Shown: positions 1-64,000 of the stretch, piece by piece | Position numbering within the stretch: position 1 is the first letter of the stretch | Layout: the number at the start of each line of letters is the position of its first letter | NCBI GenBank assembly: GCA_002779605.1 | Contig: PEWE01000033.1 | Span: 123,352-187,351, forward strand | Length of the DNA: 64,000 nt | DNA from: Zetaproteobacteria bacterium CG06_land_8_20_14_3_00_59_53 | Lineage (GTDB): Bacteria; Pseudomonadota; Zetaproteobacteria; Mariprofundales; Mariprofundaceae | Direction: 5' to 3' | Position numbers and translations under genes: made by a program | The notes under the pieces: model-generated | Database searches by the model: none | Told to the model about the DNA's origin: nothing | The model's input: the letters and a program-made list of their open reading frames with translations, nothing else

Positions 1-1644
1 GATGTTGCCGTCAGCTGCCAGCACGGTGGTCTTGATAGAACGTTTGTTGGTGATGATGTCGCTGGCATTCACGTTGGCCTGCGTGGGCGCCACGCTGGAA
101 ATCTCCTGGAAGATTTTCAGCCGGATGGTATCACCCTCGGAGATCTGCGGCGTGACGCGCAGCGTCAGGCCGACATCCTGGCGCTGCACGGTATTGAACA
201 GATTCGTGGTTGTCGCATTGTTGGCGCTGGTGCCGGTCAGAAAAGGCACGTTCTGGCCGACGATGATCTCGGCCTCTTCATTGTCCATGGTCAGGATATT
301 CGGTGTGGAGAGCACATTGGTGTCGGTCTTGGTTTCCAGCGCGCGCAGGAGAGCACCGAGATTGTAGAAGGTATTGCCACCGACCGCGATCGTGCCCTGC
401 ACCACGCCGACCGCGATGCCGTTGCCCGGCGCCAGCGGGTTGGCCGCCACGGTATTGATGTTCACTCCGCCCTGATTGGTAAACGTCGTGCCTCCGATAG
501 CCTGTCTTCCCACGCTATTCGGGTTGCCCAGACCACGGAACTCCATACCGAACTGCTGCGCGCCGCTGGCGGTGATCTCGATGATCAGAGCCTCGACCAG
601 CACCTGCAGGCGGCGGATATCCAGTTTATCGATCAAGTTGCCCAGGCCGGGACGGTCACCGGAATCGGCGGTGATCAGCAGCGCATTGGTCGCGGGATCC
701 GCGACCACCTTCACATCGCCTGAAAACAACGCCCTGCCCGGCGCGCGGCCGCCCGCCGGTGCTGCGGCCGCAGCATCGCCGGTCTGACCCGAGATCAGGC
801 TGTTGATCACCTTGGCGACATCCTCCGCATCGGCATTCTTCAGGTAGCGAACATACAGGCGGTCGTTGTCTGTCGGCGGCGAGATGTCGAGCTTCTCGAC
901 CATGCGGATGACTTCGCTGAGCAGTTGCGGCGCCGCCACCACGATCAACATATTGCCCGGCTGATAGGCCATCGCCTTCACCGTGCCCATCGCGCCCTGC
1001 GTCGGTCCGCTGTAAAGCTGGGTCAAGGCTGCCGACACCTTGTCGGCCGAAGCATGTTCAAGCATGAAAACCTTCACTCCCATGGCTTCGTTGCGATCCA
1101 GCAGGCGGACCACTTCGCGGATGCGCTGGATATTGGCCCCGGAGTCGGTCATCAGCAGCATATTGCCGTTCGGATATACAGAAAGATTGCTGTTCGGCGG
1201 CACCAGTGGACGCAGGATGGCCATCAACTGCGAGGCATCGGCGTATTTCAGCCGGATCACCTCGGTCACCATGCCGTCTCCGCCCTTCTCACCGTCTGCT
1301 GCTCTGGAAGTCACCGGCAGCGGCTTCTGCACACCCTCGGCACGTGGCACGATCTTCACCACACTGCCGCTTTCTACAGCGGCAAAACCGTTCACCTCGA
1401 GCACCGAAAGAAACACAGCATAGGCCTCGCTCTCGGAAACAGGACTCGGGGAGATGATTGTCACCTTGCCCTTCACACGGTTATCAATCAGGAAGTTGCG
1501 GCCGGAGAATCCGGCGACGAACTCGATGAAAGCGCGGATATCCGCATCCTTGAAGTTCAGGGTCACATCACGCGCCATCGCTGCGGGAACAGATACGGCA
1601 AGCAGCACCATCGCAGCAACCATTCCAAGTATAAAACGCTTCAA
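1..1644 (-). CDS. gspD: Type II secretion system secretin GspD (3' end truncated by window start)
   Basis: Manual minus-strand translation from a TTG start (alternative ATG at 1623) gives LKRFILGMVAAMVLLAVSVPAAMARDVTLNFKDADIRAFIEFVAGFSGRNFLID...VLVEALIIEI...TNLFNTVQRQDVGLTLRVTPQI, typical of GspD secretins. The ORF track lists only antisense ORFs here. Confidence 0.93.
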   Translation of the reverse strand, partial: MKRFILGMVAAMVLLAVSVPAAMARDVTLNFKDADIRAFIEFVAGFSGRNFLIDNRVKGKVTIISPSPVSESEAYAVFLSVLEVNGFAAVESGSVVKIVPRAEGVQKPLPVTSRAADGEKGGDGMVTEVIRLKYADASQLMAILRPLVPPNSNLSVYPNGNMLLMTDSGANIQRIREVVRLLDRNEAMGVKVFMLEHASADKVSAALTQLYSGPTQGAMGTVKAMAYQPGNMLIVVAAPQLLSEVIRMVEKLDISPPTDNDRLYVRYLKNADAEDVAKVINSLISGQTGDAAAAAPAGGRAPGRALFSGDVKVVADPATNALLITADSGDRPGLGNLIDKLDIRRLQVLVEALIIEITASGAQQFGMEFRGLGNPNSVGRQAIGGTTFTNQGGVNINTVAANPLAPGNGIAVGVVQGTIAVGGNTFYNLGALLRALETKTDTNVLSTPNILTMDNEEAEIIVGQNVPFLTGTSANNATTTNLFNTVQRQDVGLTLRVTPQISEGDTIRLKIFQEISSVAPTQANVNASDIITNKRSIKTTVLAADGNI

Positions 1645-1685
1645 ACCAGACCCCTCATGTATCCTGCGCTGCCGCATCTGCATAC

Positions 1686-2549
1686 TCAGCGGATGTCGAA
1701 ATGTAACCGTTGCACGGCACCGGCGCGAGTGATTTCAAGATCGAGGCTATTGGCTGTCTGCAAGGCCTGAAACAGGGCGATACCCTTTTCCGGACTGGCG
1801 ACTTCCTCCCCGTTCACCCTGCGGATCACATCACCATTCTGCAGTCCGGCCTGCTCGTACAACGAACCCGGAACGATGTCCTGAATGAGAAAACCGTCCG
1901 GGTTGCCGTTGGTCTGGTGCGGCACGGCCAGTGCACCGGTCAGCAGGCCGGGCAGGTCCTGCATCTGCGACTGGATGGCATCACGCGTGAAAACCTGGGA
2001 TGCAACAGGCATAGCGGGCATAGTAGATGCAGCCGGTCCGGGTGCCGTGGCAGGAAACATGGCCCCGCTATCGCCAAGCGAACCCTTGGCCATCAGCACC
2101 TTTTCCCTGCGCCCCCGGTTATCCACGACGATGGCATCAGCTTCGACCTCGATCAGCGAGACACCCGGTTGGATATCCGTACCGATCTGCACCACCTTCT
2201 CATCGCCCGCACCCAGTTGCATCACGGCAAAGGAACGATCGCCGGCCACCACCGTGCCAAGCAACCGGATGTTCAGTCGCGTCGGCGCAGCAGCCACAGG
2301 GGCTGTTGTCTGCACAGCGGCAGGCGGAGCGACCACCTGTTTGCCGAAGAGCGGGAAGGCGGAAATAGCGGCCGCATCGGGAAACTGCTGGGCAGCATCC
2401 GCAGCACTGGTGCCCTGAACAGCATATCCGGCTGTTCCGCCAGTCAGCCAACCGGCCACCAGCCATGCCGCCAGCAGAACAAGAATCACCTCGACCGCAC
2501 GCGGCAACCAGGCAGCGAATGAACGTGATGCGGGTGCAATACTCGACAT
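1686..2549 (-). CDS. gspC: Type II secretion system protein GspC with PDZ domain
   Basis: MSSIAPASRSFAAWLPRAVEVILVLLAAWLVAGWL... single TM, then LRLLGTVVAGDRSFAVMQLG and a C-terminal PDZ (GFLIQDIVPGSLYEQAGLQNGDVIRRVNGE); immediately upstream of gspD. Confidence 0.88.
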   Translation of the reverse strand: MSSIAPASRSFAAWLPRAVEVILVLLAAWLVAGWLTGGTAGYAVQGTSAADAAQQFPDAAAISAFPLFGKQVVAPPAAVQTTAPVAAAPTRLNIRLLGTVVAGDRSFAVMQLGAGDEKVVQIGTDIQPGVSLIEVEADAIVVDNRGRREKVLMAKGSLGDSGAMFPATAPGPAASTMPAMPVASQVFTRDAIQSQMQDLPGLLTGALAVPHQTNGNPDGFLIQDIVPGSLYEQAGLQNGDVIRRVNGEEVASPEKGIALFQALQTANSLDLEITRAGAVQRLHFDIR

Positions 2550-2612
2550 AGCAACGCAGCTTATCGGGCATTGCCAGCGAATGCATCCCTGCCGATCATC
2601 TGATGCATTATA

Positions 2613-2645
2613 AGACAAAGCCCCGGCATCGCCGGGGCTTTGTCT
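2613..2645 (-). terminator. Strong rho-independent (probably bidirectional) terminator hairpin
   Basis: Perfect 15-bp arms AGACAAAGCCCCGGC-ATC-GCCGGGGCTTTGTCT between gspC and the 567-aa gene. Confidence 0.85.
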
Positions 2646-2668
2646 GTGAACTCATCCCTTAAGTGGGC

Positions 2669-4372
2669 TCAACGGATGCTTGGTTGCTGCTGGGAAAGCA
2701 CAATCGCCCGCTTTTGCGCAGTGGTAAAAGCGGTCGTGCCGTCTGTTGTGCCTCCAACAGAGGCTATGATATTTGCAACATTGGTCTTGAATGCGATCTT
2801 TGCTGCATTGCGCTGTGCTGCCGTTTCAGTTCCCGTATAAACACCGAAACGGGTGAACTCGGCAATTTGCAGATCTTCCTGTATGCCCTGCAATGCGGCA
2901 AACGATGTAGGAACGCCGGGGAAGGTGGATCGGGCTGCTGTCCATACGCCACCGCCTCCCTGACAGGAGTTTTTATCAAAGAACGGGCCACCGGCTCCAC
3001 CGGCACAAGAACCCATCCAGATCAGATTAGCAGGAATGGGAATAGAGGATCGCGAATAACTAAGCGAACCACCCGCGGCCAGAGCACTGGCAACAAAATT
3101 CGTCGCACCCGTCTGAGGAATCGGCCAGTTCACCTGATTGCCATTAAAATCCCAATAGCTTCCGACTCCGCTGGCCGCCAATTGCCCCTGAGTCACAACA
3201 TTACCGAGTCCCGTTGCGATATTGGTCTGCATCTGGGTGATTTCGGGGTTGGTTGAAGCGATACTGGTCTGGAAGGTGCCGAAGGCCGCCTGGTAGGCAT
3301 TATCAATGGCTGTCCGGATGGCAGGTGTCATCGGCCAGTTCACCGGATCATCAAAATACTTGGCGTAGGTGGTATCGATCGCCGCCATTGCCGTACCGAG
3401 AGCCGCGACAGCTGTGTTGAAGCGGGTCACAGCCGTACCGCTGACACCAAGCGTGTTCAGCATTGACGCGTATCTGGCCTGCACCTTCTGCACGCCGATC
3501 CGGGTGCTGAAACTGTTCACCGACTGCATCATACTATTGCGCACCGAGGCGCTCATCGCCGCCATCGCTGCCGCACCTGCTCCGGTATTCACTTTATCGC
3601 CCGCCGTATCAAACGCAGCCAGGAAAACATCCAGATCGATACCTGCTGCTTCGGCCGCATCAATCACAATATCACCCAACAGACCGGCAGCCTTGGCCAT
3701 GTCGGCCTGAGCCTGAGCCGGGGTGTCCACGGCGCTCTTGAACAAGCTGGTGAAATGACTTAGATCCTTCTTGCCGGTATTTGCACATACAAGCTTCTGC
3801 TTGAATGTGGTGAGCTGGGCTGCGGTCACACCATTGGCCAGCATATCCGGCTCCATGCCATTGATCACAGCTTCCTGACCAATCGTTCCGATGCTGCTGA
3901 TATCGGTTGGTGTCAGCACATCGGTACGGGTAAACATCAAGCCGAACAGCACGGCAAGCGGGTCATCCGAACCGATCAATGCCCCCATCGTCACCATCGC
4001 CTCCCCCTGCTTGGTGGACACACCGTTGGCACCGAGCCCGTTCGTCGCGTTGGCTGGAGGTGCGGGCGCAAATGAGCGACGCACCACGGTTGCCGTATCT
4101 GCTGCCGTGGTCACCTTGATCGACAGGAAATTCGATGTCGGGCAGGTCGGCACATTACTGAAGGTAAAGGCGATCTTGCCGTTGGCATCCGAGATCACCG
4201 TTGTACTGCTGACGGCGGAAACGGTGCCGTTACTGAGAAATTTCTCCAGGGTCACAATAAAGCTGGTGTTTGCTGCCAAAGGCGCTGTCGCGGCATATGC
4301 GGAGCCTGCAAACGATGCAATGGATAACGCACCTGCAAGCAGCATAAAACGAATATCAAAATACTTGTTCAT
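2669..4372 (-). CDS. Secreted protein of unknown function (signal peptide, 567 aa)
   Basis: MNKYFDIRFMLLAGALSIASFAGSAYAATAPLAAN...; clear Sec signal peptide; no family recognised. Confidence 0.75.
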   Translation of the reverse strand: MNKYFDIRFMLLAGALSIASFAGSAYAATAPLAANTSFIVTLEKFLSNGTVSAVSSTTVISDANGKIAFTFSNVPTCPTSNFLSIKVTTAADTATVVRRSFAPAPPANATNGLGANGVSTKQGEAMVTMGALIGSDDPLAVLFGLMFTRTDVLTPTDISSIGTIGQEAVINGMEPDMLANGVTAAQLTTFKQKLVCANTGKKDLSHFTSLFKSAVDTPAQAQADMAKAAGLLGDIVIDAAEAAGIDLDVFLAAFDTAGDKVNTGAGAAAMAAMSASVRNSMMQSVNSFSTRIGVQKVQARYASMLNTLGVSGTAVTRFNTAVAALGTAMAAIDTTYAKYFDDPVNWPMTPAIRTAIDNAYQAAFGTFQTSIASTNPEITQMQTNIATGLGNVVTQGQLAASGVGSYWDFNGNQVNWPIPQTGATNFVASALAAGGSLSYSRSSIPIPANLIWMGSCAGGAGGPFFDKNSCQGGGGVWTAARSTFPGVPTSFAALQGIQEDLQIAEFTRFGVYTGTETAAQRNAAKIAFKTNVANIIASVGGTTDGTTAFTTAQKRAIVLSQQQPSIR

Positions 4373-4404
4373 GATTCCTCCTCTGAATCCGTTATGCGCG
4401 GTTA

Positions 4405-4545
4405 TCAGGCACCGCTGCCAGACACACCTGCTCCAGTTGTCGTGCCGCCACCCGAGTTACTGCCGCAAGCTGCAAGCCCGACCGCAGCAACAAACAAGGC
4501 AATGACAATCACCACATGATGTGCATGTGTTCGCATATATCTCAT
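4405..4545 (-). CDS. 46-aa mini-lipoprotein, N-terminus paralogous to the downstream 4720-6912 lipoprotein
   Basis: MRYMRTHAHHVVIVIALFVAAVGLAACGSNSGGGTTTGAGVSGSGA; lipobox LAAC; matches MKYIRQHARHAMLLVVLFVSLAGLAACGGG of the neighbour. Confidence 0.55.
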   Translation of the reverse strand: MRYMRTHAHHVVIVIALFVAAVGLAACGSNSGGGTTTGAGVSGSGA

Positions 4546-4673
4546 GGTATCTCTCCTGTTGGGGATTTTGGTCTGAAGTTCCTCTTCCCGACCAGTACAG
4601 GCTAAACAAAAAACATGGCGGAAATCAAGACGGAATACTTCCCGCTCTGCCTCTGCCGTCGGGGAACACAAAA

Positions 4674-4700
4674 AAAGAGGCGCCCCAGGGGCGCCTCTTT
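4674..4700 (-). terminator. Rho-independent terminator downstream of the large lipoprotein gene
   Basis: AAAGAGGCGCCCC-AG-GGGCGCCTCTTT followed on the minus strand by a T run. Confidence 0.85.
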
Positions 4701-4719
4701 CTGCATCATCTACAGGTAG

Positions 4720-6912
4720 CTACTGCGTGATGAAGGCCTCGCCGACCTCGCTGACGGTACCGGTCGCACTGGCGCTGACCGCGTAGAGCGCCTTGGTGCC
4801 GCCGATCGGCCAGACGATGTCCACATAGTCGCCGCCGGTCATGGCACCGTTGATATGATAGACGCCGGGCTTGGTAGCCGGCACAGCATCAATCGACAGG
4901 GTCGAGGTGGAAGCCGTGCCGCCTGCCGGGGTGGCGACCAGCGTGGCCGAACCTGCGGTCGTGGCGGTGGGAGCCGTCGTGATGGTCAGCGTACCGGTGT
5001 TATAGGCGGTCGAGAATCCCGCGTAGCTGCTGGCATAGATGGTGCGAGCCAGGAAATTCAGCGTGCCGGTAAAGCTAGGCGTCGCCGTACTGGCCTGATC
5101 ATGCACGAAGCCGATGAAATTGGACGGGTAGTCCCGCATATTGCCGGGCAGACCTCCGGGAGGTGTACCACCCATGATTTCCTCACCCTGTATCGCACCG
5201 GACTCGTAGAATTCCACGACGCGCAGGTGATCGTCCGTCGCACTGGTCAGGATGTTTTCCGCGAAATTATCGTTCGCATCCTTCTTCATCACGAACATGC
5301 TTCCCTGGAACACCATCAATTCAGGCGAACCGGTCGAGGTATCCCAGAAACCGTTGCCGATCGTTCCGTTTGTCAGAGCCGCAGGAAGGGTCATCGGACC
5401 GGCTATCTGCGGGGTCAGCCCCTGAGCCAACGCAGCAGTCCGGCTCAGGCCCGGCATGCCGGGATGGATATTCGCGATGGTGATGTCCTCCACTGCGGAA
5501 AGCGCGAAGGGATTCGGTGCCACGCTGTCCACCTTGGACATGTACGATTCACCCACCTGGGTGATCTTGCCCGCCGAAGGACCGAGTCGGGGAACGATGA
5601 AATAGATGCCCCGGCGCAGACCGACTGCTGTGGCGACATACAAATCATAGGTGGCGCCATCTGTGAAGGTGAAAACCAACAGGTTCGTCGGAATGGTCGA
5701 GGAAATGACGTAGGTTCCCGTTCCGAATGTCAGGGTTGAAACAGCCCCGCTGTCCAGGCTGCCTGCATCCGTCCGCAGAGTCATGCTGCCCATGGTGACC
5801 GACCCCGTGCCCACATTGACGGCAGTCACTGCTGCCCGGCCCCAGTTCACACGCGGAACACCGGTGGTAAATATATCGCGCGCCACGATATTCATCAGGC
5901 CTGAAGTCACCCCCGGTGAATAGAAGCTGGACACAAAGGTGGCCAGACCTGCCGCGTTGATGCCCGTGGTCGGAATCAGTGTGCCGACAAAAAGACCTTT
6001 GGTCATTGTCGGACCGGCCACGACAAGGTCGGTGTAATTACCCGACATACTGCCGTTCAGACCAAGGTTGCCTACCACCCGGGTAATCGTGGTGGGAGCA
6101 GTGGTGCTGTCGACAATATTCATCACGACACTGGAACCGACAACCTTGCCGGTAATGAAATTGCCGCCGGTCGTACCTGTAATGTCACCGTTTGCCGCGA
6201 CGGCGATGGCCCCGTCAACGAAGTTCCCGTTTGCCGGATTGACCAGGGCTGCGGTATTGGCAAGCGCCGTTGCGCCGGTCACATCGGATTCGGAAACCGT
6301 GATGGCGAATATCTTGTAATTCCCGGCCGTGACCGTGCCGCCTGTGGTGCCTGCGGTCAGCTTCTTGAACGCGGCGGTTTTCAGACCCGCGTTGGCGGTG
6401 AGCGACGGATCTTCATACAGGCCGTTGGTCCCCGTGTTGCCCGCCAGTCCGAAGGCTGTCTGCGCATTGGTCTGCGCTGCCGCCAGCGTATCTCCCCTTC
6501 CCACACGCTCGAACACATCCTTGGTCAGCGGGGTGACATTGAACGAGGTCAGTGCGTTCGCACCCGTCGTGTTACCGACAAACATCATGGTGGGCGCAGG
6601 CATACCCGTATCAAGGTCGGTACCGCCCGTGGCCTTGATGTAGATAGGGTCAGGTGCCGTGGCCACCGTCAAAGTAATCGTAAATGCACCGGCGGTATCG
6701 GTTGAGCCAGTGCCGACCTGCGTAGTCATCGCCAGATCGCTGTACAGAGTCAGGGTTGCGCCACTTACGCGACCGTCAACCACGGTACCGCTCAATGAGG
6801 CATTCGGTGTTGTAGTGGCCGTTCCGCCGCCGCAGGCCGCGAGCCCTGCCAGCGACACAAAAAGCACGACAAGAAGCATCGCATGACGAGCATGCTGTCG
6901 AATGTATTTCAT
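4720..6912 (-). CDS. Large secreted lipoprotein of unknown function
   Basis: MKYIRQHARHAMLLVVLFVSLAGLAACGGGTATTTPNASLSGTVVDGRVSGATLTLY... lipobox and carboxypeptidase-regulatory-like N-terminal segment. Confidence 0.75.
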   Translation of the reverse strand: MKYIRQHARHAMLLVVLFVSLAGLAACGGGTATTTPNASLSGTVVDGRVSGATLTLYSDLAMTTQVGTGSTDTAGAFTITLTVATAPDPIYIKATGGTDLDTGMPAPTMMFVGNTTGANALTSFNVTPLTKDVFERVGRGDTLAAAQTNAQTAFGLAGNTGTNGLYEDPSLTANAGLKTAAFKKLTAGTTGGTVTAGNYKIFAITVSESDVTGATALANTAALVNPANGNFVDGAIAVAANGDITGTTGGNFITGKVVGSSVVMNIVDSTTAPTTITRVVGNLGLNGSMSGNYTDLVVAGPTMTKGLFVGTLIPTTGINAAGLATFVSSFYSPGVTSGLMNIVARDIFTTGVPRVNWGRAAVTAVNVGTGSVTMGSMTLRTDAGSLDSGAVSTLTFGTGTYVISSTIPTNLLVFTFTDGATYDLYVATAVGLRRGIYFIVPRLGPSAGKITQVGESYMSKVDSVAPNPFALSAVEDITIANIHPGMPGLSRTAALAQGLTPQIAGPMTLPAALTNGTIGNGFWDTSTGSPELMVFQGSMFVMKKDANDNFAENILTSATDDHLRVVEFYESGAIQGEEIMGGTPPGGLPGNMRDYPSNFIGFVHDQASTATPSFTGTLNFLARTIYASSYAGFSTAYNTGTLTITTAPTATTAGSATLVATPAGGTASTSTLSIDAVPATKPGVYHINGAMTGGDYVDIVWPIGGTKALYAVSASATGTVSEVGEAFITQ

Positions 6913-7085
6913 CTTGTTCTCCCTGAAAAAAAGAATCGCGGGTACCCCGCCCGCGTGCTCATATTGATAGACCATAACCAGAAAAAAAGCAAGGCTTAAT
7001 TGATTTGTGGGAAAACAAAACCTTGCCTGCCGACATGCCCGCGATACGGTGCGTTACCCGAAGGAAACAAGGAGTCGGTAAGCCC

Positions 7086-7853
7086 ATGGCATTCCAGATC
7101 AAGAAAACACATCTCCAGCTTGCAGCCCTGTTCCTGCTCGCGCTGCCGGTGTTTGTCTGGATACAATGGCAACCGCAGACATGGCTGAACGGACAGCTCG
7201 CAACGCAGGGTATGCAAGGCACGCTACACTATGCATCGGTGAGTAAATCCTTCCCCGGCTTGCAACTTGAAGGGGTAAATATCAGCGCTCCGGGAATGAA
7301 CCCATTGGCACTGCAAAGCCTGCTGCTTCGCCCTGCCTTTTCCACACTTCTGAGCGGCTCCCCCGGCCTTTTTACCAAAGCGGATAGCGAAGGTATCAGT
7401 GCCGAATCCGTGATAGCCATGCGAGACAAACAGCTTGAGCTTGGCGACGTGCATCTGCATGCCGATGCGGCATCCCTGTCGCACTTCGATTCCCGACTGC
7501 TGCTGCTCGGCTTGTCGGGTTCGCTGGACTTGCAGGGACGTATGCTGCTGCAAATGGAAACCGCTCTACCTCTGGATGGCAATATCGATCTGAACTGGGA
7601 TAAGCCCTCCTCGCTTCTGCTTCCACCGGGCATGGAAAAAATGCAGCTGACAGTGAATGCGGCCGATGCTGAAGGTGCGAAGATATGGAATTGGAAGATT
7701 GAGAGTACACCGGACATCGTCACTGGCGAAGGCAAGATCGTGGCCGGTGGCGCTGATATCCGTCAATGGTTGCTGCGCGGCAAATTACGTACCATGAAAG
7801 GCGGTGCAGAGATGGTGCTTTCAGGCACACTCGGCGCTCCGCATTTGCAATAA
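7086..7853 (+). CDS. gspN: Type II secretion system protein N-like (GspN)
   Basis: MAFQIKKTHLQLAALFLLALPVFVWIQWQPQTWLNGQLATQGMQGTLHYASVSKSFPGLQLEGVNIS; short TM plus beta-rich periplasmic domain, near gspC/gspD. Confidence 0.6.
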   Translation: MAFQIKKTHLQLAALFLLALPVFVWIQWQPQTWLNGQLATQGMQGTLHYASVSKSFPGLQLEGVNISAPGMNPLALQSLLLRPAFSTLLSGSPGLFTKADSEGISAESVIAMRDKQLELGDVHLHADAASLSHFDSRLLLLGLSGSLDLQGRMLLQMETALPLDGNIDLNWDKPSSLLLPPGMEKMQLTVNAADAEGAKIWNWKIESTPDIVTGEGKIVAGGADIRQWLLRGKLRTMKGGAEMVLSGTLGAPHLQ

Positions 7854-7872
7854 GAGAATTGCATCTGAGCCG

Positions 7873-8799
7873 ATGATCTGGCATTTACTTTCCCGGCAAC
7901 TGGCCCCGCTCACCCTGGCTGGCGCCATCGCCGCTTATCTGCATCCGCCTCTGTTCCTGTTTCTGAAGGATTACTTTCTCTGGCTGTTCGCCGCCACCAT
8001 GTTCGCTCTGGGAGTGGTACTTCAACCCGAAGAAGCACGCGACGCCATGAAGCATCCGGCCCGCATCGGACTCGGTGTGCTCACCCAGTTTTCCGTGATG
8101 CCTCTGCTCGGCTTTGCGGCAGCCAGCCTTGCTGTGTCTCAGGGGGTATCCCCGATGCTGGCGCTCGGCTTTATTATCGTCGGTTGCGCGCCCGGGGCGA
8201 TGGCCAGCAACGTGATCACCTATCTGGCCGGTGGTGCCGTGGCATTTTCCATTGCCATGACCATGTTGGCCACCGTGCTTTCCCCGCTGCTCACCCCGCT
8301 GCTGGTGGAGATACTCGGCAAGGCCTATATGGATATCCCCTTCTGGCCGATGATGCAGACCATCCTGCTTACCGTGGCTCTGCCGCTGGGGCTCGGCATC
8401 GTGTTGCGCCGTCATCTCGGGGATTTCAAGGCAAGCGCTGAGCAAATGGCACCGGGAATCGCCGCACTGGCCATCATCCTGATCTGCAGTTACGCCGTAG
8501 CCGCCAATCAGGGACGCATCGCCGATACCCCGATGCTGGTGGTCGGGTTGGTGATCCTGCTCAATGCGCTGGGCTATCTGCTGGGCTGGCTGGCTGGACA
8601 CCTGTTCCGTTTCGATCTTTCGCACCGCATCACGCTGAGCATCGAGATCGGCATGCAGAATGCGGGGCTGGGAGTGGCTCTGGCCCTAAAACATTTCCAG
8701 CCTGAGACCGCCCTGCCGGGGGCGCTTTTCGCAGTGTGGTGCATCATCACCGCCGCCGGCATGACCCGCCTGCTCAACAGCCGGCGGGCAGTGGCCTAG
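7873..8799 (+). CDS. Bile acid:sodium symporter (BASS) family transporter
   Basis: Multi-TM; GVVLQPEEARDAMKHPARIGLGVLTQFSVMPLLGFA...GFIIVGCAPGAMASNVITYLAGG...SIEIGMQNAGLGVALALKHF motifs. Confidence 0.9.
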   Translation: MIWHLLSRQLAPLTLAGAIAAYLHPPLFLFLKDYFLWLFAATMFALGVVLQPEEARDAMKHPARIGLGVLTQFSVMPLLGFAAASLAVSQGVSPMLALGFIIVGCAPGAMASNVITYLAGGAVAFSIAMTMLATVLSPLLTPLLVEILGKAYMDIPFWPMMQTILLTVALPLGLGIVLRRHLGDFKASAEQMAPGIAALAIILICSYAVAANQGRIADTPMLVVGLVILLNALGYLLGWLAGHLFRFDLSHRITLSIEIGMQNAGLGVALALKHFQPETALPGALFAVWCIITAAGMTRLLNSRRAVA

Positions 8800-9971
8800 C
8801 GCTGTTCGATGGGGGTATAGGACTGTCCGTGTTTGCCTCGATATATCTGGCTGGGGCGGTAGATGCGATTGTTGCTGAGCTGCTCCTTCCAGTGAGCCAG
8901 CCAGCCGGCCACGCGTGACACGGCGAACACCGGGGTGAACAGATCGGTCGGAATGCCCAGTTTGCGGTACACGATGCCGGAATAGAAATCGACATTCGAA
9001 CACACACCCTTGGCCCCCAGCGTACTCTTGGACAGCTCCTCAACCTGACGGGCGATCTCATAAGTCGGATCCGAACCGATCTTCTCGGTGAGCTGCACAT
9101 ACAGCTTCTGTAGCAGCGTGGCGCGAGGATCTTTGGTTTTATACACGCGATGCCCGAGACCGGCGATCTTCTCTTTCTTCGCCAGCTTGGCATTCAGATA
9201 AGGCTCGACCCTTTCCACCGTACCGATCTCATCCAGCATATACAGCACATCCTCGTTGGCTCCTCCATGCAACGGGCCGGACAGCGTGCCGATGGCAGCA
9301 CTGATCGAGGAATACGGATCGGCCTCGGTGGAAGCCGTGACCAGCGCAGAGAATGTGCTTGCATTCATGGTATGTTCGGCATGCACGATCAGGGCTACGT
9401 CCATGATGCGCTCGGTCAGGGCAAAGGGCTCCTCGCCGGTCAGCATGTAGAAGAAGTTCGCGGCGTGACTGAGATCGTCGCGCGGTGAGATCGGATCGTC
9501 GCCGTGCCGCATGCGGGCATGCGCAGCCACCAGCGTCGGCATCTTGGCGATCAGGTTGATGCACACCTGATTGATGGTGTCTTCATCCAGCCCCCCGGAT
9601 GTGTTTCTCGGATACGGGTAGAACATGCCGAGCGCAGCCACCGTGGCCTGCAGCGAATCCATCGGATGCGCCGATTCGGGAAAGCATTTCATCATATCCC
9701 TGATGCGGAACTTGATGCGGCGGTGATGCCTGAGCTCCTCATCGAAGGCTTTCAACTCATCGGCTGTCGGCAGCCGGCCGTACAGCAGCAGATAGGCGGT
9801 TTCCTCAAAGCTGCTCTTCTCTGCCAGCTCCTCGATGTCGATGCCGCGATATTCCAGATGACCCACCTTGCCATCCACGAAGGAAACACTTGATTCCGCC
9901 ACCGGAATACCGGCCAGCCCGGGGGCATAGCAGGGAATATTTTCGGTTTTGCCTGTGGTGTTTTCTGTCAT
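8796..9971 (-). CDS. gltA: Citrate synthase
   Basis: GLAGIPVAESSVSFVDGKVGHLEYRGIDIEELAEKSSFEETAYLLLYGRLP...HAEHTMNASTFSA...GPLHGGANEDV...GLGHRVYKTKDPRA...VDFYSGIVYRKLGIP. Confidence 0.96.
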   Translation of the reverse strand: MTENTTGKTENIPCYAPGLAGIPVAESSVSFVDGKVGHLEYRGIDIEELAEKSSFEETAYLLLYGRLPTADELKAFDEELRHHRRIKFRIRDMMKCFPESAHPMDSLQATVAALGMFYPYPRNTSGGLDEDTINQVCINLIAKMPTLVAAHARMRHGDDPISPRDDLSHAANFFYMLTGEEPFALTERIMDVALIVHAEHTMNASTFSALVTASTEADPYSSISAAIGTLSGPLHGGANEDVLYMLDEIGTVERVEPYLNAKLAKKEKIAGLGHRVYKTKDPRATLLQKLYVQLTEKIGSDPTYEIARQVEELSKSTLGAKGVCSNVDFYSGIVYRKLGIPTDLFTPVFAVSRVAGWLAHWKEQLSNNRIYRPSQIYRGKHGQSYTPIEQR

Positions 9972-10071
9972 CGATGCTCTCCGTAAATCTGCTTCATGCT
10001 CACCGGCTCGGGAACGAGTTGTGCAGGGTAACAAATCAGGCTGCGATGAACAGGCCGGTTTTGCTCTCTAT

Positions 10072-10992
10072 TCAGCCGCCTCGCCCCAGCGGATGCGCTC
10101 CGTTCACCGCTTCATGCAGCCGGACACGCGAGATATGCGTATATATCTCGGTCGTACTGATATTGGCATGCCCGAGCAGCATCTGTACTGCGCGCAGATC
10201 GGCGCCGTGATTCAGCAGATGCGTGGCAAAGGCATGACGCAGGGTATGCGGCGAAGGCAGGCGCGACAGGCCTGCCTGCAACGCATGGATACGCAGTCGC
10301 TGCCAGAAGTTCTGCCTTGTCATGGCATGCCCTCCCCGCCCGGGGAAGAGAAACGGGCTGGCCGACATGGATGCCTGCGTGCGGCGCACTAGCTGCCACC
10401 GGCTCAGCCATTCACCGGCCTCCTCACCGAATGGCACCAGACGCTCCTTGTCCCCCTTGCCGATCACCCGCAGCAACATGGCCTTGTTGTCCAGCTGCGA
10501 CAGTCGCAGACCGACCAGTTCGCTGACCCGAAGGCCGGAGGCATAAAGGATCTCCAGCATGGCACGGTCGCGCAGACCGGGAAGTGTTGTGATGTCGGGA
10601 GCGGCAAGCAGGGCCTCGACCTCCGCCTCACTGAGCATCTTGGGCAAGGGCCTGCGCCGGCGCTGTGCCGGCAGGCGTTTGCACGGATTATCCTGCCGCA
10701 TGTCTTCAACCAGCAGAAAGGAAAACCATGTGTTCAGGGAACTGCGCTTGCGGCGCAATGAAGCATCGGTCAGACCACGGCGTTTCAGTGCCGACAGATA
10801 GGCCAGGATAAGCTCTTCACCGGCGGTAAAAAGATTGCTTCCCTGACGTTCGAGAAAGCCACCGGCATCCTGCAGGTCCGCCATATAGGAGGCCACGGTG
10901 CGTGGCGACCAGCCACGCAGCATAGCCAGCCGGTGTAACAACCCCTCGGCACGTTGCATCTCCTGCGAGACGGATGAATCGGCTTGTGTCAT
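10072..10992 (-). CDS. xerD: Tyrosine recombinase XerC/XerD
   Basis: LEILYASGLRVSELVGL...GKGDKERLVPFG...SPHTLRHAFATHLLNHGADLRAVQMLLGHANISTTEIYTHI catalytic motifs. Confidence 0.9.
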   Translation of the reverse strand: MTQADSSVSQEMQRAEGLLHRLAMLRGWSPRTVASYMADLQDAGGFLERQGSNLFTAGEELILAYLSALKRRGLTDASLRRKRSSLNTWFSFLLVEDMRQDNPCKRLPAQRRRRPLPKMLSEAEVEALLAAPDITTLPGLRDRAMLEILYASGLRVSELVGLRLSQLDNKAMLLRVIGKGDKERLVPFGEEAGEWLSRWQLVRRTQASMSASPFLFPGRGGHAMTRQNFWQRLRIHALQAGLSRLPSPHTLRHAFATHLLNHGADLRAVQMLLGHANISTTEIYTHISRVRLHEAVNGAHPLGRGG

Positions 10993-11016
10993 ATCGCGAT
11001 GGTCAGGCAAAAGTTC

Positions 11017-12597
11017 TCAGTTGTCGAGTTTAAGGCGGATCGCCTGACTCAGATCCACGACGCTGTACGGTTTGATCAACACATCACTGCCGGCCGGTCT
11101 CTGCTGACCCTGCAAGATTTCGGCATGATCGTAACCGGTGGCAAACATCACCCTTGTTTCCGGACGCAACTTCAATATCTGTTCTGCCGTCTGCCAGCCA
11201 TCGAGTACCGGCATCACCACATCCATCAACACAAGATCGATCTCGTCGGCATGTGCCCGGAACAGCTCTGCCGCCATCAGCCCGTCGTCTGCCGAAAGCA
11301 CCTTGTATCCCAGCGAGCGCAGTACCTCGCAGCCGACGGTAAGCACACTGGCATCGTCATCGACATAAAGAATGCACTCACCTTTGCCTAACTTGAGTTC
11401 TGTATCCGGTACAAACGACCTGGGCTGACGCTGCGCTGAATGCCTCGGCAGAAAGATATGAAACGTGCTGCCTTTGCCCGGCTCGCTTTCAACATCCAGA
11501 ACGCCGCCATGCATCTGCACCGCACCGTAGACCATGGAAAGCCCCAGACCGCTGCCGCTACCCACCCCGCGCGTGGTGAAGAAAGGCTCGAACATATGAC
11601 ACATGGTTTCTTCATCCATGCCGCAACCGTTATCGCTCACACTGATGCGCACGAATTCGGATGCAGCCGGATTGCCGTGCTCCTGGAGGAATGAATCATC
11701 GGCAGCAAACAGGACAGTCCGCACACGGATGGATGGATCCGCTACCCCTTCCAGTGCGGCACAGGCATTGCTCACCAGATTCAACAACACCTGCTGTAAC
11801 TGACTTGTATCGCCCTCGATGTACAGTCCGGTCACCATGCCTGTTTCAAACGAAAGGTCGATATGTCGCGGGATTTCCATACGCTCACGGGCCATGAGCT
11901 CGCTGACCATCGCGAGTACGTCGATCGTCTGCATGCGCACCATATCCTTGCGGGCGAAGGCCAGCAGTTGCCGGATCATACCGGCAGCACGAAAAGACAA
12001 TTGCTCGACCCTGTCCAGCTTTGCCCCGGACTTCTCCGCATCCCCGGCGAACACCCTCGCCAGATGCACATTACCGGTGATGCCGGCCAGGATGTTGTTG
12101 AAATCATGGGCGATACCACCTACCAGCGTACCGATCGCCTCCATCTTCTGTGCCTGCCTGAGCTGCTCCTCCACCTGCCTGCGCCTTACCTCCATCTCGG
12201 TGACATCCTGCGACACCCCGAGGATCGCCGGCCTGCCATCCAGCTCGATCAGGGATGCCGCATAACTGGTGTGACGCACGGAACCGTTTTTTTGCAGGAT
12301 TCTGATCGGATAATTGGCAGGAACATCATCGCCGTGCTGCCGGGAAAGCGCTCGTAGGCGCACCTCATCCCGCTCATCCGGATGCAAAATCTCCCAGAAG
12401 TCCATGTTGCACAGCTCTTCAGCGGAGTAGCCGGTCATGGTTTCGGCTGCGGCATTGGCGTAGACGTATCTGGTTCCCTGCAGGATAAACACAGCGGCAT
12501 TGGCAGATTCCACCAGTGCCCGGTAAGGCGGTTTCAACCATGGTGCCTTGCAGTGCTTATTCGAAGCAGCACACATACTTCCCCCAAAAAACCTCAA
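11017..12597 (-). CDS. Hybrid PAS sensor histidine kinase with C-terminal receiver domain
   Basis: PAS, GGIAHDFNNILAGITGN H-box, SVSDNGCGMDEE, GSGLGLSMVYG, C-terminal ILYVDDDASVLTVG...DLVLMDVVMPVLDG receiver. Confidence 0.9.
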   Translation of the reverse strand: MRFFGGSMCAASNKHCKAPWLKPPYRALVESANAAVFILQGTRYVYANAAAETMTGYSAEELCNMDFWEILHPDERDEVRLRALSRQHGDDVPANYPIRILQKNGSVRHTSYAASLIELDGRPAILGVSQDVTEMEVRRRQVEEQLRQAQKMEAIGTLVGGIAHDFNNILAGITGNVHLARVFAGDAEKSGAKLDRVEQLSFRAAGMIRQLLAFARKDMVRMQTIDVLAMVSELMARERMEIPRHIDLSFETGMVTGLYIEGDTSQLQQVLLNLVSNACAALEGVADPSIRVRTVLFAADDSFLQEHGNPAASEFVRISVSDNGCGMDEETMCHMFEPFFTTRGVGSGSGLGLSMVYGAVQMHGGVLDVESEPGKGSTFHIFLPRHSAQRQPRSFVPDTELKLGKGECILYVDDDASVLTVGCEVLRSLGYKVLSADDGLMAAELFRAHADEIDLVLMDVVMPVLDGWQTAEQILKLRPETRVMFATGYDHAEILQGQQRPAGSDVLIKPYSVVDLSQAIRLKLDN

Positions 12598-12804
12598 CGC
12601 AAAACCGTCATATTCTCAAACAACGGATGCAACAAGGTGTAATTTAGCGGATTGACCACCTGCTCCTCAGAACAGCCCCCCGATGCGTGAAGCATGCCCC
12701 AAGCCGGAAAATGTCACAAGAACCGGGCTTCCCCGCAGCAAAAAGGGCGGCGCAATCGCACCTCCCTTTCATTTCCCCCCGTTCAGCATTCCCCTTCTAC
12801 CGGA

Positions 12805-13644
12805 TCATACCACTGCATGCACGCCCCGTGCTGGTTGCACGGAAGACGAACGCAAGCGCTGGTTCAGCACAGCCATCCCCAGCAGGGCTACCGCGAACAC
12901 AACCACCTGCATGCCGCTCGGCTGATCGCTATATCCGATCATCACATGCAGAATCTCTCCCATCACGCCGGATTGCGGCAACCAGGCCGAGCTGTTCCAG
13001 AGTGGATCGACAATCGGTGGAAGCACATCGATCATCACCAGATTTTCCACCGCCTGCGATGCCATGCCTGCAGCCACCACGATCAACAACCAACCGATGA
13101 CAGCGAACAGATGACGCAACGGGATGCGAACCAGACCGCGGTAGATCAGATAAGCGGTGATCACGCCGAGCACAATCCCCATACCGGCACCGGTCAGCAC
13201 CGAAGCCCCGTCCTGCTGCACGGTCTGCGCTGCCCCGAACAGGAAAAACACGGCCTCACCGCCTTCGCGCAGCACAGCTGCAGCAGCCACCACCGCCAGG
13301 GCCATGCGCGGAGCGTCGCCATCGGCAACCTGCTGCCCGACGCGTTTCATCTTTTCCGCCATTTCCCGGCCGTGCTTGCTCATCCACACCACCGTCCAGG
13401 CGATCAGCAGCGAAGCAATGCAGAGCACTACAGCATTGAACAGGAATTCACCGTTTCCGTTGACCGAGCTTTCGATCTCCTCCATAAAACCTGCAAACAG
13501 CAGTGCCCCAACCACACCCGCGCCCATGCCAGCGGAAATCCATCGGCGGCTTGTCTGCAAACCTTTGGTGGCTGCGAACAACACGCCCAGCACCAGTGCC
13601 ATTTCAAGCATTTCGCGGAAGACGATAATCAATGCAGAAGTCAT
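12805..13644 (-). CDS. FTR1-family iron permease
   Basis: MTSALIIVFREMLEMALVLGVLFAATKG... plus LREGGEAVFFLFG (REXXE-type motifs), multi-TM; downstream of the Fur-family gene. Confidence 0.88.
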   Translation of the reverse strand: MTSALIIVFREMLEMALVLGVLFAATKGLQTSRRWISAGMGAGVVGALLFAGFMEEIESSVNGNGEFLFNAVVLCIASLLIAWTVVWMSKHGREMAEKMKRVGQQVADGDAPRMALAVVAAAAVLREGGEAVFFLFGAAQTVQQDGASVLTGAGMGIVLGVITAYLIYRGLVRIPLRHLFAVIGWLLIVVAAGMASQAVENLVMIDVLPPIVDPLWNSSAWLPQSGVMGEILHVMIGYSDQPSGMQVVVFAVALLGMAVLNQRLRSSSVQPARGVHAVV

Positions 13645-13656
13645 ATAATCTCTCTT

Positions 13657-14043
13657 TTACTTTTTTACGCCTGTGCATGCGGCACAGCGTCCGAACAAGA
13701 CCAGCTGGTGGCCGGTCAACTCAAAACCCTTTTCCTGCGCAGCTGCTTCCTGCAACGCCTCGATCTTATGATGGGAGAATTCCTCGATGCTGCCGCATTC
13801 AACACAGACCATATGATCGTGATGCGATTTATCCGCCCGCTCGTAACGCTTGCGGTCGGCCAGCTGCACACTGCTGATCAGTCCGGCCTCATCGAGTGCG
13901 GTCAGGCCCCGGTAAACGGTGGCGATACCGACCGGCTGGCCGCGATCAGACAGTTCGCGGTTCACCTCTTCGGCATCCCAGTGACGGTTGCTGGTGTTGA
14001 TAAGATCCAGAATGGCCTGGCGTTGGGTGGTCAGTCGCTGCAT
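13657..14043 (-). CDS. Fur-family transcriptional regulator
   Basis: MQRLTTQRQAILDLINTSNRHWDAEEVNRELSDRGQPVGIATVYRGLTALDEAGLI...HHDHMVCVECGSIEEF...CAAC. Confidence 0.92.
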   Translation of the reverse strand: MQRLTTQRQAILDLINTSNRHWDAEEVNRELSDRGQPVGIATVYRGLTALDEAGLISSVQLADRKRYERADKSHHDHMVCVECGSIEEFSHHKIEALQEAAAQEKGFELTGHQLVLFGRCAACTGVKK

Positions 14044-14049
14044 GGGTGG

Positions 14050-14068
14050 AATGATAACCATTATCATT
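14050..14068. promoter_or_regulatory. Fur box
   Basis: AATGATAACCATTATCATT; ATGATAA-CCA-TTATCAT perfect palindrome arms, close to the GATAATGATAATCATTATC consensus, 7 nt upstream of the Fur-family start. Confidence 0.85.
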
Positions 14069-14150
14069 ACCACCTGCAACCCGCATATCGCTCTTTCATT
14101 CAACATCACATTCCCTTTGTTCGCAGCGCTGGACACGCTAACCTTCGCAC

Positions 14151-14525
14151 ATGCATTCCTATGAACTGATGATCGAAACCGATTTCGCCGCGGCCCACAG
14201 CCTGCGCCATTACCCCGGCGACTGCGCCCGACTGCACGGACACAACTGGCGGGTGGAGCTTTATGTAAGTTGCGAAGCGCTGGACGACATCGGTCTTGCT
14301 GTGGACTACAAGGTACTCAAGCGCGAACTGAAGGCTGCCCTGGCCGACTGGGATCATTACAATCTGAATGATGTCCCTCCTTTCGACAGCATCAATCCAT
14401 CGAGTGAAAATGTCGCGCGTGTACTCTATGAACGCATGGCCGCCCGCCTGGATGATGGCCGCCTGCATGTATCCCGCATCGCCATCGGCGAAACCTGTAC
14501 GGCCAAGGTGATCTACCGTCCCTGA
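14151..14525 (+). CDS. queD: 6-carboxy-5,6,7,8-tetrahydropterin synthase
   Basis: FAAAHSLRHYPGDCARLHGHNWRVELYV...GLAVDYKVLKRELKAAL...DHYNLND....PSSENVARVLYERM. Confidence 0.93.
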   Translation: MHSYELMIETDFAAAHSLRHYPGDCARLHGHNWRVELYVSCEALDDIGLAVDYKVLKRELKAALADWDHYNLNDVPPFDSINPSSENVARVLYERMAARLDDGRLHVSRIAIGETCTAKVIYRP

Positions 14526-14549
14526 GTTTGAGCGGAGAATCGGCACGAT

Positions 14550-14879
14550 ATGAGCAACAACAAGATATATAGAATCCAGTTCATCAATCAGAACAAGGTG
14601 TACGAGGTCTATGCGAAAAGCGTCGGCCCGTCCGGCATCATGGGATTCATCGAGATCGGCGAACTGGTGTTCGGTGAAAAGTCGGCACTGCTGGTGGATC
14701 CGGGTGAAGAAAGCCTGAAAACCGAATTCGCCGGCGTCAGCCGGAGTTATGTGCCGATGCACTGCGTGATCCGCATCGACGAAGTGCAGCAGCAGGGTCG
14801 GGCAAAAATCATGCAGAGCGACGGCGAACAGAAAATCCGCCATTTCCCTGCGCCGCTCATCGTGCCCCCCCAAACCTGA
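14550..14879 (+). CDS. DUF1820-like conserved protein
   Basis: MSNNKIYRIQFINQNKVYEVYAKSVGPSGIMGFIEIGELVFGEKSALLVDPGEESLKTEFAGVSRSYVPMHCVIRIDEV. Confidence 0.75.
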   Translation: MSNNKIYRIQFINQNKVYEVYAKSVGPSGIMGFIEIGELVFGEKSALLVDPGEESLKTEFAGVSRSYVPMHCVIRIDEVQQQGRAKIMQSDGEQKIRHFPAPLIVPPQT

Positions 14880-15001
14880 ATCATCATCTTAAGCAATGGG
14901 CATAGCATTCGACGAATACAGGGAAAATCAATATTTCGGCTTGCAATCGCCCCCTGTTTTCCGTCACACTCACGTCATGCATCAGGGAATGAGAGGTAAT
15001 C

Positions 15002-15793
15002 ATGGACTATCTTGACGATGACGAGTTTAACCCGCGCCCTGCCCCCGAGCGCCCGAGCCCGATCACCATCGTTGCAATGCTGGCAGGCGCCGGAGCGGCT
15101 GTATTGTTGCTGTGGATGAATATGGGCCTTTCCTCAAGGGTGGATAGTCTGGAGCAAAGCATCAACGACCTGACGGCATCGGTCAGCGACCAGAAACAGT
15201 CCAAGGATCTGGCCAATAAAGTGGCGGATCTCACCAATCAACTGGACAGCGTCACGCAGGCCCTGGCCAATCATCTGAAGTCGCAGTCCATGAACAACAC
15301 CGAATCCTCACGCGGTGGCTTGTCGATGAATCATAGCCTCCCGCAAGCTACGATTCCTTCGCGCGTCATCACGCCTAGCCAAACCGCCCCTCGCCTCCCT
15401 ATTCAACCGATTCCGGGCGCCAATGCCCCCGCTCAGAATTATGACAACTACAACAGCGCGCCTGCGCAGAGTTACGGTTCCTATAACAACGGCTCCCTGC
15501 CTGCGCCGATCAGCCGGGTGGATATCGCTCCGGTGCAGCAGCCCATCCAGTCGAGCGGCGGATGGGTGGTGAATATCACCTCGGTCAGCGATCAGGAATC
15601 CGCCTATCAGGAAGTGAACCGCCTGCGTTCGATGGGGATCAATGCGGAAAGCGCCCATGCCGTGTCCAACGGTCGCACTTGGTACCGCATCCGCATCCCC
15701 GGCTTCAACAGCCATGACGAAGCCGTGCGCGCACGTCCGGGGCTTGAGTCCAGGCTCGGCATTCGCGACACCTGGGTCGGTCAGCGCGATTAG
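15002..15793 (+). CDS. SPOR-domain membrane protein
   Basis: One TM, coiled coil, C-terminal GGWVVNITSVSDQESAYQEVNRLRSMGINAESAHAVSNGRTWYRIRIPGFNSHDEA. Confidence 0.75.
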   Translation: MDYLDDDEFNPRPAPERPSPITIVAMLAGAGAAVLLLWMNMGLSSRVDSLEQSINDLTASVSDQKQSKDLANKVADLTNQLDSVTQALANHLKSQSMNNTESSRGGLSMNHSLPQATIPSRVITPSQTAPRLPIQPIPGANAPAQNYDNYNSAPAQSYGSYNNGSLPAPISRVDIAPVQQPIQSSGGWVVNITSVSDQESAYQEVNRLRSMGINAESAHAVSNGRTWYRIRIPGFNSHDEAVRARPGLESRLGIRDTWVGQRD

Positions 15794-15897
15794 TCGCTCA
15801 ATCATTCCGGCATTCGTTTGACAATGCGGGACGGTATTCCTACCGTCCCTCTTTTGTTTGAATCACATTAACAATCAGAACAGCAAGAGAGATATCC

Positions 15898-17195
<1,298 letters not shown>

Positions 17196-17199
<4 letters not shown>

Positions 17200-17552
17200 G
17201 CCTGCTGAACGACATCACCTTCAACGAGGCAGGCCTTGTTCCGGCCATCGCGCAGGATGCCAGCTCCGGGCGCGTGCTGATGATGGCCTGGATGAACGAG
17301 GAAGCCGTGCGTCAGACCATGGACACCGGCTTTGCCCACTACTACAGCCGCTCGCGGCAGAAGCAGTGGATGAAGGGTGAATCCAGCGGCCATGTGCAGA
17401 AGGTCGTGAACATGTATCTGGATTGCGATGGCGACACGCTGCTGCTGTCCATCGAGCAGACGGGACCGGCGTGCCACACCAACCGCGAGTCCTGCTTCTA
17501 CCGGCATCGGCAGGGTGACAACTGGGTCGTGATCGAGGACCCTCTGGAGTAA
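17196..17552 (+). CDS. hisI: Phosphoribosyl-AMP cyclohydrolase
   Basis: [46 protein letters not shown]...[28 protein letters not shown]. Confidence 0.96.
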
Positions 17553-17554
17553 TC

Positions 17555-17872
17555 ATGAACGATATCCTGAAAGAACTGACCGCCATCCTCGAGGCGCGCA
17601 AGAGCGAATCCGCCGACAAATCCTATGTTTCCTCACTGTATGCCAAGGGACTGGACAAGATTCTGGAAAAGGTCGGCGAGGAAGCCGTTGAGACCATCAT
17701 CGCCGCCAAAAACGGCGATAAGGAACATCTCGTTTACGAAACCGCCGACCTGTGGTTCCACAGCATGGTGATGCTTGCCCATCAGGGCCTGTCCGCCGAC
17801 GATGTACTCAATGAACTGGCGCGCAGATTCGGCGTTTCCGGTCACGACGAGAAGGCATCCCGGACCAAATAG
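17555..17872 (+). CDS. hisE: Phosphoribosyl-ATP diphosphatase
   Basis: [58 protein letters not shown]. Confidence 0.95.
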
Positions 17873-17893
17873 GCCGGCCTCCCCCACCGGGCT

Positions 17894-18376
17894 ATGAACA
17901 TTGATAAACAGGAAATCCTGACGCTGATCATCGATCGGCTGCGTGCCGATTTGAAGGTCTGCGAACAGGCCGTGGCCGTAGCTCGCGATACGGCCACGCA
18001 CAAGGATGCACAAGGCTCCAGCCGCTATGAAACCATGGGGCTCGAAGCCTCCTATCTGGCGCAGGGTCAGGGAGTCCGCCTGCTGGAAGTCGAGCGTGCA
18101 CTGGCCTGGTTCTCGCAACAGAAACTCACTGAACCGGGCGGCATCATACGCCTCTGCTCACTGGTATCCCTGCTGGATGAACAGGGACATGAGCAGCTTG
18201 TATGGCTCGCAGCCGATGCCGGAGGCATGAAAATCGAGTACGGAGAGCACAGCATCACCGTCATCACCTCGAAGTCGCCTTTGGGCAAGGCGCTGGTCGG
18301 CAAACATGCAGGCGACAGCTTTGAGATCAGCATTGCCGGTAAACAGCGCTGCTACGAGATCGGTGAAGCCTGGTGA
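17894..18376 (+). CDS. GreA/GreB-like protein
   Basis: N-terminal coiled coil and C-terminal VITSKSPLGKALVGKHAGDSFEI Gre-type motif. Confidence 0.7.
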   Translation: MNIDKQEILTLIIDRLRADLKVCEQAVAVARDTATHKDAQGSSRYETMGLEASYLAQGQGVRLLEVERALAWFSQQKLTEPGGIIRLCSLVSLLDEQGHEQLVWLAADAGGMKIEYGEHSITVITSKSPLGKALVGKHAGDSFEISIAGKQRCYEIGEAW

Positions 18377-18669
18377 GTGAGGAACAGCCCACCTGGTTTC
18401 TTTATATGGTCCGTTGTCGTGACGGGCGGCTGTATACCGGCATCAGCACCGATGTGGAACGACGATTCACCGAGCATACAACCGGCAGGGGCTCGAAATT
18501 CCTGCGCGGCAAGGCTCCGCTGGAGCTTGTCTTCCAGCAGCCCGCCGGCTCGCATTCCGATGCCCTGAAGGCCGAGATTGCGATCAAACGCATGAGCAAA
18601 GCAAGCAAGGAAAAACTCATTGCCTCGGGATGTTTGCCTCCACCCATAAGCAACGATGATAAACCATAG
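18373..18669 (+). CDS. GIY-YIG nuclease superfamily protein (YhbQ/UPF0213-like)
   Basis: WFLYMVRCRDGRLYTGISTDVERRFTEHTTGRGSKFLRGKAPLELVFQQ. Confidence 0.9.
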   Translation: MSEEQPTWFLYMVRCRDGRLYTGISTDVERRFTEHTTGRGSKFLRGKAPLELVFQQPAGSHSDALKAEIAIKRMSKASKEKLIASGCLPPPISNDDKP

Positions 18670-18765
18670 ATAGGGCTTCACGCACCATTCAGATGCTTTG
18701 GGGCAGCCTGCAATTGCTGTACCATCAGAGACACGATTCAAGCGCCGACCCAGGGAGTCCATACC

Positions 18766-19224
18766 ATGCTAGCCTCCAATGTCATGACCACCGACCTGTT
18801 CACCCTGCACCGGGATGCCCTGATCAAGGATGCTGTTGCCCTGTTCCGCGATTCGATGGTGCATGAATTCCCGGTCGTGGACAGTGACGGCAGACTGGTC
18901 GGCGAGGTCAGCTCCAAATCCATCCTGCATCGTGCCGTTCCCGCCTATGCCTCCAGCGAGCTTCTGGCCGCCATGCGCGCAGGCCCGGACATTCAATCGG
19001 TGTACAACAATCTGAAAGCCATGCTCGACACCCCGCTCAGCGAACTGATGACAACCGATGTGCCAACCGTGCACGCAGACACCCCGACCAGCGCCGTCGC
19101 CGCCGAATTGACCCAACTGGCAGGCGATTCCAGTCATGTGTATGTGACTGATAGCGATAACAAGCTGCTCGGAGTGATTTCATCGCGCGATGTCATCCAT
19201 CGCTTTTCCGAACAGATTCAATAA
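18766..19224 (+). CDS. CBS-domain-pair protein
   Basis: VMTTDLFTLHRDALIKDAVALFRDSMVHEFPVVDSDGRLVGEVSS...LMTTDVPTVHADTPTSAVAAEL...VTDSDNKLLGVISSRDVI. Confidence 0.88.
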   Translation: MLASNVMTTDLFTLHRDALIKDAVALFRDSMVHEFPVVDSDGRLVGEVSSKSILHRAVPAYASSELLAAMRAGPDIQSVYNNLKAMLDTPLSELMTTDVPTVHADTPTSAVAAELTQLAGDSSHVYVTDSDNKLLGVISSRDVIHRFSEQIQ

Positions 19225-19242
19225 GGCACAGCCGATTCCGGC

Positions 19243-19794
19243 ATGAAAGATAGTCACTTTCCGTCAAAGCCTGATCACATTCTGATCCTGCATTCCAGCA
19301 CCGACGGCCACACGCTGGAGATATGCGAAAGGATTCAGTCGATTCTGCAAGATCATGGAACCCGGGTTGCGCTGCACCCCGTCCATGCCGCCCCCGCCGA
19401 TCCGGGCGGCTTCGATAAAATCATCATCGGCGCCCGCATCCGCTACGGCCATCATCACCCGGATGTGTACGCTTTCATCGAGCGCCATCAGGCCCTGCTG
19501 GCCTCAAGACCCTCCGCCTTCTTCTCGGTGAATCTCGTCGCACGCAAACCGGGCAAGAGACAACCCGACACCAATCCCTACGTGCGCAAGTTTCTGAAAC
19601 AGATCGCCTGGAAGCCCGACCTCGTCGCCGTCTTCGCCGGCAAGGTCGATTACCGTAAATACGGCTTCTTCGACCGCCAGATGATCCGCATGATCATGCT
19701 CCTCACCCACGGCCCCACCCATCCCGACATCGTCGCAGATTTCACAGATTGGGCGCAGGTTGATGAATTCGCAGAGCTCGTGAGCGGGACATAG
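19243..19794 (+). CDS. Flavodoxin-fold protein, probable menaquinone-dependent protoporphyrinogen oxidase (HemG-like)
   Basis: ILHSSTDGHTLEICERIQSIL...IIIGARIRYGHHHPDVYAFIERHQALLASRPSAFFSVNLVARKPGKRQPDTNPYVRKFL. Confidence 0.85.
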   Translation: MKDSHFPSKPDHILILHSSTDGHTLEICERIQSILQDHGTRVALHPVHAAPADPGGFDKIIIGARIRYGHHHPDVYAFIERHQALLASRPSAFFSVNLVARKPGKRQPDTNPYVRKFLKQIAWKPDLVAVFAGKVDYRKYGFFDRQMIRMIMLLTHGPTHPDIVADFTDWAQVDEFAELVSGT

Positions 19795-19876
19795 CAACTC
19801 GAAAGCCTTTTCCAGAGCGATCCCTTGCGGAAAGGAGCTTCAGAAGCTAACCCAATAGCAGGCACACCGGAGGCAC

Positions 19877-20269
19877 ATGATGGAAATTTCCATTCTCATC
19901 GCGCAGATCGCGGCAGTGATGTATCTGGCGGTTTCGCTGGGCGCTTTTCTCAACAGGGATTATTTCCGCAAAATCATTGAAGATTTTTACGGCAATGCCG
20001 GGCTGACCTATATCGGGGGATTTATGGCGCTTGTGACAGGCGCTCTGATTGTGCATTTCCACAACCATTGGGTGAGCGACTGGACGCTACTGGTTACGCT
20101 GCTGGGCTGGCTGGCGCTGATCAAGGGCGTGCTGATCATTATTATGCCGGAGCAAATACACCGGTCTTCCAGAGGCTTGATGACGAATTCGGGGATCAAA
20201 GTCTTTCCGTTTGTTACACTACTGCTCGGGCTGCTGTTCGCGTATTTCGGATTCATGCAGCCGCACTAA
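19877..20269 (+). CDS. Small integral membrane protein
   Basis: Four hydrophobic segments; GGFMALVTGALIVHFHNHWVSDWTLLVTLLGWLALIKGVLIIIMPEQ. Confidence 0.7.
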   Translation: MMEISILIAQIAAVMYLAVSLGAFLNRDYFRKIIEDFYGNAGLTYIGGFMALVTGALIVHFHNHWVSDWTLLVTLLGWLALIKGVLIIIMPEQIHRSSRGLMTNSGIKVFPFVTLLLGLLFAYFGFMQPH

Positions 20270-20291
20270 GGGCCGATCGGGGGTACCCACC

Positions 20292-20699
20292 ATGCAACCA
20301 AGAATCAGCATGATCACGCTGGGTGTCACGGACATGCAGCGCGCGGTGGATTTCTATGAAGTGGGACTTGGCTTCCCGCGCATGGATTCGCCACCCGAGG
20401 TGGCATTCTTCACCCTCAACGGCACCTGGCTGGGACTGTTCGGCAGGGAGTCACTGGCTGAAGATGCCACCGTCCCCGTCGAAGGCAGTGGATTCAACGG
20501 CTTCGCGCTGGCACATAATGTGCACTCCGAGGAAGAGGTCGAAGCGGTGCTGGCGCAAGCCGTGACCGCCGGTGCCCGACTGGTTAAGCCCGGACAGAAA
20601 ACCTTCTGGGGCGGATATGCCGGCTACTTCAGCGATCCCGACGGGCATCTCTGGGAGGTGGCGCACAACCCCTTCTTCTGGATCGGCCCCGAGGATTGA
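20292..20699 (+). CDS. VOC (glyoxalase-like) family protein
   Basis: MQPRISMITLGVTDMQRAVDFYEVGLGFPRMDSPPEVAFFTLNGTWLGLFGRESLAED...GYFSDPDGHLWEVAHNPFF. Confidence 0.9.
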   Translation: MQPRISMITLGVTDMQRAVDFYEVGLGFPRMDSPPEVAFFTLNGTWLGLFGRESLAEDATVPVEGSGFNGFALAHNVHSEEEVEAVLAQAVTAGARLVKPGQKTFWGGYAGYFSDPDGHLWEVAHNPFFWIGPED

Positions 20700-20798
20700 A
20701 CAGCTTCAGGCCCCCTTCCCCGGCACAATAAAACGGGGCTGGTTCCGACAGGGTCATGGTGGCAACATCGGGGCCGTTCACGATTCCGGTTCACCGAG

Positions 20799-22055
20799 GT
20801 GGTCGCCATGACCCAGTCCCTTTCCTTCGCCAGACACGGCGACAAGCGCAACTCCGATTTCTTCAATGAATATCTGGTCAAACTACTCGAAGAGCGTGAC
20901 CGCTCGGGATTGACCGATAACATCCACGAGATCGACGCGATGATGATCACCGTCGATCCGGGGCATTCGATCCGCTATATCGCGGAGCTCGCACTGATGA
21001 CCCCCTATCACTATCTGGTGACGCTGGAGAGCGAGAGCCACTGGACGCATATCCTGCGCATCGACATGAACTCGCCGGATTTTCTGGTGCGCGAGGTAAA
21101 GGATCCGAACACCCGCGGCATCTTCCGCAGCCTCAACGAGGTGTACCCTATCGGCCAGCACAAGCCGAACAGCCGGTATATGGGCGAGATCCTGCGTGTC
21201 AGCGATCTGCATGACGTGGTGCAATGCCAGCAGGATCGCGAATTCCGCTTCTTCTCGCAGGATGAGGTGCGCAAACTGGAACTGCCGGGCAATCTCGCCA
21301 TCGGCAAGCCATCGCCTTACACGCACAATATCGTCGCCTACATGGAGCGCCCGAAAGATCAGATCCGCACCTATGCGCTGGGTATCAGCAGCATCCGCGA
21401 CGATGTGCAGGAAGCTTATCTGGCCGCCAAGGAGAAACAGGCCGAACTTGGTATCGACAAGCTGATCCTGCCCATCGACCACCTGGCCACCCGCGTGTAC
21501 AGCCAGAACCGCGAGGTCGCCATCCTCGAATACCTGTCGCTTTCCAGTTATTACTACTGGGGCTCCTACGATATCACCGACCAGAACTCCTCGACCAACG
21601 TCACCAAGAGCGTGCATCACTCGGATGAGATGCGCAGCCCGGCCAAGGTATTCACCGCCAACAACACCCCCTACTTCGTCAACCATCTGGAAAAGCTGCC
21701 CTCGCCCACCGAAACCTTCGTGCGCAACTACGGCCCGCGCCTGCATCATCTGGCCATCGCGGTCAGCGATGAAACCCTGCCGCAGGATCAGCATGGCATG
21801 GACAATATCGACTTCGTTGTCAGCCAGATCGCCTCGCAGGGCCGCAACTTTCTGCTCGATGTGATCGGCTCCAAGGAGGATGGCTTAAAGCAGATATTCT
21901 CCAGTGCCTCCGAGCATTCCTCGCTGATCATCGAATATGTGCAGCGCTTCGGCGACTTTCAGGGCTTCTTCACCAAGGACAACGTCGCCGAACTCACCCG
22001 TGCAGCCGGCGTGGAAGAAGAGTTGATCCAATTACAAGCGGCTTCCAAGGCATAA
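20799..22055 (+). CDS. VOC-superfamily protein with 4-hydroxyphenylpyruvate-dioxygenase-like C-terminus, substrate unknown
   Basis: Conserved 2-His/Glu-like contexts (PIDHLATRV...LHHLAIAVSD...SSLIIEYVQRFGDFQGFFTKDNVAELTRA) resembling HPPD, but N-terminal half atypical. Confidence 0.6.
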   Translation: MVAMTQSLSFARHGDKRNSDFFNEYLVKLLEERDRSGLTDNIHEIDAMMITVDPGHSIRYIAELALMTPYHYLVTLESESHWTHILRIDMNSPDFLVREVKDPNTRGIFRSLNEVYPIGQHKPNSRYMGEILRVSDLHDVVQCQQDREFRFFSQDEVRKLELPGNLAIGKPSPYTHNIVAYMERPKDQIRTYALGISSIRDDVQEAYLAAKEKQAELGIDKLILPIDHLATRVYSQNREVAILEYLSLSSYYYWGSYDITDQNSSTNVTKSVHHSDEMRSPAKVFTANNTPYFVNHLEKLPSPTETFVRNYGPRLHHLAIAVSDETLPQDQHGMDNIDFVVSQIASQGRNFLLDVIGSKEDGLKQIFSSASEHSSLIIEYVQRFGDFQGFFTKDNVAELTRAAGVEEELIQLQAASKA

Positions 22056-22159
22056 ATCCACCGGACCGGCAACTACGCCACAGGTGCATTCCGCAAGCGA
22101 TTTCTGCATGATTCGCCGCATGCGAATGCCTGCCGCGCCATCGACAACCGGAGCTACCC

Positions 22160-22885
22160 ATGTTTGAACTGATCCCCGCCATCGACCTGAAGGGTGGCCA
22201 TTGTGTGCGCCTGAAACAGGGACGCATGGAAGATGCTACGGTATACGGCGACGATCCGGCCGCCATGGCGCTGCACTGGCAGAGGCTGGGAGCCACGCGC
22301 ATGCATGTGGTGGATCTGGACGGAGCCTTTGCCGGCAAACCCGCGAACAGGGCTGCCATCGAAGGCATCTGCAAGGCGCTGGATATTCCCGTGCAGCTGG
22401 GCGGCGGCCTGCGCGACCTGTCCATGATCGAGGGCATGCTCAATCTCGGCGTGCAGCGTGTGATTCTGGGCTCCGTGGCCGTATCGAATCCGGCACTGGT
22501 GCGCCAGGCCTGCGAGGCCTTTCCCGGGCAAGTCTGTGTCGGTATCGACGCCAAGGGTGGCATGGTGGCCGTGCACGGCTGGGATGATGTGACCGATGTG
22601 GCGGCTGTCGATCTGGCCCGTAAGTTCGAGGACGACGGGGTGGCCGCCATCATCTACACCGATATCGCCCGCGACGGCATGCTTTCCGGTCCGAACATCG
22701 AGGAAACCGTGAATCTCGCTAAATCCATTTCCATCCCCGTCATCGTCTCCGGCGGCATCGCACGGCTGGAAGACGCGCAGGCCTGCGCCGCGCACCTGAG
22801 CGACGGCATCTGCGGTGCCATCACCGGTCGTGCCATCTACGAGGGCACGCTCGATTTCGCCGCCACCCTCGAAGCACTGAAGTGA
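22160..22885 (+). CDS. hisA: ProFAR isomerase
   Basis: [41 protein letters not shown]...VQLGGGLRD...[15 protein letters not shown]. Confidence 0.97.
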
Positions 22886-22895
22886 GTCATCCGCC

Positions 22896-23666
22896 ATGCT
22901 GAGCAAACGCATCATCCCCTGCCTTGATGTCGCCCACGGGCGCGTGGTCAAGGGCGTGCAGTTCGTGGATATCATCGATGCCGGCGATCCGGTGGAAGCG
23001 GCCATCAAGTACGACGAGCAGGGTGCCGACGAGCTTTGTTTTCTGGATATCCGTGCCAGCCATGAAAGTCGCGACACGCTGTATCATATGGTCACCGAGG
23101 TCGCCGAACATGTATTCATGCCGCTGACCGTGGGCGGCGGCGTGAAGGCGCTGGGCGATATCGAAAACCTGCTGCATGCCGGGGCTGACAAGGTATCCAT
23201 CAACACCGCAGCACTGTTCACGCCGGAACTGGTGAGAGACGCGGCCGAACGCTTCGGCTCCTCCACCATCGTGGTGGCCATCGATGCCAAGCGCGTGGAC
23301 GACGAATGCGAAGGCCACTGGGAATGCTTCACGCACGGCGGACGCAAGGCCACCGGCATCAATGCCGTGGAATGGGCGCAGAAGATGTCCGACTTCGGTG
23401 CCGGCGAGATTCTTCTAACAAGTATGGATGCCGACGGCACCAAGGCGGGCTACGACATCCCGCTGACCCGCGCTGTCTCCAATGCGGTCACAGCCAATGT
23501 GATCGCCTCCGGCGGCGTGGGTACGCTCGAGCATATGGCTGAAGGACTGACCGCCGGGCGCGCCGATGCGGTGTTGGCTGCCAGCATCTTCCATTTCGGC
23601 ACCTTCACCATCCGGCAGACCAAGGAATTCCTGGCGGCACGCGGTATCCCCGTCCGCCTCACATGA
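22896..23666 (+). CDS. hisF: Imidazole glycerol phosphate synthase cyclase subunit
   Basis: [52 protein letters not shown]...[23 protein letters not shown]. Confidence 0.97.
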
Positions 23667-23752
23667 TGTTCTGCGACAACTACTGAATGCGACGGACAAG
23701 CCCGCTTTTTTCTCACGGTTCTCCTCCGGCTGCCGCCCGCTAGACTGACGCG

Positions 23753-24340
23753 ATGGAATGGGCACAACACTTCGTCGAGCACTACGGCTACTGGGCCGTT
23801 TTTATCTGGACATTCATCGAAGGCGAATCGGTATTCATCGCCGCCGCCGCACTTGCAGCAGTACATATCATGGACCCGTGGAAGGTCATCATCGTGGCAG
23901 CCTGCGGCGCCTTTATGGGTCATATGGTGTTCTTCTGGCTCGGTCGCTGGAAAGGCATGCAGCTGATCCTCTCCGTTCCTGTTCTGGCCCGGCACTATCC
24001 GAAAGCCAATCTCATTCTGGATAAATACGCCCACTGGTCGATCTTCATCTTCCAGTACCTGTATGGCACGCGCATTGTCGCCGCTATCCTGTTCGGCTGT
24101 TCCAGCATCGAATTCTGGCGCTTCTTCCTGCTGCAGATCGTCAACTGTATTTCATGGGCCTTCATCATCTACGCCGTAGGGCATGCGCTGGGAACAGCAG
24201 GCATGGCCATCATGGACCGCTTCGGTCTTGTCGGCCTGTTCGTGGTCCTCGGAGCTGCCGCCCTGACCGCTCTGGTTTGTTACTGGCGGTTCGGCCATCA
24301 CCATTTCATGCACCACTTCGGTAGAGACAACAAGAACTAA
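23753..24340 (+). CDS. DedA-family membrane protein
   Basis: FIEGESVFIAAAALAAVHIMDPWKVIIVAACGAFMGHMVFFWLGRWKG...YLYGTRIVAAILFGCSSI. Confidence 0.85.
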   Translation: MEWAQHFVEHYGYWAVFIWTFIEGESVFIAAAALAAVHIMDPWKVIIVAACGAFMGHMVFFWLGRWKGMQLILSVPVLARHYPKANLILDKYAHWSIFIFQYLYGTRIVAAILFGCSSIEFWRFFLLQIVNCISWAFIIYAVGHALGTAGMAIMDRFGLVGLFVVLGAAALTALVCYWRFGHHHFMHHFGRDNKN

Positions 24341-24387
24341 GCCCCGCCTTCTGCGCTATAATCGTTTCCGGAAACAAGGAGCGCGCG

Positions 24388-25191
24388 ATGCAGCCAGGAT
24401 TCAGACCCGCAGCCGTTGCCGGGATGTTCTATCCGGTCGAACCAACCGAGCTACAAAGCATGGTGGACGGCATGCTGTCAGCCGCAGCGCCATCCTCACC
24501 CGGCACGGCTAAGGCCCTGATCGTACCGCATGCCGGCTACATCTATTCCGGCCCCACAGCTGCCATCGCCTATGCGACACTGAACCGCAAGCGCATCCAC
24601 CGCGTCGTGCTGCTCGGTCCGGTGCATCGTGTCCCGGTTCGCGGTCTGGCGCTGCCAGAGGCTGATGCCTTCGCCACGCCGCTCGGGACGATTCCTCTCG
24701 ACACCGCCGGCATGCAGGCCATCGAGTATCTGCCACAGGTAAGCCGCAATGCTCCGGCCCATGCCCTCGAGCATTCACTGGAAGTGCAACTCCCCTTTCT
24801 GCAACGCTGCCTCGATGACTTCACCCTGCTGCCGCTGGCGGTCGGCGATGCCACACCCGAGGAGGTCGCCGAAGTGCTTGCTGCAACCTGGAACGGGGAG
24901 GAAACCCTGATTCTGATCAGTTCGGACCTTTCGCATTTCCACCCCTATGCCGAGGCGCAACGTATCGATGCGGGCACCGCCGATGCCATCCGGCATTTCC
25001 GGATTCCGATCCAGCACGGACAGGCCTGTGGCGCCACCCCGGTCAACGGTCTGCTGCTGATGGCAGCGCGTGAGGGCATGACCTGCAGGCAACTGGATGT
25101 GTGCAATTCAGGCGACACGGCGGGCGACAAAAACCGCGTGGTCGGTTACGGCGCATTCGCCTTTTACGAGGATGATCGTCGTGTCGCATGA
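24388..25191 (+). CDS. AmmeMemoRadiSam system protein B (MEMO1-like)
   Basis: AGMFYPVEPTELQSMVDGMLSAA...ALIVPHAGYIYSGPTAAIAYATL...VVLLGPVHRVPVRGLALP...LILISSDLSHFHPYAEAQRID. Confidence 0.93.
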   Translation: MQPGFRPAAVAGMFYPVEPTELQSMVDGMLSAAAPSSPGTAKALIVPHAGYIYSGPTAAIAYATLNRKRIHRVVLLGPVHRVPVRGLALPEADAFATPLGTIPLDTAGMQAIEYLPQVSRNAPAHALEHSLEVQLPFLQRCLDDFTLLPLAVGDATPEEVAEVLAATWNGEETLILISSDLSHFHPYAEAQRIDAGTADAIRHFRIPIQHGQACGATPVNGLLLMAAREGMTCRQLDVCNSGDTAGDKNRVVGYGAFAFYEDDRRVA

Positions 25192-25759
25192 GGCTGGCGA
25201 TACATTCAACGGAGCCGTCCTTCCGGCCATGGCACGGAGCGCCATCGCCGCACATCTTGGATTGTCTGAAAGGCAACCCGTCCCGGATGCAGCATGGTTG
25301 CATCAGAACGGAGCCTGTTTCGTCACCCTGCACAAGCATGGTGTGCTGCGCGGCTGCATCGGCAGCCTCGTTGCGTATCGCCCGCTCGGCGAGGATGTGG
25401 TTGCCAATGCCATTGCCGCAGCCTTCCACGATCCGCGCTTTCCCCCATTGTCCTCTGATGAATTCGGGGAGATAGATATCGAGATCTCGTTACTTTCCAG
25501 GCCGGAGCCTGTGCGTGTGGCAGACGAGGCAGCATTGATCACACAACTGCGCCCCGGCGTGGACGGCGTGATTCTGGAATACGGTGCGCACCGCTCCACC
25601 TTTCTGCCGCAGGTATGGGAGCAACTACCTGAGCCTGCCCTGTTTCTCGCTCATCTGAAACAAAAGGGAGGGCTGCCTGCCGATTTCTGGCATCCGGAGA
25701 TGCGCGTATCGCGCTACACGGTGCAGGCCTACCATGAGCAACCGGAGGGTACGCTCTGA
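25172..25759 (+). CDS. AmmeMemoRadiSam system protein A (AMMECR1-like)
   Basis: ACFVTLHKHGVLRGCIGSLVAYRPLGEDVVANAIAAAFHDPRFPPLSSDEFGEIDIEISLLSRPEPV...FLPQVWEQLP; start codon uncertain. Confidence 0.92.
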   Translation: MIVVSHEAGDTFNGAVLPAMARSAIAAHLGLSERQPVPDAAWLHQNGACFVTLHKHGVLRGCIGSLVAYRPLGEDVVANAIAAAFHDPRFPPLSSDEFGEIDIEISLLSRPEPVRVADEAALITQLRPGVDGVILEYGAHRSTFLPQVWEQLPEPALFLAHLKQKGGLPADFWHPEMRVSRYTVQAYHEQPEGTL

Positions 25760-26841
25760 TGCAGGGCGATTCTTCGCACTTCCCTGCCCGCTTCTGGCAC
25801 ATGCTCGACGACGGGCGTATCCAGTGCGATGTCTGCCCGCGCGACTGCAAGCTGCACGACGGGCAGCGAGGGCTGTGCTTCGTGCGCAAGCGAGAGGGCG
25901 ATGCCATGGTGCTGACCACATACGGACGCTCCTCCGGCTTCTGCATCGATCCGATCGAGAAGAAACCGCTGAACCACTTCTATCCGGGCTCCTCCGTGCT
26001 TTCCTTCGGCACCGCCGGCTGCAACCTGTCCTGCCACTTCTGCCAGAACTGGGATATCTCGAAATCGCGCGAATGGGACCGTTTATGCGATCAAGCCTCG
26101 CCCGACGAACTGGCCAGAGCCGCGGCCGGCCGCGGCTGCAAGTCCATCGCCTTCACCTACAACGATCCGGTGATCTTTCTGGAATACGCCGTGGATGCCG
26201 CGAAAGCCTGCCATGAGGCGGGCATCAAAACCGTGGCTGTCACCGCAGGCTACATCCATCCCGAAGCGCGAAAGGAATTCTTTTCGACGATGGATGCAGC
26301 CAATGTGGACCTGAAAGGGTTTACCGAGGAATTCTATCACAAGCTCTGCGCAGGCCACCTGCAACCGGTACTGGATACGCTTGAATATCTGGTGCATGAA
26401 ACAGGTGTGTGGACCGAGATCACCACCCTGCTGATTCCCGGACAGAATGATTCGGATGAAGAACTGAGCGCCATGTGCGATTGGATCGCCAGTCATCTTG
26501 GCCCGGATGTGCCCCTGCATTTCACGGCCTTTCACCCCGACTGGAAGATGCGCAATATCCCCGCCACCCCGCCATCCACCTTAAGCCGCGCCCGACAGAT
26601 CGCACTCAATGCCGGCCTGCACCATGTGTACACCGGCAATGTGCACGACAGCGAAGGCGGCACCACCTTCTGTCCCGCCTGCCATGCCGCCCTGATCATG
26701 CGCGACTGGTACAACATCCTCGACTACCGCCTCACCGACGATGGCCATTGCCCCGACTGCGGCAAGGCCATCGCCGGACGATTCACACATTTCAACGGAG
26801 CATTCGGCGCACGCCGTATTCCGGTTCATCTACACCCGTAG
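25759..26841 (+). CDS. AmmeMemoRadiSam system radical SAM enzyme
   Basis: CDVCPRDCKLHDGQRGLCFVRKREG...SVLSFGTAGCNLSCHFCQNWDISKSRE (CxxxCxxC), plus CPACH...CPDCG. Confidence 0.95.
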   Translation: MQGDSSHFPARFWHMLDDGRIQCDVCPRDCKLHDGQRGLCFVRKREGDAMVLTTYGRSSGFCIDPIEKKPLNHFYPGSSVLSFGTAGCNLSCHFCQNWDISKSREWDRLCDQASPDELARAAAGRGCKSIAFTYNDPVIFLEYAVDAAKACHEAGIKTVAVTAGYIHPEARKEFFSTMDAANVDLKGFTEEFYHKLCAGHLQPVLDTLEYLVHETGVWTEITTLLIPGQNDSDEELSAMCDWIASHLGPDVPLHFTAFHPDWKMRNIPATPPSTLSRARQIALNAGLHHVYTGNVHDSEGGTTFCPACHAALIMRDWYNILDYRLTDDGHCPDCGKAIAGRFTHFNGAFGARRIPVHLHP

Positions 26842-26848
26842 AACGACT

Positions 26849-28009
26849 TCAGGCGGCAGCCTGAGCAGGGAATCCGATCTTCGCCGAGTCCAACACCGTG
26901 CGCCCCGGCAGGAAACGGGACATATCCAGTTCCGGTGGAGTGCCGGCCATCCAGCGGCTGATGATGTGTGCGGTGATCGGGGCCAGCGCCACACCGTTGC
27001 GATAATGTCCGGATGCCACCCACAGACCGGGACATTCATGCACCGGACCGATGAACGGCAGGCCGTCGGGCGAACCGGGTCGGAAACCCATCCACTGCTG
27101 TTCGATACTGGTATCGGCCAGCCCCGGCAGCAGGCGGGTCAGTGCATTGAGCATGGCCTGCACCTCGGCCACCGTGTTGCCTGTTCTGAATCCGACCATC
27201 TCCATGCTCGCGCCGACCAGAATGCGACCGTCGGCGCGGGGAACGAAATAGGCCCGGTCATGCTTGACGATATGGGTAAGCGCGCCCGGCTCACCCTTGA
27301 GCAGCACGATCTGCCCCTTCACCGGCTTCACCGGCAACGAAATACCGATGGACTCTGCGAAACCTCCGCTCCAGCTGCCTGCGGCAAGCAGCACCGCATC
27401 GGCATGGATCGCGCGGCCATCGGCCAGTTCAACACCAGCGACCCGGCCGGCCGCATCGATCAGGCCGCTGACCTCCGCCTGCTCGATGATCTCGACCTGC
27501 TCTTTTTCCAGCACCGCATGCACCGCAGCAAGAAGTCTCGGATTGCGCACCTGTGCCACTTCCGGCCAGACCAATGCGCCAGATGTGTCACCGGCCAGCA
27601 GAGGTTCGTGGTGGCGGGCTTGGACTGCATCCAGCTCCCTCACCTGCCAGCCGAAGCGCTGCGACCAATCGAGTGCAGCCTGCCGGTGATCGACCGCATC
27701 ATCCGGGAAGAACGGGATCATCAGGCCGCTTTGCAGCCATTCCGGCGAGATACCGGTCAGCACCGATAGCTCCTGCTGCAAACCGGGGAACATGGCCAGG
27801 CTGGCATCCACCAGCCGGGTGAAATCATCCGGATACAGCCATGGCTGGATCGGGCAGAGGATGCCCGCTCCGGCCCAGGAAGATTCACGACCCAATTGCC
27901 CCCGCTCGACAATCACCGGCTGCATGCCGAGTTGTTTCAATCGCCATGCGCTAAGGCATCCGATGATGCCGCCGCCGATAATGGCGACGCGAACCGGTGT
28001 TGCTGCCAT
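26849..28009 (-). CDS. thiO: Glycine oxidase ThiO-like FAD oxidoreductase
   Basis: VAIIGGGIIGCLSAWRLKQLGMQPVIVERGQLGRESSWAGAGILCP...WMGFRPGSPDGLPFIGPVHECPGLWVASGHYRNGVALAP. Confidence 0.9.
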   Translation of the reverse strand: MAATPVRVAIIGGGIIGCLSAWRLKQLGMQPVIVERGQLGRESSWAGAGILCPIQPWLYPDDFTRLVDASLAMFPGLQQELSVLTGISPEWLQSGLMIPFFPDDAVDHRQAALDWSQRFGWQVRELDAVQARHHEPLLAGDTSGALVWPEVAQVRNPRLLAAVHAVLEKEQVEIIEQAEVSGLIDAAGRVAGVELADGRAIHADAVLLAAGSWSGGFAESIGISLPVKPVKGQIVLLKGEPGALTHIVKHDRAYFVPRADGRILVGASMEMVGFRTGNTVAEVQAMLNALTRLLPGLADTSIEQQWMGFRPGSPDGLPFIGPVHECPGLWVASGHYRNGVALAPITAHIISRWMAGTPPELDMSRFLPGRTVLDSAKIGFPAQAAA

Positions 28010-28102
28010 GATGAACGCTCCCTTGCTGATCCGTCTGTTGCCAGTTCAGGTCGGCCAAAGCCTGCGGATGCCTTTATGCCGTATAGCCGCTAACATGCCG
28101 CG

Positions 28103-29041
28103 ATGCGGAAAACCTCTGAAACGTCACCCGCCGCGCATGTGCAGAAATCCTATCAGCACTGTATGGCTCTGGCACGGAATCACTACGAAAACTTTCCCAC
28201 CGCCTCGCGCCTGATCCGCGCCGAGCTGCGGCCTGCCGTTGCCGCCATCTATACCTTCGCACGCGCGGCCGACGACATGGCCGATGAGGGTGATGAGTCA
28301 GCGGATAAACGACTGAAGCAACTCGACGCATGGGAAACCCTGCTGGAACGCTGCGCGCAGAGCGAAGTGGATCATCCGGTGTTTCTGGCACTCGGCGATG
28401 CCATCCGCAGATTCGATCTGCCGGTCTCCTGCCTGCACGACCTGCTCACCGCCTTCCGCATGGATGTCAGCATCCATGCCTATGCCAGCCTGAACGAACT
28501 GCTGTTCTACTGCCGTCACTCGGCCAATCCTGTGGGGCGATTGATGCTGGCCCTGCATGATGTGCGCACACCGGCCGCACTCACCGCTTCCGATGCCATC
28601 TGCATCGCGCTGCAACTGATCAACTTCTGGCAGGACCTGAGCCGCGATCTGCCCAATGGCCGCTGTTACCTGCCCGATGAATGGTTGCAGCAGGCAGGGT
28701 TGAGCCACATGGATCTGCTTGCCGGTGAGCCGGCCGCCGATCTTTCCGCCCGCCTGCAACCGGTCATGCAGCATGCCCTGACATTCACGGACGATCTGAT
28801 GCGTCAGGGACGTGTCCTGCCTGCCTATCTCCCCTTCCGGCTGCGCCTGCAGATCACCGCCACCATGCGCGGCGGTCTTGCCGTGTTGCACAAAACCGGC
28901 AGCGTGGATGCACTGCACATGCGCCCGAAGCTGGGCAGAGCGGACTGGCTGGGGATTGCACCCGGCGCATTGCTTGACGCGCTATGGCCGGCATCATCGG
29001 ACAGCAACAGCCGAACAAACCCGGGGAGCCCGACGCCATGA
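28103..29041 (+). CDS. hpnC: Squalene synthase HpnC
   Basis: HYENFPTASRLIRAELRPAVAAIYTFARAADDMADEGDE...NFWQDLSRDLPNGRCYLPDEWLQQAGLS. Confidence 0.9.
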   Translation: MRKTSETSPAAHVQKSYQHCMALARNHYENFPTASRLIRAELRPAVAAIYTFARAADDMADEGDESADKRLKQLDAWETLLERCAQSEVDHPVFLALGDAIRRFDLPVSCLHDLLTAFRMDVSIHAYASLNELLFYCRHSANPVGRLMLALHDVRTPAALTASDAICIALQLINFWQDLSRDLPNGRCYLPDEWLQQAGLSHMDLLAGEPAADLSARLQPVMQHALTFTDDLMRQGRVLPAYLPFRLRLQITATMRGGLAVLHKTGSVDALHMRPKLGRADWLGIAPGALLDALWPASSDSNSRTNPGSPTP

Positions 29042-29913
29042 ATTCAGCCAAATACTGCGAAGACAAGGCACGCGGCTCCGGTTCATCCTTCTTTTATGCC
29101 TTTCTGTTCCTTCCCGAGGACCAGCGCCGCGCCATGATGGCGCTCTACGCCTACTGCCGCGAGGTGGACGACATCGCCGACGAGGTCAGCGACCAGGCTG
29201 TAGCCACGAGGAAACTTGCCTTCTGGGGCGAGGAAGTCGGCCGCGCCTTTGCCGGCAAGCCGCGCCATCCGGTCGGCATGGAGCTGAACTGGGCGCGGCA
29301 GCATTTTGATTTCAGCGAGGAGCTGTTCATCGAGATCCTCGACGGCATGTTGATGGATGTGAACCACAAACCGTTCCTCAAGGCTTCCGATCTGGCGCTT
29401 TACTGCCATCGGGTGGCCGGCGTAGTCGGCCTGCTGACCATTGAGATCTTCGGGCACACCTCGCGCAAGGCCGGCGACTTCGCAACCACACTGGGGGAAG
29501 CGCTGCAGCTGACCAATATTCTGCGCGACATCAAGGAAGATGCCGCGCGCAGCCGCATCTATATCCCGCAGGAGGATCGCATCCGATTCAAGGTCGCCGA
29601 TCAGGATTTCAAGGACGGTACGATGAGTGACGGCATGCGCGACCTGATCTCACATTATGTGGAAAAGACCGGCAGGCTTTATGACAAAGCCATCGAGCGG
29701 CTTCCTGCCGAGGATCGCGTATCCCTTCGCCCTTCCCTGCTGATGGGTGCCATCTATTTCGGACACTACCGGCGCATCCGCGATGCCGGCGATCGGCTGT
29801 TTGAGGCTGCGCCGCGCCTGCTTCCGATTGAGAAGATATGGATCGCCTGGCGCATGTGGCGCTATGAAAAGCGTGCCGCCCGCAAATCCCTGCCGGTCAC
29901 ATTCAACATCTGA
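29038..29913 (+). CDS. hpnD: Presqualene diphosphate synthase HpnD
   Basis: SSFFYAFLFLPEDQRRAMMALYAYCREVDDIADEV...TNILRDIKEDAARSRIYIPQEDRIRF. Confidence 0.93.
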   Translation: MNSAKYCEDKARGSGSSFFYAFLFLPEDQRRAMMALYAYCREVDDIADEVSDQAVATRKLAFWGEEVGRAFAGKPRHPVGMELNWARQHFDFSEELFIEILDGMLMDVNHKPFLKASDLALYCHRVAGVVGLLTIEIFGHTSRKAGDFATTLGEALQLTNILRDIKEDAARSRIYIPQEDRIRFKVADQDFKDGTMSDGMRDLISHYVEKTGRLYDKAIERLPAEDRVSLRPSLLMGAIYFGHYRRIRDAGDRLFEAAPRLLPIEKIWIAWRMWRYEKRAARKSLPVTFNI

Positions 29914-29927
29914 GCGGAACGGTAAAC

Positions 29928-31220
29928 ATGCGCGCAGGTGTTATCGGCGGAGGATTATGCGGCCTGAGCGCCGCCATCCGGCTGGCACAGCGCGGCATCG
30001 GGGTGGATCTGTTCGAAGCAGCACCGACGCCGGGAGGGCGCACGCGCTCCTTTTTCGAGCCACGCATCGGGCAATGGGTGGATAACGGCCCGCACCTGCT
30101 TTCCGGTGCCTACCACGACACCATGCAGTTATTGAGCGAAGCCGGGGCTGCCGGCAACATCACATGGCAGGGTTCGCTGAGTCTGCCGCTATGGGATGCC
30201 GCTCGCGGGCACTTCCAGCTCAAACCGCAGGCATCACTACCACTGGCTCTGACTCTGCCATGGTCCTGCTCGCGCCTGCCCGGCCATGGCTGGTCGGACA
30301 TCCCCTCCCTGCTACGCATTGCAGGCCTGCTCAAGCGCCATGTCGATCCGCGGGAGAACGTGCACAACTGGTTGAGGATCGCACGCGTTCCACAGGCATT
30401 AATACGCGATCTGCTAGAGCCGATGTGCCTGGGCGCCATGAACGAGCCGCTTGAACGGGCCAACGCTGCGAGTTTTAAAAGCGTATTGCATGATGCCTTT
30501 GCCGGGCACACCAGTGCGCGGCTGGGCTGGTTCAACAGGCCGCTGCGGGATGCGTTGATCGAACCGCTGATCACCATGGCGCATGGACTCGGTGTGCGCA
30601 TCCATACTTCCGAACGTATCCGCGACATCCGCCCCGAAAGCAACGGGTTCGAACTGCGCACAGCGCAGCAAAGCATACATGTCGATGCCTGTATTCTGGC
30701 CCTGCCGTTACGCGCCGCTCAGCAACTGGTGCGAGCACCTGTCACTGCCGTCACCCGGCGCATCAGCAACATCCATCTGTGGTTTACCGGCATGTCGCCC
30801 CTGTCGCACCCGTTTATCGGCGGCATCGACACGACCGGCCAGTGGTTCTTCGATATCAGCAGTCAGATGCCCGGCCTCAGATCGGCAACCGCCAAAGCCG
30901 ACAGACTTCGCCATATCTGCGTGGTGATCAGCAATGACGAAACAGGTCTGCAGGGTGATGCGCTGATCGCCCGGGTATGCAGTGAACTGGACGGCATCGG
31001 GGCGACCGACGGGTCTTGCAAACTGCACCATGCGCGAATCGTCAGTGAGCATCACGCCACCGCCAGCGTGACTGCCGGGGGTAGCGGATTACAAATCCCG
31101 CAGGGCATGATTGATGCCTGCGAAGCTCCTCAGCCGGGTGATATTCCCGCCACCATCGAATCGGCAGTCAGACGGGGGAAAACGGCTGCAAATCAATGTT
31201 ATCTGCAGTTGGCGAACTGA
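29928..31220 (+). CDS. hpnE: Hydroxysqualene dehydroxylase HpnE
   Basis: AGVIGGGLCGLSAAIRLAQRGIGVDLFEAAPTPGGRTRSFFEPRIGQWVDNGPHLLSGAYHDTMQLL. Confidence 0.93.
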   Translation: MRAGVIGGGLCGLSAAIRLAQRGIGVDLFEAAPTPGGRTRSFFEPRIGQWVDNGPHLLSGAYHDTMQLLSEAGAAGNITWQGSLSLPLWDAARGHFQLKPQASLPLALTLPWSCSRLPGHGWSDIPSLLRIAGLLKRHVDPRENVHNWLRIARVPQALIRDLLEPMCLGAMNEPLERANAASFKSVLHDAFAGHTSARLGWFNRPLRDALIEPLITMAHGLGVRIHTSERIRDIRPESNGFELRTAQQSIHVDACILALPLRAAQQLVRAPVTAVTRRISNIHLWFTGMSPLSHPFIGGIDTTGQWFFDISSQMPGLRSATAKADRLRHICVVISNDETGLQGDALIARVCSELDGIGATDGSCKLHHARIVSEHHATASVTAGGSGLQIPQGMIDACEAPQPGDIPATIESAVRRGKTAANQCYLQLAN

Positions 31221-31332
31221 GTTTATTCACTATTTTCGATGCGCATGCATCACTTTAACAAAGATGCACGCTCGGCTTACCAATTGTATCCATCAATCAC
31301 ACATAAATTATCGTTTTAAAAGACTTTTATAG

Positions 31333-31382
31333 AATGCCTATTTTTTAATCACATGACAGGGGTATGTCATGATGAAGGCATT
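31333..31382. repeat. Nested inverted repeats in the hpnE-coq7 intergenic region
   Basis: Outer arms AATGCCT (31333-31339)/AGGCATT (31376-31382); inner arms CATGACA (31352-31358)/TGTCATG (31365-31371). Confidence 0.6.
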
Positions 31383-31401
31383 TTAAGGGACGCAGGGGGT
31401 T

Positions 31402-31436
31402 TTATCCCCAAAGTTATCCACAGATTCTGTGGATGA
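31402..31436. promoter_or_regulatory. DnaA-box cluster (one perfect TTATCCACA)
   Basis: TTATCCCCA (31402-31410), TTATCCACA (31414-31422), inverted TGTGGATGA (31428-31436); last two form TCCACAG-ATT-CTGTGGA palindrome. Confidence 0.55.
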
Positions 31437-31549
31437 AACCTGTAACTGCTTTACTGGCCTGCCTTTGAGCCGATTTCACCCTGTTAATAGTGATAGTGAA
31501 AATCAGTTGTCAAGCTTGCACCTGTGCCGACGACGACTATATTGCGACC

Positions 31550-32248
31550 ATGTCGAACAGCCATTCCATGACCTCAAGCACTCGTGATACCCCCACCTTC
31601 CGCCACTACAATCTGGCAGATGCGCTGATCGGACAAATCGACCATGTGCTGAACAATATCTTCCGCGAACAACCCAGCAGCCGCCCCTACCCTGCCGGAG
31701 AACATCCGGCGGATGACACAAGCGCAACATCCCTGACCGCACAGGAAAGACAATCAGCGGCCGGTCTGATGCGCGTGAACCATGCAGGCGAGGTTTCAGC
31801 ACAGGCGCTGTATCAGGGGCAAAGCCTGACCGCGCGCGACCCATTGCTGCGCGATAAGCTGAGCAATGCCTCCATCGAGGAAAGCGATCATCTGAACTGG
31901 TGCCGGTGCCGCCTGAAGGAACTGGATGCCAAACCCTCCCGACTCGACCCCTTCTGGTACATGGGCTCGTTCGCACTCGGCATGGCCGCCGGCATTGCCG
32001 GCGACCGCTGGAATCTCGGGTTTCTTGCCGAAACCGAATATCAGGTTGTGCGCCATCTTGATGACCATCTGGGTCGCCTGCCTCCGGGCGATGCACGCAG
32101 CCGCGCCATCGTGACACAGATGAAAGAGGACGAACTGGGTCATGCTCATCTTGCCGAGGATCTCGGTGCGGCCGAACTCCCGGCGCCGGTCAAAGGACTA
32201 ATGAAACTCACATCGAAAATCATGACCACTTTCGCAGCGCGGATCTGA
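31550..32248 (+). CDS. coq7: Coq7 demethoxyubiquinone hydroxylase
   Basis: QSAAGLMRVNHAGEVSAQALYQGQSLTARDPLLRDKLSNASIEESDHLNWCRCRLKELDAKPSRLDPFWYMGSFALGMAAGIAGDRWNLGFLAETEYQV diiron motifs. Confidence 0.95.
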   Translation: MSNSHSMTSSTRDTPTFRHYNLADALIGQIDHVLNNIFREQPSSRPYPAGEHPADDTSATSLTAQERQSAAGLMRVNHAGEVSAQALYQGQSLTARDPLLRDKLSNASIEESDHLNWCRCRLKELDAKPSRLDPFWYMGSFALGMAAGIAGDRWNLGFLAETEYQVVRHLDDHLGRLPPGDARSRAIVTQMKEDELGHAHLAEDLGAAELPAPVKGLMKLTSKIMTTFAARI

Positions 32249-32324
32249 TCTCCGACGATGGCACAACAGCGCATGATGCCATTAAAACATCGATCTGATT
32301 AATGATTTATAGATAGACTCTAAA

Positions 32325-34550
32325 GTGAATCATTCAATAGCCGGCAAGCGCTTCATTGAATCTCTGGCACATCGGGATTTCATCATCGCCTCCCTGATCG
32401 GTGTCCTTGCCCTGTTGCTCAGTGTACTCAACCCGGCCCCGTTGCGGCATGTCGACGGCCTGATCCTTGACTGGTATTTCAATCTCCGCGGCTCCGTGCA
32501 GCCGGCGACGCAACCGGTTGCGCTGGTCATGGTGGACGATCCATCCATCGACCGGGTCGGTCGCTGGCCCTGGCCCCGGGCTCAAATCGGCAGCCTGTTC
32601 ACCAGCCTTTCAGGGCAGTATGCACCGCGCACCGTGGTCAGCGATCTGGTTTTCCCTGAAGCAGAGCGCAACCCGTTGCAGGAATCAGCCCGCTGGCTGC
32701 AAGCGCATAACAAACCTGTTCCGGCCGAATTGAACCGCTATGTGCACGCTTCGGACGGGGATCGTGAACTGGCAGCCGCCTTAAACCGCACCCCGTCGCT
32801 GGTGCAGGGATTCTACTACTACGCCATGCTGCCCGATTCGCTCGTCAGGCAGAGCAGCGAAGCCATGCTCGGCACCGTCAATAACGCCATCCTTGAACAG
32901 GTTCGTGATACAGCCGGTGCCAATAATCACATCCTGCAGGCCGAGGGCATCAACACCAATCTGCCGATGCTGGCGCAAAGCGGCGAGGCAGCCGGCTTTC
33001 TGAATTTCTCGCCGGACCATGATGGCTCGCTGCGCATCGTGCCGCTGCTGGTGCGTTTCCACGATTTCTACCTCCCCTCCCTGTCACTTGCCGCAGCCAG
33101 TCGCTACCTGACGGGCGGTCCGCCCTCGGCGAAGATCAGCGCAGAAGGCGCAATTATTCATCTGGGGGATCATGACATCGTCACCTCGCCGCAGGGTCTG
33201 GTCTGGGTCAACTATTACGGCCCGACCGGCACAGTGCCGACCTATAGTGCCGTGGATATCCTGAGCGGCACGCTGGATAAAGAGGCTCTGCGGGACAAAC
33301 TGGTGTTTATCGGCGTCACGGCAGCGGGCAGTGGTGACGTGCGGGCCACACCGCTGGATTCACTGATGCCCGGCACCGAGGTACAGGCGCAGATCGCGCT
33401 GAATCTGATCAACAACGACCTGCTGCGCCGCCCGACGGGAGTGTACATCTTCGAGACCGGCCTGGTGCTGTTCATCTGGCTTGGATACGGACTTTTCTTC
33501 CGGCAAATCATCGAGCGTTCTCATGGACTACTGAGCATCTCCCTGCCGCCGCTCTACCTTGCAGCCGCCTATGCTGTTTTCCTGCAAGGTATCTGGCTGC
33601 AGGCAGCACTCGGCGTGATGCAACTGCTGCTCACCTTCATCCTGCTGTTTTCCGTGCATTATTCGGAGGAACTGCTCAACCGCCGCCACCTTCGCCACAC
33701 CTTCGAAAGCTTCGTGGATCCGAGCGTCGTCGATGAAGTCGCCGACAGGAAGGACGATATCGGCCTGGGCGGCGAGGAACGCGACATCAGCGTGATGTTC
33801 ATCGATCTGGCCGGCTTCACCACACTATCCGAGCGCCTTGAGCCGCAACAGATCGTGCAACACATCAATGCCTTCTTCGATGCCGCCACCCCCATCGTCT
33901 TCCAGAACAAGGGGTGCATCGACCGTCTGACCGGCGACGGTCTGGTAGCCCTGTTCGGCGCCCCGATCCGCGATGCACAACATGCTGAAAACGCCTGCCG
34001 CGCCGCCCTGCAACTGGAACAGGCCCTGCTCCCGCTGCGCGACACCTTTGAAAAACTGAACCACCCCCTGCGTGTGCGCGCCGGCATCAACAGCGGCATG
34101 ATGGTGATCGGCAACATGGGATCCACCCGCCGCATGCAATACACCTTCATGGGCGATTCCGGCAATGCGGCAGCCCGACTTGAAGCACTGAACAAGGATT
34201 ACGGCAGCCTGCATATGATCGGTGAACCCACCTACCGCATGGTGGGAAAACTGTTCGTCTGCCGCGAGCTGGATACCGTGCTGTTGCGTGGCAAGCGCGA
34301 TCCGCTGCGTGTCTATGAACTGCTTGGCGAATCCGGCGAAAGAGCTGCGAAACAACCACTGCTCGATGCCTATGCTCAAGCACTGGACATATACCGCCGA
34401 GGAGATTTTACCGCCGCTGCCGATGCCTTTGCTGCATGTGCGGAACAATTCGACGATGCCGTCTCGCGCAGCATGCAGGCACGTTGCCAGCGACTGGCAT
34501 CGAACCCGCCGCCGGACTGGTGCGGGGTCTGGAACACTACCGGCGGCTGA
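32325..34550 (+). CDS. CHASE2-domain adenylate/guanylate cyclase
   Basis: N-terminal CHASE2 (DWYFNLRGSVQPATQPVALVMVDDPSIDRVGRWPWPRAQIGSL), three TMs, class III cyclase (ISVMFIDLAGFTTLSERLEPQQIVQHINAFFDAATPIVFQNKGCIDRLTGDGLVALFGAP). Confidence 0.95.
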   Translation: MNHSIAGKRFIESLAHRDFIIASLIGVLALLLSVLNPAPLRHVDGLILDWYFNLRGSVQPATQPVALVMVDDPSIDRVGRWPWPRAQIGSLFTSLSGQYAPRTVVSDLVFPEAERNPLQESARWLQAHNKPVPAELNRYVHASDGDRELAAALNRTPSLVQGFYYYAMLPDSLVRQSSEAMLGTVNNAILEQVRDTAGANNHILQAEGINTNLPMLAQSGEAAGFLNFSPDHDGSLRIVPLLVRFHDFYLPSLSLAAASRYLTGGPPSAKISAEGAIIHLGDHDIVTSPQGLVWVNYYGPTGTVPTYSAVDILSGTLDKEALRDKLVFIGVTAAGSGDVRATPLDSLMPGTEVQAQIALNLINNDLLRRPTGVYIFETGLVLFIWLGYGLFFRQIIERSHGLLSISLPPLYLAAAYAVFLQGIWLQAALGVMQLLLTFILLFSVHYSEELLNRRHLRHTFESFVDPSVVDEVADRKDDIGLGGEERDISVMFIDLAGFTTLSERLEPQQIVQHINAFFDAATPIVFQNKGCIDRLTGDGLVALFGAPIRDAQHAENACRAALQLEQALLPLRDTFEKLNHPLRVRAGINSGMMVIGNMGSTRRMQYTFMGDSGNAAARLEALNKDYGSLHMIGEPTYRMVGKLFVCRELDTVLLRGKRDPLRVYELLGESGERAAKQPLLDAYAQALDIYRRGDFTAAADAFAACAEQFDDAVSRSMQARCQRLASNPPPDWCGVWNTTGG

Positions 34551-34620
34551 ACGCACCCAAGACTCATCGGGTGTTAAAAACGCACTAGCCTGCCGGTCCC
34601 TTTTGTGCACAATCCACCCC

Positions 34621-35811
34621 ATGAATATCAAAGGGGCAGGATGCTGCGTGCTGCTGCTATCGGGGTTACTTTCGGTTCCGCTTACCGCTTTAGCGTCAAC
34701 ATCGATGAGCAACGAACAGGCATCGGCACTGCTGGATTATCACATGGACAACAAGGTGGAGGCCGCCATGCGCGCCCGCCTGCAAGACAATCCCGAAGAC
34801 GGCAATGCCTGGCATTACCTGTCGCTGGCGCTGCGCGCGCAGGGAAAGGCAAGCCAGGCCGATGCGGCAAAGGACAATGCGGCCCGATTCGGCCTCGGGG
34901 AACGCGACTGGCACATCGATCTGCGCATGAGCGGCTTTGTGGACAGCAATGTCGTCGTCGTCCCGAACGCACTCAATCTGGCCGCCCGCGACCGCGGTGA
35001 TATCGGCGCCCGCATTCATGCAGTGATAGCCGGTACCGCCTTCGATCAGGGTTGGACACATACCGACTGGTCGCTGGCCTATGCCGATATGCTGTATCAG
35101 GATTTCAGCGCCTTCGCCCTGCGTCAGATGCAGGCCGGACTCACCCAGCATCTGGACATCGGCGATTCGGCAGGTCTGTGGATCGGGGCACACGGCGAGC
35201 AGGCTTCTCTCGGCGGCAAACGCCTGTTCGTCGGCTGGAATGCCGTCGGCGGAACTGTCTGGCAGCCGAATGACAACAACGCACTGAACCTCGATCTGTC
35301 TTTCGGTCACCGCAATTTCCTTTCCGGCTACGGCGCGTTTACCGCATGGCGGGGAAAGGCAAGCCCTTCATGGTCATGGCAGGGTGACGGACTCAAGGCC
35401 ACGCTCGGCGGCAATGCAGCCAGGGAACAAACGCACAGCGGAGAAGAGGCCTATCGCCAGATCGGCGCATCCGCCGATGCAGGCTGGCGTATCCTTGAAC
35501 ATATCGGACATGGCGACATCTGGGTGGAGAGTGGCGCCGGCTTCGACCTGCGCAATTATCAGCAGACCAACAGCCAGCCCTTTCTCATCCGTCCTCTGAA
35601 GCGGCGCGATACCCAGCTGAAATTGATCGGTTCCATCTCGTGGAAACGCAGTGTTTCGATGTGGAGCGAGAAAGCGGGCGAAACATGGAAATTCCAGGCG
35701 GGCTGGATGCGCAACCGCTCGAACATCGACAGAACAGCTGTATTTGATGTGGCACAGTCGCGCGACTGGCGCCGCTGGTGGACGGAGGCTTCGATCCAAT
35801 GGCACTACTAA
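34621..35811 (+). CDS. TPR-containing outer-membrane beta-barrel-like protein
   Basis: Signal peptide, short TPR (KVEAAMRARLQDNPEDGNAWHYLSLALRAQGKASQADAA), beta-rich remainder with aromatic C-terminus QWHY. Confidence 0.6.
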   Translation: MNIKGAGCCVLLLSGLLSVPLTALASTSMSNEQASALLDYHMDNKVEAAMRARLQDNPEDGNAWHYLSLALRAQGKASQADAAKDNAARFGLGERDWHIDLRMSGFVDSNVVVVPNALNLAARDRGDIGARIHAVIAGTAFDQGWTHTDWSLAYADMLYQDFSAFALRQMQAGLTQHLDIGDSAGLWIGAHGEQASLGGKRLFVGWNAVGGTVWQPNDNNALNLDLSFGHRNFLSGYGAFTAWRGKASPSWSWQGDGLKATLGGNAAREQTHSGEEAYRQIGASADAGWRILEHIGHGDIWVESGAGFDLRNYQQTNSQPFLIRPLKRRDTQLKLIGSISWKRSVSMWSEKAGETWKFQAGWMRNRSNIDRTAVFDVAQSRDWRRWWTEASIQWHY

Positions 35812-36545
35812 TGAATCATTTCATTCCCGGCATGCTTATCGCGCTCAGCCTCTTGTTCAGCTCACCGGCGATAGCTGGCGAACTTGCCGGACATATCGAT
35901 GCCATCATGGGCGAGGTGCATCTGACGCGAGGCGATATCGAAATTCCGGTCGCACTGCAGGCCGGTGTCGAAGTCGGCGACCATGTCAGCACCGGTAAGA
36001 CATCCCGTGTGCGCATCGTGTTCAACGATGGTTCCTCGATGCAACTCGGCCAGCATGCCGAGGCTGTGATCGATAACTATGCGACCGGAGCATCTGATGG
36101 CGCACTCGATGCGTTGATCAGCCTGATCGAAGGTCGTGGCCGGTTTATCGTTGAAAAGCTGAAAAACAAGGATGCGAAATACCGGATCCGCACACGCGCC
36201 GTGCTGATCGGGGTACGCGGCACCGATATTCTCGCACAAGCCAACAACTACATCAGTCATGTGGCGCTGGCTGAAGGTCACATCCAGCTTTCGCGTCCGG
36301 GAGCGGCTGCAGAGGTGGCCTTGAACAAGGGACAATATCTGCTGGTGGTCGGTAAATGGCCACCGGCTCCGCAAGCGATCCCCGAGCAGTGGTTGAACGA
36401 CTTCATCAACGATGTCGGCACCAGCGATGCCGGCGCACGCAAGAAGAAGGGAGGAAGCGGCAGCGGCGACATCTCCGTTCCGACCGATGCCATCCAGCAG
36501 AAGATGCTCAACCAGATGGGCAGCCCGATGGTCGTACCGCAATAG
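35811..36545 (+). CDS. FecR-domain periplasmic protein
   Basis: GHIDAIMGEVHLTRGDIEIPVALQAGVEVGDHVSTGKTSRVRIVFNDGSSMQLGQHAEAVIDNY...YRIRTRAVLIGVRGTDILAQ; exact start uncertain. Confidence 0.88.
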   Translation: MNHFIPGMLIALSLLFSSPAIAGELAGHIDAIMGEVHLTRGDIEIPVALQAGVEVGDHVSTGKTSRVRIVFNDGSSMQLGQHAEAVIDNYATGASDGALDALISLIEGRGRFIVEKLKNKDAKYRIRTRAVLIGVRGTDILAQANNYISHVALAEGHIQLSRPGAAAEVALNKGQYLLVVGKWPPAPQAIPEQWLNDFINDVGTSDAGARKKKGGSGSGDISVPTDAIQQKMLNQMGSPMVVPQ

Positions 36546-36596
36546 TGCCCGGCCGGCTTTCCGCAACTGACTTCCGGCAGCACCACCGATCGCCAA

Positions 36597-38287
36597 TGAC
36601 AGCGATCCTCAAAGGCGTATCTGCGGGGCTGCTTTGCCTGTTGCTCGCCGCCTGCTCGCAGGCCGGGCATCCGTCAGCCACAGGCCAGGCGCTGGCCAGC
36701 GGTTCGGGTACCTCCGCTTCGGCCACAACAGGCGGCACCGGTGGCGCGACCGGAAGCATCGTGGCTCTGATCGCGGGCGGCACCAATCTGACCGTCAAGT
36801 TCCCGACCATGGCCCGCCTGCAGCTGTCCATCACCGGCGCAGCAGAGCTCACCGGAGTGCCCCAGCAGGTCAACCTGCCGCTGGGCGGTCAGAGTATCCC
36901 CCTGACCCTGCCCACCGGTGTGCCGCTCACCCTGACCTTCGATGTGTTCGACGCGGCGGGCACCTATCTCGGCACCGGCACATCGATCACCACCCTGCAG
37001 ATCAATACCCGCCCGACGGTGTCGGTGAATGTGTTGCCTGTCGCCAGCGGCACCCCTTATGTTGATCCAGTCACGGGACTCACCGGTGCCGGTCCGGTAT
37101 TCGGCCTGTCGGTCAGCGTGGTCAGCGGCGCCGGCAATCAACCGGTGGCGGGCGCCATCGTTTCACTCGGTGCCTCCGGCACGGCCACGGCCACCACCAA
37201 TGCCTCCGGTATCGCCAGCTTCACCTCCTTCCCCTCGGGCACCGATGTTCACGTGTTTTCCGGCGGCAACGCCGTGTCGGTGCTGGCCTTCACCGGCACA
37301 TCGCTGTCGGTACCGATGCCCGAAACAACGGCCGTCGCCGCCGTCGTGCAGGTTAACCCGACCGCCGGTCCGCAGGTCACCGTCAACGAGCTGGTTGATG
37401 TGTACCTGACCGACGGTATGAACCTGCAATCCATCGGCGGCCTGCTGGGCGACAAGACCGCCACCTTCAGCAGCGGCACCATCACCCCGATGCGCGGCCC
37501 GGTCGCCGTCACGGCCATGGTGGAGAATCCTTCCAGCACCGAGCCGCGCCCCGATCTCGGCATCCTTTCGGGCGTGGCATTGAACGGCCATTCCAGTGTT
37601 TCGCCAGTGAATCTCACGCTTGCCGACCCCAAGGTGCAGACCCTGCTGACCACCGTCGGGCAGAGCATCACCGTCGCTGCAACCCCGGCGGGACTAACCG
37701 GCGTGCTGGCGGTCAGCAGCGATGTGTATGCCCTGCAGACCAATGGCGCATGGCAGATCACCTCGCACAAGGGCAATGCCGCTGTTCCCGCCAATCAGGT
37801 GGCCTTCACCATGTGGCCGGCAACGGCATCTTCCTATGTGCGACATGTGAAGGTCAGCGACAGCACCGTGGCAACCGCTGCCGCCTATACCGAGGAATGG
37901 CAGCGTACCAACCCGCCGCTGGGTGCAGCCAGCTTCACAGCCCCCGCCCTTGCACCGGCACCGACGGTGAACACCGCCTCGGCCACCGCCGTCAGCTGGC
38001 TGGATAACGGCGCGCCCCCCACATGGTCAGGCTACCGTGTCGATCTGAGTCAGGCGGGTCGCCTGTGGCGTATCTTCGGCTTTGCAGCGGGGACATCCGT
38101 CACCCTGCCCGCAGTGCCCGCCGCTGCGACCGCCCCGATTCAGGCCGGTGTGAACACGCAGGCGCAGGTCGCCGAATTCGTGCTCAATGCGGCATCCGGG
38201 TTCAGTGCCACCGCACCCGATCTATGGTTCCTGCCGCGCCAGCTCGACTCCCGCGCCACCTCCACTCCGCTGACTTATGTTCCATAG
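36597..38287 (+). CDS. Secreted lipoprotein of unknown function
   Basis: MTAILKGVSAGLLCLLLAACSQAGHPSATG lipobox; Ig/carboxypeptidase-like segments. Confidence 0.7.
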
Positions 38288-38389
38288 ACTGACGACATAT
38301 CAGCCCATGACGCGAAAGCTTCGGGCGTGTTAACATCGGGGCTGCCTGCATCGCAGGATGAATAAAGCGTTTCAGAGGTAAAACAAGAC

Positions 38390-39145
38390 ATGGCAGGACA
38401 CAGTAAATGGGCCAACATCCAGCATCGTAAGGGTGCGCAGGATGCCAAGCGGGCCAAGGTTTTCACACGCTACATCCGGGAAATCACCATTGCCGCACGC
38501 ATGGGCGGCGCCGATATCGAATCCAATCCGCGCCTGCGCGCCGCCGTCAGTGCAGCCAAGGGTGTGAACATGCCCAAGGACAATATCGAGCGTGCCATCT
38601 CGCGCGGAGCCGGCGGCAGCGAAGCCGATAATATCGAGGAGATCCGCTACGAGGGTTACGGGCAGGCAGGCGTGGCCATCCTGGTCGACTGCATGACCGA
38701 CAACCGCAACCGCACGGTGTCCGATGTGCGCTCCGCGTTCAGCAAGGGCGGCGGCAATATGGGCGAATCCGGCTGCGTGTCGTGGATGTTCCACCAGAAA
38801 GGACTGTTCGTCTTCGACCGCAAGGACTCCGATGAGGAAGTCCTGATGGAAACCGCGCTGGAGGCCGGTGCCGAGGATGTGCAGGACAAACCTGAAGAAG
38901 GTTGCATCGAGGTGACGTGTGCACCATCCGATTTCGCCCAGGTTCAGGATGCGCTGGAAGCGGCAAAGCTCAAGCCACAGGTGGCCGAGGTGTCGTGGAT
39001 TCCGGAAAACACCATCCAGGTCGAGGGCGAGGCCGCTGAAAAGCTGCTGGCCCTGATCGAGCGGCTTGAGGAACTCGACGATGTGCAGAATGTGTACGCC
39101 AATTTCGACATCTCCGATGCCGAGATGGAACGTCTGAGCAACTGA
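38390..39145 (+). CDS. yebC: YebC/PmpR-family regulatory protein
   Basis: [70 protein letters not shown]. Confidence 0.97.
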
Positions 39146-39162
39146 GGCCGGGAACAACCCTT

Positions 39163-39681
39163 ATGCGCATCCTCGGGGTGGACCCCGGCTCACGGAAGAC
39201 AGGCTACGGCATCGTGGATGTCGAAGGCAGTCGCATCACGCATGTGACGCACGGCCTGATCACCGTGGGTGACGGCGATTTCACTGCCCGCCTCGGCATG
39301 CTGTTTTCAGAGCTGTCCTCCCTGATTGCGGCATTCAACCCGGGATGCGCGGCGCTGGAGGATGTGTTCGTGTCGCGCAATGTCTCCTCTGCCCTGAAGC
39401 TGGGGCAGGCCAGAGGCGCATTGATCGCCGCCTGCACACATGCGGGGCTTGAGGTCGCCGCCTACAGCCCGACCGCCGTGAAACAGGCCGTGGTCGGTTT
39501 CGGGCGTGCCGAGAAGGGACAGGTGCAGCACATGATCAAGATGCTGCTCAAGCCGCCCTCCCCCTTGCAGGAAGATGCCGCCGATGCACTGGGCGTGGCG
39601 ATCTGCCATGCCAACCATGCCGGAAGCAGGCAGCGACTGGCGGACTCGCTGGACAAAGAAAACCTGCGGAGGCTTGCATGA
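39163..39681 (+). CDS. ruvC: Holliday junction resolvase RuvC
   Basis: MRILGVDPGSRKTGYGIVDVEGSRITHVTHGLI...CAALEDVFVSRNVSSALKLGQARGALIAA...DAADALGVAICHAN. Confidence 0.97.
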   Translation: MRILGVDPGSRKTGYGIVDVEGSRITHVTHGLITVGDGDFTARLGMLFSELSSLIAAFNPGCAALEDVFVSRNVSSALKLGQARGALIAACTHAGLEVAAYSPTAVKQAVVGFGRAEKGQVQHMIKMLLKPPSPLQEDAADALGVAICHANHAGSRQRLADSLDKENLRRLA

Positions 39682-39711
39682 CGGGTTGCTGGGCATGACG
39701 GGGCTGCGGCT

Positions 39712-40284
39712 ATGATCGGATGGCTTGGCGGTAAGGTCCGCGAACTCGATCCTGCGGGGAGCCTGCTGCTTGAGGTCAATGGTGTCGGCTACGATGTCGC
39801 GGTCAGCATGCAGACGCTGTGCACCGTCGAGCAGGGGGCGCAGGCCGAACTCTTCATCCACACCCATGTGCGCGAGGATCAGCTGCTGCTGTTCGGCTTT
39901 GCCACACAGCGCGAACGCGCCCTGTTCCGCCAGCTGACCAATGTTTCCGGCATCGGCGCCCGCATGGGTATGAACATCCTTTCCTCGATGAGCGCGGACG
40001 ACCTGCTCGCCGCCATCGATGCCGCCGACGATGCGGCGATCGCGCGCACACCGGGCATTGGCAAAAAGACCGCACAACGCCTGATACTCGAACTGAAGGG
40101 CAAGCTGAGCGTCGATGCTTCCGGGGCGAGGTCCGCCCCCGCACATTCGGTGGCCGGCGATGTGCGCTCGGCCCTTGCCAATCTGGGTTACAAACCGGCG
40201 CAGATCGATGCCGCCATGCAGCATGTGCCCGACAACAACGATCTGGAAAGCATGTTCCGCGCCGCCATGAAAGCGCTGGGATGA
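39712..40284 (+). CDS. ruvA: Holliday junction branch migration protein RuvA
   Basis: [32 protein letters not shown]...[19 protein letters not shown]...[23 protein letters not shown]. Confidence 0.97.
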
Positions 40285-40294
40285 AGGACATCAG

Positions 40295-41350
40295 ATGACC
40301 GCGCAGGCACCGATGGACGAAAACGGGCGATTGCTGACCGCTGTGGCGCGCGGCGAGGATGGCTGGGATGCCGCCCTGCGCCCCACCAGACTGGCCGACT
40401 ACATCGGCCAGCAGAAGAACCGCGCCAACCTGTCCGTGTTCATCCAGGCGGCGAGGAACCGCGACGAATCGCTGGATCATGTGCTGCTCTACGGCCCGCC
40501 CGGGCTCGGCAAGACCACGCTGGCCAATATCATCGCTCATGAAATGGGCGTGCATATCCGTGCCACCTCGGGCCCGGTCATCGAACGCGCCGGCGATCTG
40601 GCCGCCATGCTGACCAATCTGGAAGAAGGCGATGTGCTGTTCATCGACGAAATCCACCGTTTAAGCCCGCAGGTCGAGGAAATCCTGTATCCGGCGATGG
40701 AGGATTTTCAGCTCGACATCATCATCGGTCAGGGCCCTGCCGCACGCTCGATCAAGATGGATCTGCCGCGCTTCACACTGGTGGGGGCGACCACACGCAC
40801 GGGGCTGATCACCACGCCGCTGCGCGGCCGTTTCGGCGTGGTGGCGCGTCTCGAATTCTATACACCCGAAGAGCTCGCACAGATCGTCAGCCGCTCGGCG
40901 GGACTGTTGAATATCAGGCTTGGAGACGGCGGCGCCATGGAGATCGCCCGCCGCTCGCGCGGCACACCGCGCATTGCCAACCGCCTGCTGCGCCGGGTGC
41001 GCGATTTCGCCGAGATCGAACACGATGCCGTCATCACCCGCGAGGTGGCGCATGCGGCGCTGCTCAGGCTGGATGTCGATGAGATCGGCCTCGACTACAT
41101 GGACACCAAGCTGCTCACCACGTTGATCGACAAATTCGGCGGCGGACCGGCAGGACTGGATACGCTGGCAGCCGCCATCGCCGAAGAACGCGACAGCATC
41201 GAGGATGTCATCGAGCCCTTCCTGCTGCAGCAGGGCCTGATCAACCGCACGCCGCGCGGTCGTATGGCCACAGCCCTGGCCTATGCGCATCTCAAACGCG
41301 AACTGCCGGGAGGCGGCAACGGCTCCGGCTCGCAGGGTTCGCTGCTGTGA
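40295..41350 (+). CDS. ruvB: Holliday junction branch migration ATPase RuvB
   Basis: [59 protein letters not shown]...[10 protein letters not shown]. Confidence 0.98.
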
Positions 41351-41796
41351 GCGATGCCATGAAGCTGCCCGGACACCGTTTTGAGCTGCGTATCTATTAT
41401 GAGGATACAGACCACGGCGGGGTGGTGTATTACGCCAATTACCTGAAGTACATGGAGCGTGCACGCACCGAGTTCATGCGCTGCCTGGGTATCGATCTGG
41501 GGCTGCTACAGCATGATGACGGCGTGCTGTTTGCAGTCACCGAGGCGCATGTGCATTATCGCCGCCCGGCGCGCTTCAACGATGCGCTCTGCGTGGTTTC
41601 CTCGCTGGGCTGCGCCAAGGGTGCGCGGCTCGGCTTTCATCAGGCCGTGCTCAGGGGAAGCGAGTTGCTGGTGGATGGCGAGATCCATCTGGCCTGTATC
41701 GATACAGAAGGGCGTGCGCGCCGTATCCCGCAGGCCGTACTGACTACATTCGCGCAGGCCGTAAAACAGCCCGCGCCGCGAGGAATGAGATCATGA
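41347..41796 (+). CDS. ybgC: Tol-Pal-associated acyl-CoA thioesterase YbgC
   Basis: [38 protein letters not shown]. Confidence 0.93.
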
Positions 41797-42575
41797 GTGC
41801 CGAAGTTAATGCCGTTCAATCCGCAGCAAGCAGCCTGTCCTCCACCACCGTGGCCTCGGACGCGATGAGCGTCGCCCACTCGGCCCTGGCCAGCGATCTG
41901 TCCATCATCTCGCTGATCATGAATGCCAGCGTGGTCGTACAGCTTGTGCTGCTGTTGTTGTTGATGCTGTCGCTGAGTTCCTGGGCCATCATCTTCAACA
42001 AGTGGCGCCTGTACAGCAAAACGCGCAACGAAGCCGAGGCCTTCTCCGCCGCCTTCTGGGGCGGCAAGGATATGGATACCGTGCTGGCAGGCATCCCGCA
42101 GCGTTATCCGAACAGTGCCCTGCCCAACATCTTTCAGGCGGGCTACCGCGAATTCATGCGCAGCCGTCGCGATGCCGTTGAAAAGCCCGGCGACAAGATC
42201 ACCGCCGGCGGGGGCCTGGAAGGCATCCGCCGCGCGCTCGACGCAGCCCTGTCGCGCGAGATGGAACGCATGGCCCGGCATCTGGCCTTTCTGGCCACGG
42301 TCGGCTCCACTTCCCCCTTCATCGGCCTGTTCGGCACAGTATGGGGCATCATGAACGCCTTCCAGAACATCGCGCTGACCAAGAACACCTCGCTGGCCGC
42401 CGTGGCACCCGGCATCGCCGAGGCGCTGGTCGCCACCGCCTTCGGTCTGCTGGCCGCCATCCCGGCCGTGGTGGCCTACAACAAGTTCACATCCGATCTC
42501 AAGCGCATGGCCGGAAACATGGAGCAGTTCAGCTCCGAATTCCTCAACATCATCTCCCGCCACATCAAGCATTAA
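41793..42575 (+). CDS. tolQ: TolQ
   Basis: SWAIIFNKWRLYSKTRNEAEAF...LATVGSTSPFIGLFGTVWGIMNAFQNIA...APGIAEALVATAFGLLAAIPAVVAYNKF. Confidence 0.95.
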   Translation: MSAEVNAVQSAASSLSSTTVASDAMSVAHSALASDLSIISLIMNASVVVQLVLLLLLMLSLSSWAIIFNKWRLYSKTRNEAEAFSAAFWGGKDMDTVLAGIPQRYPNSALPNIFQAGYREFMRSRRDAVEKPGDKITAGGGLEGIRRALDAALSREMERMARHLAFLATVGSTSPFIGLFGTVWGIMNAFQNIALTKNTSLAAVAPGIAEALVATAFGLLAAIPAVVAYNKFTSDLKRMAGNMEQFSSEFLNIISRHIKH

Positions 42576-42587
42576 GGACGAACAGCA

Positions 42588-43003
42588 TGTGGACCGGTAG
42601 CAGCAAATGGGACAAGGACAACGAACCGATGGGCGAGATCAACGTCACGCCGCTGGTCGATGTGATGCTTGTGCTGCTGATCATCTTCATGGTCACCGCT
42701 CCCCTGCTCACCCAGGGCGTGGATGTGGACCTGCCCGACGCGGTCTCGCCGCCGATGCAGCAGAACGTCGAACCGCTGGTGGTGTCCATCGGCAAGAAGG
42801 GCGATATCCACCTGCAGAAAAGCCCCATCACACTTGAACAGCTGGCCCCGCGCATCAAGGCCATCCGCGAGCAGAAGAAAGACCTGCCGGTGTTCATCCG
42901 TGGCGATGCGAAGACCCCGTATGAGGATGTGGCCAGGGTGATGAGCGCACTCTCCACAGCCGGTATCGAGAAAGTCGGTCTTGTCACAGAGCCGAACCGC
43001 TAA
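42588..43003 (+). CDS. tolR: TolR
   Basis: GEINVTPLVDVMLVLLIIFMVTAPLLTQGVDVDLPDA. Confidence 0.94.
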
Positions 43004-43712
43004 TCACCAGGGGGATAGTGCATCCCTGCAATCGCTGGACCTGCTGTTCGCGATCTGCCTGCATGCGCTTATACTTGCCCTGATCCTGATGTTCACCCTG
43101 TGGCACAAGCCGCAGGAGTTCCATCCGCAAAGCGTGCAGATCAGCATGATCTCGGCCAGACAACTGGACCAGATGATCAAGCGCTCCAGCCCACCGCCGG
43201 CTGCGAAGCCGCTGAAAAAACCCAAGCCGCAACCGCCTGTCGTCAAACCCAAGCCGGTCAAACCGGTCGTGAAGCCACCCCAGCCCAAGCCTGCACCGCA
43301 GCCAAAAGCTGTCGCCAAAGCGAAGCCGGCCAGGGATTTCGATCCGTTCAAACCGATGGAATCGAGCTCCGATGTCACTTCCACATCACCGAAGATCGAT
43401 CACAAGGCCGCCGAGGTATTCGCCGGTCAGCTTTCCGAGCAGGAACTCAATCGCTATATCGCACTGATCCAGGATGCCGTGCAGCGCCACTGGAAGGTAC
43501 CGACCGCCGGCAAGGTGCAGGACCCGCTGGTGGAAATGATCCTCAATCCGGATGGCAGCGTGAACAGGGTGAACATTCTGGAATCCTCCGGCAACAGCGC
43601 CTTCGATGCCTCGCTGCTGCGTGCCATCGAGGCCGCCGCACCGTTTCAGGTACCGACCCGCGAATTCGAGGTGTTCCGCAACAACCGCATCCGCTTCCGG
43701 CCGACACGTTAA
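42981..43712 (+). CDS. tolA: TolA/TonB-type energy-transducing protein
   Basis: N-terminal TM, Pro/Lys-rich linker (KPLKKPKPQPPVVKPKPVKPVVKPP), C-terminal TonB-like domain (QRHWKVPTAGKVQDPLVEMILNPDGSVNRVNILESSGN). Confidence 0.9.
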   Translation: MSQSRTANHQGDSASLQSLDLLFAICLHALILALILMFTLWHKPQEFHPQSVQISMISARQLDQMIKRSSPPPAAKPLKKPKPQPPVVKPKPVKPVVKPPQPKPAPQPKAVAKAKPARDFDPFKPMESSSDVTSTSPKIDHKAAEVFAGQLSEQELNRYIALIQDAVQRHWKVPTAGKVQDPLVEMILNPDGSVNRVNILESSGNSAFDASLLRAIEAAAPFQVPTREFEVFRNNRIRFRPTR

Positions 43713-43755
43713 GGGCCTGTGTTCTGCATGCAAAGAATGGGTTAGGCTGGGGCCG

Positions 43756-44976
43756 ATGGGGAAATTGTTGAAAACCTTTACATATATCGACACCGCAGCG
43801 GAGCTTGCAGCCGCCTGCGAGGTGTTATCCCGCGCCGCAGTGCTGTGCGTGGATACAGAATTCCATCGCGAATCGACATATTACGCCGAATTCGCGCTCA
43901 TCCAGGTCGCCTCGCGCGAGGCCTGCTACCTGATCGACCCGATCGGCCTTGAGGACCTGCAACCGCTGTGGAAGCTGATGCTGGATCCGGATATCCTGAA
44001 GGTGTTCCATGCCGCACGGCAGGATGTGGAAATCATCGTCAACAAGACCGGCAAACTCCCGCTTCCCCTGTTCGATACGCAGGTCGCCGCCGCCCTGCTC
44101 GGCTACGGCCAGCAGGTGGGTTTCGGCAATCTGGTGCAGAAGGTGGTCGGCAAGACCCTGCCGAAGGGCGAATCCTTCACCAACTGGATGAAGCGACCGC
44201 TGACCGACGATCAGCTGACCTATGCCGCCGACGATGTGATCTACCTGATGCCGGTCTATCAGCACCTGTCCGAGCGACTGCAGGCGGAAAAACGCGCCGA
44301 GTGGCTGGCTGAAGAGCAGAGCGTGCTCTGCGAACCGGACACCTATGCGAACCAGCCGGATCAGCAGTTCTGGCGGGTGAAAGGGTTCAACAAACTCAAG
44401 CCGCGCCAGCTGGCTGTACTGAGAGAGCTGGCTGCATGGCGAGAAATTCAGGCTCAGAAACGCGACATCCCGCGCCGACGCCTGCTACAGGACGAGCCCC
44501 TGCTTTCGCTGGCCCGAAAAAGCGAGCTCAGGGAAGAACAACTGGAACAGATTCGCGGCTTGAATTCAGGAATTTCCAAACGCTTCGGGGCCGAGATTAT
44601 CGCCGCCTGGCAGCGCGGCCATGACTGTGATAAGGAATACTGGCCGCGTATCCCTCCACAACCCAACCACAGTGAAGGAACGGAAATGCGGATGGAGCTG
44701 CTGATGACGCTGGTTCGCTTGCGCGCCGAAGAAGTGGAGATCGCCTCCAATATTCTGGCCAGCCGCTCGGATGTGGCCGCCCTCGCTTCGTGGGCCAACC
44801 ACGGCAGCAAGAAGGATTGGGCGAACCCGCCGGAGAACCCCTGTCTGCACGGCTGGCGTCGCAAACTGGTCGGCGAAGACCTGCTCAGTATGTTGCAGGG
44901 CAATCTTTGCCTGCGTCTCGACCCTGTGACACGCATGCCTATCGTAGACAAACCGGCTTCCGCTAGCGATCTGTGA
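43756..44976 (+). CDS. rnd: Ribonuclease D
   Basis: AVLCVDTEFHRESTYYAEFALIQVASREACYLIDPIGL...VFHAARQDVEII...TNWMKRPLTDDQLTYAADDVIYL plus HRDC-like C-terminus. Confidence 0.95.
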   Translation: MGKLLKTFTYIDTAAELAAACEVLSRAAVLCVDTEFHRESTYYAEFALIQVASREACYLIDPIGLEDLQPLWKLMLDPDILKVFHAARQDVEIIVNKTGKLPLPLFDTQVAAALLGYGQQVGFGNLVQKVVGKTLPKGESFTNWMKRPLTDDQLTYAADDVIYLMPVYQHLSERLQAEKRAEWLAEEQSVLCEPDTYANQPDQQFWRVKGFNKLKPRQLAVLRELAAWREIQAQKRDIPRRRLLQDEPLLSLARKSELREEQLEQIRGLNSGISKRFGAEIIAAWQRGHDCDKEYWPRIPPQPNHSEGTEMRMELLMTLVRLRAEEVEIASNILASRSDVAALASWANHGSKKDWANPPENPCLHGWRRKLVGEDLLSMLQGNLCLRLDPVTRMPIVDKPASASDL

Positions 44977-44988
44977 GCAACTACTGAC

Positions 44989-45618
44989 ATGAAGCTGGTC
45001 TTCAGCATCGATGCACTGGATGCCGCCGGAAGCCATGCATGGCGCCTGCAAAGCGATCGGCAGCAATGGCGTGCATGCACCTATGCCGAAGTACTGCAGG
45101 GCAGCGATGCACAGCTTTCCACCCCCGAAGCCGAAAAACTGGCCGGGCATCGCATGCAGCCGGACAAGGACTGCGGCCTGATCATGCGTGGCAAACCGGG
45201 GATGTTTGATTTTCTGATGCGTGGCATCTACTCGCATGCGGTGCTGCATCGTCTCTCCTCGCCATCCCTGCCATCGCTGGACAACATGCTTGCCGTTATC
45301 GCGGAGCTGAAACCGGGAACACCATGGCTGCTTTATCTCGATGCTGCCGGCCATTTCCGCGCACTGGATACCAACAACGAACGCATCATCGGCAACCTCG
45401 ATATCGCTGTACGCGGCGAGATCGCTTCCTCTGCTGCCTATATCGGCCCTGAGGCCAAGCACAACGAGACCCTGATGGACCGCACCTGGCGTCAGTTCCT
45501 CGGCGGCTGGCTGGAGCATCTGCAAAGCAAGAGCATGGCTGTCTTCGTTCCGGATGTGGAGAAACTGAAAGCCGAGGCCGACTATCTGGCTCTGATCCAT
45601 CAACAGCACGCCGAATGA
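44989..45618 (+). CDS. Hypothetical protein
   Basis: Intact 209-aa ORF tightly downstream of rnd; no family recognised. Confidence 0.6.
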   Translation: MKLVFSIDALDAAGSHAWRLQSDRQQWRACTYAEVLQGSDAQLSTPEAEKLAGHRMQPDKDCGLIMRGKPGMFDFLMRGIYSHAVLHRLSSPSLPSLDNMLAVIAELKPGTPWLLYLDAAGHFRALDTNNERIIGNLDIAVRGEIASSAAYIGPEAKHNETLMDRTWRQFLGGWLEHLQSKSMAVFVPDVEKLKAEADYLALIHQQHAE

Positions 45619-45838
45619 GGCTGATCAACAAGCCGACCCTTATTAGATAATCAGAATTACCCCCCCCCCGCCAATCCACAACGGGGTTCCGATACCCCAC
45701 CATCGGACTTCCAGGGGTTATTCAGAGCATCCCTAGATCGCTGGATCGGCGTGAGTAACATCGAGGCACAGGTCAGCGCCGCATCTACAACAACCCGTAC
45801 ATCTTTGCAGTTGTGGCAGGCGTCCGCATAATCGCGCA

Positions 45839-46627
45839 ATGAAAATTATCAACTGCAACGTCAACGGTATCCGCTCGGCTACCAATAAAGACTTCTGGCA
45901 ATGGTTTGCGGAACAGGACGCGGATGTACTGTGCATGCAGGAGATCAAGGCACAGCTGGCGCAGATCCCGCCCGAGGCCATGCCCGAGGGCTACCACCGC
46001 TACTACCATTTTGCCGAAAAGCCCGGTTACTCCGGTGTGGCCCTGTATAGCAAGCACAAGCCGGATGCCGTTCATGTCGGATTGAGTTCTGTGGATGCGC
46101 AGACCGACTGGAGCGATATGGATGCCGAGGGTCGTTTCGTGATGGCCGATTTCGGCCCCGTCTCGATCATCAGTGTGTACTTCCCCTCCGGCTCGAGCTC
46201 GACAACCCGTCAGGCCGTGAAGATGACCTTTCTGGAGCGCTTCCTGCCGCTGATGCGGCGATTGAGGGATGCGGGACGTGAACTGATCGTTTGCGGCGAT
46301 ATAAACATCGCACACCAACCGATCGATCTGAAGAACTGGCGCGGCAACCAGAAGAACTCGGGCTTCCTGCCCGAAGAGCGTGCCTGGCTGTCGAACTGGC
46401 TGGACAGCGGCTTTGTCGATGTATTCCGCATGCTGCACCCCGAGAGCGAGACCTACAGCTGGTGGTCCAATCGCGGCAGTGCGCGCGACAAGAATGTCGG
46501 CTGGCGTATCGATTATCACATCTGCACGGCCGGCATCGCCGCGCAGGCCACCCAAGCCTGCATTCTCGGCCCCGAGTTCCGCTTTTCGGACCACGCACCG
46601 CTCATCGCCGATTTCGCTAGCCTTTAG
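45839..46627 (+). CDS. xthA: Exodeoxyribonuclease III
   Basis: MKIINCNVNGIRSATNKDFWQWFAEQDADVLCMQEIKAQ...VCGDINIAHQPIDLKNW...GWRIDYHICT...RFSDHAPLIADF. Confidence 0.96.
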   Translation: MKIINCNVNGIRSATNKDFWQWFAEQDADVLCMQEIKAQLAQIPPEAMPEGYHRYYHFAEKPGYSGVALYSKHKPDAVHVGLSSVDAQTDWSDMDAEGRFVMADFGPVSIISVYFPSGSSSTTRQAVKMTFLERFLPLMRRLRDAGRELIVCGDINIAHQPIDLKNWRGNQKNSGFLPEERAWLSNWLDSGFVDVFRMLHPESETYSWWSNRGSARDKNVGWRIDYHICTAGIAAQATQACILGPEFRFSDHAPLIADFASL

Positions 46628-46633
46628 GGCTAC

Positions 46634-47506
46634 TTAAAGCTCCTGCGCGTCAAGCCCGCGTATCTGCCCGGCGTGTACCGGTTTGTGATAACCCTTGCAC
46701 ATATGCATGGCGACAACGCGGCAGTATCCACGCCGTCCAAGCTCGGCCAACGTCATTGAACCACCCCAGACGCAGCCGGAATCCAGACCCAGCACATGCA
46801 TCTGATCCAGCACCAGGCCGCGTGCCGCCCAGTGCCCAAAAACGATGCGCGCATCACGTCGCCACGCAATACGATCAAAGGCAAACCACGGGCGCTCGCG
46901 CTGACTTGTAGGACCACCCACTTTGGATTTCCAATTGAACAGACCTTCGCTGGTACAGTATCGACTGCGCGTCAGAACGGCAGCGCTGAAATACTTTCGC
47001 CCCTTTCCCTTCCCGGGTTCACGTTCCGGAGTCTCGAACTTTTGCAACTTGAGCACGAAATTTTTCCAATCAGACCCGCGCAGCATCTCTTCAATCGAAG
47101 CAGCACGCCGTTTCGCCTTTTTCAGAGTCCAGTCAGGATGCAACCCGGCATGGACCATGGCCCAGCCCAGCTGCGTATCGTGATGCAGCAACGGTCTGTG
47201 CCTGAGCCAGTCAATCAGGGCATCACAATCCGGTGCTTGAAGCACCTGTGCCAGACTGTCTGAGGGATCAACACTTCCCTTTGCTGCAAGAGCAAGAAGA
47301 TGCAAGTCGTGATTACCCAGCACACAGATACAAGCATCACCAATGGATTTCAGGAAACGAAGTGTTTCCAGAGATTCCGGGCCGCGATTGACCAGATCGC
47401 CGACACACCAGAGAACATCTGATTCAGGATCGAAATGCACCTTACGGAGAACACTTTTCAGCTCTCCGAAGCATCCCTGAATGTCTCCCACCGCATAAAC
47501 AGCCAT
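46634..47506 (-). CDS. apaH: Symmetrical bis(5'-nucleosyl)-tetraphosphatase
   Basis: MAVYAVGDIQGCFGELKSVLRKVHFDPESDVLWCVGDLVNRGPESLETLRFLKSIGDACICVLGNHDLHLLA. Confidence 0.96.
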   Translation of the reverse strand: MAVYAVGDIQGCFGELKSVLRKVHFDPESDVLWCVGDLVNRGPESLETLRFLKSIGDACICVLGNHDLHLLALAAKGSVDPSDSLAQVLQAPDCDALIDWLRHRPLLHHDTQLGWAMVHAGLHPDWTLKKAKRRAASIEEMLRGSDWKNFVLKLQKFETPEREPGKGKGRKYFSAAVLTRSRYCTSEGLFNWKSKVGGPTSQRERPWFAFDRIAWRRDARIVFGHWAARGLVLDQMHVLGLDSGCVWGGSMTLAELGRRGYCRVVAMHMCKGYHKPVHAGQIRGLDAQEL

Positions 47507-47588
47507 GCATGAAGACTAGCGATCAATGGCGGGAAAAGAACAGCTGATCAGAGCCGCTTACGAGGTTCCGGAGAAGACACAATAAGTC

Positions 47589-48662
47589 TCAACTGATCCG
47601 TTTGGGACCGAAATGACGAAAGCCGCGAAGCAGCTCCAGATAGATAACCTTCATCGAGAAAATCACAGGTACAGCAAAAATCAGCCCGATAAATCCATAA
47701 TAATAACCAGCCAGCATGACGCCGATCATCACGGTAAGCGGATGCAGACTTGCCGACCTTGCGACCACATTCGGGGTCAGGTAAATGTTGTCGATAATTT
47801 GTGCCACGAACACCACCACCAAGGCAAGTACTATGGAGATGAAATCAGGCTGATCGGAAAGCAGTACGACGACAACGGGTGGAATCTTGGCCAATGATAT
47901 ACCGAAGAACGGAATCAAATTGAGTAATCCGACCAGCAGGCCCAGGACCGGTGCGTATTCGATATCCGCAAGCCAGAAGCCTGCTGTGCAGATCAATGAC
48001 ATCGAAATCGCCTGAATGAAAATACCCCGCGCGTAGTTCTGTAACTGACCCGTCGCAACGTTGTAGACCATCCAGCCAAGTTCGAAGTAACGATTTGGAA
48101 GCGCCTGCATCATATCGCTGCGCAGCATGCGGTAATCCTTAAGCAGGAAGAATGTCACCAGAGGCACCAGCAGAAGCGAGAATGCCACCTCGCTGAAATA
48201 CGAACGCACGGCAATACTCGTTGCATCCGCCTTGGCACTCAGGCTCTGCACTGCATTCACCGCCACGACCTGAGGATCGAATCCGGTTCCCAGATGTGCC
48301 CGTGACCATGTATCAATCTGTACGCATAAGGCCAGTATCCGATTATCGAGTTGAGATGCGCGTGCCGAGAAATGTTCGAACTGCTGACTGACGGTAGGAT
48401 ATAGCAATGCTGTCAGTGCGATCATCAGCACAACCACAACCACCATGACAATAGAAACAGCCGCTCCCTTGCCGACATCCCTTCGCTCGAGATTATCGAC
48501 CGTCGGTGAAAGCGCGGCATAAAACATTGCCGATAACCCTAGTGTGAACAAAATCGGCGATGCTACAAAAACAAAAAGCCAGATCACGGCCAGAATAAGC
48601 GTAAACACTATTCCGGCCAACGATGCCGGATGCATGATCAGATCTGAGAGCAGGCTTTTCAT
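47589..48662 (-). CDS. AI-2E family (PerM-like) transporter
   Basis: Multi-TM; LVTFFLLKDYRMLRSDMMQALP...GLLVGLLNLIPFFGISLAKIPPVVV...IIDNIYLTPNVVARSASLHPLTVMIGVMLAG. Confidence 0.92.
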   Translation of the reverse strand: MKSLLSDLIMHPASLAGIVFTLILAVIWLFVFVASPILFTLGLSAMFYAALSPTVDNLERRDVGKGAAVSIVMVVVVVLMIALTALLYPTVSQQFEHFSARASQLDNRILALCVQIDTWSRAHLGTGFDPQVVAVNAVQSLSAKADATSIAVRSYFSEVAFSLLLVPLVTFFLLKDYRMLRSDMMQALPNRYFELGWMVYNVATGQLQNYARGIFIQAISMSLICTAGFWLADIEYAPVLGLLVGLLNLIPFFGISLAKIPPVVVVLLSDQPDFISIVLALVVVFVAQIIDNIYLTPNVVARSASLHPLTVMIGVMLAGYYYGFIGLIFAVPVIFSMKVIYLELLRGFRHFGPKRIS

Positions 48663-49150
48663 CGATCCTGCTGACGTGAGATCAGCTTGTTCTTCTCCAT
48701 CAGACGCTGTGCCAGCATCTTGGACAGGTTCTGCAATAAGCGGGCGGCTTCTTTCGGCATGATCGCAAGCCATTCCTGCAAGTCCGAACGAAGGAAAAAC
48801 ACCAGTTCACAGTCTTCTATAGCCACAATATCAGCGGTTCGGGGTAAATCAGCAGCCAACGCCACCTCGCCAAAAAGATCGCCCCGATGCATACGCTGAA
48901 TTTCAGCTCCGTTGATGCGCACTGCGACTTCACCCGACAACACCAGCACCGCTCCGGCACCTGAATTGCCCATATCGAGTATCGGCTCGCCCACACGGTA
49001 GCTACGCGGATGCATGCGCGTCACAAGCCAGCGAATAGATTTGCGGTTCACCTTATCGAATAGAGTATTCTTCTCGCAAAGAGAACATGCATCCTCGACC
49101 CACCCAACCTTAGGACGGAACAGGCGCATCCATATGGCTTCGCTAGACAT
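48659..49150 (-). CDS. Stand-alone cyclic nucleotide-binding domain protein (no HTH)
   Basis: YRVGEPILDMGNSGAGAVLVLSGEVAVRINGAEIQRMHRGDLFGEVALAADLPRTADIVAIEDCELVFF; ends without a DNA-binding domain. Confidence 0.85.
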   Translation of the reverse strand: MSSEAIWMRLFRPKVGWVEDACSLCEKNTLFDKVNRKSIRWLVTRMHPRSYRVGEPILDMGNSGAGAVLVLSGEVAVRINGAEIQRMHRGDLFGEVALAADLPRTADIVAIEDCELVFFLRSDLQEWLAIMPKEAARLLQNLSKMLAQRLMEKNKLISRQQDR

Positions 49151-49272
49151 CAGCTTTCCTCACAACTTTCATTAATGGGATACTATCCACTTCCCTTCGA
49201 CAAGAAAGGTTTATGGCAGTATAGAATCACCAATCTTATCCCCCAACAAAAAAATTCAAGTCTGAGCTCTCA

Positions 49273-49674
49273 ATGGCGATATGCAAAAGCATGAAAGCCG
49301 CCCAATCTACCACGACCCCTATCAGGCCATCTGCCGGGCTTATGCTTGCAGAGCAACGCAGTTACAAACGTGCCTCTACCCGGATGCACGCGGCATTCAA
49401 ACCGCAGGGCTACGAAGCACGCGGTAGTGTAATCAGCAACATCAGTCTTGGAGGGGCGTGGCTGGAAATGATGGACAATCAGCCAGCCGTTGGAAGCGAG
49501 GGGAAGCTTCATGTCATCGTTGGGGAAATGCACCTGTACCTGATTGCAAAGGTCGTTCGTCAGACGCAACATGGCATCGGCGTTACTTTCATCGACATGG
49601 GTATTGAGACCTATGAAAATCTGAGAATTATTGTAGATCAATTGTCTCAGGAAAAAGAAAACCCTTCACCCTGA
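49273..49674 (+). CDS. PilZ-domain protein
   Basis: RSYKR (RxxxR) and NISLGGAWL ([D/N]xSxxG) c-di-GMP-binding motifs. Confidence 0.8.
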   Translation: MAICKSMKAAQSTTTPIRPSAGLMLAEQRSYKRASTRMHAAFKPQGYEARGSVISNISLGGAWLEMMDNQPAVGSEGKLHVIVGEMHLYLIAKVVRQTQHGIGVTFIDMGIETYENLRIIVDQLSQEKENPSP

Positions 49675-49695
49675 CGACCTGTTTTCTTTAATACA

Positions 49696-50337
49696 CTAGG
49701 ATTTAATCAGATGAAGGCGGAGCGCTTCATGCGCTGCTTCGGACCGTGAGTGCACGCCCAGCTTGCGATAAAGGTTTTTGGCATGCGTTTGCACCGTGGC
49801 CAGCCCGCAACCTAGAACGCGGGCGGTTTCCTTGTATGTGCAACCCTTGTGAAACATCTCCAGAACAGCCCTCTCACGCTGCGTCAGGTTAAAAATAGCA
49901 ATCTCACCATCTTTTCCTTCAAGATTGTAGCAACCGCCAATATGACGTCTGACTGCATGCAATAACTCTTCAGCAACGACAGGTTTGAGAAAATAATCAT
50001 CCACATGCAAGCGAATTGCCTCAACAGCCGTTTCCGCCGAATGATCGGACGTAATGATCATCACCGCGCATTCCGGTTGTTCAACCCGAACCATATCTAC
50101 AAGATCGTAACCGGAAGCATCGTCGTCGGGATACATCAAATCAATCAGCGTCAAAGAGAATTTGGATTTATGCAATGCCTTTCTTGCGGAAGAAAGGTCG
50201 GAAGCGACAACCACCTGATAGCCCCATCTCTGTAATAATAAGGAGAGATAATTTCTTGTCAGGATATCGTCATCAACCACGAGGATATGTTCACCGTTGG
50301 CTATCACGTGATTATCCGAGTGTTCGCCCTGCATCAT
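49696..50337 (-). CDS. Response regulator, receiver + LuxR-type HTH
   Basis: HILVVDDDILTRNYLSLLLQRWGYQV...LTLIDLMYPDDDASGYDLV...LTQRERAVLEMFHKGCTYKETARVLGCGLATVQTHAKNLYRKLGVHSRSEA. Confidence 0.92.
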   Translation of the reverse strand: MMQGEHSDNHVIANGEHILVVDDDILTRNYLSLLLQRWGYQVVVASDLSSARKALHKSKFSLTLIDLMYPDDDASGYDLVDMVRVEQPECAVMIITSDHSAETAVEAIRLHVDDYFLKPVVAEELLHAVRRHIGGCYNLEGKDGEIAIFNLTQRERAVLEMFHKGCTYKETARVLGCGLATVQTHAKNLYRKLGVHSRSEAAHEALRLHLIKS

Positions 50338-50519
50338 ACCCTCCTTTTTCAGTATTCAACGCTGTTCCCGCAATCAGCAAATTTCTCGCTTCATTCCAGC
50401 GAAGAAATAAACGTAATAAGCGCAGTATGATCAGGTCAACCCTGCGAACCAACAAAAAAGCTTGTGTTTTGATAGACCAGGACGGAGAACGACACGCAGA
50501 CCGGAAAACTTCTGCAAAA

Positions 50520-51542
50520 TCAGCGGAATATCGCCTCAATCTTCTGACGATCCGGCTGATAAATAACGCCCTTCTCGGTAATCAATCCTGTTACCAACTC
50601 AGCCGGCGTAACATCAAATGACGGATTGCGCACCGACACACCGTGAGCGGCCCACTGACAATCACGGTAACCAGTCACCTCATCGGCAGAACGCTCTTCG
50701 ATGGGAATCGCCGATCCGTCCGCAATTCCCGGATCAATGGTTGATAGCGGGCATGCCACGTAGAACGGGATGTTATGGCGGTGGGCCAGCACCGCTACCA
50801 TATAGGTGCCGATCTTGTTGGCCACATCACCGTTGGCAGCCACCCGGTCTGTTCCGACCACCACGGCATCTATTTCGCCACTGGCCATCATATAACCCGC
50901 CATATTGTCGGTAATCAGTGTCACAGGTATACCTTCCTGAACCATCTCCCAGGCTGTCAGTCGCGCCCCCTGAAGGAAAGGGCGTGTTTCATCTGCAATC
51001 ACAGATATCTTCTTGCCTGCCTCGATAGCCGAGCGGAACACGCCCAGAGCAGTTCCCCAGCCTGCCGTCGCCAGCGCACCTGCATTGCAATGTGTGAGCA
51101 CCCGCGCACCGTCCGGTAGCAATCCGGCGCCGAACGCACCCATTGCGCGGTTGATGCGGATATCCTCTGCGAAAATTTCGTGAGCCTCTTGCAGTAAGCT
51201 CCGGGCCACCTGATCCTTTGCTTTCGTCTGAATTCCATCCCATACGGCATGCATGCGCCGCAAGGCCCAGAAAAGGTTTACCGCTGTAGGCCGGCTTTGT
51301 TGGAGCACCGTGAATCCAGCCGAGATGCCGCTATAGAAATCAACTTCAGAAACATCCTGCAAACGCATAGCTTCCAGTGCCACGCCATAGGCCGCCGCAA
51401 CACCTATTGCGGGTGCGCCGCGCACCACCATGCTACGAATCCCTTCTGCCACACCTGCCGCCGAATCGTAGGCAATGTATTCAAACACAGCCGGCAGAAT
51501 GCGCTGGTCAACCATTTCCAGCCTGCCATCCACCCAACGCAT
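50520..51542 (-). CDS. mtnA: S-methyl-5-thioribose-1-phosphate isomerase
   Basis: MRWVDGRLEMVDQRILPAVFEYIAYDSAAGVAEGIRSMVVRGAPAIGVAAAYG...THCNAGALATAGWGTALGVFRSAIEAGK...VVVGTDRVAANGDVANKIGTY. Confidence 0.96.
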   Translation of the reverse strand: MRWVDGRLEMVDQRILPAVFEYIAYDSAAGVAEGIRSMVVRGAPAIGVAAAYGVALEAMRLQDVSEVDFYSGISAGFTVLQQSRPTAVNLFWALRRMHAVWDGIQTKAKDQVARSLLQEAHEIFAEDIRINRAMGAFGAGLLPDGARVLTHCNAGALATAGWGTALGVFRSAIEAGKKISVIADETRPFLQGARLTAWEMVQEGIPVTLITDNMAGYMMASGEIDAVVVGTDRVAANGDVANKIGTYMVAVLAHRHNIPFYVACPLSTIDPGIADGSAIPIEERSADEVTGYRDCQWAAHGVSVRNPSFDVTPAELVTGLITEKGVIYQPDRQKIEAIFR

Positions 51543-51558
51543 GGTTTCAACTTTCACC

Positions 51559-52086
51559 TTAATCTCCCTCGAATTCGCAAAGGGCGAATACTTTCTGCCC
51601 GAGTTTCTCAAGACGCGCACGGCCACCGATATCCGGCAGGTCAATGGCGAAACAGCATTCAACGATCTTTCCACCCATCTTTTCAATCAATATGCATGCT
51701 GCTTCGGCCGTACCACCGGTGGCGATAAGATCGTCAACCAACAGCACCCTATCGCCCGGGGAAATCGCATCCGTGTGGATTTCAATCCGATCCGTGCCGT
51801 ATTCAAGCTCATAATCATGACCGATGGTTTCGGCAGGTAACTTGCCCTTCTTGCGTACCGGTATAAAACCTTTACCCATGGCATAGGCCAGTGGCGCACC
51901 AAGGATGAAACCACGAGCCTCGATACCCGCTATTTTATCGATTTCCACATCCTGATAACGGCGAAGCAGCTCATCAATGGTGAGGCGAAGTCCGACAGGG
52001 TCCTTGAGCAACGTGGTGATGTCGCGGAACATGATCCCCGGTTTCGGGTAGTGCGGAACGGTACGGACTCTGGATTTGATTGGCAT
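51559..52086 (-). CDS. apt: Adenine phosphoribosyltransferase
   Basis: [85 protein letters not shown]...[18 protein letters not shown]. Confidence 0.96.
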
Positions 52087-52108
52087 GTTGGCTCCTACGG
52101 TAGATTGG

Positions 52109-52993
52109 TTATCGGTTTAGTATGCGACCGGCTACGGCTTCCAGCTTCCGGAGCAGGTCCGGGGAACGCGCTTCCGCTGACGTGATCAACGCATGCTCCA
52201 GCGCGCTACGGCAGGAGCAGCTTGCTGCGTGTAAGTCAGAAGCAAGTTTTGGCACGACATGTCTCACCAGACTTTTAGCCTTATCCGCATTGGCGACCAG
52301 CACCTTGATAATCTGTTCCACTGTCACATTGTCATGATGCGGGTGCCAACAATCGTAATCGGTCACCATAGCAATAGTGGCATAACAAAGTTCAGCCTCG
52401 CGAGCGAGCTTAGCTTCGGGCATATTGGTCATGCCGATCACATCACACCCCCAAGCCCGGTACAACTCGGATTCCGCCAGCGTGGAAAACTGAGGACCCT
52501 CCATGACGAGATATGTACCGCCGCGCAATGCCTCGATGCCGGCCTCCTTGGCTGCAGCTTCGATGTGGTCGCCCAGGCGCGTACATACAGGGTGCGCCAT
52601 CGAAACATGCCCTACCAGGCCTGCGCCGAAGAACGATTTATTGCGCGCAAACGTGCGATCAACGAACTGGTCAACGATCACGAACATTCCCGGCCTGAGA
52701 TGCTCTCGCAGCGACCCGACCGCGCTCACAGAGACCACATCGGTAACACCGGCACGTTTCAACGCATCAATGTTGGCGTGGAAATTGATCTCGGAAGGAG
52801 GGATTTTATGCCCCCGTCCGTGGCGTGGCAGAAAAACGAGCTGCTGCCCGTCCAACTCACCGAACAGCAGTTCGTCCGAAGCGTTACCGAATGGCGAGGC
52901 GATTCTCTCCCATCGCTTGTTCTCCAAACCGTCGATATCGTAAACACCGCTGCCGCCGATAATGCCGAACACCGGCTTGCCTGTATTGCTCAT
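52109..52993 (-). CDS. mtnP: S-methyl-5'-thioadenosine phosphorylase
   Basis: [86 protein letters not shown]. Confidence 0.94.
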
Positions 52994-53022
52994 GAATTCT
53001 CCCTGATTTTTTCTGCTATTCT

Positions 53023-55029
53023 TTAAATCACCCGGTCGTTGCCGCCATCCACAGGCAGCCATGCACCCGTGGTCTTGGCAAACAGCGGACCGCACATTTC
53101 AGCCATCAATTCAGCCACATCGTGACTGGTCACTTCAGTTTTCAACACATTATTGGTCTTATATTCCTGCACACTCAAACCATAATGCTTGGCACGCGCG
53201 GCCAGCACGTCCTCGGTCCACAGTCCGGTATCGAACACGGCATTGGGGTGCAGTGAATTGATGCGGATATTATCCGCACCCCATTCGAGTGCGGCGACAC
53301 GCGCCAACTGATTGAGCCCTGCCTTTGACGCGGAATAGGCAGCCGCCCCAGGCCCCGGAGCCGGAACGTTCTTCGAACCGATGACGACGACACGCCCGCC
53401 ACGTGGCGCAAGTTTGAGAAACGGATGGCATTCGCGCATCAGCATAAGATTGGCATCCAGATTAATGTGCATCACCTTCTGCCATTCCCCGGTATTGAGC
53501 GCCTCGATACGGCAACCACCCGGAAAGATACCCGCGTTCAGCACCAGCATATCCAGGCCGCCGAACCTCTCGACCGACTGATCCAAAGCATTGGTAAACT
53601 GTTCTTCGGATGTCAGATCACACTGAATACCAAGGAAATTCAGTCCCTGCTTCATACTCACAACAGATGCATCCAGATCGAGCGCAATCACTGCCGCACC
53701 GCGCGCCAGCAACGACTCGACACATGCCTTGCCAATCCCTGAGGCTGCACCGGTAACCAATGCCACTTCGCCCGCAAACTGCGGCGCTTTGCCGCCCTTC
53801 CGCAGCTTTGCCTGCTCAAGGTCCCAATATTCGACATCAAAGATATCTTTTGCCGGCAGAGCCTGATATCCGCCAAGGGCCGTGGCACGCAGAATGATGT
53901 CCATGGTGTGATCGTAAATATCAGCCACGATATCCGCATCCTTGGCGGTCTTGCCTATCGCACATAATCCAAGTTCCGCATCCAGCACCACGCGGGGAGC
54001 AGGATCCAGCATGGACTTGCGTTCGCCGGCCTGTGGTTCAAGCGCATCGAAATAGGCACGGTACTGCTCTGCATAGGTATCGACATCCCTCCCCAGCATG
54101 GGAAGACGCTTGGTTCGTATCACATGATCCGGGGTGGCCGGCCCCTGCTGAGCAATCACCGCGATATCCGGGCGGCGGGCAAACGACAGTGTCCTGTCGT
54201 TTGCATGCCGGGACACAATAACCGGGAACCCGCAGACCTTCGACACATTGGCACGCAAGGCCGCCATGGCTCGGGATATGTCGTTGCCGGTAGGGACAAG
54301 TTGCTCTTCTGGGGGGAATTCCCATGCGCCATGCTGCTTGAGATACGCCTCGGCGCGCCCCACCAGCGAGATCATGCGCTCGTACGATTCCTTCGCACTC
54401 TGTCCGAACGAGAAAATGCCATGATTGAGTAACACCATACCGATGGTGTTCGATCCAGACTCGGCGGCAAAGCGCTCTGCGCACAACCTAGCCAAGTCGA
54501 ATCCGGGCATTACATAGGGAATCACCACCAGCGTATCGCCGAATATCTCCCGGATAGTCGCCTCGCCGTCGACAGTATTGGTGATGGAAACGATGGCATC
54601 CGCATGGGTATGGTCAACATACGGATAGGGAAGAATGGCATGCAATATAGCCTCAACCGAGGGCACAGGGGCAGAAGCACGTGTCTGGTGCGTCACCAAC
54701 TGATTGACCATCTCCGGATCCGACAGGGAAGGAAGCTTCGCCAGTCTCTGCAAATACTGCAACTGCACAGGCGCAAACCCTCCTGTCTCGATGGTTTCCA
54801 GATCCCAACCGCTTCCCTTGACGTAAAGAAGCTGCTCTTCCTCACCGAAGATATTCTTTTCACTGATTTTTACCGAGGTATTACCCCCTCCATGCAGCAC
54901 CAGCGTCTTGTCCCGTCCGAGCAGGCGTGAGCTATAGACGCGCCTCTCCAGTTCATCTTTACATGCTGCCGCAGCAGCATCTTCCCAATAGCTATGCACG
55001 TTGAACACTCCACAACCATAAAGTCTCAA
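53023..55029 (-). CDS. Bifunctional class II aldolase / short-chain dehydrogenase fusion
   Basis: N-terminal class II aldolase (LVLHGGGNTSVK, HTHADAI), C-terminal SDR (VALVTGAASGIGKACVESLLARGAAV...VLNAGIFPGG...AAYSASKAGLNQLARVAALEW). Confidence 0.93.
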   Translation of the reverse strand: MRLYGCGVFNVHSYWEDAAAAACKDELERRVYSSRLLGRDKTLVLHGGGNTSVKISEKNIFGEEEQLLYVKGSGWDLETIETGGFAPVQLQYLQRLAKLPSLSDPEMVNQLVTHQTRASAPVPSVEAILHAILPYPYVDHTHADAIVSITNTVDGEATIREIFGDTLVVIPYVMPGFDLARLCAERFAAESGSNTIGMVLLNHGIFSFGQSAKESYERMISLVGRAEAYLKQHGAWEFPPEEQLVPTGNDISRAMAALRANVSKVCGFPVIVSRHANDRTLSFARRPDIAVIAQQGPATPDHVIRTKRLPMLGRDVDTYAEQYRAYFDALEPQAGERKSMLDPAPRVVLDAELGLCAIGKTAKDADIVADIYDHTMDIILRATALGGYQALPAKDIFDVEYWDLEQAKLRKGGKAPQFAGEVALVTGAASGIGKACVESLLARGAAVIALDLDASVVSMKQGLNFLGIQCDLTSEEQFTNALDQSVERFGGLDMLVLNAGIFPGGCRIEALNTGEWQKVMHINLDANLMLMRECHPFLKLAPRGGRVVVIGSKNVPAPGPGAAAYSASKAGLNQLARVAALEWGADNIRINSLHPNAVFDTGLWTEDVLAARAKHYGLSVQEYKTNNVLKTEVTSHDVAELMAEMCGPLFAKTTGAWLPVDGGNDRVI

Positions 55030-55232
55030 GAAAGCAATTCATACCTTGAGCCGCCACGTGAACGCTTGCTCTGCTGAACTGTTGCCATTCAATACCAAAG
55101 TTTGATAAGCATTCAGAAAAGTGGAACGTCGCCGTGCAGATAACGGCTGCAAGACTACCATGCTCGATATGGATGTTGAAGGATGGCAACCATGGTTGCA
55201 TGGCTCATGAGGCTGGCTCACAGGTGCAACAG

Positions 55233-55264
55233 AAAAGGGCCCAGCATTTCTGCTGGACCCTTGA
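55233..55264 (-). terminator. Terminator hairpin downstream of tRNA-Arg
   Basis: Minus strand AAGGGTCCAGCAGAAATGCTGGGCCCTTTT: long stem followed by T run. Confidence 0.8.
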
Positions 55265-55270
55265 CTTAAC

Positions 55271-55347
55271 TGGCGCGCCCGGAGCGATTCGAACGCCCGA
55301 CCCTCAGATTCGTAGTCTGATGCTCTATCCAGCTGAGCTACGGGCGC
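55271..55347 (-). tRNA. tRNA-Arg(ACG), CCA encoded
   Basis: GCGCCCGTAGCTCAGCTGGATAGAGCATCAGACTACGAATCTGAGGGTCGGGCGTTCGAATCGCTCCGGGCGCGCCA; anticodon loop CTACGAA. Confidence 0.95.
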
Positions 55348-55895
55348 GTGCCTGTTATGCTTTCGGAAATATCGCTGTCCGTCTGAATCTCCGGCGGAGT
55401 GATCACCACTCCATGCAACGACACCTTCCAGTTTGCCATATCAGGCCCGAACAGCTCGGGGAACTCCTGATACAACCATCCGCGGTACACCTGCCGACCC
55501 TGTCGGCTGATTTCCACGAACGCGGCGGGATTATGCACATTTTTATCCTCAATGTAAGTCCCGGACTTCATGCGCAATCCCTCGGCCAGGCCGAGGAGGC
55601 GAAAGTGCATATCCTGAAACACCACTTCCTGCCCGCTTTCAAGGCCCACATTGAATAAACGGGCCTTATCCTTCTGCAACAGCACCAATTCGGCGCTGCC
55701 TGTTACCTGCTCCGCCCAATCCGGCAGCGGCTGGTCAGCCTGTGCACCATGCGGATCATCCGGTGCTGCAAGCGGTAGCTGCCAGTCGATCTGCGTGGTC
55801 TTCTCGTTATCACACCCGTTCAGAAACAAGGGCATGGCAACAACAAGCACGACGGACAACAGGTGTCTGACTCGAACAGGCCTCACTGCAAACAC
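55338..55895 (-). CDS. Small lipoprotein, possibly DUF2155-like; 3' end overlaps the tRNA-Arg 5' end
   Basis: GTG start, VFAVRPVRVRHLLSVVLVVAMPLFLNGCDNEK lipobox; VVFQDMHFRLLGLAEGLRMKSG...AFVEISRQGRQVYRGWLYQEFPELFGPDMANWKVSLHGVV. Confidence 0.65.
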   Translation of the reverse strand: MFAVRPVRVRHLLSVVLVVAMPLFLNGCDNEKTTQIDWQLPLAAPDDPHGAQADQPLPDWAEQVTGSAELVLLQKDKARLFNVGLESGQEVVFQDMHFRLLGLAEGLRMKSGTYIEDKNVHNPAAFVEISRQGRQVYRGWLYQEFPELFGPDMANWKVSLHGVVITPPEIQTDSDISESITGTRP

Positions 55896-55926
55896 TTCCT
55901 GAAGGCCTCTGAACGAACCATTGAAC

Positions 55927-56016
55927 TGGCGGAGAGAGAGGGATTCGAACCCTCGATACGGTAACCCGTATAACACCTTAGCAGGGTGCCGCTTTCGACC
56001 ACTCAGCCATCTCTCC
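55927..56016 (-). tRNA. tRNA-Ser(GCT), CCA encoded
   Basis: GGAGAGATGGCTGAGTGGTCGAAAGCGGCACCCTGCTAAGGTGTTATACGGGTTACCGTATCGAGGGTTCGAATCCCTCTCTCTCCGCCA; long variable arm. Confidence 0.95.
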
Positions 56017-56308
56017 ATGCGCGCGTTTCACACCTCAATCGCGGCGCGGCGCAGTGTAGCAAAATAATTCACATTTGCACCTGCCGAACCACCTGGTTCT
56101 GTAAAGCAAATCTTTGCAACAATATCCAGTCTGTCGCTCCGAACTGCGGAGACAGTGGAATCACGCGGGCTACGCACTCGCCCTGCGGGCCGCCGCAAGC
56201 GGCGTTCAAATCAGCACGCTGATTTGTCGAACCGTAGTCGCGGGTCCTCACCCACCCCTGCGATTCTCCCCTATGCTTCCACCACATCCAAGCTATTGCT
56301 TCTTCAAC

Positions 56309-56396
56309 TGGCGGAAGGGGTGGGATTCGAACCCACGAAGGGTTGCCCCTTGCCGGTTTTCAAGACCGGTGCCTTCAACCGCTCGGCCACCCTTCC
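56309..56396 (-). tRNA. tRNA-Ser(TGA), CCA encoded
   Basis: GGAAGGGTGGCCGAGCGGTTGAAGGCACCGGTCTTGAAAACCGGCAAGGGGCAACCCTTCGTGGGTTCGAATCCCACCCCTTCCGCCA; anticodon loop CTTGAAA. Confidence 0.95.
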
Positions 56397-56497
56397 ATTG
56401 TGATTTAAAGCAAACCGCCACATCTGTGATGCAGGGTTGCGCAAGATATCACGCGACAGGACGATGACAATGCCGCTGAAGCTGTGCGACCACAGTC

Positions 56498-57352
56498 TTA
56501 CAGATATCCCTCAAGTACCGGACTGTTGATTTCATCCGGGTTTTCCAGCTCCCACAAGCCGTTGAGGATACCGCGCGCAATCAGATGGATGATCGCCGCC
56601 TGAATCGCCTCCTGCGCCGCCATCTGACCAGGTTCGTTGTAGCTGTAACCCACATCCCCTTCGAGCAGCGCCTTGAAAGCAATAAAACGATAGACATTGC
56701 CTGCGATCTGCTCGGAAAGAATCGTCTTGCTGGTCTCAACCGTTTCCAGAATCCTTCCGTTGCGCACATCCACAGCGCGCAGCACGACCGTCACCTGATC
56801 GACCTGATAGCGATCGGAACCGCCGATCCCCAGATAGCGCGCGCCCTCGCCGCCGGTCTGTACATTGGTGTCGTAACCGACAATACCACCCTCGAAAAGC
56901 ACGCTGGCGGGAAGCAGCGTGGGCAACGGTGCCACCTTGGAGTTTTTGTCGTTCGCCGCCGTTGCGCGGTTCACCTTACGCTCGGTAAGCAGGTCCTGCA
57001 GCCCCTCGCGTTCGACAATATCGAACCACTGCGACTCCTTGAGTGAATGCATCAATATGGATGCGGCGCCCTGTGTCACCTGAGTGGAAATATTACTGGA
57101 AGGTGATGACTTATACTGCCCGGTCATGTCCCGGAAGTTGTACACAGCGGAAAGGATCTTACCCTTCGGTCGCGGTAGATTGAGCAGATCGCGATAGGTC
57201 GGGGTATTCGGCTGTTGCAGATAAGCCTGGTTCATAATGCCCACCGGGCGCTTGGCAACCGCCATGCCACAAGCACCTAGGAATCCGGGAATCAACAGTG
57301 CAAGCAGAAGTCCGCGGTAACGCCGCAGTGACGGCGTCGGAAAACATCTCAT
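56498..57352 (-). CDS. csgG: Curli secretion channel lipoprotein CsgG
   Basis: Lipobox LGACG; DLLNLPRPKGKILSAVYNFRDMTGQYKSSPSSNISTQVTQGAASILMHSLKESQWFDIVEREGLQDLLTERKV...LLPASVLFEGGIVGYDTNVQTGGEGARYLGIGGSDRYQVDQVTVVLRAVDVRNGRILETVETSKTILS. Confidence 0.97.
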   Translation of the reverse strand: MRCFPTPSLRRYRGLLLALLIPGFLGACGMAVAKRPVGIMNQAYLQQPNTPTYRDLLNLPRPKGKILSAVYNFRDMTGQYKSSPSSNISTQVTQGAASILMHSLKESQWFDIVEREGLQDLLTERKVNRATAANDKNSKVAPLPTLLPASVLFEGGIVGYDTNVQTGGEGARYLGIGGSDRYQVDQVTVVLRAVDVRNGRILETVETSKTILSEQIAGNVYRFIAFKALLEGDVGYSYNEPGQMAAQEAIQAAIIHLIARGILNGLWELENPDEINSPVLEGYL

Positions 57353-57360
57353 AGCAAGAC

Positions 57361-57780
57361 CTAGTTAACCTGAAAGAACGTGGTCTGACCGGTATTTCTA
57401 TCCGTCGTGGTCACGGTCAGCGGCCCGTTGGCCACAGGCTGGGACACTACGATCGTGAAATCCGTTGTCGTAATCGTGCCCGGAACCAGGGCGCCATTTG
57501 CACCGATGATGGTTCCCGTCACAGAAGCTGCGATACGGTTGAGCACGAACTGCTGCAGGTTCTGATTGAACTGCTGCAAGGGTGTCAGCTGGGCCAAAGC
57601 ATTCACTGCTGCAGGATCCTTGTAGTTATTCTGGGCATTGGCGCTTGCCAGGAGCCCTGGGGCATTATTCGGGTTTCCCCCGAAAACCGGATTCACCGGG
57701 GTGTAGACAATCTGCTCGGCAAAGACATTCACAGAGCCCATGATAAGCATGGCTGCACAGGTAAATAGCATCTTCTTCAT
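57361..57780 (-). CDS. csgF: Curli assembly protein CsgF
   Basis: QIVYTPVNPVFGGNPNNAPGLLASANAQNNYKDP...; adjacent to csgG. Confidence 0.93.
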   Translation of the reverse strand: MKKMLFTCAAMLIMGSVNVFAEQIVYTPVNPVFGGNPNNAPGLLASANAQNNYKDPAAVNALAQLTPLQQFNQNLQQFVLNRIAASVTGTIIGANGALVPGTITTTDFTIVVSQPVANGPLTVTTTDRNTGQTTFFQVN

Positions 57781-57823
57781 TCTTGCCTCCTCTTTACCTC
57801 AAACATTTCAGGGCTGGCAGAGC

Positions 57824-58252
57824 CTACAGCTCGTCCCCTGCTAAATCACCACCCTGTGATAGCAACCCGTCAAGCTGCGACTGACTTAGCTTCGCACTAA
57901 CCACAGCCGCTGCCTGAATGGCTTTGGCATTTATATACTGATCAGCAGCATAAACAACGGTCTGGAAAAGAATTGCTTCCCTGTATTCGATGCTTATCAG
58001 GCTTCCGGATCGTTTGGACCGGGACTCCTTGAGTGTCACTGAATCGAAATACACATTGCCAACCTTCTCTGAAAGCAGAGGAACAAAGTACCGGTAAAAT
58101 TCATGTCCGGGATATGTGGTGGTTTGATCCAGTACAATTTTTCGCAAATTACGATCATTCGCACCGGCTGCTTCCACACTGCCTGCCAGTGAAAGCCAAA
58201 AGACAGAGCACAACAGCAAGCCGAAAATTCTTGCAGCGCTCCCGGAAAACAC
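57824..58252 (-). CDS. csgE: Curli assembly/adaptor protein CsgE
   Basis: GTG start; LDQTTTYPGHEFYRYFVPLLSEKVGNVYFDSVTLKESRSKRSGSLISIEYREAILFQTVV; adjacent to csgF. Confidence 0.88.
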   Translation of the reverse strand: MFSGSAARIFGLLLCSVFWLSLAGSVEAAGANDRNLRKIVLDQTTTYPGHEFYRYFVPLLSEKVGNVYFDSVTLKESRSKRSGSLISIEYREAILFQTVVYAADQYINAKAIQAAAVVSAKLSQSQLDGLLSQGGDLAGDEL

Positions 58253-59337
58253 TATTCCTGCCTCACCGTAACGTGTTTCGCCCTATTACCATAATTACTG
58301 CCAACATTGCCAACAGTGACATTCACATTATCAGCACTCTGCATCACTGAAATTGTGTTGCGATCCTCCGAACCGGTCAAACCACCCTGCAGAATGTTCA
58401 ATTTCGTATTATTCCCCGTTTGCAGGGCCCTCACATCATTGAACTGGCCCTCCTGATTTACTGAGAGATCGTTTTTGAAGCCTGACTGGATTGCCTGAAT
58501 GCTGTTGTTTTTTCCGCTTTGCTGAATATTCGCAGTCGCCTCGGCACCCGACTGCTCCAGAGATGCTGTCAGCTGGGAGGTTCCGGCATGGCTCTGCGTA
58601 ATATTTGCCGTGTCCTGAGCGTTGGTCTGAAACAGGGTCAATTTTGCCTGATCGGCCACCTGCCTGATCGTGGCCCCTCCACCGCTCCCGCTTTGCACAA
58701 TTGCTGCCTCATTGCCATCGCCCTGCTGCAGCATATTCAACCGATTGCCGGACGACGATTGCGCAATCTGCGCAAAGTTTCTATTGCCATATTGCTCAAC
58801 TGTCATGGTATTCTCCCGACCACCCTGTTCGACGAGAAGTACGCTATCCGTTCCTTCCTGGGTAATCGTTGCATTAGCCAACCTGTTCTGTTGAATTTGA
58901 AGAATCTGGGAAACGCCGGACTGACGGACACTCAACGTTGTTGCTTCTTCAATCTGTTCAATAGAAACAAGGTTTGAGCTACCTTCCTGATAAACGTCTG
59001 CAGTCTGAAAAGCATCGCGCTGCAACACGTCAACCACATTCAGATCACCTCGGGTTTCAACATTGGCACGGAAACTCTGATCACCTGCCTCACTTGCACT
59101 ACCCTGCTGAACCTTGGTGATATTACTGCTCCCCTGCTGATCGACTGTTACAAAAGCATCATTCGTTTGCACCTGTTCGATCGCCGCATTATTGCTGCTG
59201 CCTTCCTGATTGATCACTGCCGACGAATAATCGGCCGCTGCCACATTGGGAAGCAGTATGAATGCGAGTGTCAGGCAGAGGGCGCAATGCCGGATACCGG
59301 ATACTGCAAAGGATATGAGACTAGTTCTTTGCACCAT
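58252..59337 (-). CDS. Curlin-repeat protein with degenerate repeats, candidate minor/nucleator subunit (CsgB-like)
   Basis: MVQRTSLISFAVSGIRHCALCLTLAFILLPNVAAA signal; units such as INQEGSSNNAAIEQ, VEQYGNRNFAQIAQ, IQQSGKNNSIQAIQSGFKNDLSVNQ; C-terminus GNRAKHVTVRQE. Confidence 0.8.
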   Translation of the reverse strand: MVQRTSLISFAVSGIRHCALCLTLAFILLPNVAAADYSSAVINQEGSSNNAAIEQVQTNDAFVTVDQQGSSNITKVQQGSASEAGDQSFRANVETRGDLNVVDVLQRDAFQTADVYQEGSSNLVSIEQIEEATTLSVRQSGVSQILQIQQNRLANATITQEGTDSVLLVEQGGRENTMTVEQYGNRNFAQIAQSSSGNRLNMLQQGDGNEAAIVQSGSGGGATIRQVADQAKLTLFQTNAQDTANITQSHAGTSQLTASLEQSGAEATANIQQSGKNNSIQAIQSGFKNDLSVNQEGQFNDVRALQTGNNTKLNILQGGLTGSEDRNTISVMQSADNVNVTVGNVGSNYGNRAKHVTVRQE

Positions 59338-59761
59338 CGGCTTCCGGGTAGGAAGAGGAGAAAGTCGCAATCACATCGCCGGAATGTTTACAGCGAGAAC
59401 CCGGTATGCAAATACGCAGCTCAAGCTGCATGTTGTCGTGCTGTGCAAAGCTACCGAAACGCAATACCGGCCCCAGATCAACATCCTTGCCTTCCACTGT
59501 ATCGATGCGACCACCGTGACCCTCGGTAGATGTTCCGGCGGATCCTCGTTTGGTAATCCTGAGTTTATAATCAAATGTTGCGGTTCCATCCGAGCGTATG
59601 CTCGGGCGCAGTGTAACCGTGGCCGTATCGGCATCGTGTTTGAGATTGAAGGATGCTTCCATATCTGGTTGCCTGTGAGCATAGCTGTTCGGAATGAAGG
59701 TGCAAAACACAAAGCCCAGTGACAACAATGCACACGTTTTCACAATGCTTCCAGTCATCAT
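59321..59761 (-). CDS. Small secreted candidate CsgH/CsgC-like curli chaperone
   Basis: ~146-aa signal-peptide protein with beta-rich pattern (EASFNLKHDADTATVTLRPSIRSDGTATFDYKLRITKRGSAGTSTEGHGG...LRFGSFAQHDNMQLELRI) inside the csg operon; family assignment inferred from context and size. Confidence 0.55.
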   Translation of the reverse strand: MMTGSIVKTCALLSLGFVFCTFIPNSYAHRQPDMEASFNLKHDADTATVTLRPSIRSDGTATFDYKLRITKRGSAGTSTEGHGGRIDTVEGKDVDLGPVLRFGSFAQHDNMQLELRICIPGSRCKHSGDVIATFSSSYPEADGAKN

Positions 59762-59826
59762 TTCATCCCCCCAGCCACTATAGTCGGCTAACTTCGGTCA
59801 ATTTGCGATGCTGTGCCCCTGAGCAG

Positions 59827-59858
59827 AAAAAAAAGGGGACGGGCAAAGCCCATCCCCA
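59827..59858 (-). terminator. Rho-independent terminator after the 440-aa curlin gene
   Basis: Minus strand GGGGATGGGCTTTGCCCGTCCCCTTTTTTTT. Confidence 0.88.
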
Positions 59859-59875
59859 AATGGCGTTTCCGTTCG

Positions 59876-61198
59876 TTAGTTCTGCACAATGCTGGCTGAG
59901 TTGCCTGCACCACCACTCTGCGAAATATTGGCAGAATTAAAGCTACCATTCTGCTCGATGAATGCGCTATTGCGCTCACTGGCGGTGCCGGCACCTGTCT
60001 GTGAAATATTTGCCGCATTACCAGTACCGGTCTGCATAATTATTGCATCAGCATAGCTTGAAACCTGATCAATACTGGCCGTATTCAGGTCGCCGCTCTG
60101 CTCGACATTGATTTCGTTGTACGAACCGGTTGTATTCACAATGGCTGTGTTCAGATTGCCTTCCTGATCAATATCGACATTGTTAAAATCACCCAGCATC
60201 GCCAGTTCAGTGATGTTGCCATCACCGAGCTGCTCGACATCAGCCACATTGCCGTTACCTGTCAGGAATGCATCGGCAGAATTGTTGTTACCATTCTGCA
60301 CCAACTCTGCTGAGTTGCCGTCACCAGCCTGCTCAACCTCGGCAAAATTGTCGTTACCCATCTGCTCGATGCTGGCGATATTGTTATTACCTACCTGATC
60401 ATTGTCAGCGTTGTTGTTCACACCGGTCTGCGCAATATCTGCACTGTTGCCATTGCCTATCTGCTCGACACTGGCGTTGTTGCCATTGCCGTCCTGCTCG
60501 ATATTGGCAATGTTTGCTATACCGTCCTGCTCTACTCGAGCGACGTTTGCCAAACCATTCTGCTCAACTTCGGCGAAGTTTGAAGAGCCATTCTGTGTCA
60601 TATCAGCCTGATTGGAGTCACCCGTCTGATCCACATCCGCGGTATTGCTATATCCGGTCTGCGTCAGATCGGCAGAATTATTGCTGCCGATCTGCTCAAC
60701 ACTGGCATCGTTCGATGTTCCGGTCTGGGCCAGTTTCGCAGTATTATTGTTGCCCTGCTGGGCAACATCGGCGCTATTTTCGTTCCCAACCTGTTTGATC
60801 TCTTCAACCTTGTTTCCGTTACCCTTCTGGGCCACGCCAGCTGTGTTGTTGTCACCGTTCTGGTCAACATCAACAAAATTATGATCACCTGTCTGATCTA
60901 CTGTGGCTGCATTGCCGTTACCGGCCTGTTCGACATCAGCCTCGTTGATGTTACCGATCTGATTAATACTGGCGGTATTTGCATCCCCGGTCTGCTCAGC
61001 CTCGGCTTTGTTCACACTGCCGGCCTGATTTATGTCAGCTGTGCCGAAATTTACATCCACCTGCTCGACTACGGCTTCGTTGGAACTACCGACGGACTGG
61101 CTGATATCTGCGGAAGAGTTGCTTGTGGCAGCGTTGGCATAGGTCGAAACCGACATCATGACCAAGGCTGCTGCAATCGAGATATATTTTTTCATCAA
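59876..61198 (-). CDS. Giant CsgA-like curlin (440 aa, roughly 30+ tandem 11-residue units)
   Basis: Signal peptide MMKKYISIAAALVMMSVSTYANA; tandem GxxNxAxVxQx units, e.g. GNGNSADIAQT GVNNNADNDQV GNNNIASIEQM GNDNFAEVEQA. Confidence 0.92.
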   Translation of the reverse strand: MMKKYISIAAALVMMSVSTYANAATSNSSADISQSVGSSNEAVVEQVDVNFGTADINQAGSVNKAEAEQTGDANTASINQIGNINEADVEQAGNGNAATVDQTGDHNFVDVDQNGDNNTAGVAQKGNGNKVEEIKQVGNENSADVAQQGNNNTAKLAQTGTSNDASVEQIGSNNSADLTQTGYSNTADVDQTGDSNQADMTQNGSSNFAEVEQNGLANVARVEQDGIANIANIEQDGNGNNASVEQIGNGNSADIAQTGVNNNADNDQVGNNNIASIEQMGNDNFAEVEQAGDGNSAELVQNGNNNSADAFLTGNGNVADVEQLGDGNITELAMLGDFNNVDIDQEGNLNTAIVNTTGSYNEINVEQSGDLNTASIDQVSSYADAIIMQTGTGNAANISQTGAGTASERNSAFIEQNGSFNSANISQSGGAGNSASIVQN

Positions 61199-61231
61199 AC
61201 CTCCGGGTAGGGGGAAACTTTTCCACTTGTG

Positions 61232-61282
61232 CGTACCTTATGAAACCGTGATCTGGATCACAATCACCTTAATAGGTGACAA
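61232..61282 (-). promoter_or_regulatory. Curlin promoter module (copy 1): inverted repeat TCACCT-N4-AGGTGA, CRP-like box, -10 CATAAG
   Basis: TTGTCACCTATTAAGGTGATTGTGATCCAGATCACGGTTTCATAAGGTACG; 42/51 identical to the copy upstream of the 403-ORF curlin. Confidence 0.75.
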
Positions 61283-61334
61283 AAATTAATTGGCTTTAAT
61301 AAAAGTGGAAATAATCAGCAGGTTGGAAGAATTC

Positions 61335-61838
61335 CTATTCTTGCCTGATGTCAGCCAGGTTTCCGCTACCGCTTTGCTCAACGTTTACAGTATTGGAACG
61401 ACCTTTCTGGCCTACCTGAGCCACATTCTCATTTCCCAACTGTTCCACATCCACGCTATTGGAACTTCCGGATTGCTCAACGCTTGCAAGGTTCTGATCT
61501 CCCCGCTGATCAAGATCGACCATATTGTTCGAACCCGACTGTTCAACTCCGGCCGTGTTTCGATCCCCATCCTGCTCTATTTCAGCAAGATTTCCTGAGC
61601 CGGACTGCTGCAGATCGACTGTGTTTGCGTGTCCGGTTTGTTCGATTTTCGCCTGATTGTTTTTGCCGGACTGTGTGATGGCGGCTGTAGTAAAGTCGGC
61701 ATCCCGCTGCTCCACGGATAACCTGTTATGTGAACCGGCCTGACTCACTTCAGCATTTGATCGACTGCTTTCGGCCTGAGCGTTGATCGCCAGAGACAAC
61801 GTGAGCAAGACTGCAATGACTACGATATATCCTTTCAT
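61335..61838 (-). CDS. Short curlin-repeat protein (167 aa, ~11-12 units)
   Basis: MKGYIVVIAVLLTLSLAINAQA signal; GSGNLAEIEQD GDRNTAGVEQS GSNNMVDLDQR GDQNLASVEQS ... ending GSGNLADIRQE. Confidence 0.88.
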   Translation of the reverse strand: MKGYIVVIAVLLTLSLAINAQAESSRSNAEVSQAGSHNRLSVEQRDADFTTAAITQSGKNNQAKIEQTGHANTVDLQQSGSGNLAEIEQDGDRNTAGVEQSGSNNMVDLDQRGDQNLASVEQSGSSNSVDVEQLGNENVAQVGQKGRSNTVNVEQSGSGNLADIRQE

Positions 61839-61924
61839 CGTAAGACCCCGATAATTTCATATTTGGTACTCATATAGAGCCTGAAACTTGATCCCAGAAG
61901 TTGATAACAAACGCCTTAAACGCA

Positions 61925-61950
61925 GAAGGGCGGACCGAAGTCCGCCCCCT
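61925..61950 (-). terminator. UUCG-tetraloop hairpin after the upstream giant curlin gene (terminator/attenuator)
   Basis: Minus strand GGGCGGAC-TTCG-GTCCGCCC, weak downstream T tract. Confidence 0.65.
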
Positions 61951-61971
61951 TTAGCATTGCGATCTTTGAAC

Positions 61972-63141
61972 TTACTTCTGCTCGACGTTGGCCACGTTGC
62001 TGTTGCCGCCGCTCTGAGAAACAGAAGCAGTGTTAAAGTTGCCGGACTGCTCGACGTTGGCAACGTTGTAGCTGGAAGCCTGCATCACGTTGGCGACGTT
62101 GCTGTTGCCGGACTGCTCGATTTCAGCTTCGTTGCCATTGCCGATCTGTGCTACGCCAGCGACGTTAAGGCTGCCACTCTGGTCAACATCAACACTGTTG
62201 TCGTTACCCGTCTGGGCAACATCGGCGCTGTTGCCATTGCCGAACTGCTCGACTTCAGCTTCGTTGCCGTTGCCCTTCTGGTCAACATCGGCTGCATTGT
62301 TGGCACCCTGCTGGGCGATCTCGACACTGTTGTTGTTGCCGGCCTGGTCTGCATCAGCGATGTTGCCGTTACCGGTCTGGGACAGGTCAGCACGGTTGCC
62401 GTTGCCAAACTGCTCGACTTCAGCATCGTTGGCAAAACCAATCTGGTCGATGTTGGCGGTATTAGCGTCGCCCGACTGCTCAACAGCTGCAGTGTTGGAA
62501 GTGCCGGTCTGGTCAACATCAGCAACATTGGCGTTTCCGATCTGCTCGACAGAAGCAACGTTGTTGTCGCCGATCTGCTCGACTTCAGCGTTGTTGCCGT
62601 TGCCGGACTGGGTAACAGAAGCATCATTGCCGTTACCCTGCTGGGCAACTTCTGCCTCGTTGGCGTTGCCGCCCTGCGCAACATTGGCATCGTTGTTATT
62701 GCCGGTCTGAGCAACCGAAGCTTCGTTGCCGTTACCCTTCTGGTTCACGTCGGCATTGTTGCCGGCACCCTTCTGGGACACGGTAGCGGTGTTGTTGTCG
62801 CCGTACTGGTCGACATCAGCGGTGTTGCTGTCGCCGGTCTGGCTGACACGGCCAACGTTGCCGTTGCCGGCCTGCTCGACGTCTGCATTGTTCAGGCTGC
62901 CGACCTGCGAAACGCCGGCGCTGTTGCCGTTACCAGTCTGCTCGATCTCGGCGGTGTTCACGGAACCAGCCTGATCAATGGTGGCATCAGTAAAGCTGGC
63001 GTTATCCTGCTCAACGGTCGCATTGTTGGCGCTGCCGATGGTCTGGTTAACAGTGGCTGTGGAATTGTTCGTGGCTGCCTGCGCGTAGGATGCGAAGGAC
63101 ATAATCATAACGGATGCTGCAATTGCGATGGAACGTTTCAT
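61972..63141 (-). CDS. Giant CsgA-like curlin (about 30 tandem 11-residue units)
   Basis: MKRSIAIAASVMIMSFASYAQA signal; GNGNEASVAQT GNNNDANVAQG GNANEAEVAQQ GNGNDASVTQS GNGNNAEVEQI ... ; start codon at 63141. Confidence 0.92.
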   Translation of the reverse strand: MKRSIAIAASVMIMSFASYAQAATNNSTATVNQTIGSANNATVEQDNASFTDATIDQAGSVNTAEIEQTGNGNSAGVSQVGSLNNADVEQAGNGNVGRVSQTGDSNTADVDQYGDNNTATVSQKGAGNNADVNQKGNGNEASVAQTGNNNDANVAQGGNANEAEVAQQGNGNDASVTQSGNGNNAEVEQIGDNNVASVEQIGNANVADVDQTGTSNTAAVEQSGDANTANIDQIGFANDAEVEQFGNGNRADLSQTGNGNIADADQAGNNNSVEIAQQGANNAADVDQKGNGNEAEVEQFGNGNSADVAQTGNDNSVDVDQSGSLNVAGVAQIGNGNEAEIEQSGNSNVANVMQASSYNVANVEQSGNFNTASVSQSGGNSNVANVEQK

Positions 63142-63176
63142 AAATAAGGTAACTCCCCTTTTGTTTGAAATATGGC

Positions 63177-63227
63177 CGAACATTATGAATCTGTGATCCA
63201 GGCCACAATCACCTCAATAGGTGACAA
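63177..63227 (-). promoter_or_regulatory. Curlin promoter module (copy 2): inverted repeat TCACCT-N4-AGGTGA, CRP-like box, -10 CATAAT
   Basis: TTGTCACCTATTGAGGTGATTGTGGCCTGGATCACAGATTCATAATGTTCG. Confidence 0.75.
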
Positions 63228-63304
63228 GCTGGCGAAGACAGGACTCGATTCAATTTGTGTATGTGAACGTGTATTTTACAAACCCCGATTGCTCCGTTGA
63301 ATGG

Positions 63305-63895
63305 TTAGTGACCATCAAGTGAAATAAGGCCCAGACGGGTAGCTTCGTAAATCGCTTCGCTGCGCGAAGAAACATCAAGCTTTGTATAGATCCGCTTCAC
63401 ATGGGTACCGATCGTATTCGTGCTAACATTCAGGATTGCCGCCAGCTCCTTGCGTGAGAAACCCTTGAACATCAACTCCAGAACTTCCTTTTCCTTGGTG
63501 CCCAGCTGGGGGGGGGCATCGTCGGCAATCGGCTTATGGAATCTTCGCAAGATCATTCTGGCTATATCAGGACACAAAGGAGCACCACCCTCCCAAAGCT
63601 CCATCATGGCCTCGACAATCGCAACCGGACCAGCCGACTTCAACTTATACCCGGTTGCTCCCGCCTCTAGAGCCTTGAATACGTATGTATCCTCTTCATG
63701 GCTGGTCACCACCAGGCACTCAAGCAGAGGGTTCTCCTTCCGGGCAGCCCGGATCAACTCATACCCGTCACCGTCCTTAAGATCGATGTCGACGACGATA
63801 ACATCAGGATTGACTCGTCGAATCAGCGCCATCCCCTCTTCACAGCCACTGGCTGTTCCACGAAGCTCAATTCGGGCGTACTTATCAATTGCCAG
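63305..63895 (-). CDS. LuxR-type response regulator with N-terminally truncated receiver; candidate curli regulator
   Basis: In-frame sequence upstream of the listed ATG (63832) continues to a TGA at 63914-63916; CTG at 63895 follows an AGGAAGGGG Shine-Dalgarno-like tract. Contains VIVVDIDLKDGDGYEL...VVTSHEEDTYVFKALEAGATGYKLKSA...LGTKEKEVLELMFKGFSRKELAAILNVSTNTIGTHVKRIYTKLDVSSRSEA. Confidence 0.7.
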   Translation of the reverse strand: MAIDKYARIELRGTASGCEEGMALIRRVNPDVIVVDIDLKDGDGYELIRAARKENPLLECLVVTSHEEDTYVFKALEAGATGYKLKSAGPVAIVEAMMELWEGGAPLCPDIARMILRRFHKPIADDAPPQLGTKEKEVLELMFKGFSRKELAAILNVSTNTIGTHVKRIYTKLDVSSRSEAIYEATRLGLISLDGH

Positions 63896-64000
63896 CTCAA
63901 GCCCCTTCCTGAATCAGTGAGTTTACATTGGTAATTTTCTGTTTCTTCTTTTGTAATTAGCTGATTTTATTTATGTTTTATGTTACATTAGAACCGCATC

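Follow-up and report, generated by a model that had tools for sequence, protein, structure and literature searches.

A curli locus with four curlin genes, a truncated response regulator and a candidate matrix operator in a zetaproteobacterium

The window analyzed in this study, the whole 64,000-nucleotide stretch of contig PEWE01000033.1 from Zetaproteobacteria bacterium CG06_land_8_20_14_3_00_59_53, carries at 56498-63907 a run of genes that all lie on the minus strand: csgG, csgF, csgE, a degenerate curlin gene, a csgH/csgC-type gene, genes for curlins of 439, 167 and 389 aa (the first and last termed curlin439 and curlin389), and a NarL/LuxR-type regulator gene. The features are as follows, with profile match values.

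56498..57352, minus strand: csgG, outer-membrane secretion channel lipoprotein of 284 aa with lipobox LGAC (Pfam CsgG, 6.7e-63)
57361..57780, minus strand: csgF, 139 aa (Pfam CsgF, 1e-26)
57824..58252, minus strand: csgE, 142 aa, GTG start (Pfam CsgE, 2.3e-17)
58252..59337, minus strand: degenerate curlin of 361 aa, ATG start, candidate nucleator or minor subunit (Curlin_rpt, 9.3e-20 in 6 stretches)
59321..59761, minus strand: csgH/csgC-type periplasmic chaperone gene, 146 aa including signal peptide (NCBIfam CsgH, 3.2e-8)
59835..59857, minus strand: strong terminator-like hairpin with a 10-bp stem and 8 T, between curlin439 and csgH
59876..61195, minus strand: long curlin of 439 aa, 34 units or ∼17 repeats (Curlin_rpt, 8.3e-75)
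61264..61281, minus strand: palindrome TGTCACCTATTAAGGTGA, upstream of curlin439
61335..61838, minus strand: short curlin of 167 aa, 12 units (Curlin_rpt, 1e-48)
61972..63141, minus strand: long curlin of 389 aa, 31 units or ∼15.5-16 repeats (Curlin_rpt, 5.8e-96)
63209..63226, minus strand: palindrome TGTCACCTATTGAGGTGA, upstream of curlin389
63305..63907, minus strand: NarL/LuxR-type response regulator, 5'-truncated (GerE, 3.8e-15; Response_reg from profile position 36)
63908..64000, minus strand: terminal part of a repeat that occurs at seven contig ends, probably an insertion sequence; it extends to the end of the contig

A preliminary description of this DNA had proposed a curli locus with four curlin-repeat subunits, and the profile searches confirmed it: CsgG, CsgF and CsgE were each matched by their Pfam families, all four curlins were matched by Curlin_rpt above the curated cut-off, and csgE, csgF and csgG were free of frameshifts. 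The reading frames of every gene in the locus were intact, with the exception of the regulator. A profile search of the 2.37 Mb genome yielded no Curlin_rpt match outside the locus. Moreover, the locus was found to contain features beyond those described earlier, namely the truncation of the regulator, a division of the locus by terminator-like hairpins, and a palindrome common to the upstream regions of both long curlin genes.

Of the export proteins, CsgG shared 75% identity with its nearest zetaproteobacterial counterpart and CsgF shared 67% and 57% identity with the copies of two zetaproteobacterial relatives. The small protein previously put forward as a CsgH/C-like candidate was also supported. 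Taken alone, this protein scored just below the NCBIfam CsgH cut-off (33.5 bits against 35; E 3e-8) and matched Pfam at 7e-4. When a profile was built from the three zetaproteobacterial copies, the CsgH structure 2n59 was matched at 2e-4, and a 20-member profile, which takes in Aeromonas and betaproteobacterial proteins adjoining curlin genes, matched CsgC (2y2t) at 2e-11 and CsgH at 8e-9. The csgH-type gene occupies an equal position in both zetaproteobacterial relatives. In 2012, csgH was assigned to the Alphaproteobacteria (PMC3521004); in our survey, such a gene was present in 25 of 80 csg loci, and csgH beside csgE and csgF is therefore not peculiar to this genome.

The number of 11-residue units in the curlins was counted with a chain model, whose scores exceeded those of shuffled sequences more than tenfold. 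The model gave 31 and 34 units for the two long curlins, in good agreement with the ∼30 and ∼34 counted earlier by eye, together with 12 units for the 167 aa curlin and 22 for the 361 aa curlin. Among solved chains, the Pontibacter curlin 8c50 was closest to the 389 aa protein (4.7e-42). The C-terminus of the 439 aa curlin was closest to the sole long curlin of Mariprofundus UBA1536 (67% identity). Given that curlin389 and curlin439 also have a promoter sequence in common, the two genes probably arose by tandem duplication together with their promoters, and the closeness of the 439 aa C-terminus to the single UBA1536 curlin fits this history. The degenerate curlin, whose gene overlaps csgH by 17 bp, matched Curlin_rpt at about 9e-20 (361/372 aa) and retains regular Q and G columns that are kept in the relatives. 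Its scores for the CsgB and CsgA models were nearly equal (98.8 and 91.4 bits). Judged by its position next to csgE and its degeneracy, it is likely a nucleator or minor subunit.

Structure prediction, which the preliminary description had named as a check, was applied to the 389 and 361 aa curlins. The single-sequence AlphaFold model of the 389 aa curlin had regularly spaced strands of 6-7 residues and a model of the 361 aa curlin was all-beta (pLDDT 78.5), but the former reached a pLDDT of only 55, and fold searches with these two models returned no significant match for either. Because the 389 aa model is of low confidence and neither model found a fold match, it is homology to solved curlins, and not the models, that supports a probable beta-solenoid form.

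The terms "expanded" and "giant", which had been applied to this locus and its long subunits, proved to be overstated. The number of repeats in published curlins ranges from 4 to 62 and peaks locally at 5, 7-8, 15 and 22, the solved curlin 8c50 has 15.5 repeats, and genomes with up to 30 curlin copies have been reported (PMC10192328); up to six csgA/B copies had already been described in 2012 (PMC3521004). Among the 80 csg loci that we surveyed, 50 contained a curlin that was 380 aa long or longer. The maximum number of curlin genes per locus was three, and four were found in none when counted alike. In light of these published ranges and the survey, subunit length here is ordinary, and four curlins in one locus is high, yet not new.

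The distribution of signals between the genes bears on how the subunits might be produced. A GC-rich hairpin lies after curlin389, and the hairpin at 59835..59857 has the longest stem and T-run among the terminator-like sites of the region, the total number of which was not above that of shuffled sequences. Together with the hairpins, the palindromes suggest that the subunit genes form strongly expressed units of their own and the export genes a more weakly expressed one, a layout reminiscent of the split operons of E. coli. On this basis a working model can be outlined. The four curlins would be exported to the periplasm, where CsgH would keep them from early aggregation; CsgE and the CsgG pore would then pass them outward, and CsgF would link the pore to surface nucleation. 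The 389 and 439 aa curlins, ∼3 times the length of E. coli CsgA, would be the main fibre subunits, with the degenerate 361 aa curlin as nucleator or minor subunit and the 167 aa curlin as a short accessory copy. With palindromes upstream and hairpins limiting read-through, subunits would probably be produced in amounts exceeding those of the export machinery.

That four different subunits form a graded or composite fibre, as had been proposed, is speculation. The four curlins might instead form different fibres or serve different conditions. Each long curlin gene has its own upstream palindrome and is parted from the next gene by a hairpin, and Dueholm et al. suggest that additional copies may be under separate regulation (PMC3521004). 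Set against this, a single set of CsgG, CsgE and CsgF serves the locus, very similar repeats are common to all four proteins, and cross-seeding between curlins has been described (PMC10192328). We consider this alternative to be, on balance, somewhat doubtful.

CsgF was detected in only 3 of the 78 zetaproteobacterial genomes examined. The two curli-bearing relatives are Zetaproteobacteria bacterium Dive96_bin2.244 and Mariprofundus sp. UBA1536, and the order curlin, csgH, degenerate curlin, csgE, csgF, csgG is common to all three genomes as far as the contigs reach. The CsgG proteins of these genomes group in one clade (support 100/99), which is placed with modest support (84/65) beside mostly betaproteobacterial sequences. 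A tRNA-Ser pair and a tRNA-Arg downstream of the locus are also found in the nearer, same-genus relative. Because gene order and downstream tRNA genes are both present in that relative, the curli locus appears to have been inherited within the genus. The possibility of a tRNA-borne island was also considered and rejected, inasmuch as there was no sign of a recent island and the tRNA genes following csgG are common to the same-genus relative. Between the two tRNA-Ser genes, a match to RtT RNA was observed at 56144-56271 (46.1 bits; gathering threshold 45).

The LuxR regulator noted earlier at the head of the locus was correctly placed in the LuxR-type family, but the gene is not whole, its 5' end having been replaced by a 93-bp repeat. 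The phospho-acceptor Asp motif and the HTH are kept, whereas the start codon and the first receiver strand are gone: the ATG-started frame matches the receiver profile from position 36 only, and the frame upstream of this ATG contains no usual start codon. By comparison, the ortholog of a same-genus genome is complete, starts with VLIDDDD and matches the receiver profile from position 2. The 93-bp sequence at the window end also forms the ends of six other contigs, identical over 79-93 bases and with seven different flanks in all, and regulator homology starts exactly at the repeat boundary. Because identical sequence occurs at seven contig ends with different flanks, the element at 63908-64000 is most simply read as an insertion sequence, and probably is one. 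A search with its terminal pattern, allowing 3 mismatches, found only the seven known ends, hence no target duplication was obtained. To find a second junction, the gene preceding the regulator in Dive96_bin2.244 was traced; its ortholog here is located elsewhere, beside an apparent glycogen synthase gene, and the junction was not found. The regulator is not a CsgD ortholog, given that a MadR/NarL-type response regulator model fits it best and that the CsgD model covers only residues 70-164, mainly the HTH part. A complete regulator ortholog (59% identical, L054:8399-9022) was observed in a same-genus genome in which no curli genes were detected.

This adjacent response regulator probably once activated the locus, and its disruption by the inserted element would leave expression lost or driven by another input; given the truncation, this strain may not express the curli locus. 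It could be argued further that the whole locus is decaying, with its regulator lost to insertion, its csg genes unexpressed and the extra curlins meaningless for any present-day fibre. Besides the truncation by a repeated element, this view would draw on the detection of CsgF in only 3 of the 78 genomes and on Mariprofundus UBA1536, in which the curli-adjacent regulator is split between two frames (L064:154-818), a split that may reflect mutation or a sequencing error. However, the structural and export genes all remain open with conserved domains, the curlin repeats are in register, and both long curlin genes retain an intact upstream palindrome. Decay of the locus seems rather unlikely.

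The palindromes were compared across genomes. The pattern TGTCACCT-N4-AGGTGA had three sites in the genome, located upstream of curlin389, curlin439 and a secreted collagen-like gene (L149:8418-8791; palindrome at L149:8336) that encodes Gly-X-Y repeats (Pfam Collagen, 3.5e-15) and runs off the contig end. When one base was freed (TGTCACCT-N5-GGTGA), a fourth site was found upstream of the gene for another exported repetitive protein (L158:1501). In the relatives, the same freed pattern precedes csgH in Dive96_bin2.244 (L063:891) and the long curlin gene of UBA1536 (L064:860). Each of the 6 sites found in the three curli genomes is intergenic and precedes a csg gene or another gene for an exported protein; in the 75 other genomes of the class, 13 of 14 sites fall inside long open frames. 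The densities, 6 sites in ∼6.7 Mb versus 14 in ∼155 Mb, give a Poisson P of ∼4e-5 with rounded genome sizes, a value that is optimistic, as the motif was chosen after two sites had been seen and both copies in the window go back to a duplication. The intergenic placement before unrelated genes is the stronger point. This distribution suggests a matrix regulon, and we tentatively propose, at a little less than even confidence, that TGTCACCT-N5-GGTGA is the operator of a zetaproteobacterial extracellular-matrix regulon that would jointly control the long curlins, the collagen-like protein and the other exported repetitive protein. If so, amyloid and collagen-like fibres would be made together. 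An alternative, in which an RNA hairpin (attenuator) or a remnant of promoter duplication accounts for the palindrome, agrees with the ability of such inverted repeats to form hairpins and with the location of both window copies within homologous duplicated promoters, but it seems improbable when the palindrome also precedes unrelated genes (those for the collagen-like protein and another exported protein), recurs in two other curli genomes with differing flanks and has no Rfam match. A riboswitch was considered and set aside, the region upstream of the curlins having no Rfam match. CRP-like sequences follow both window palindromes (TGTGG-N6-TCACA and TGTGA-N6-TCACG), and they were given little weight, not being seen at the other palindrome sites.

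Taken together, the family matches for every csg component, the conserved gene order and the single zetaproteobacterial CsgG clade make it highly probable that these genes encode a curli system (type VIII secretion; nucleation-precipitation) with the subunit roles and regulation proposed above, the fibres being deduced from the genes. The locus belongs to a known type; the damaged regulator and the candidate matrix regulon are the parts worth following. Iron-oxide mats and stalks are a known feature of Zetaproteobacteria, and the host is a relative of the marine iron-oxidisers. In the literature that we searched, no report of curli in Zetaproteobacteria was found, "Zetaproteobacteria" and "curli" co-occurring only as single mentions of either word, and Mariprofundus was nowhere paired with amyloid. 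The curli locus and its candidate common operator offer a testable handle on the building of a protein matrix in some Zetaproteobacteria.

When compared with the curli system of E. coli (csgBAC/csgDEFG), the locus is alike in its curlin-repeat subunits, CsgE, CsgF, CsgG, a CsgC-type chaperone and a LuxR-type regulator. It differs in lying on one strand only, in having two long curlins and two further curlins, in its CsgH-like chaperone, and in its NarL-like truncated regulator in place of a CsgD ortholog. The long curlins of Pontibacter korlensis (R15.5; 8c50), Pseudomonas and Aeromonas share with those described here ∼15-17 repeats, the Q/G/N motif and the length class, whereas the present locus combines three tandem curlins of unequal length with a degenerate one. 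Finally, the alphaproteobacterial csgH-bearing curli operons (PMC3521004) and CsgC-like chaperones are similar in that csgH adjoins csgA/B; in this zetaproteobacterium, by contrast, csgH occurs together with csgE and csgF, an arrangement that the 80-locus survey also found in several beta- and gammaproteobacteria.
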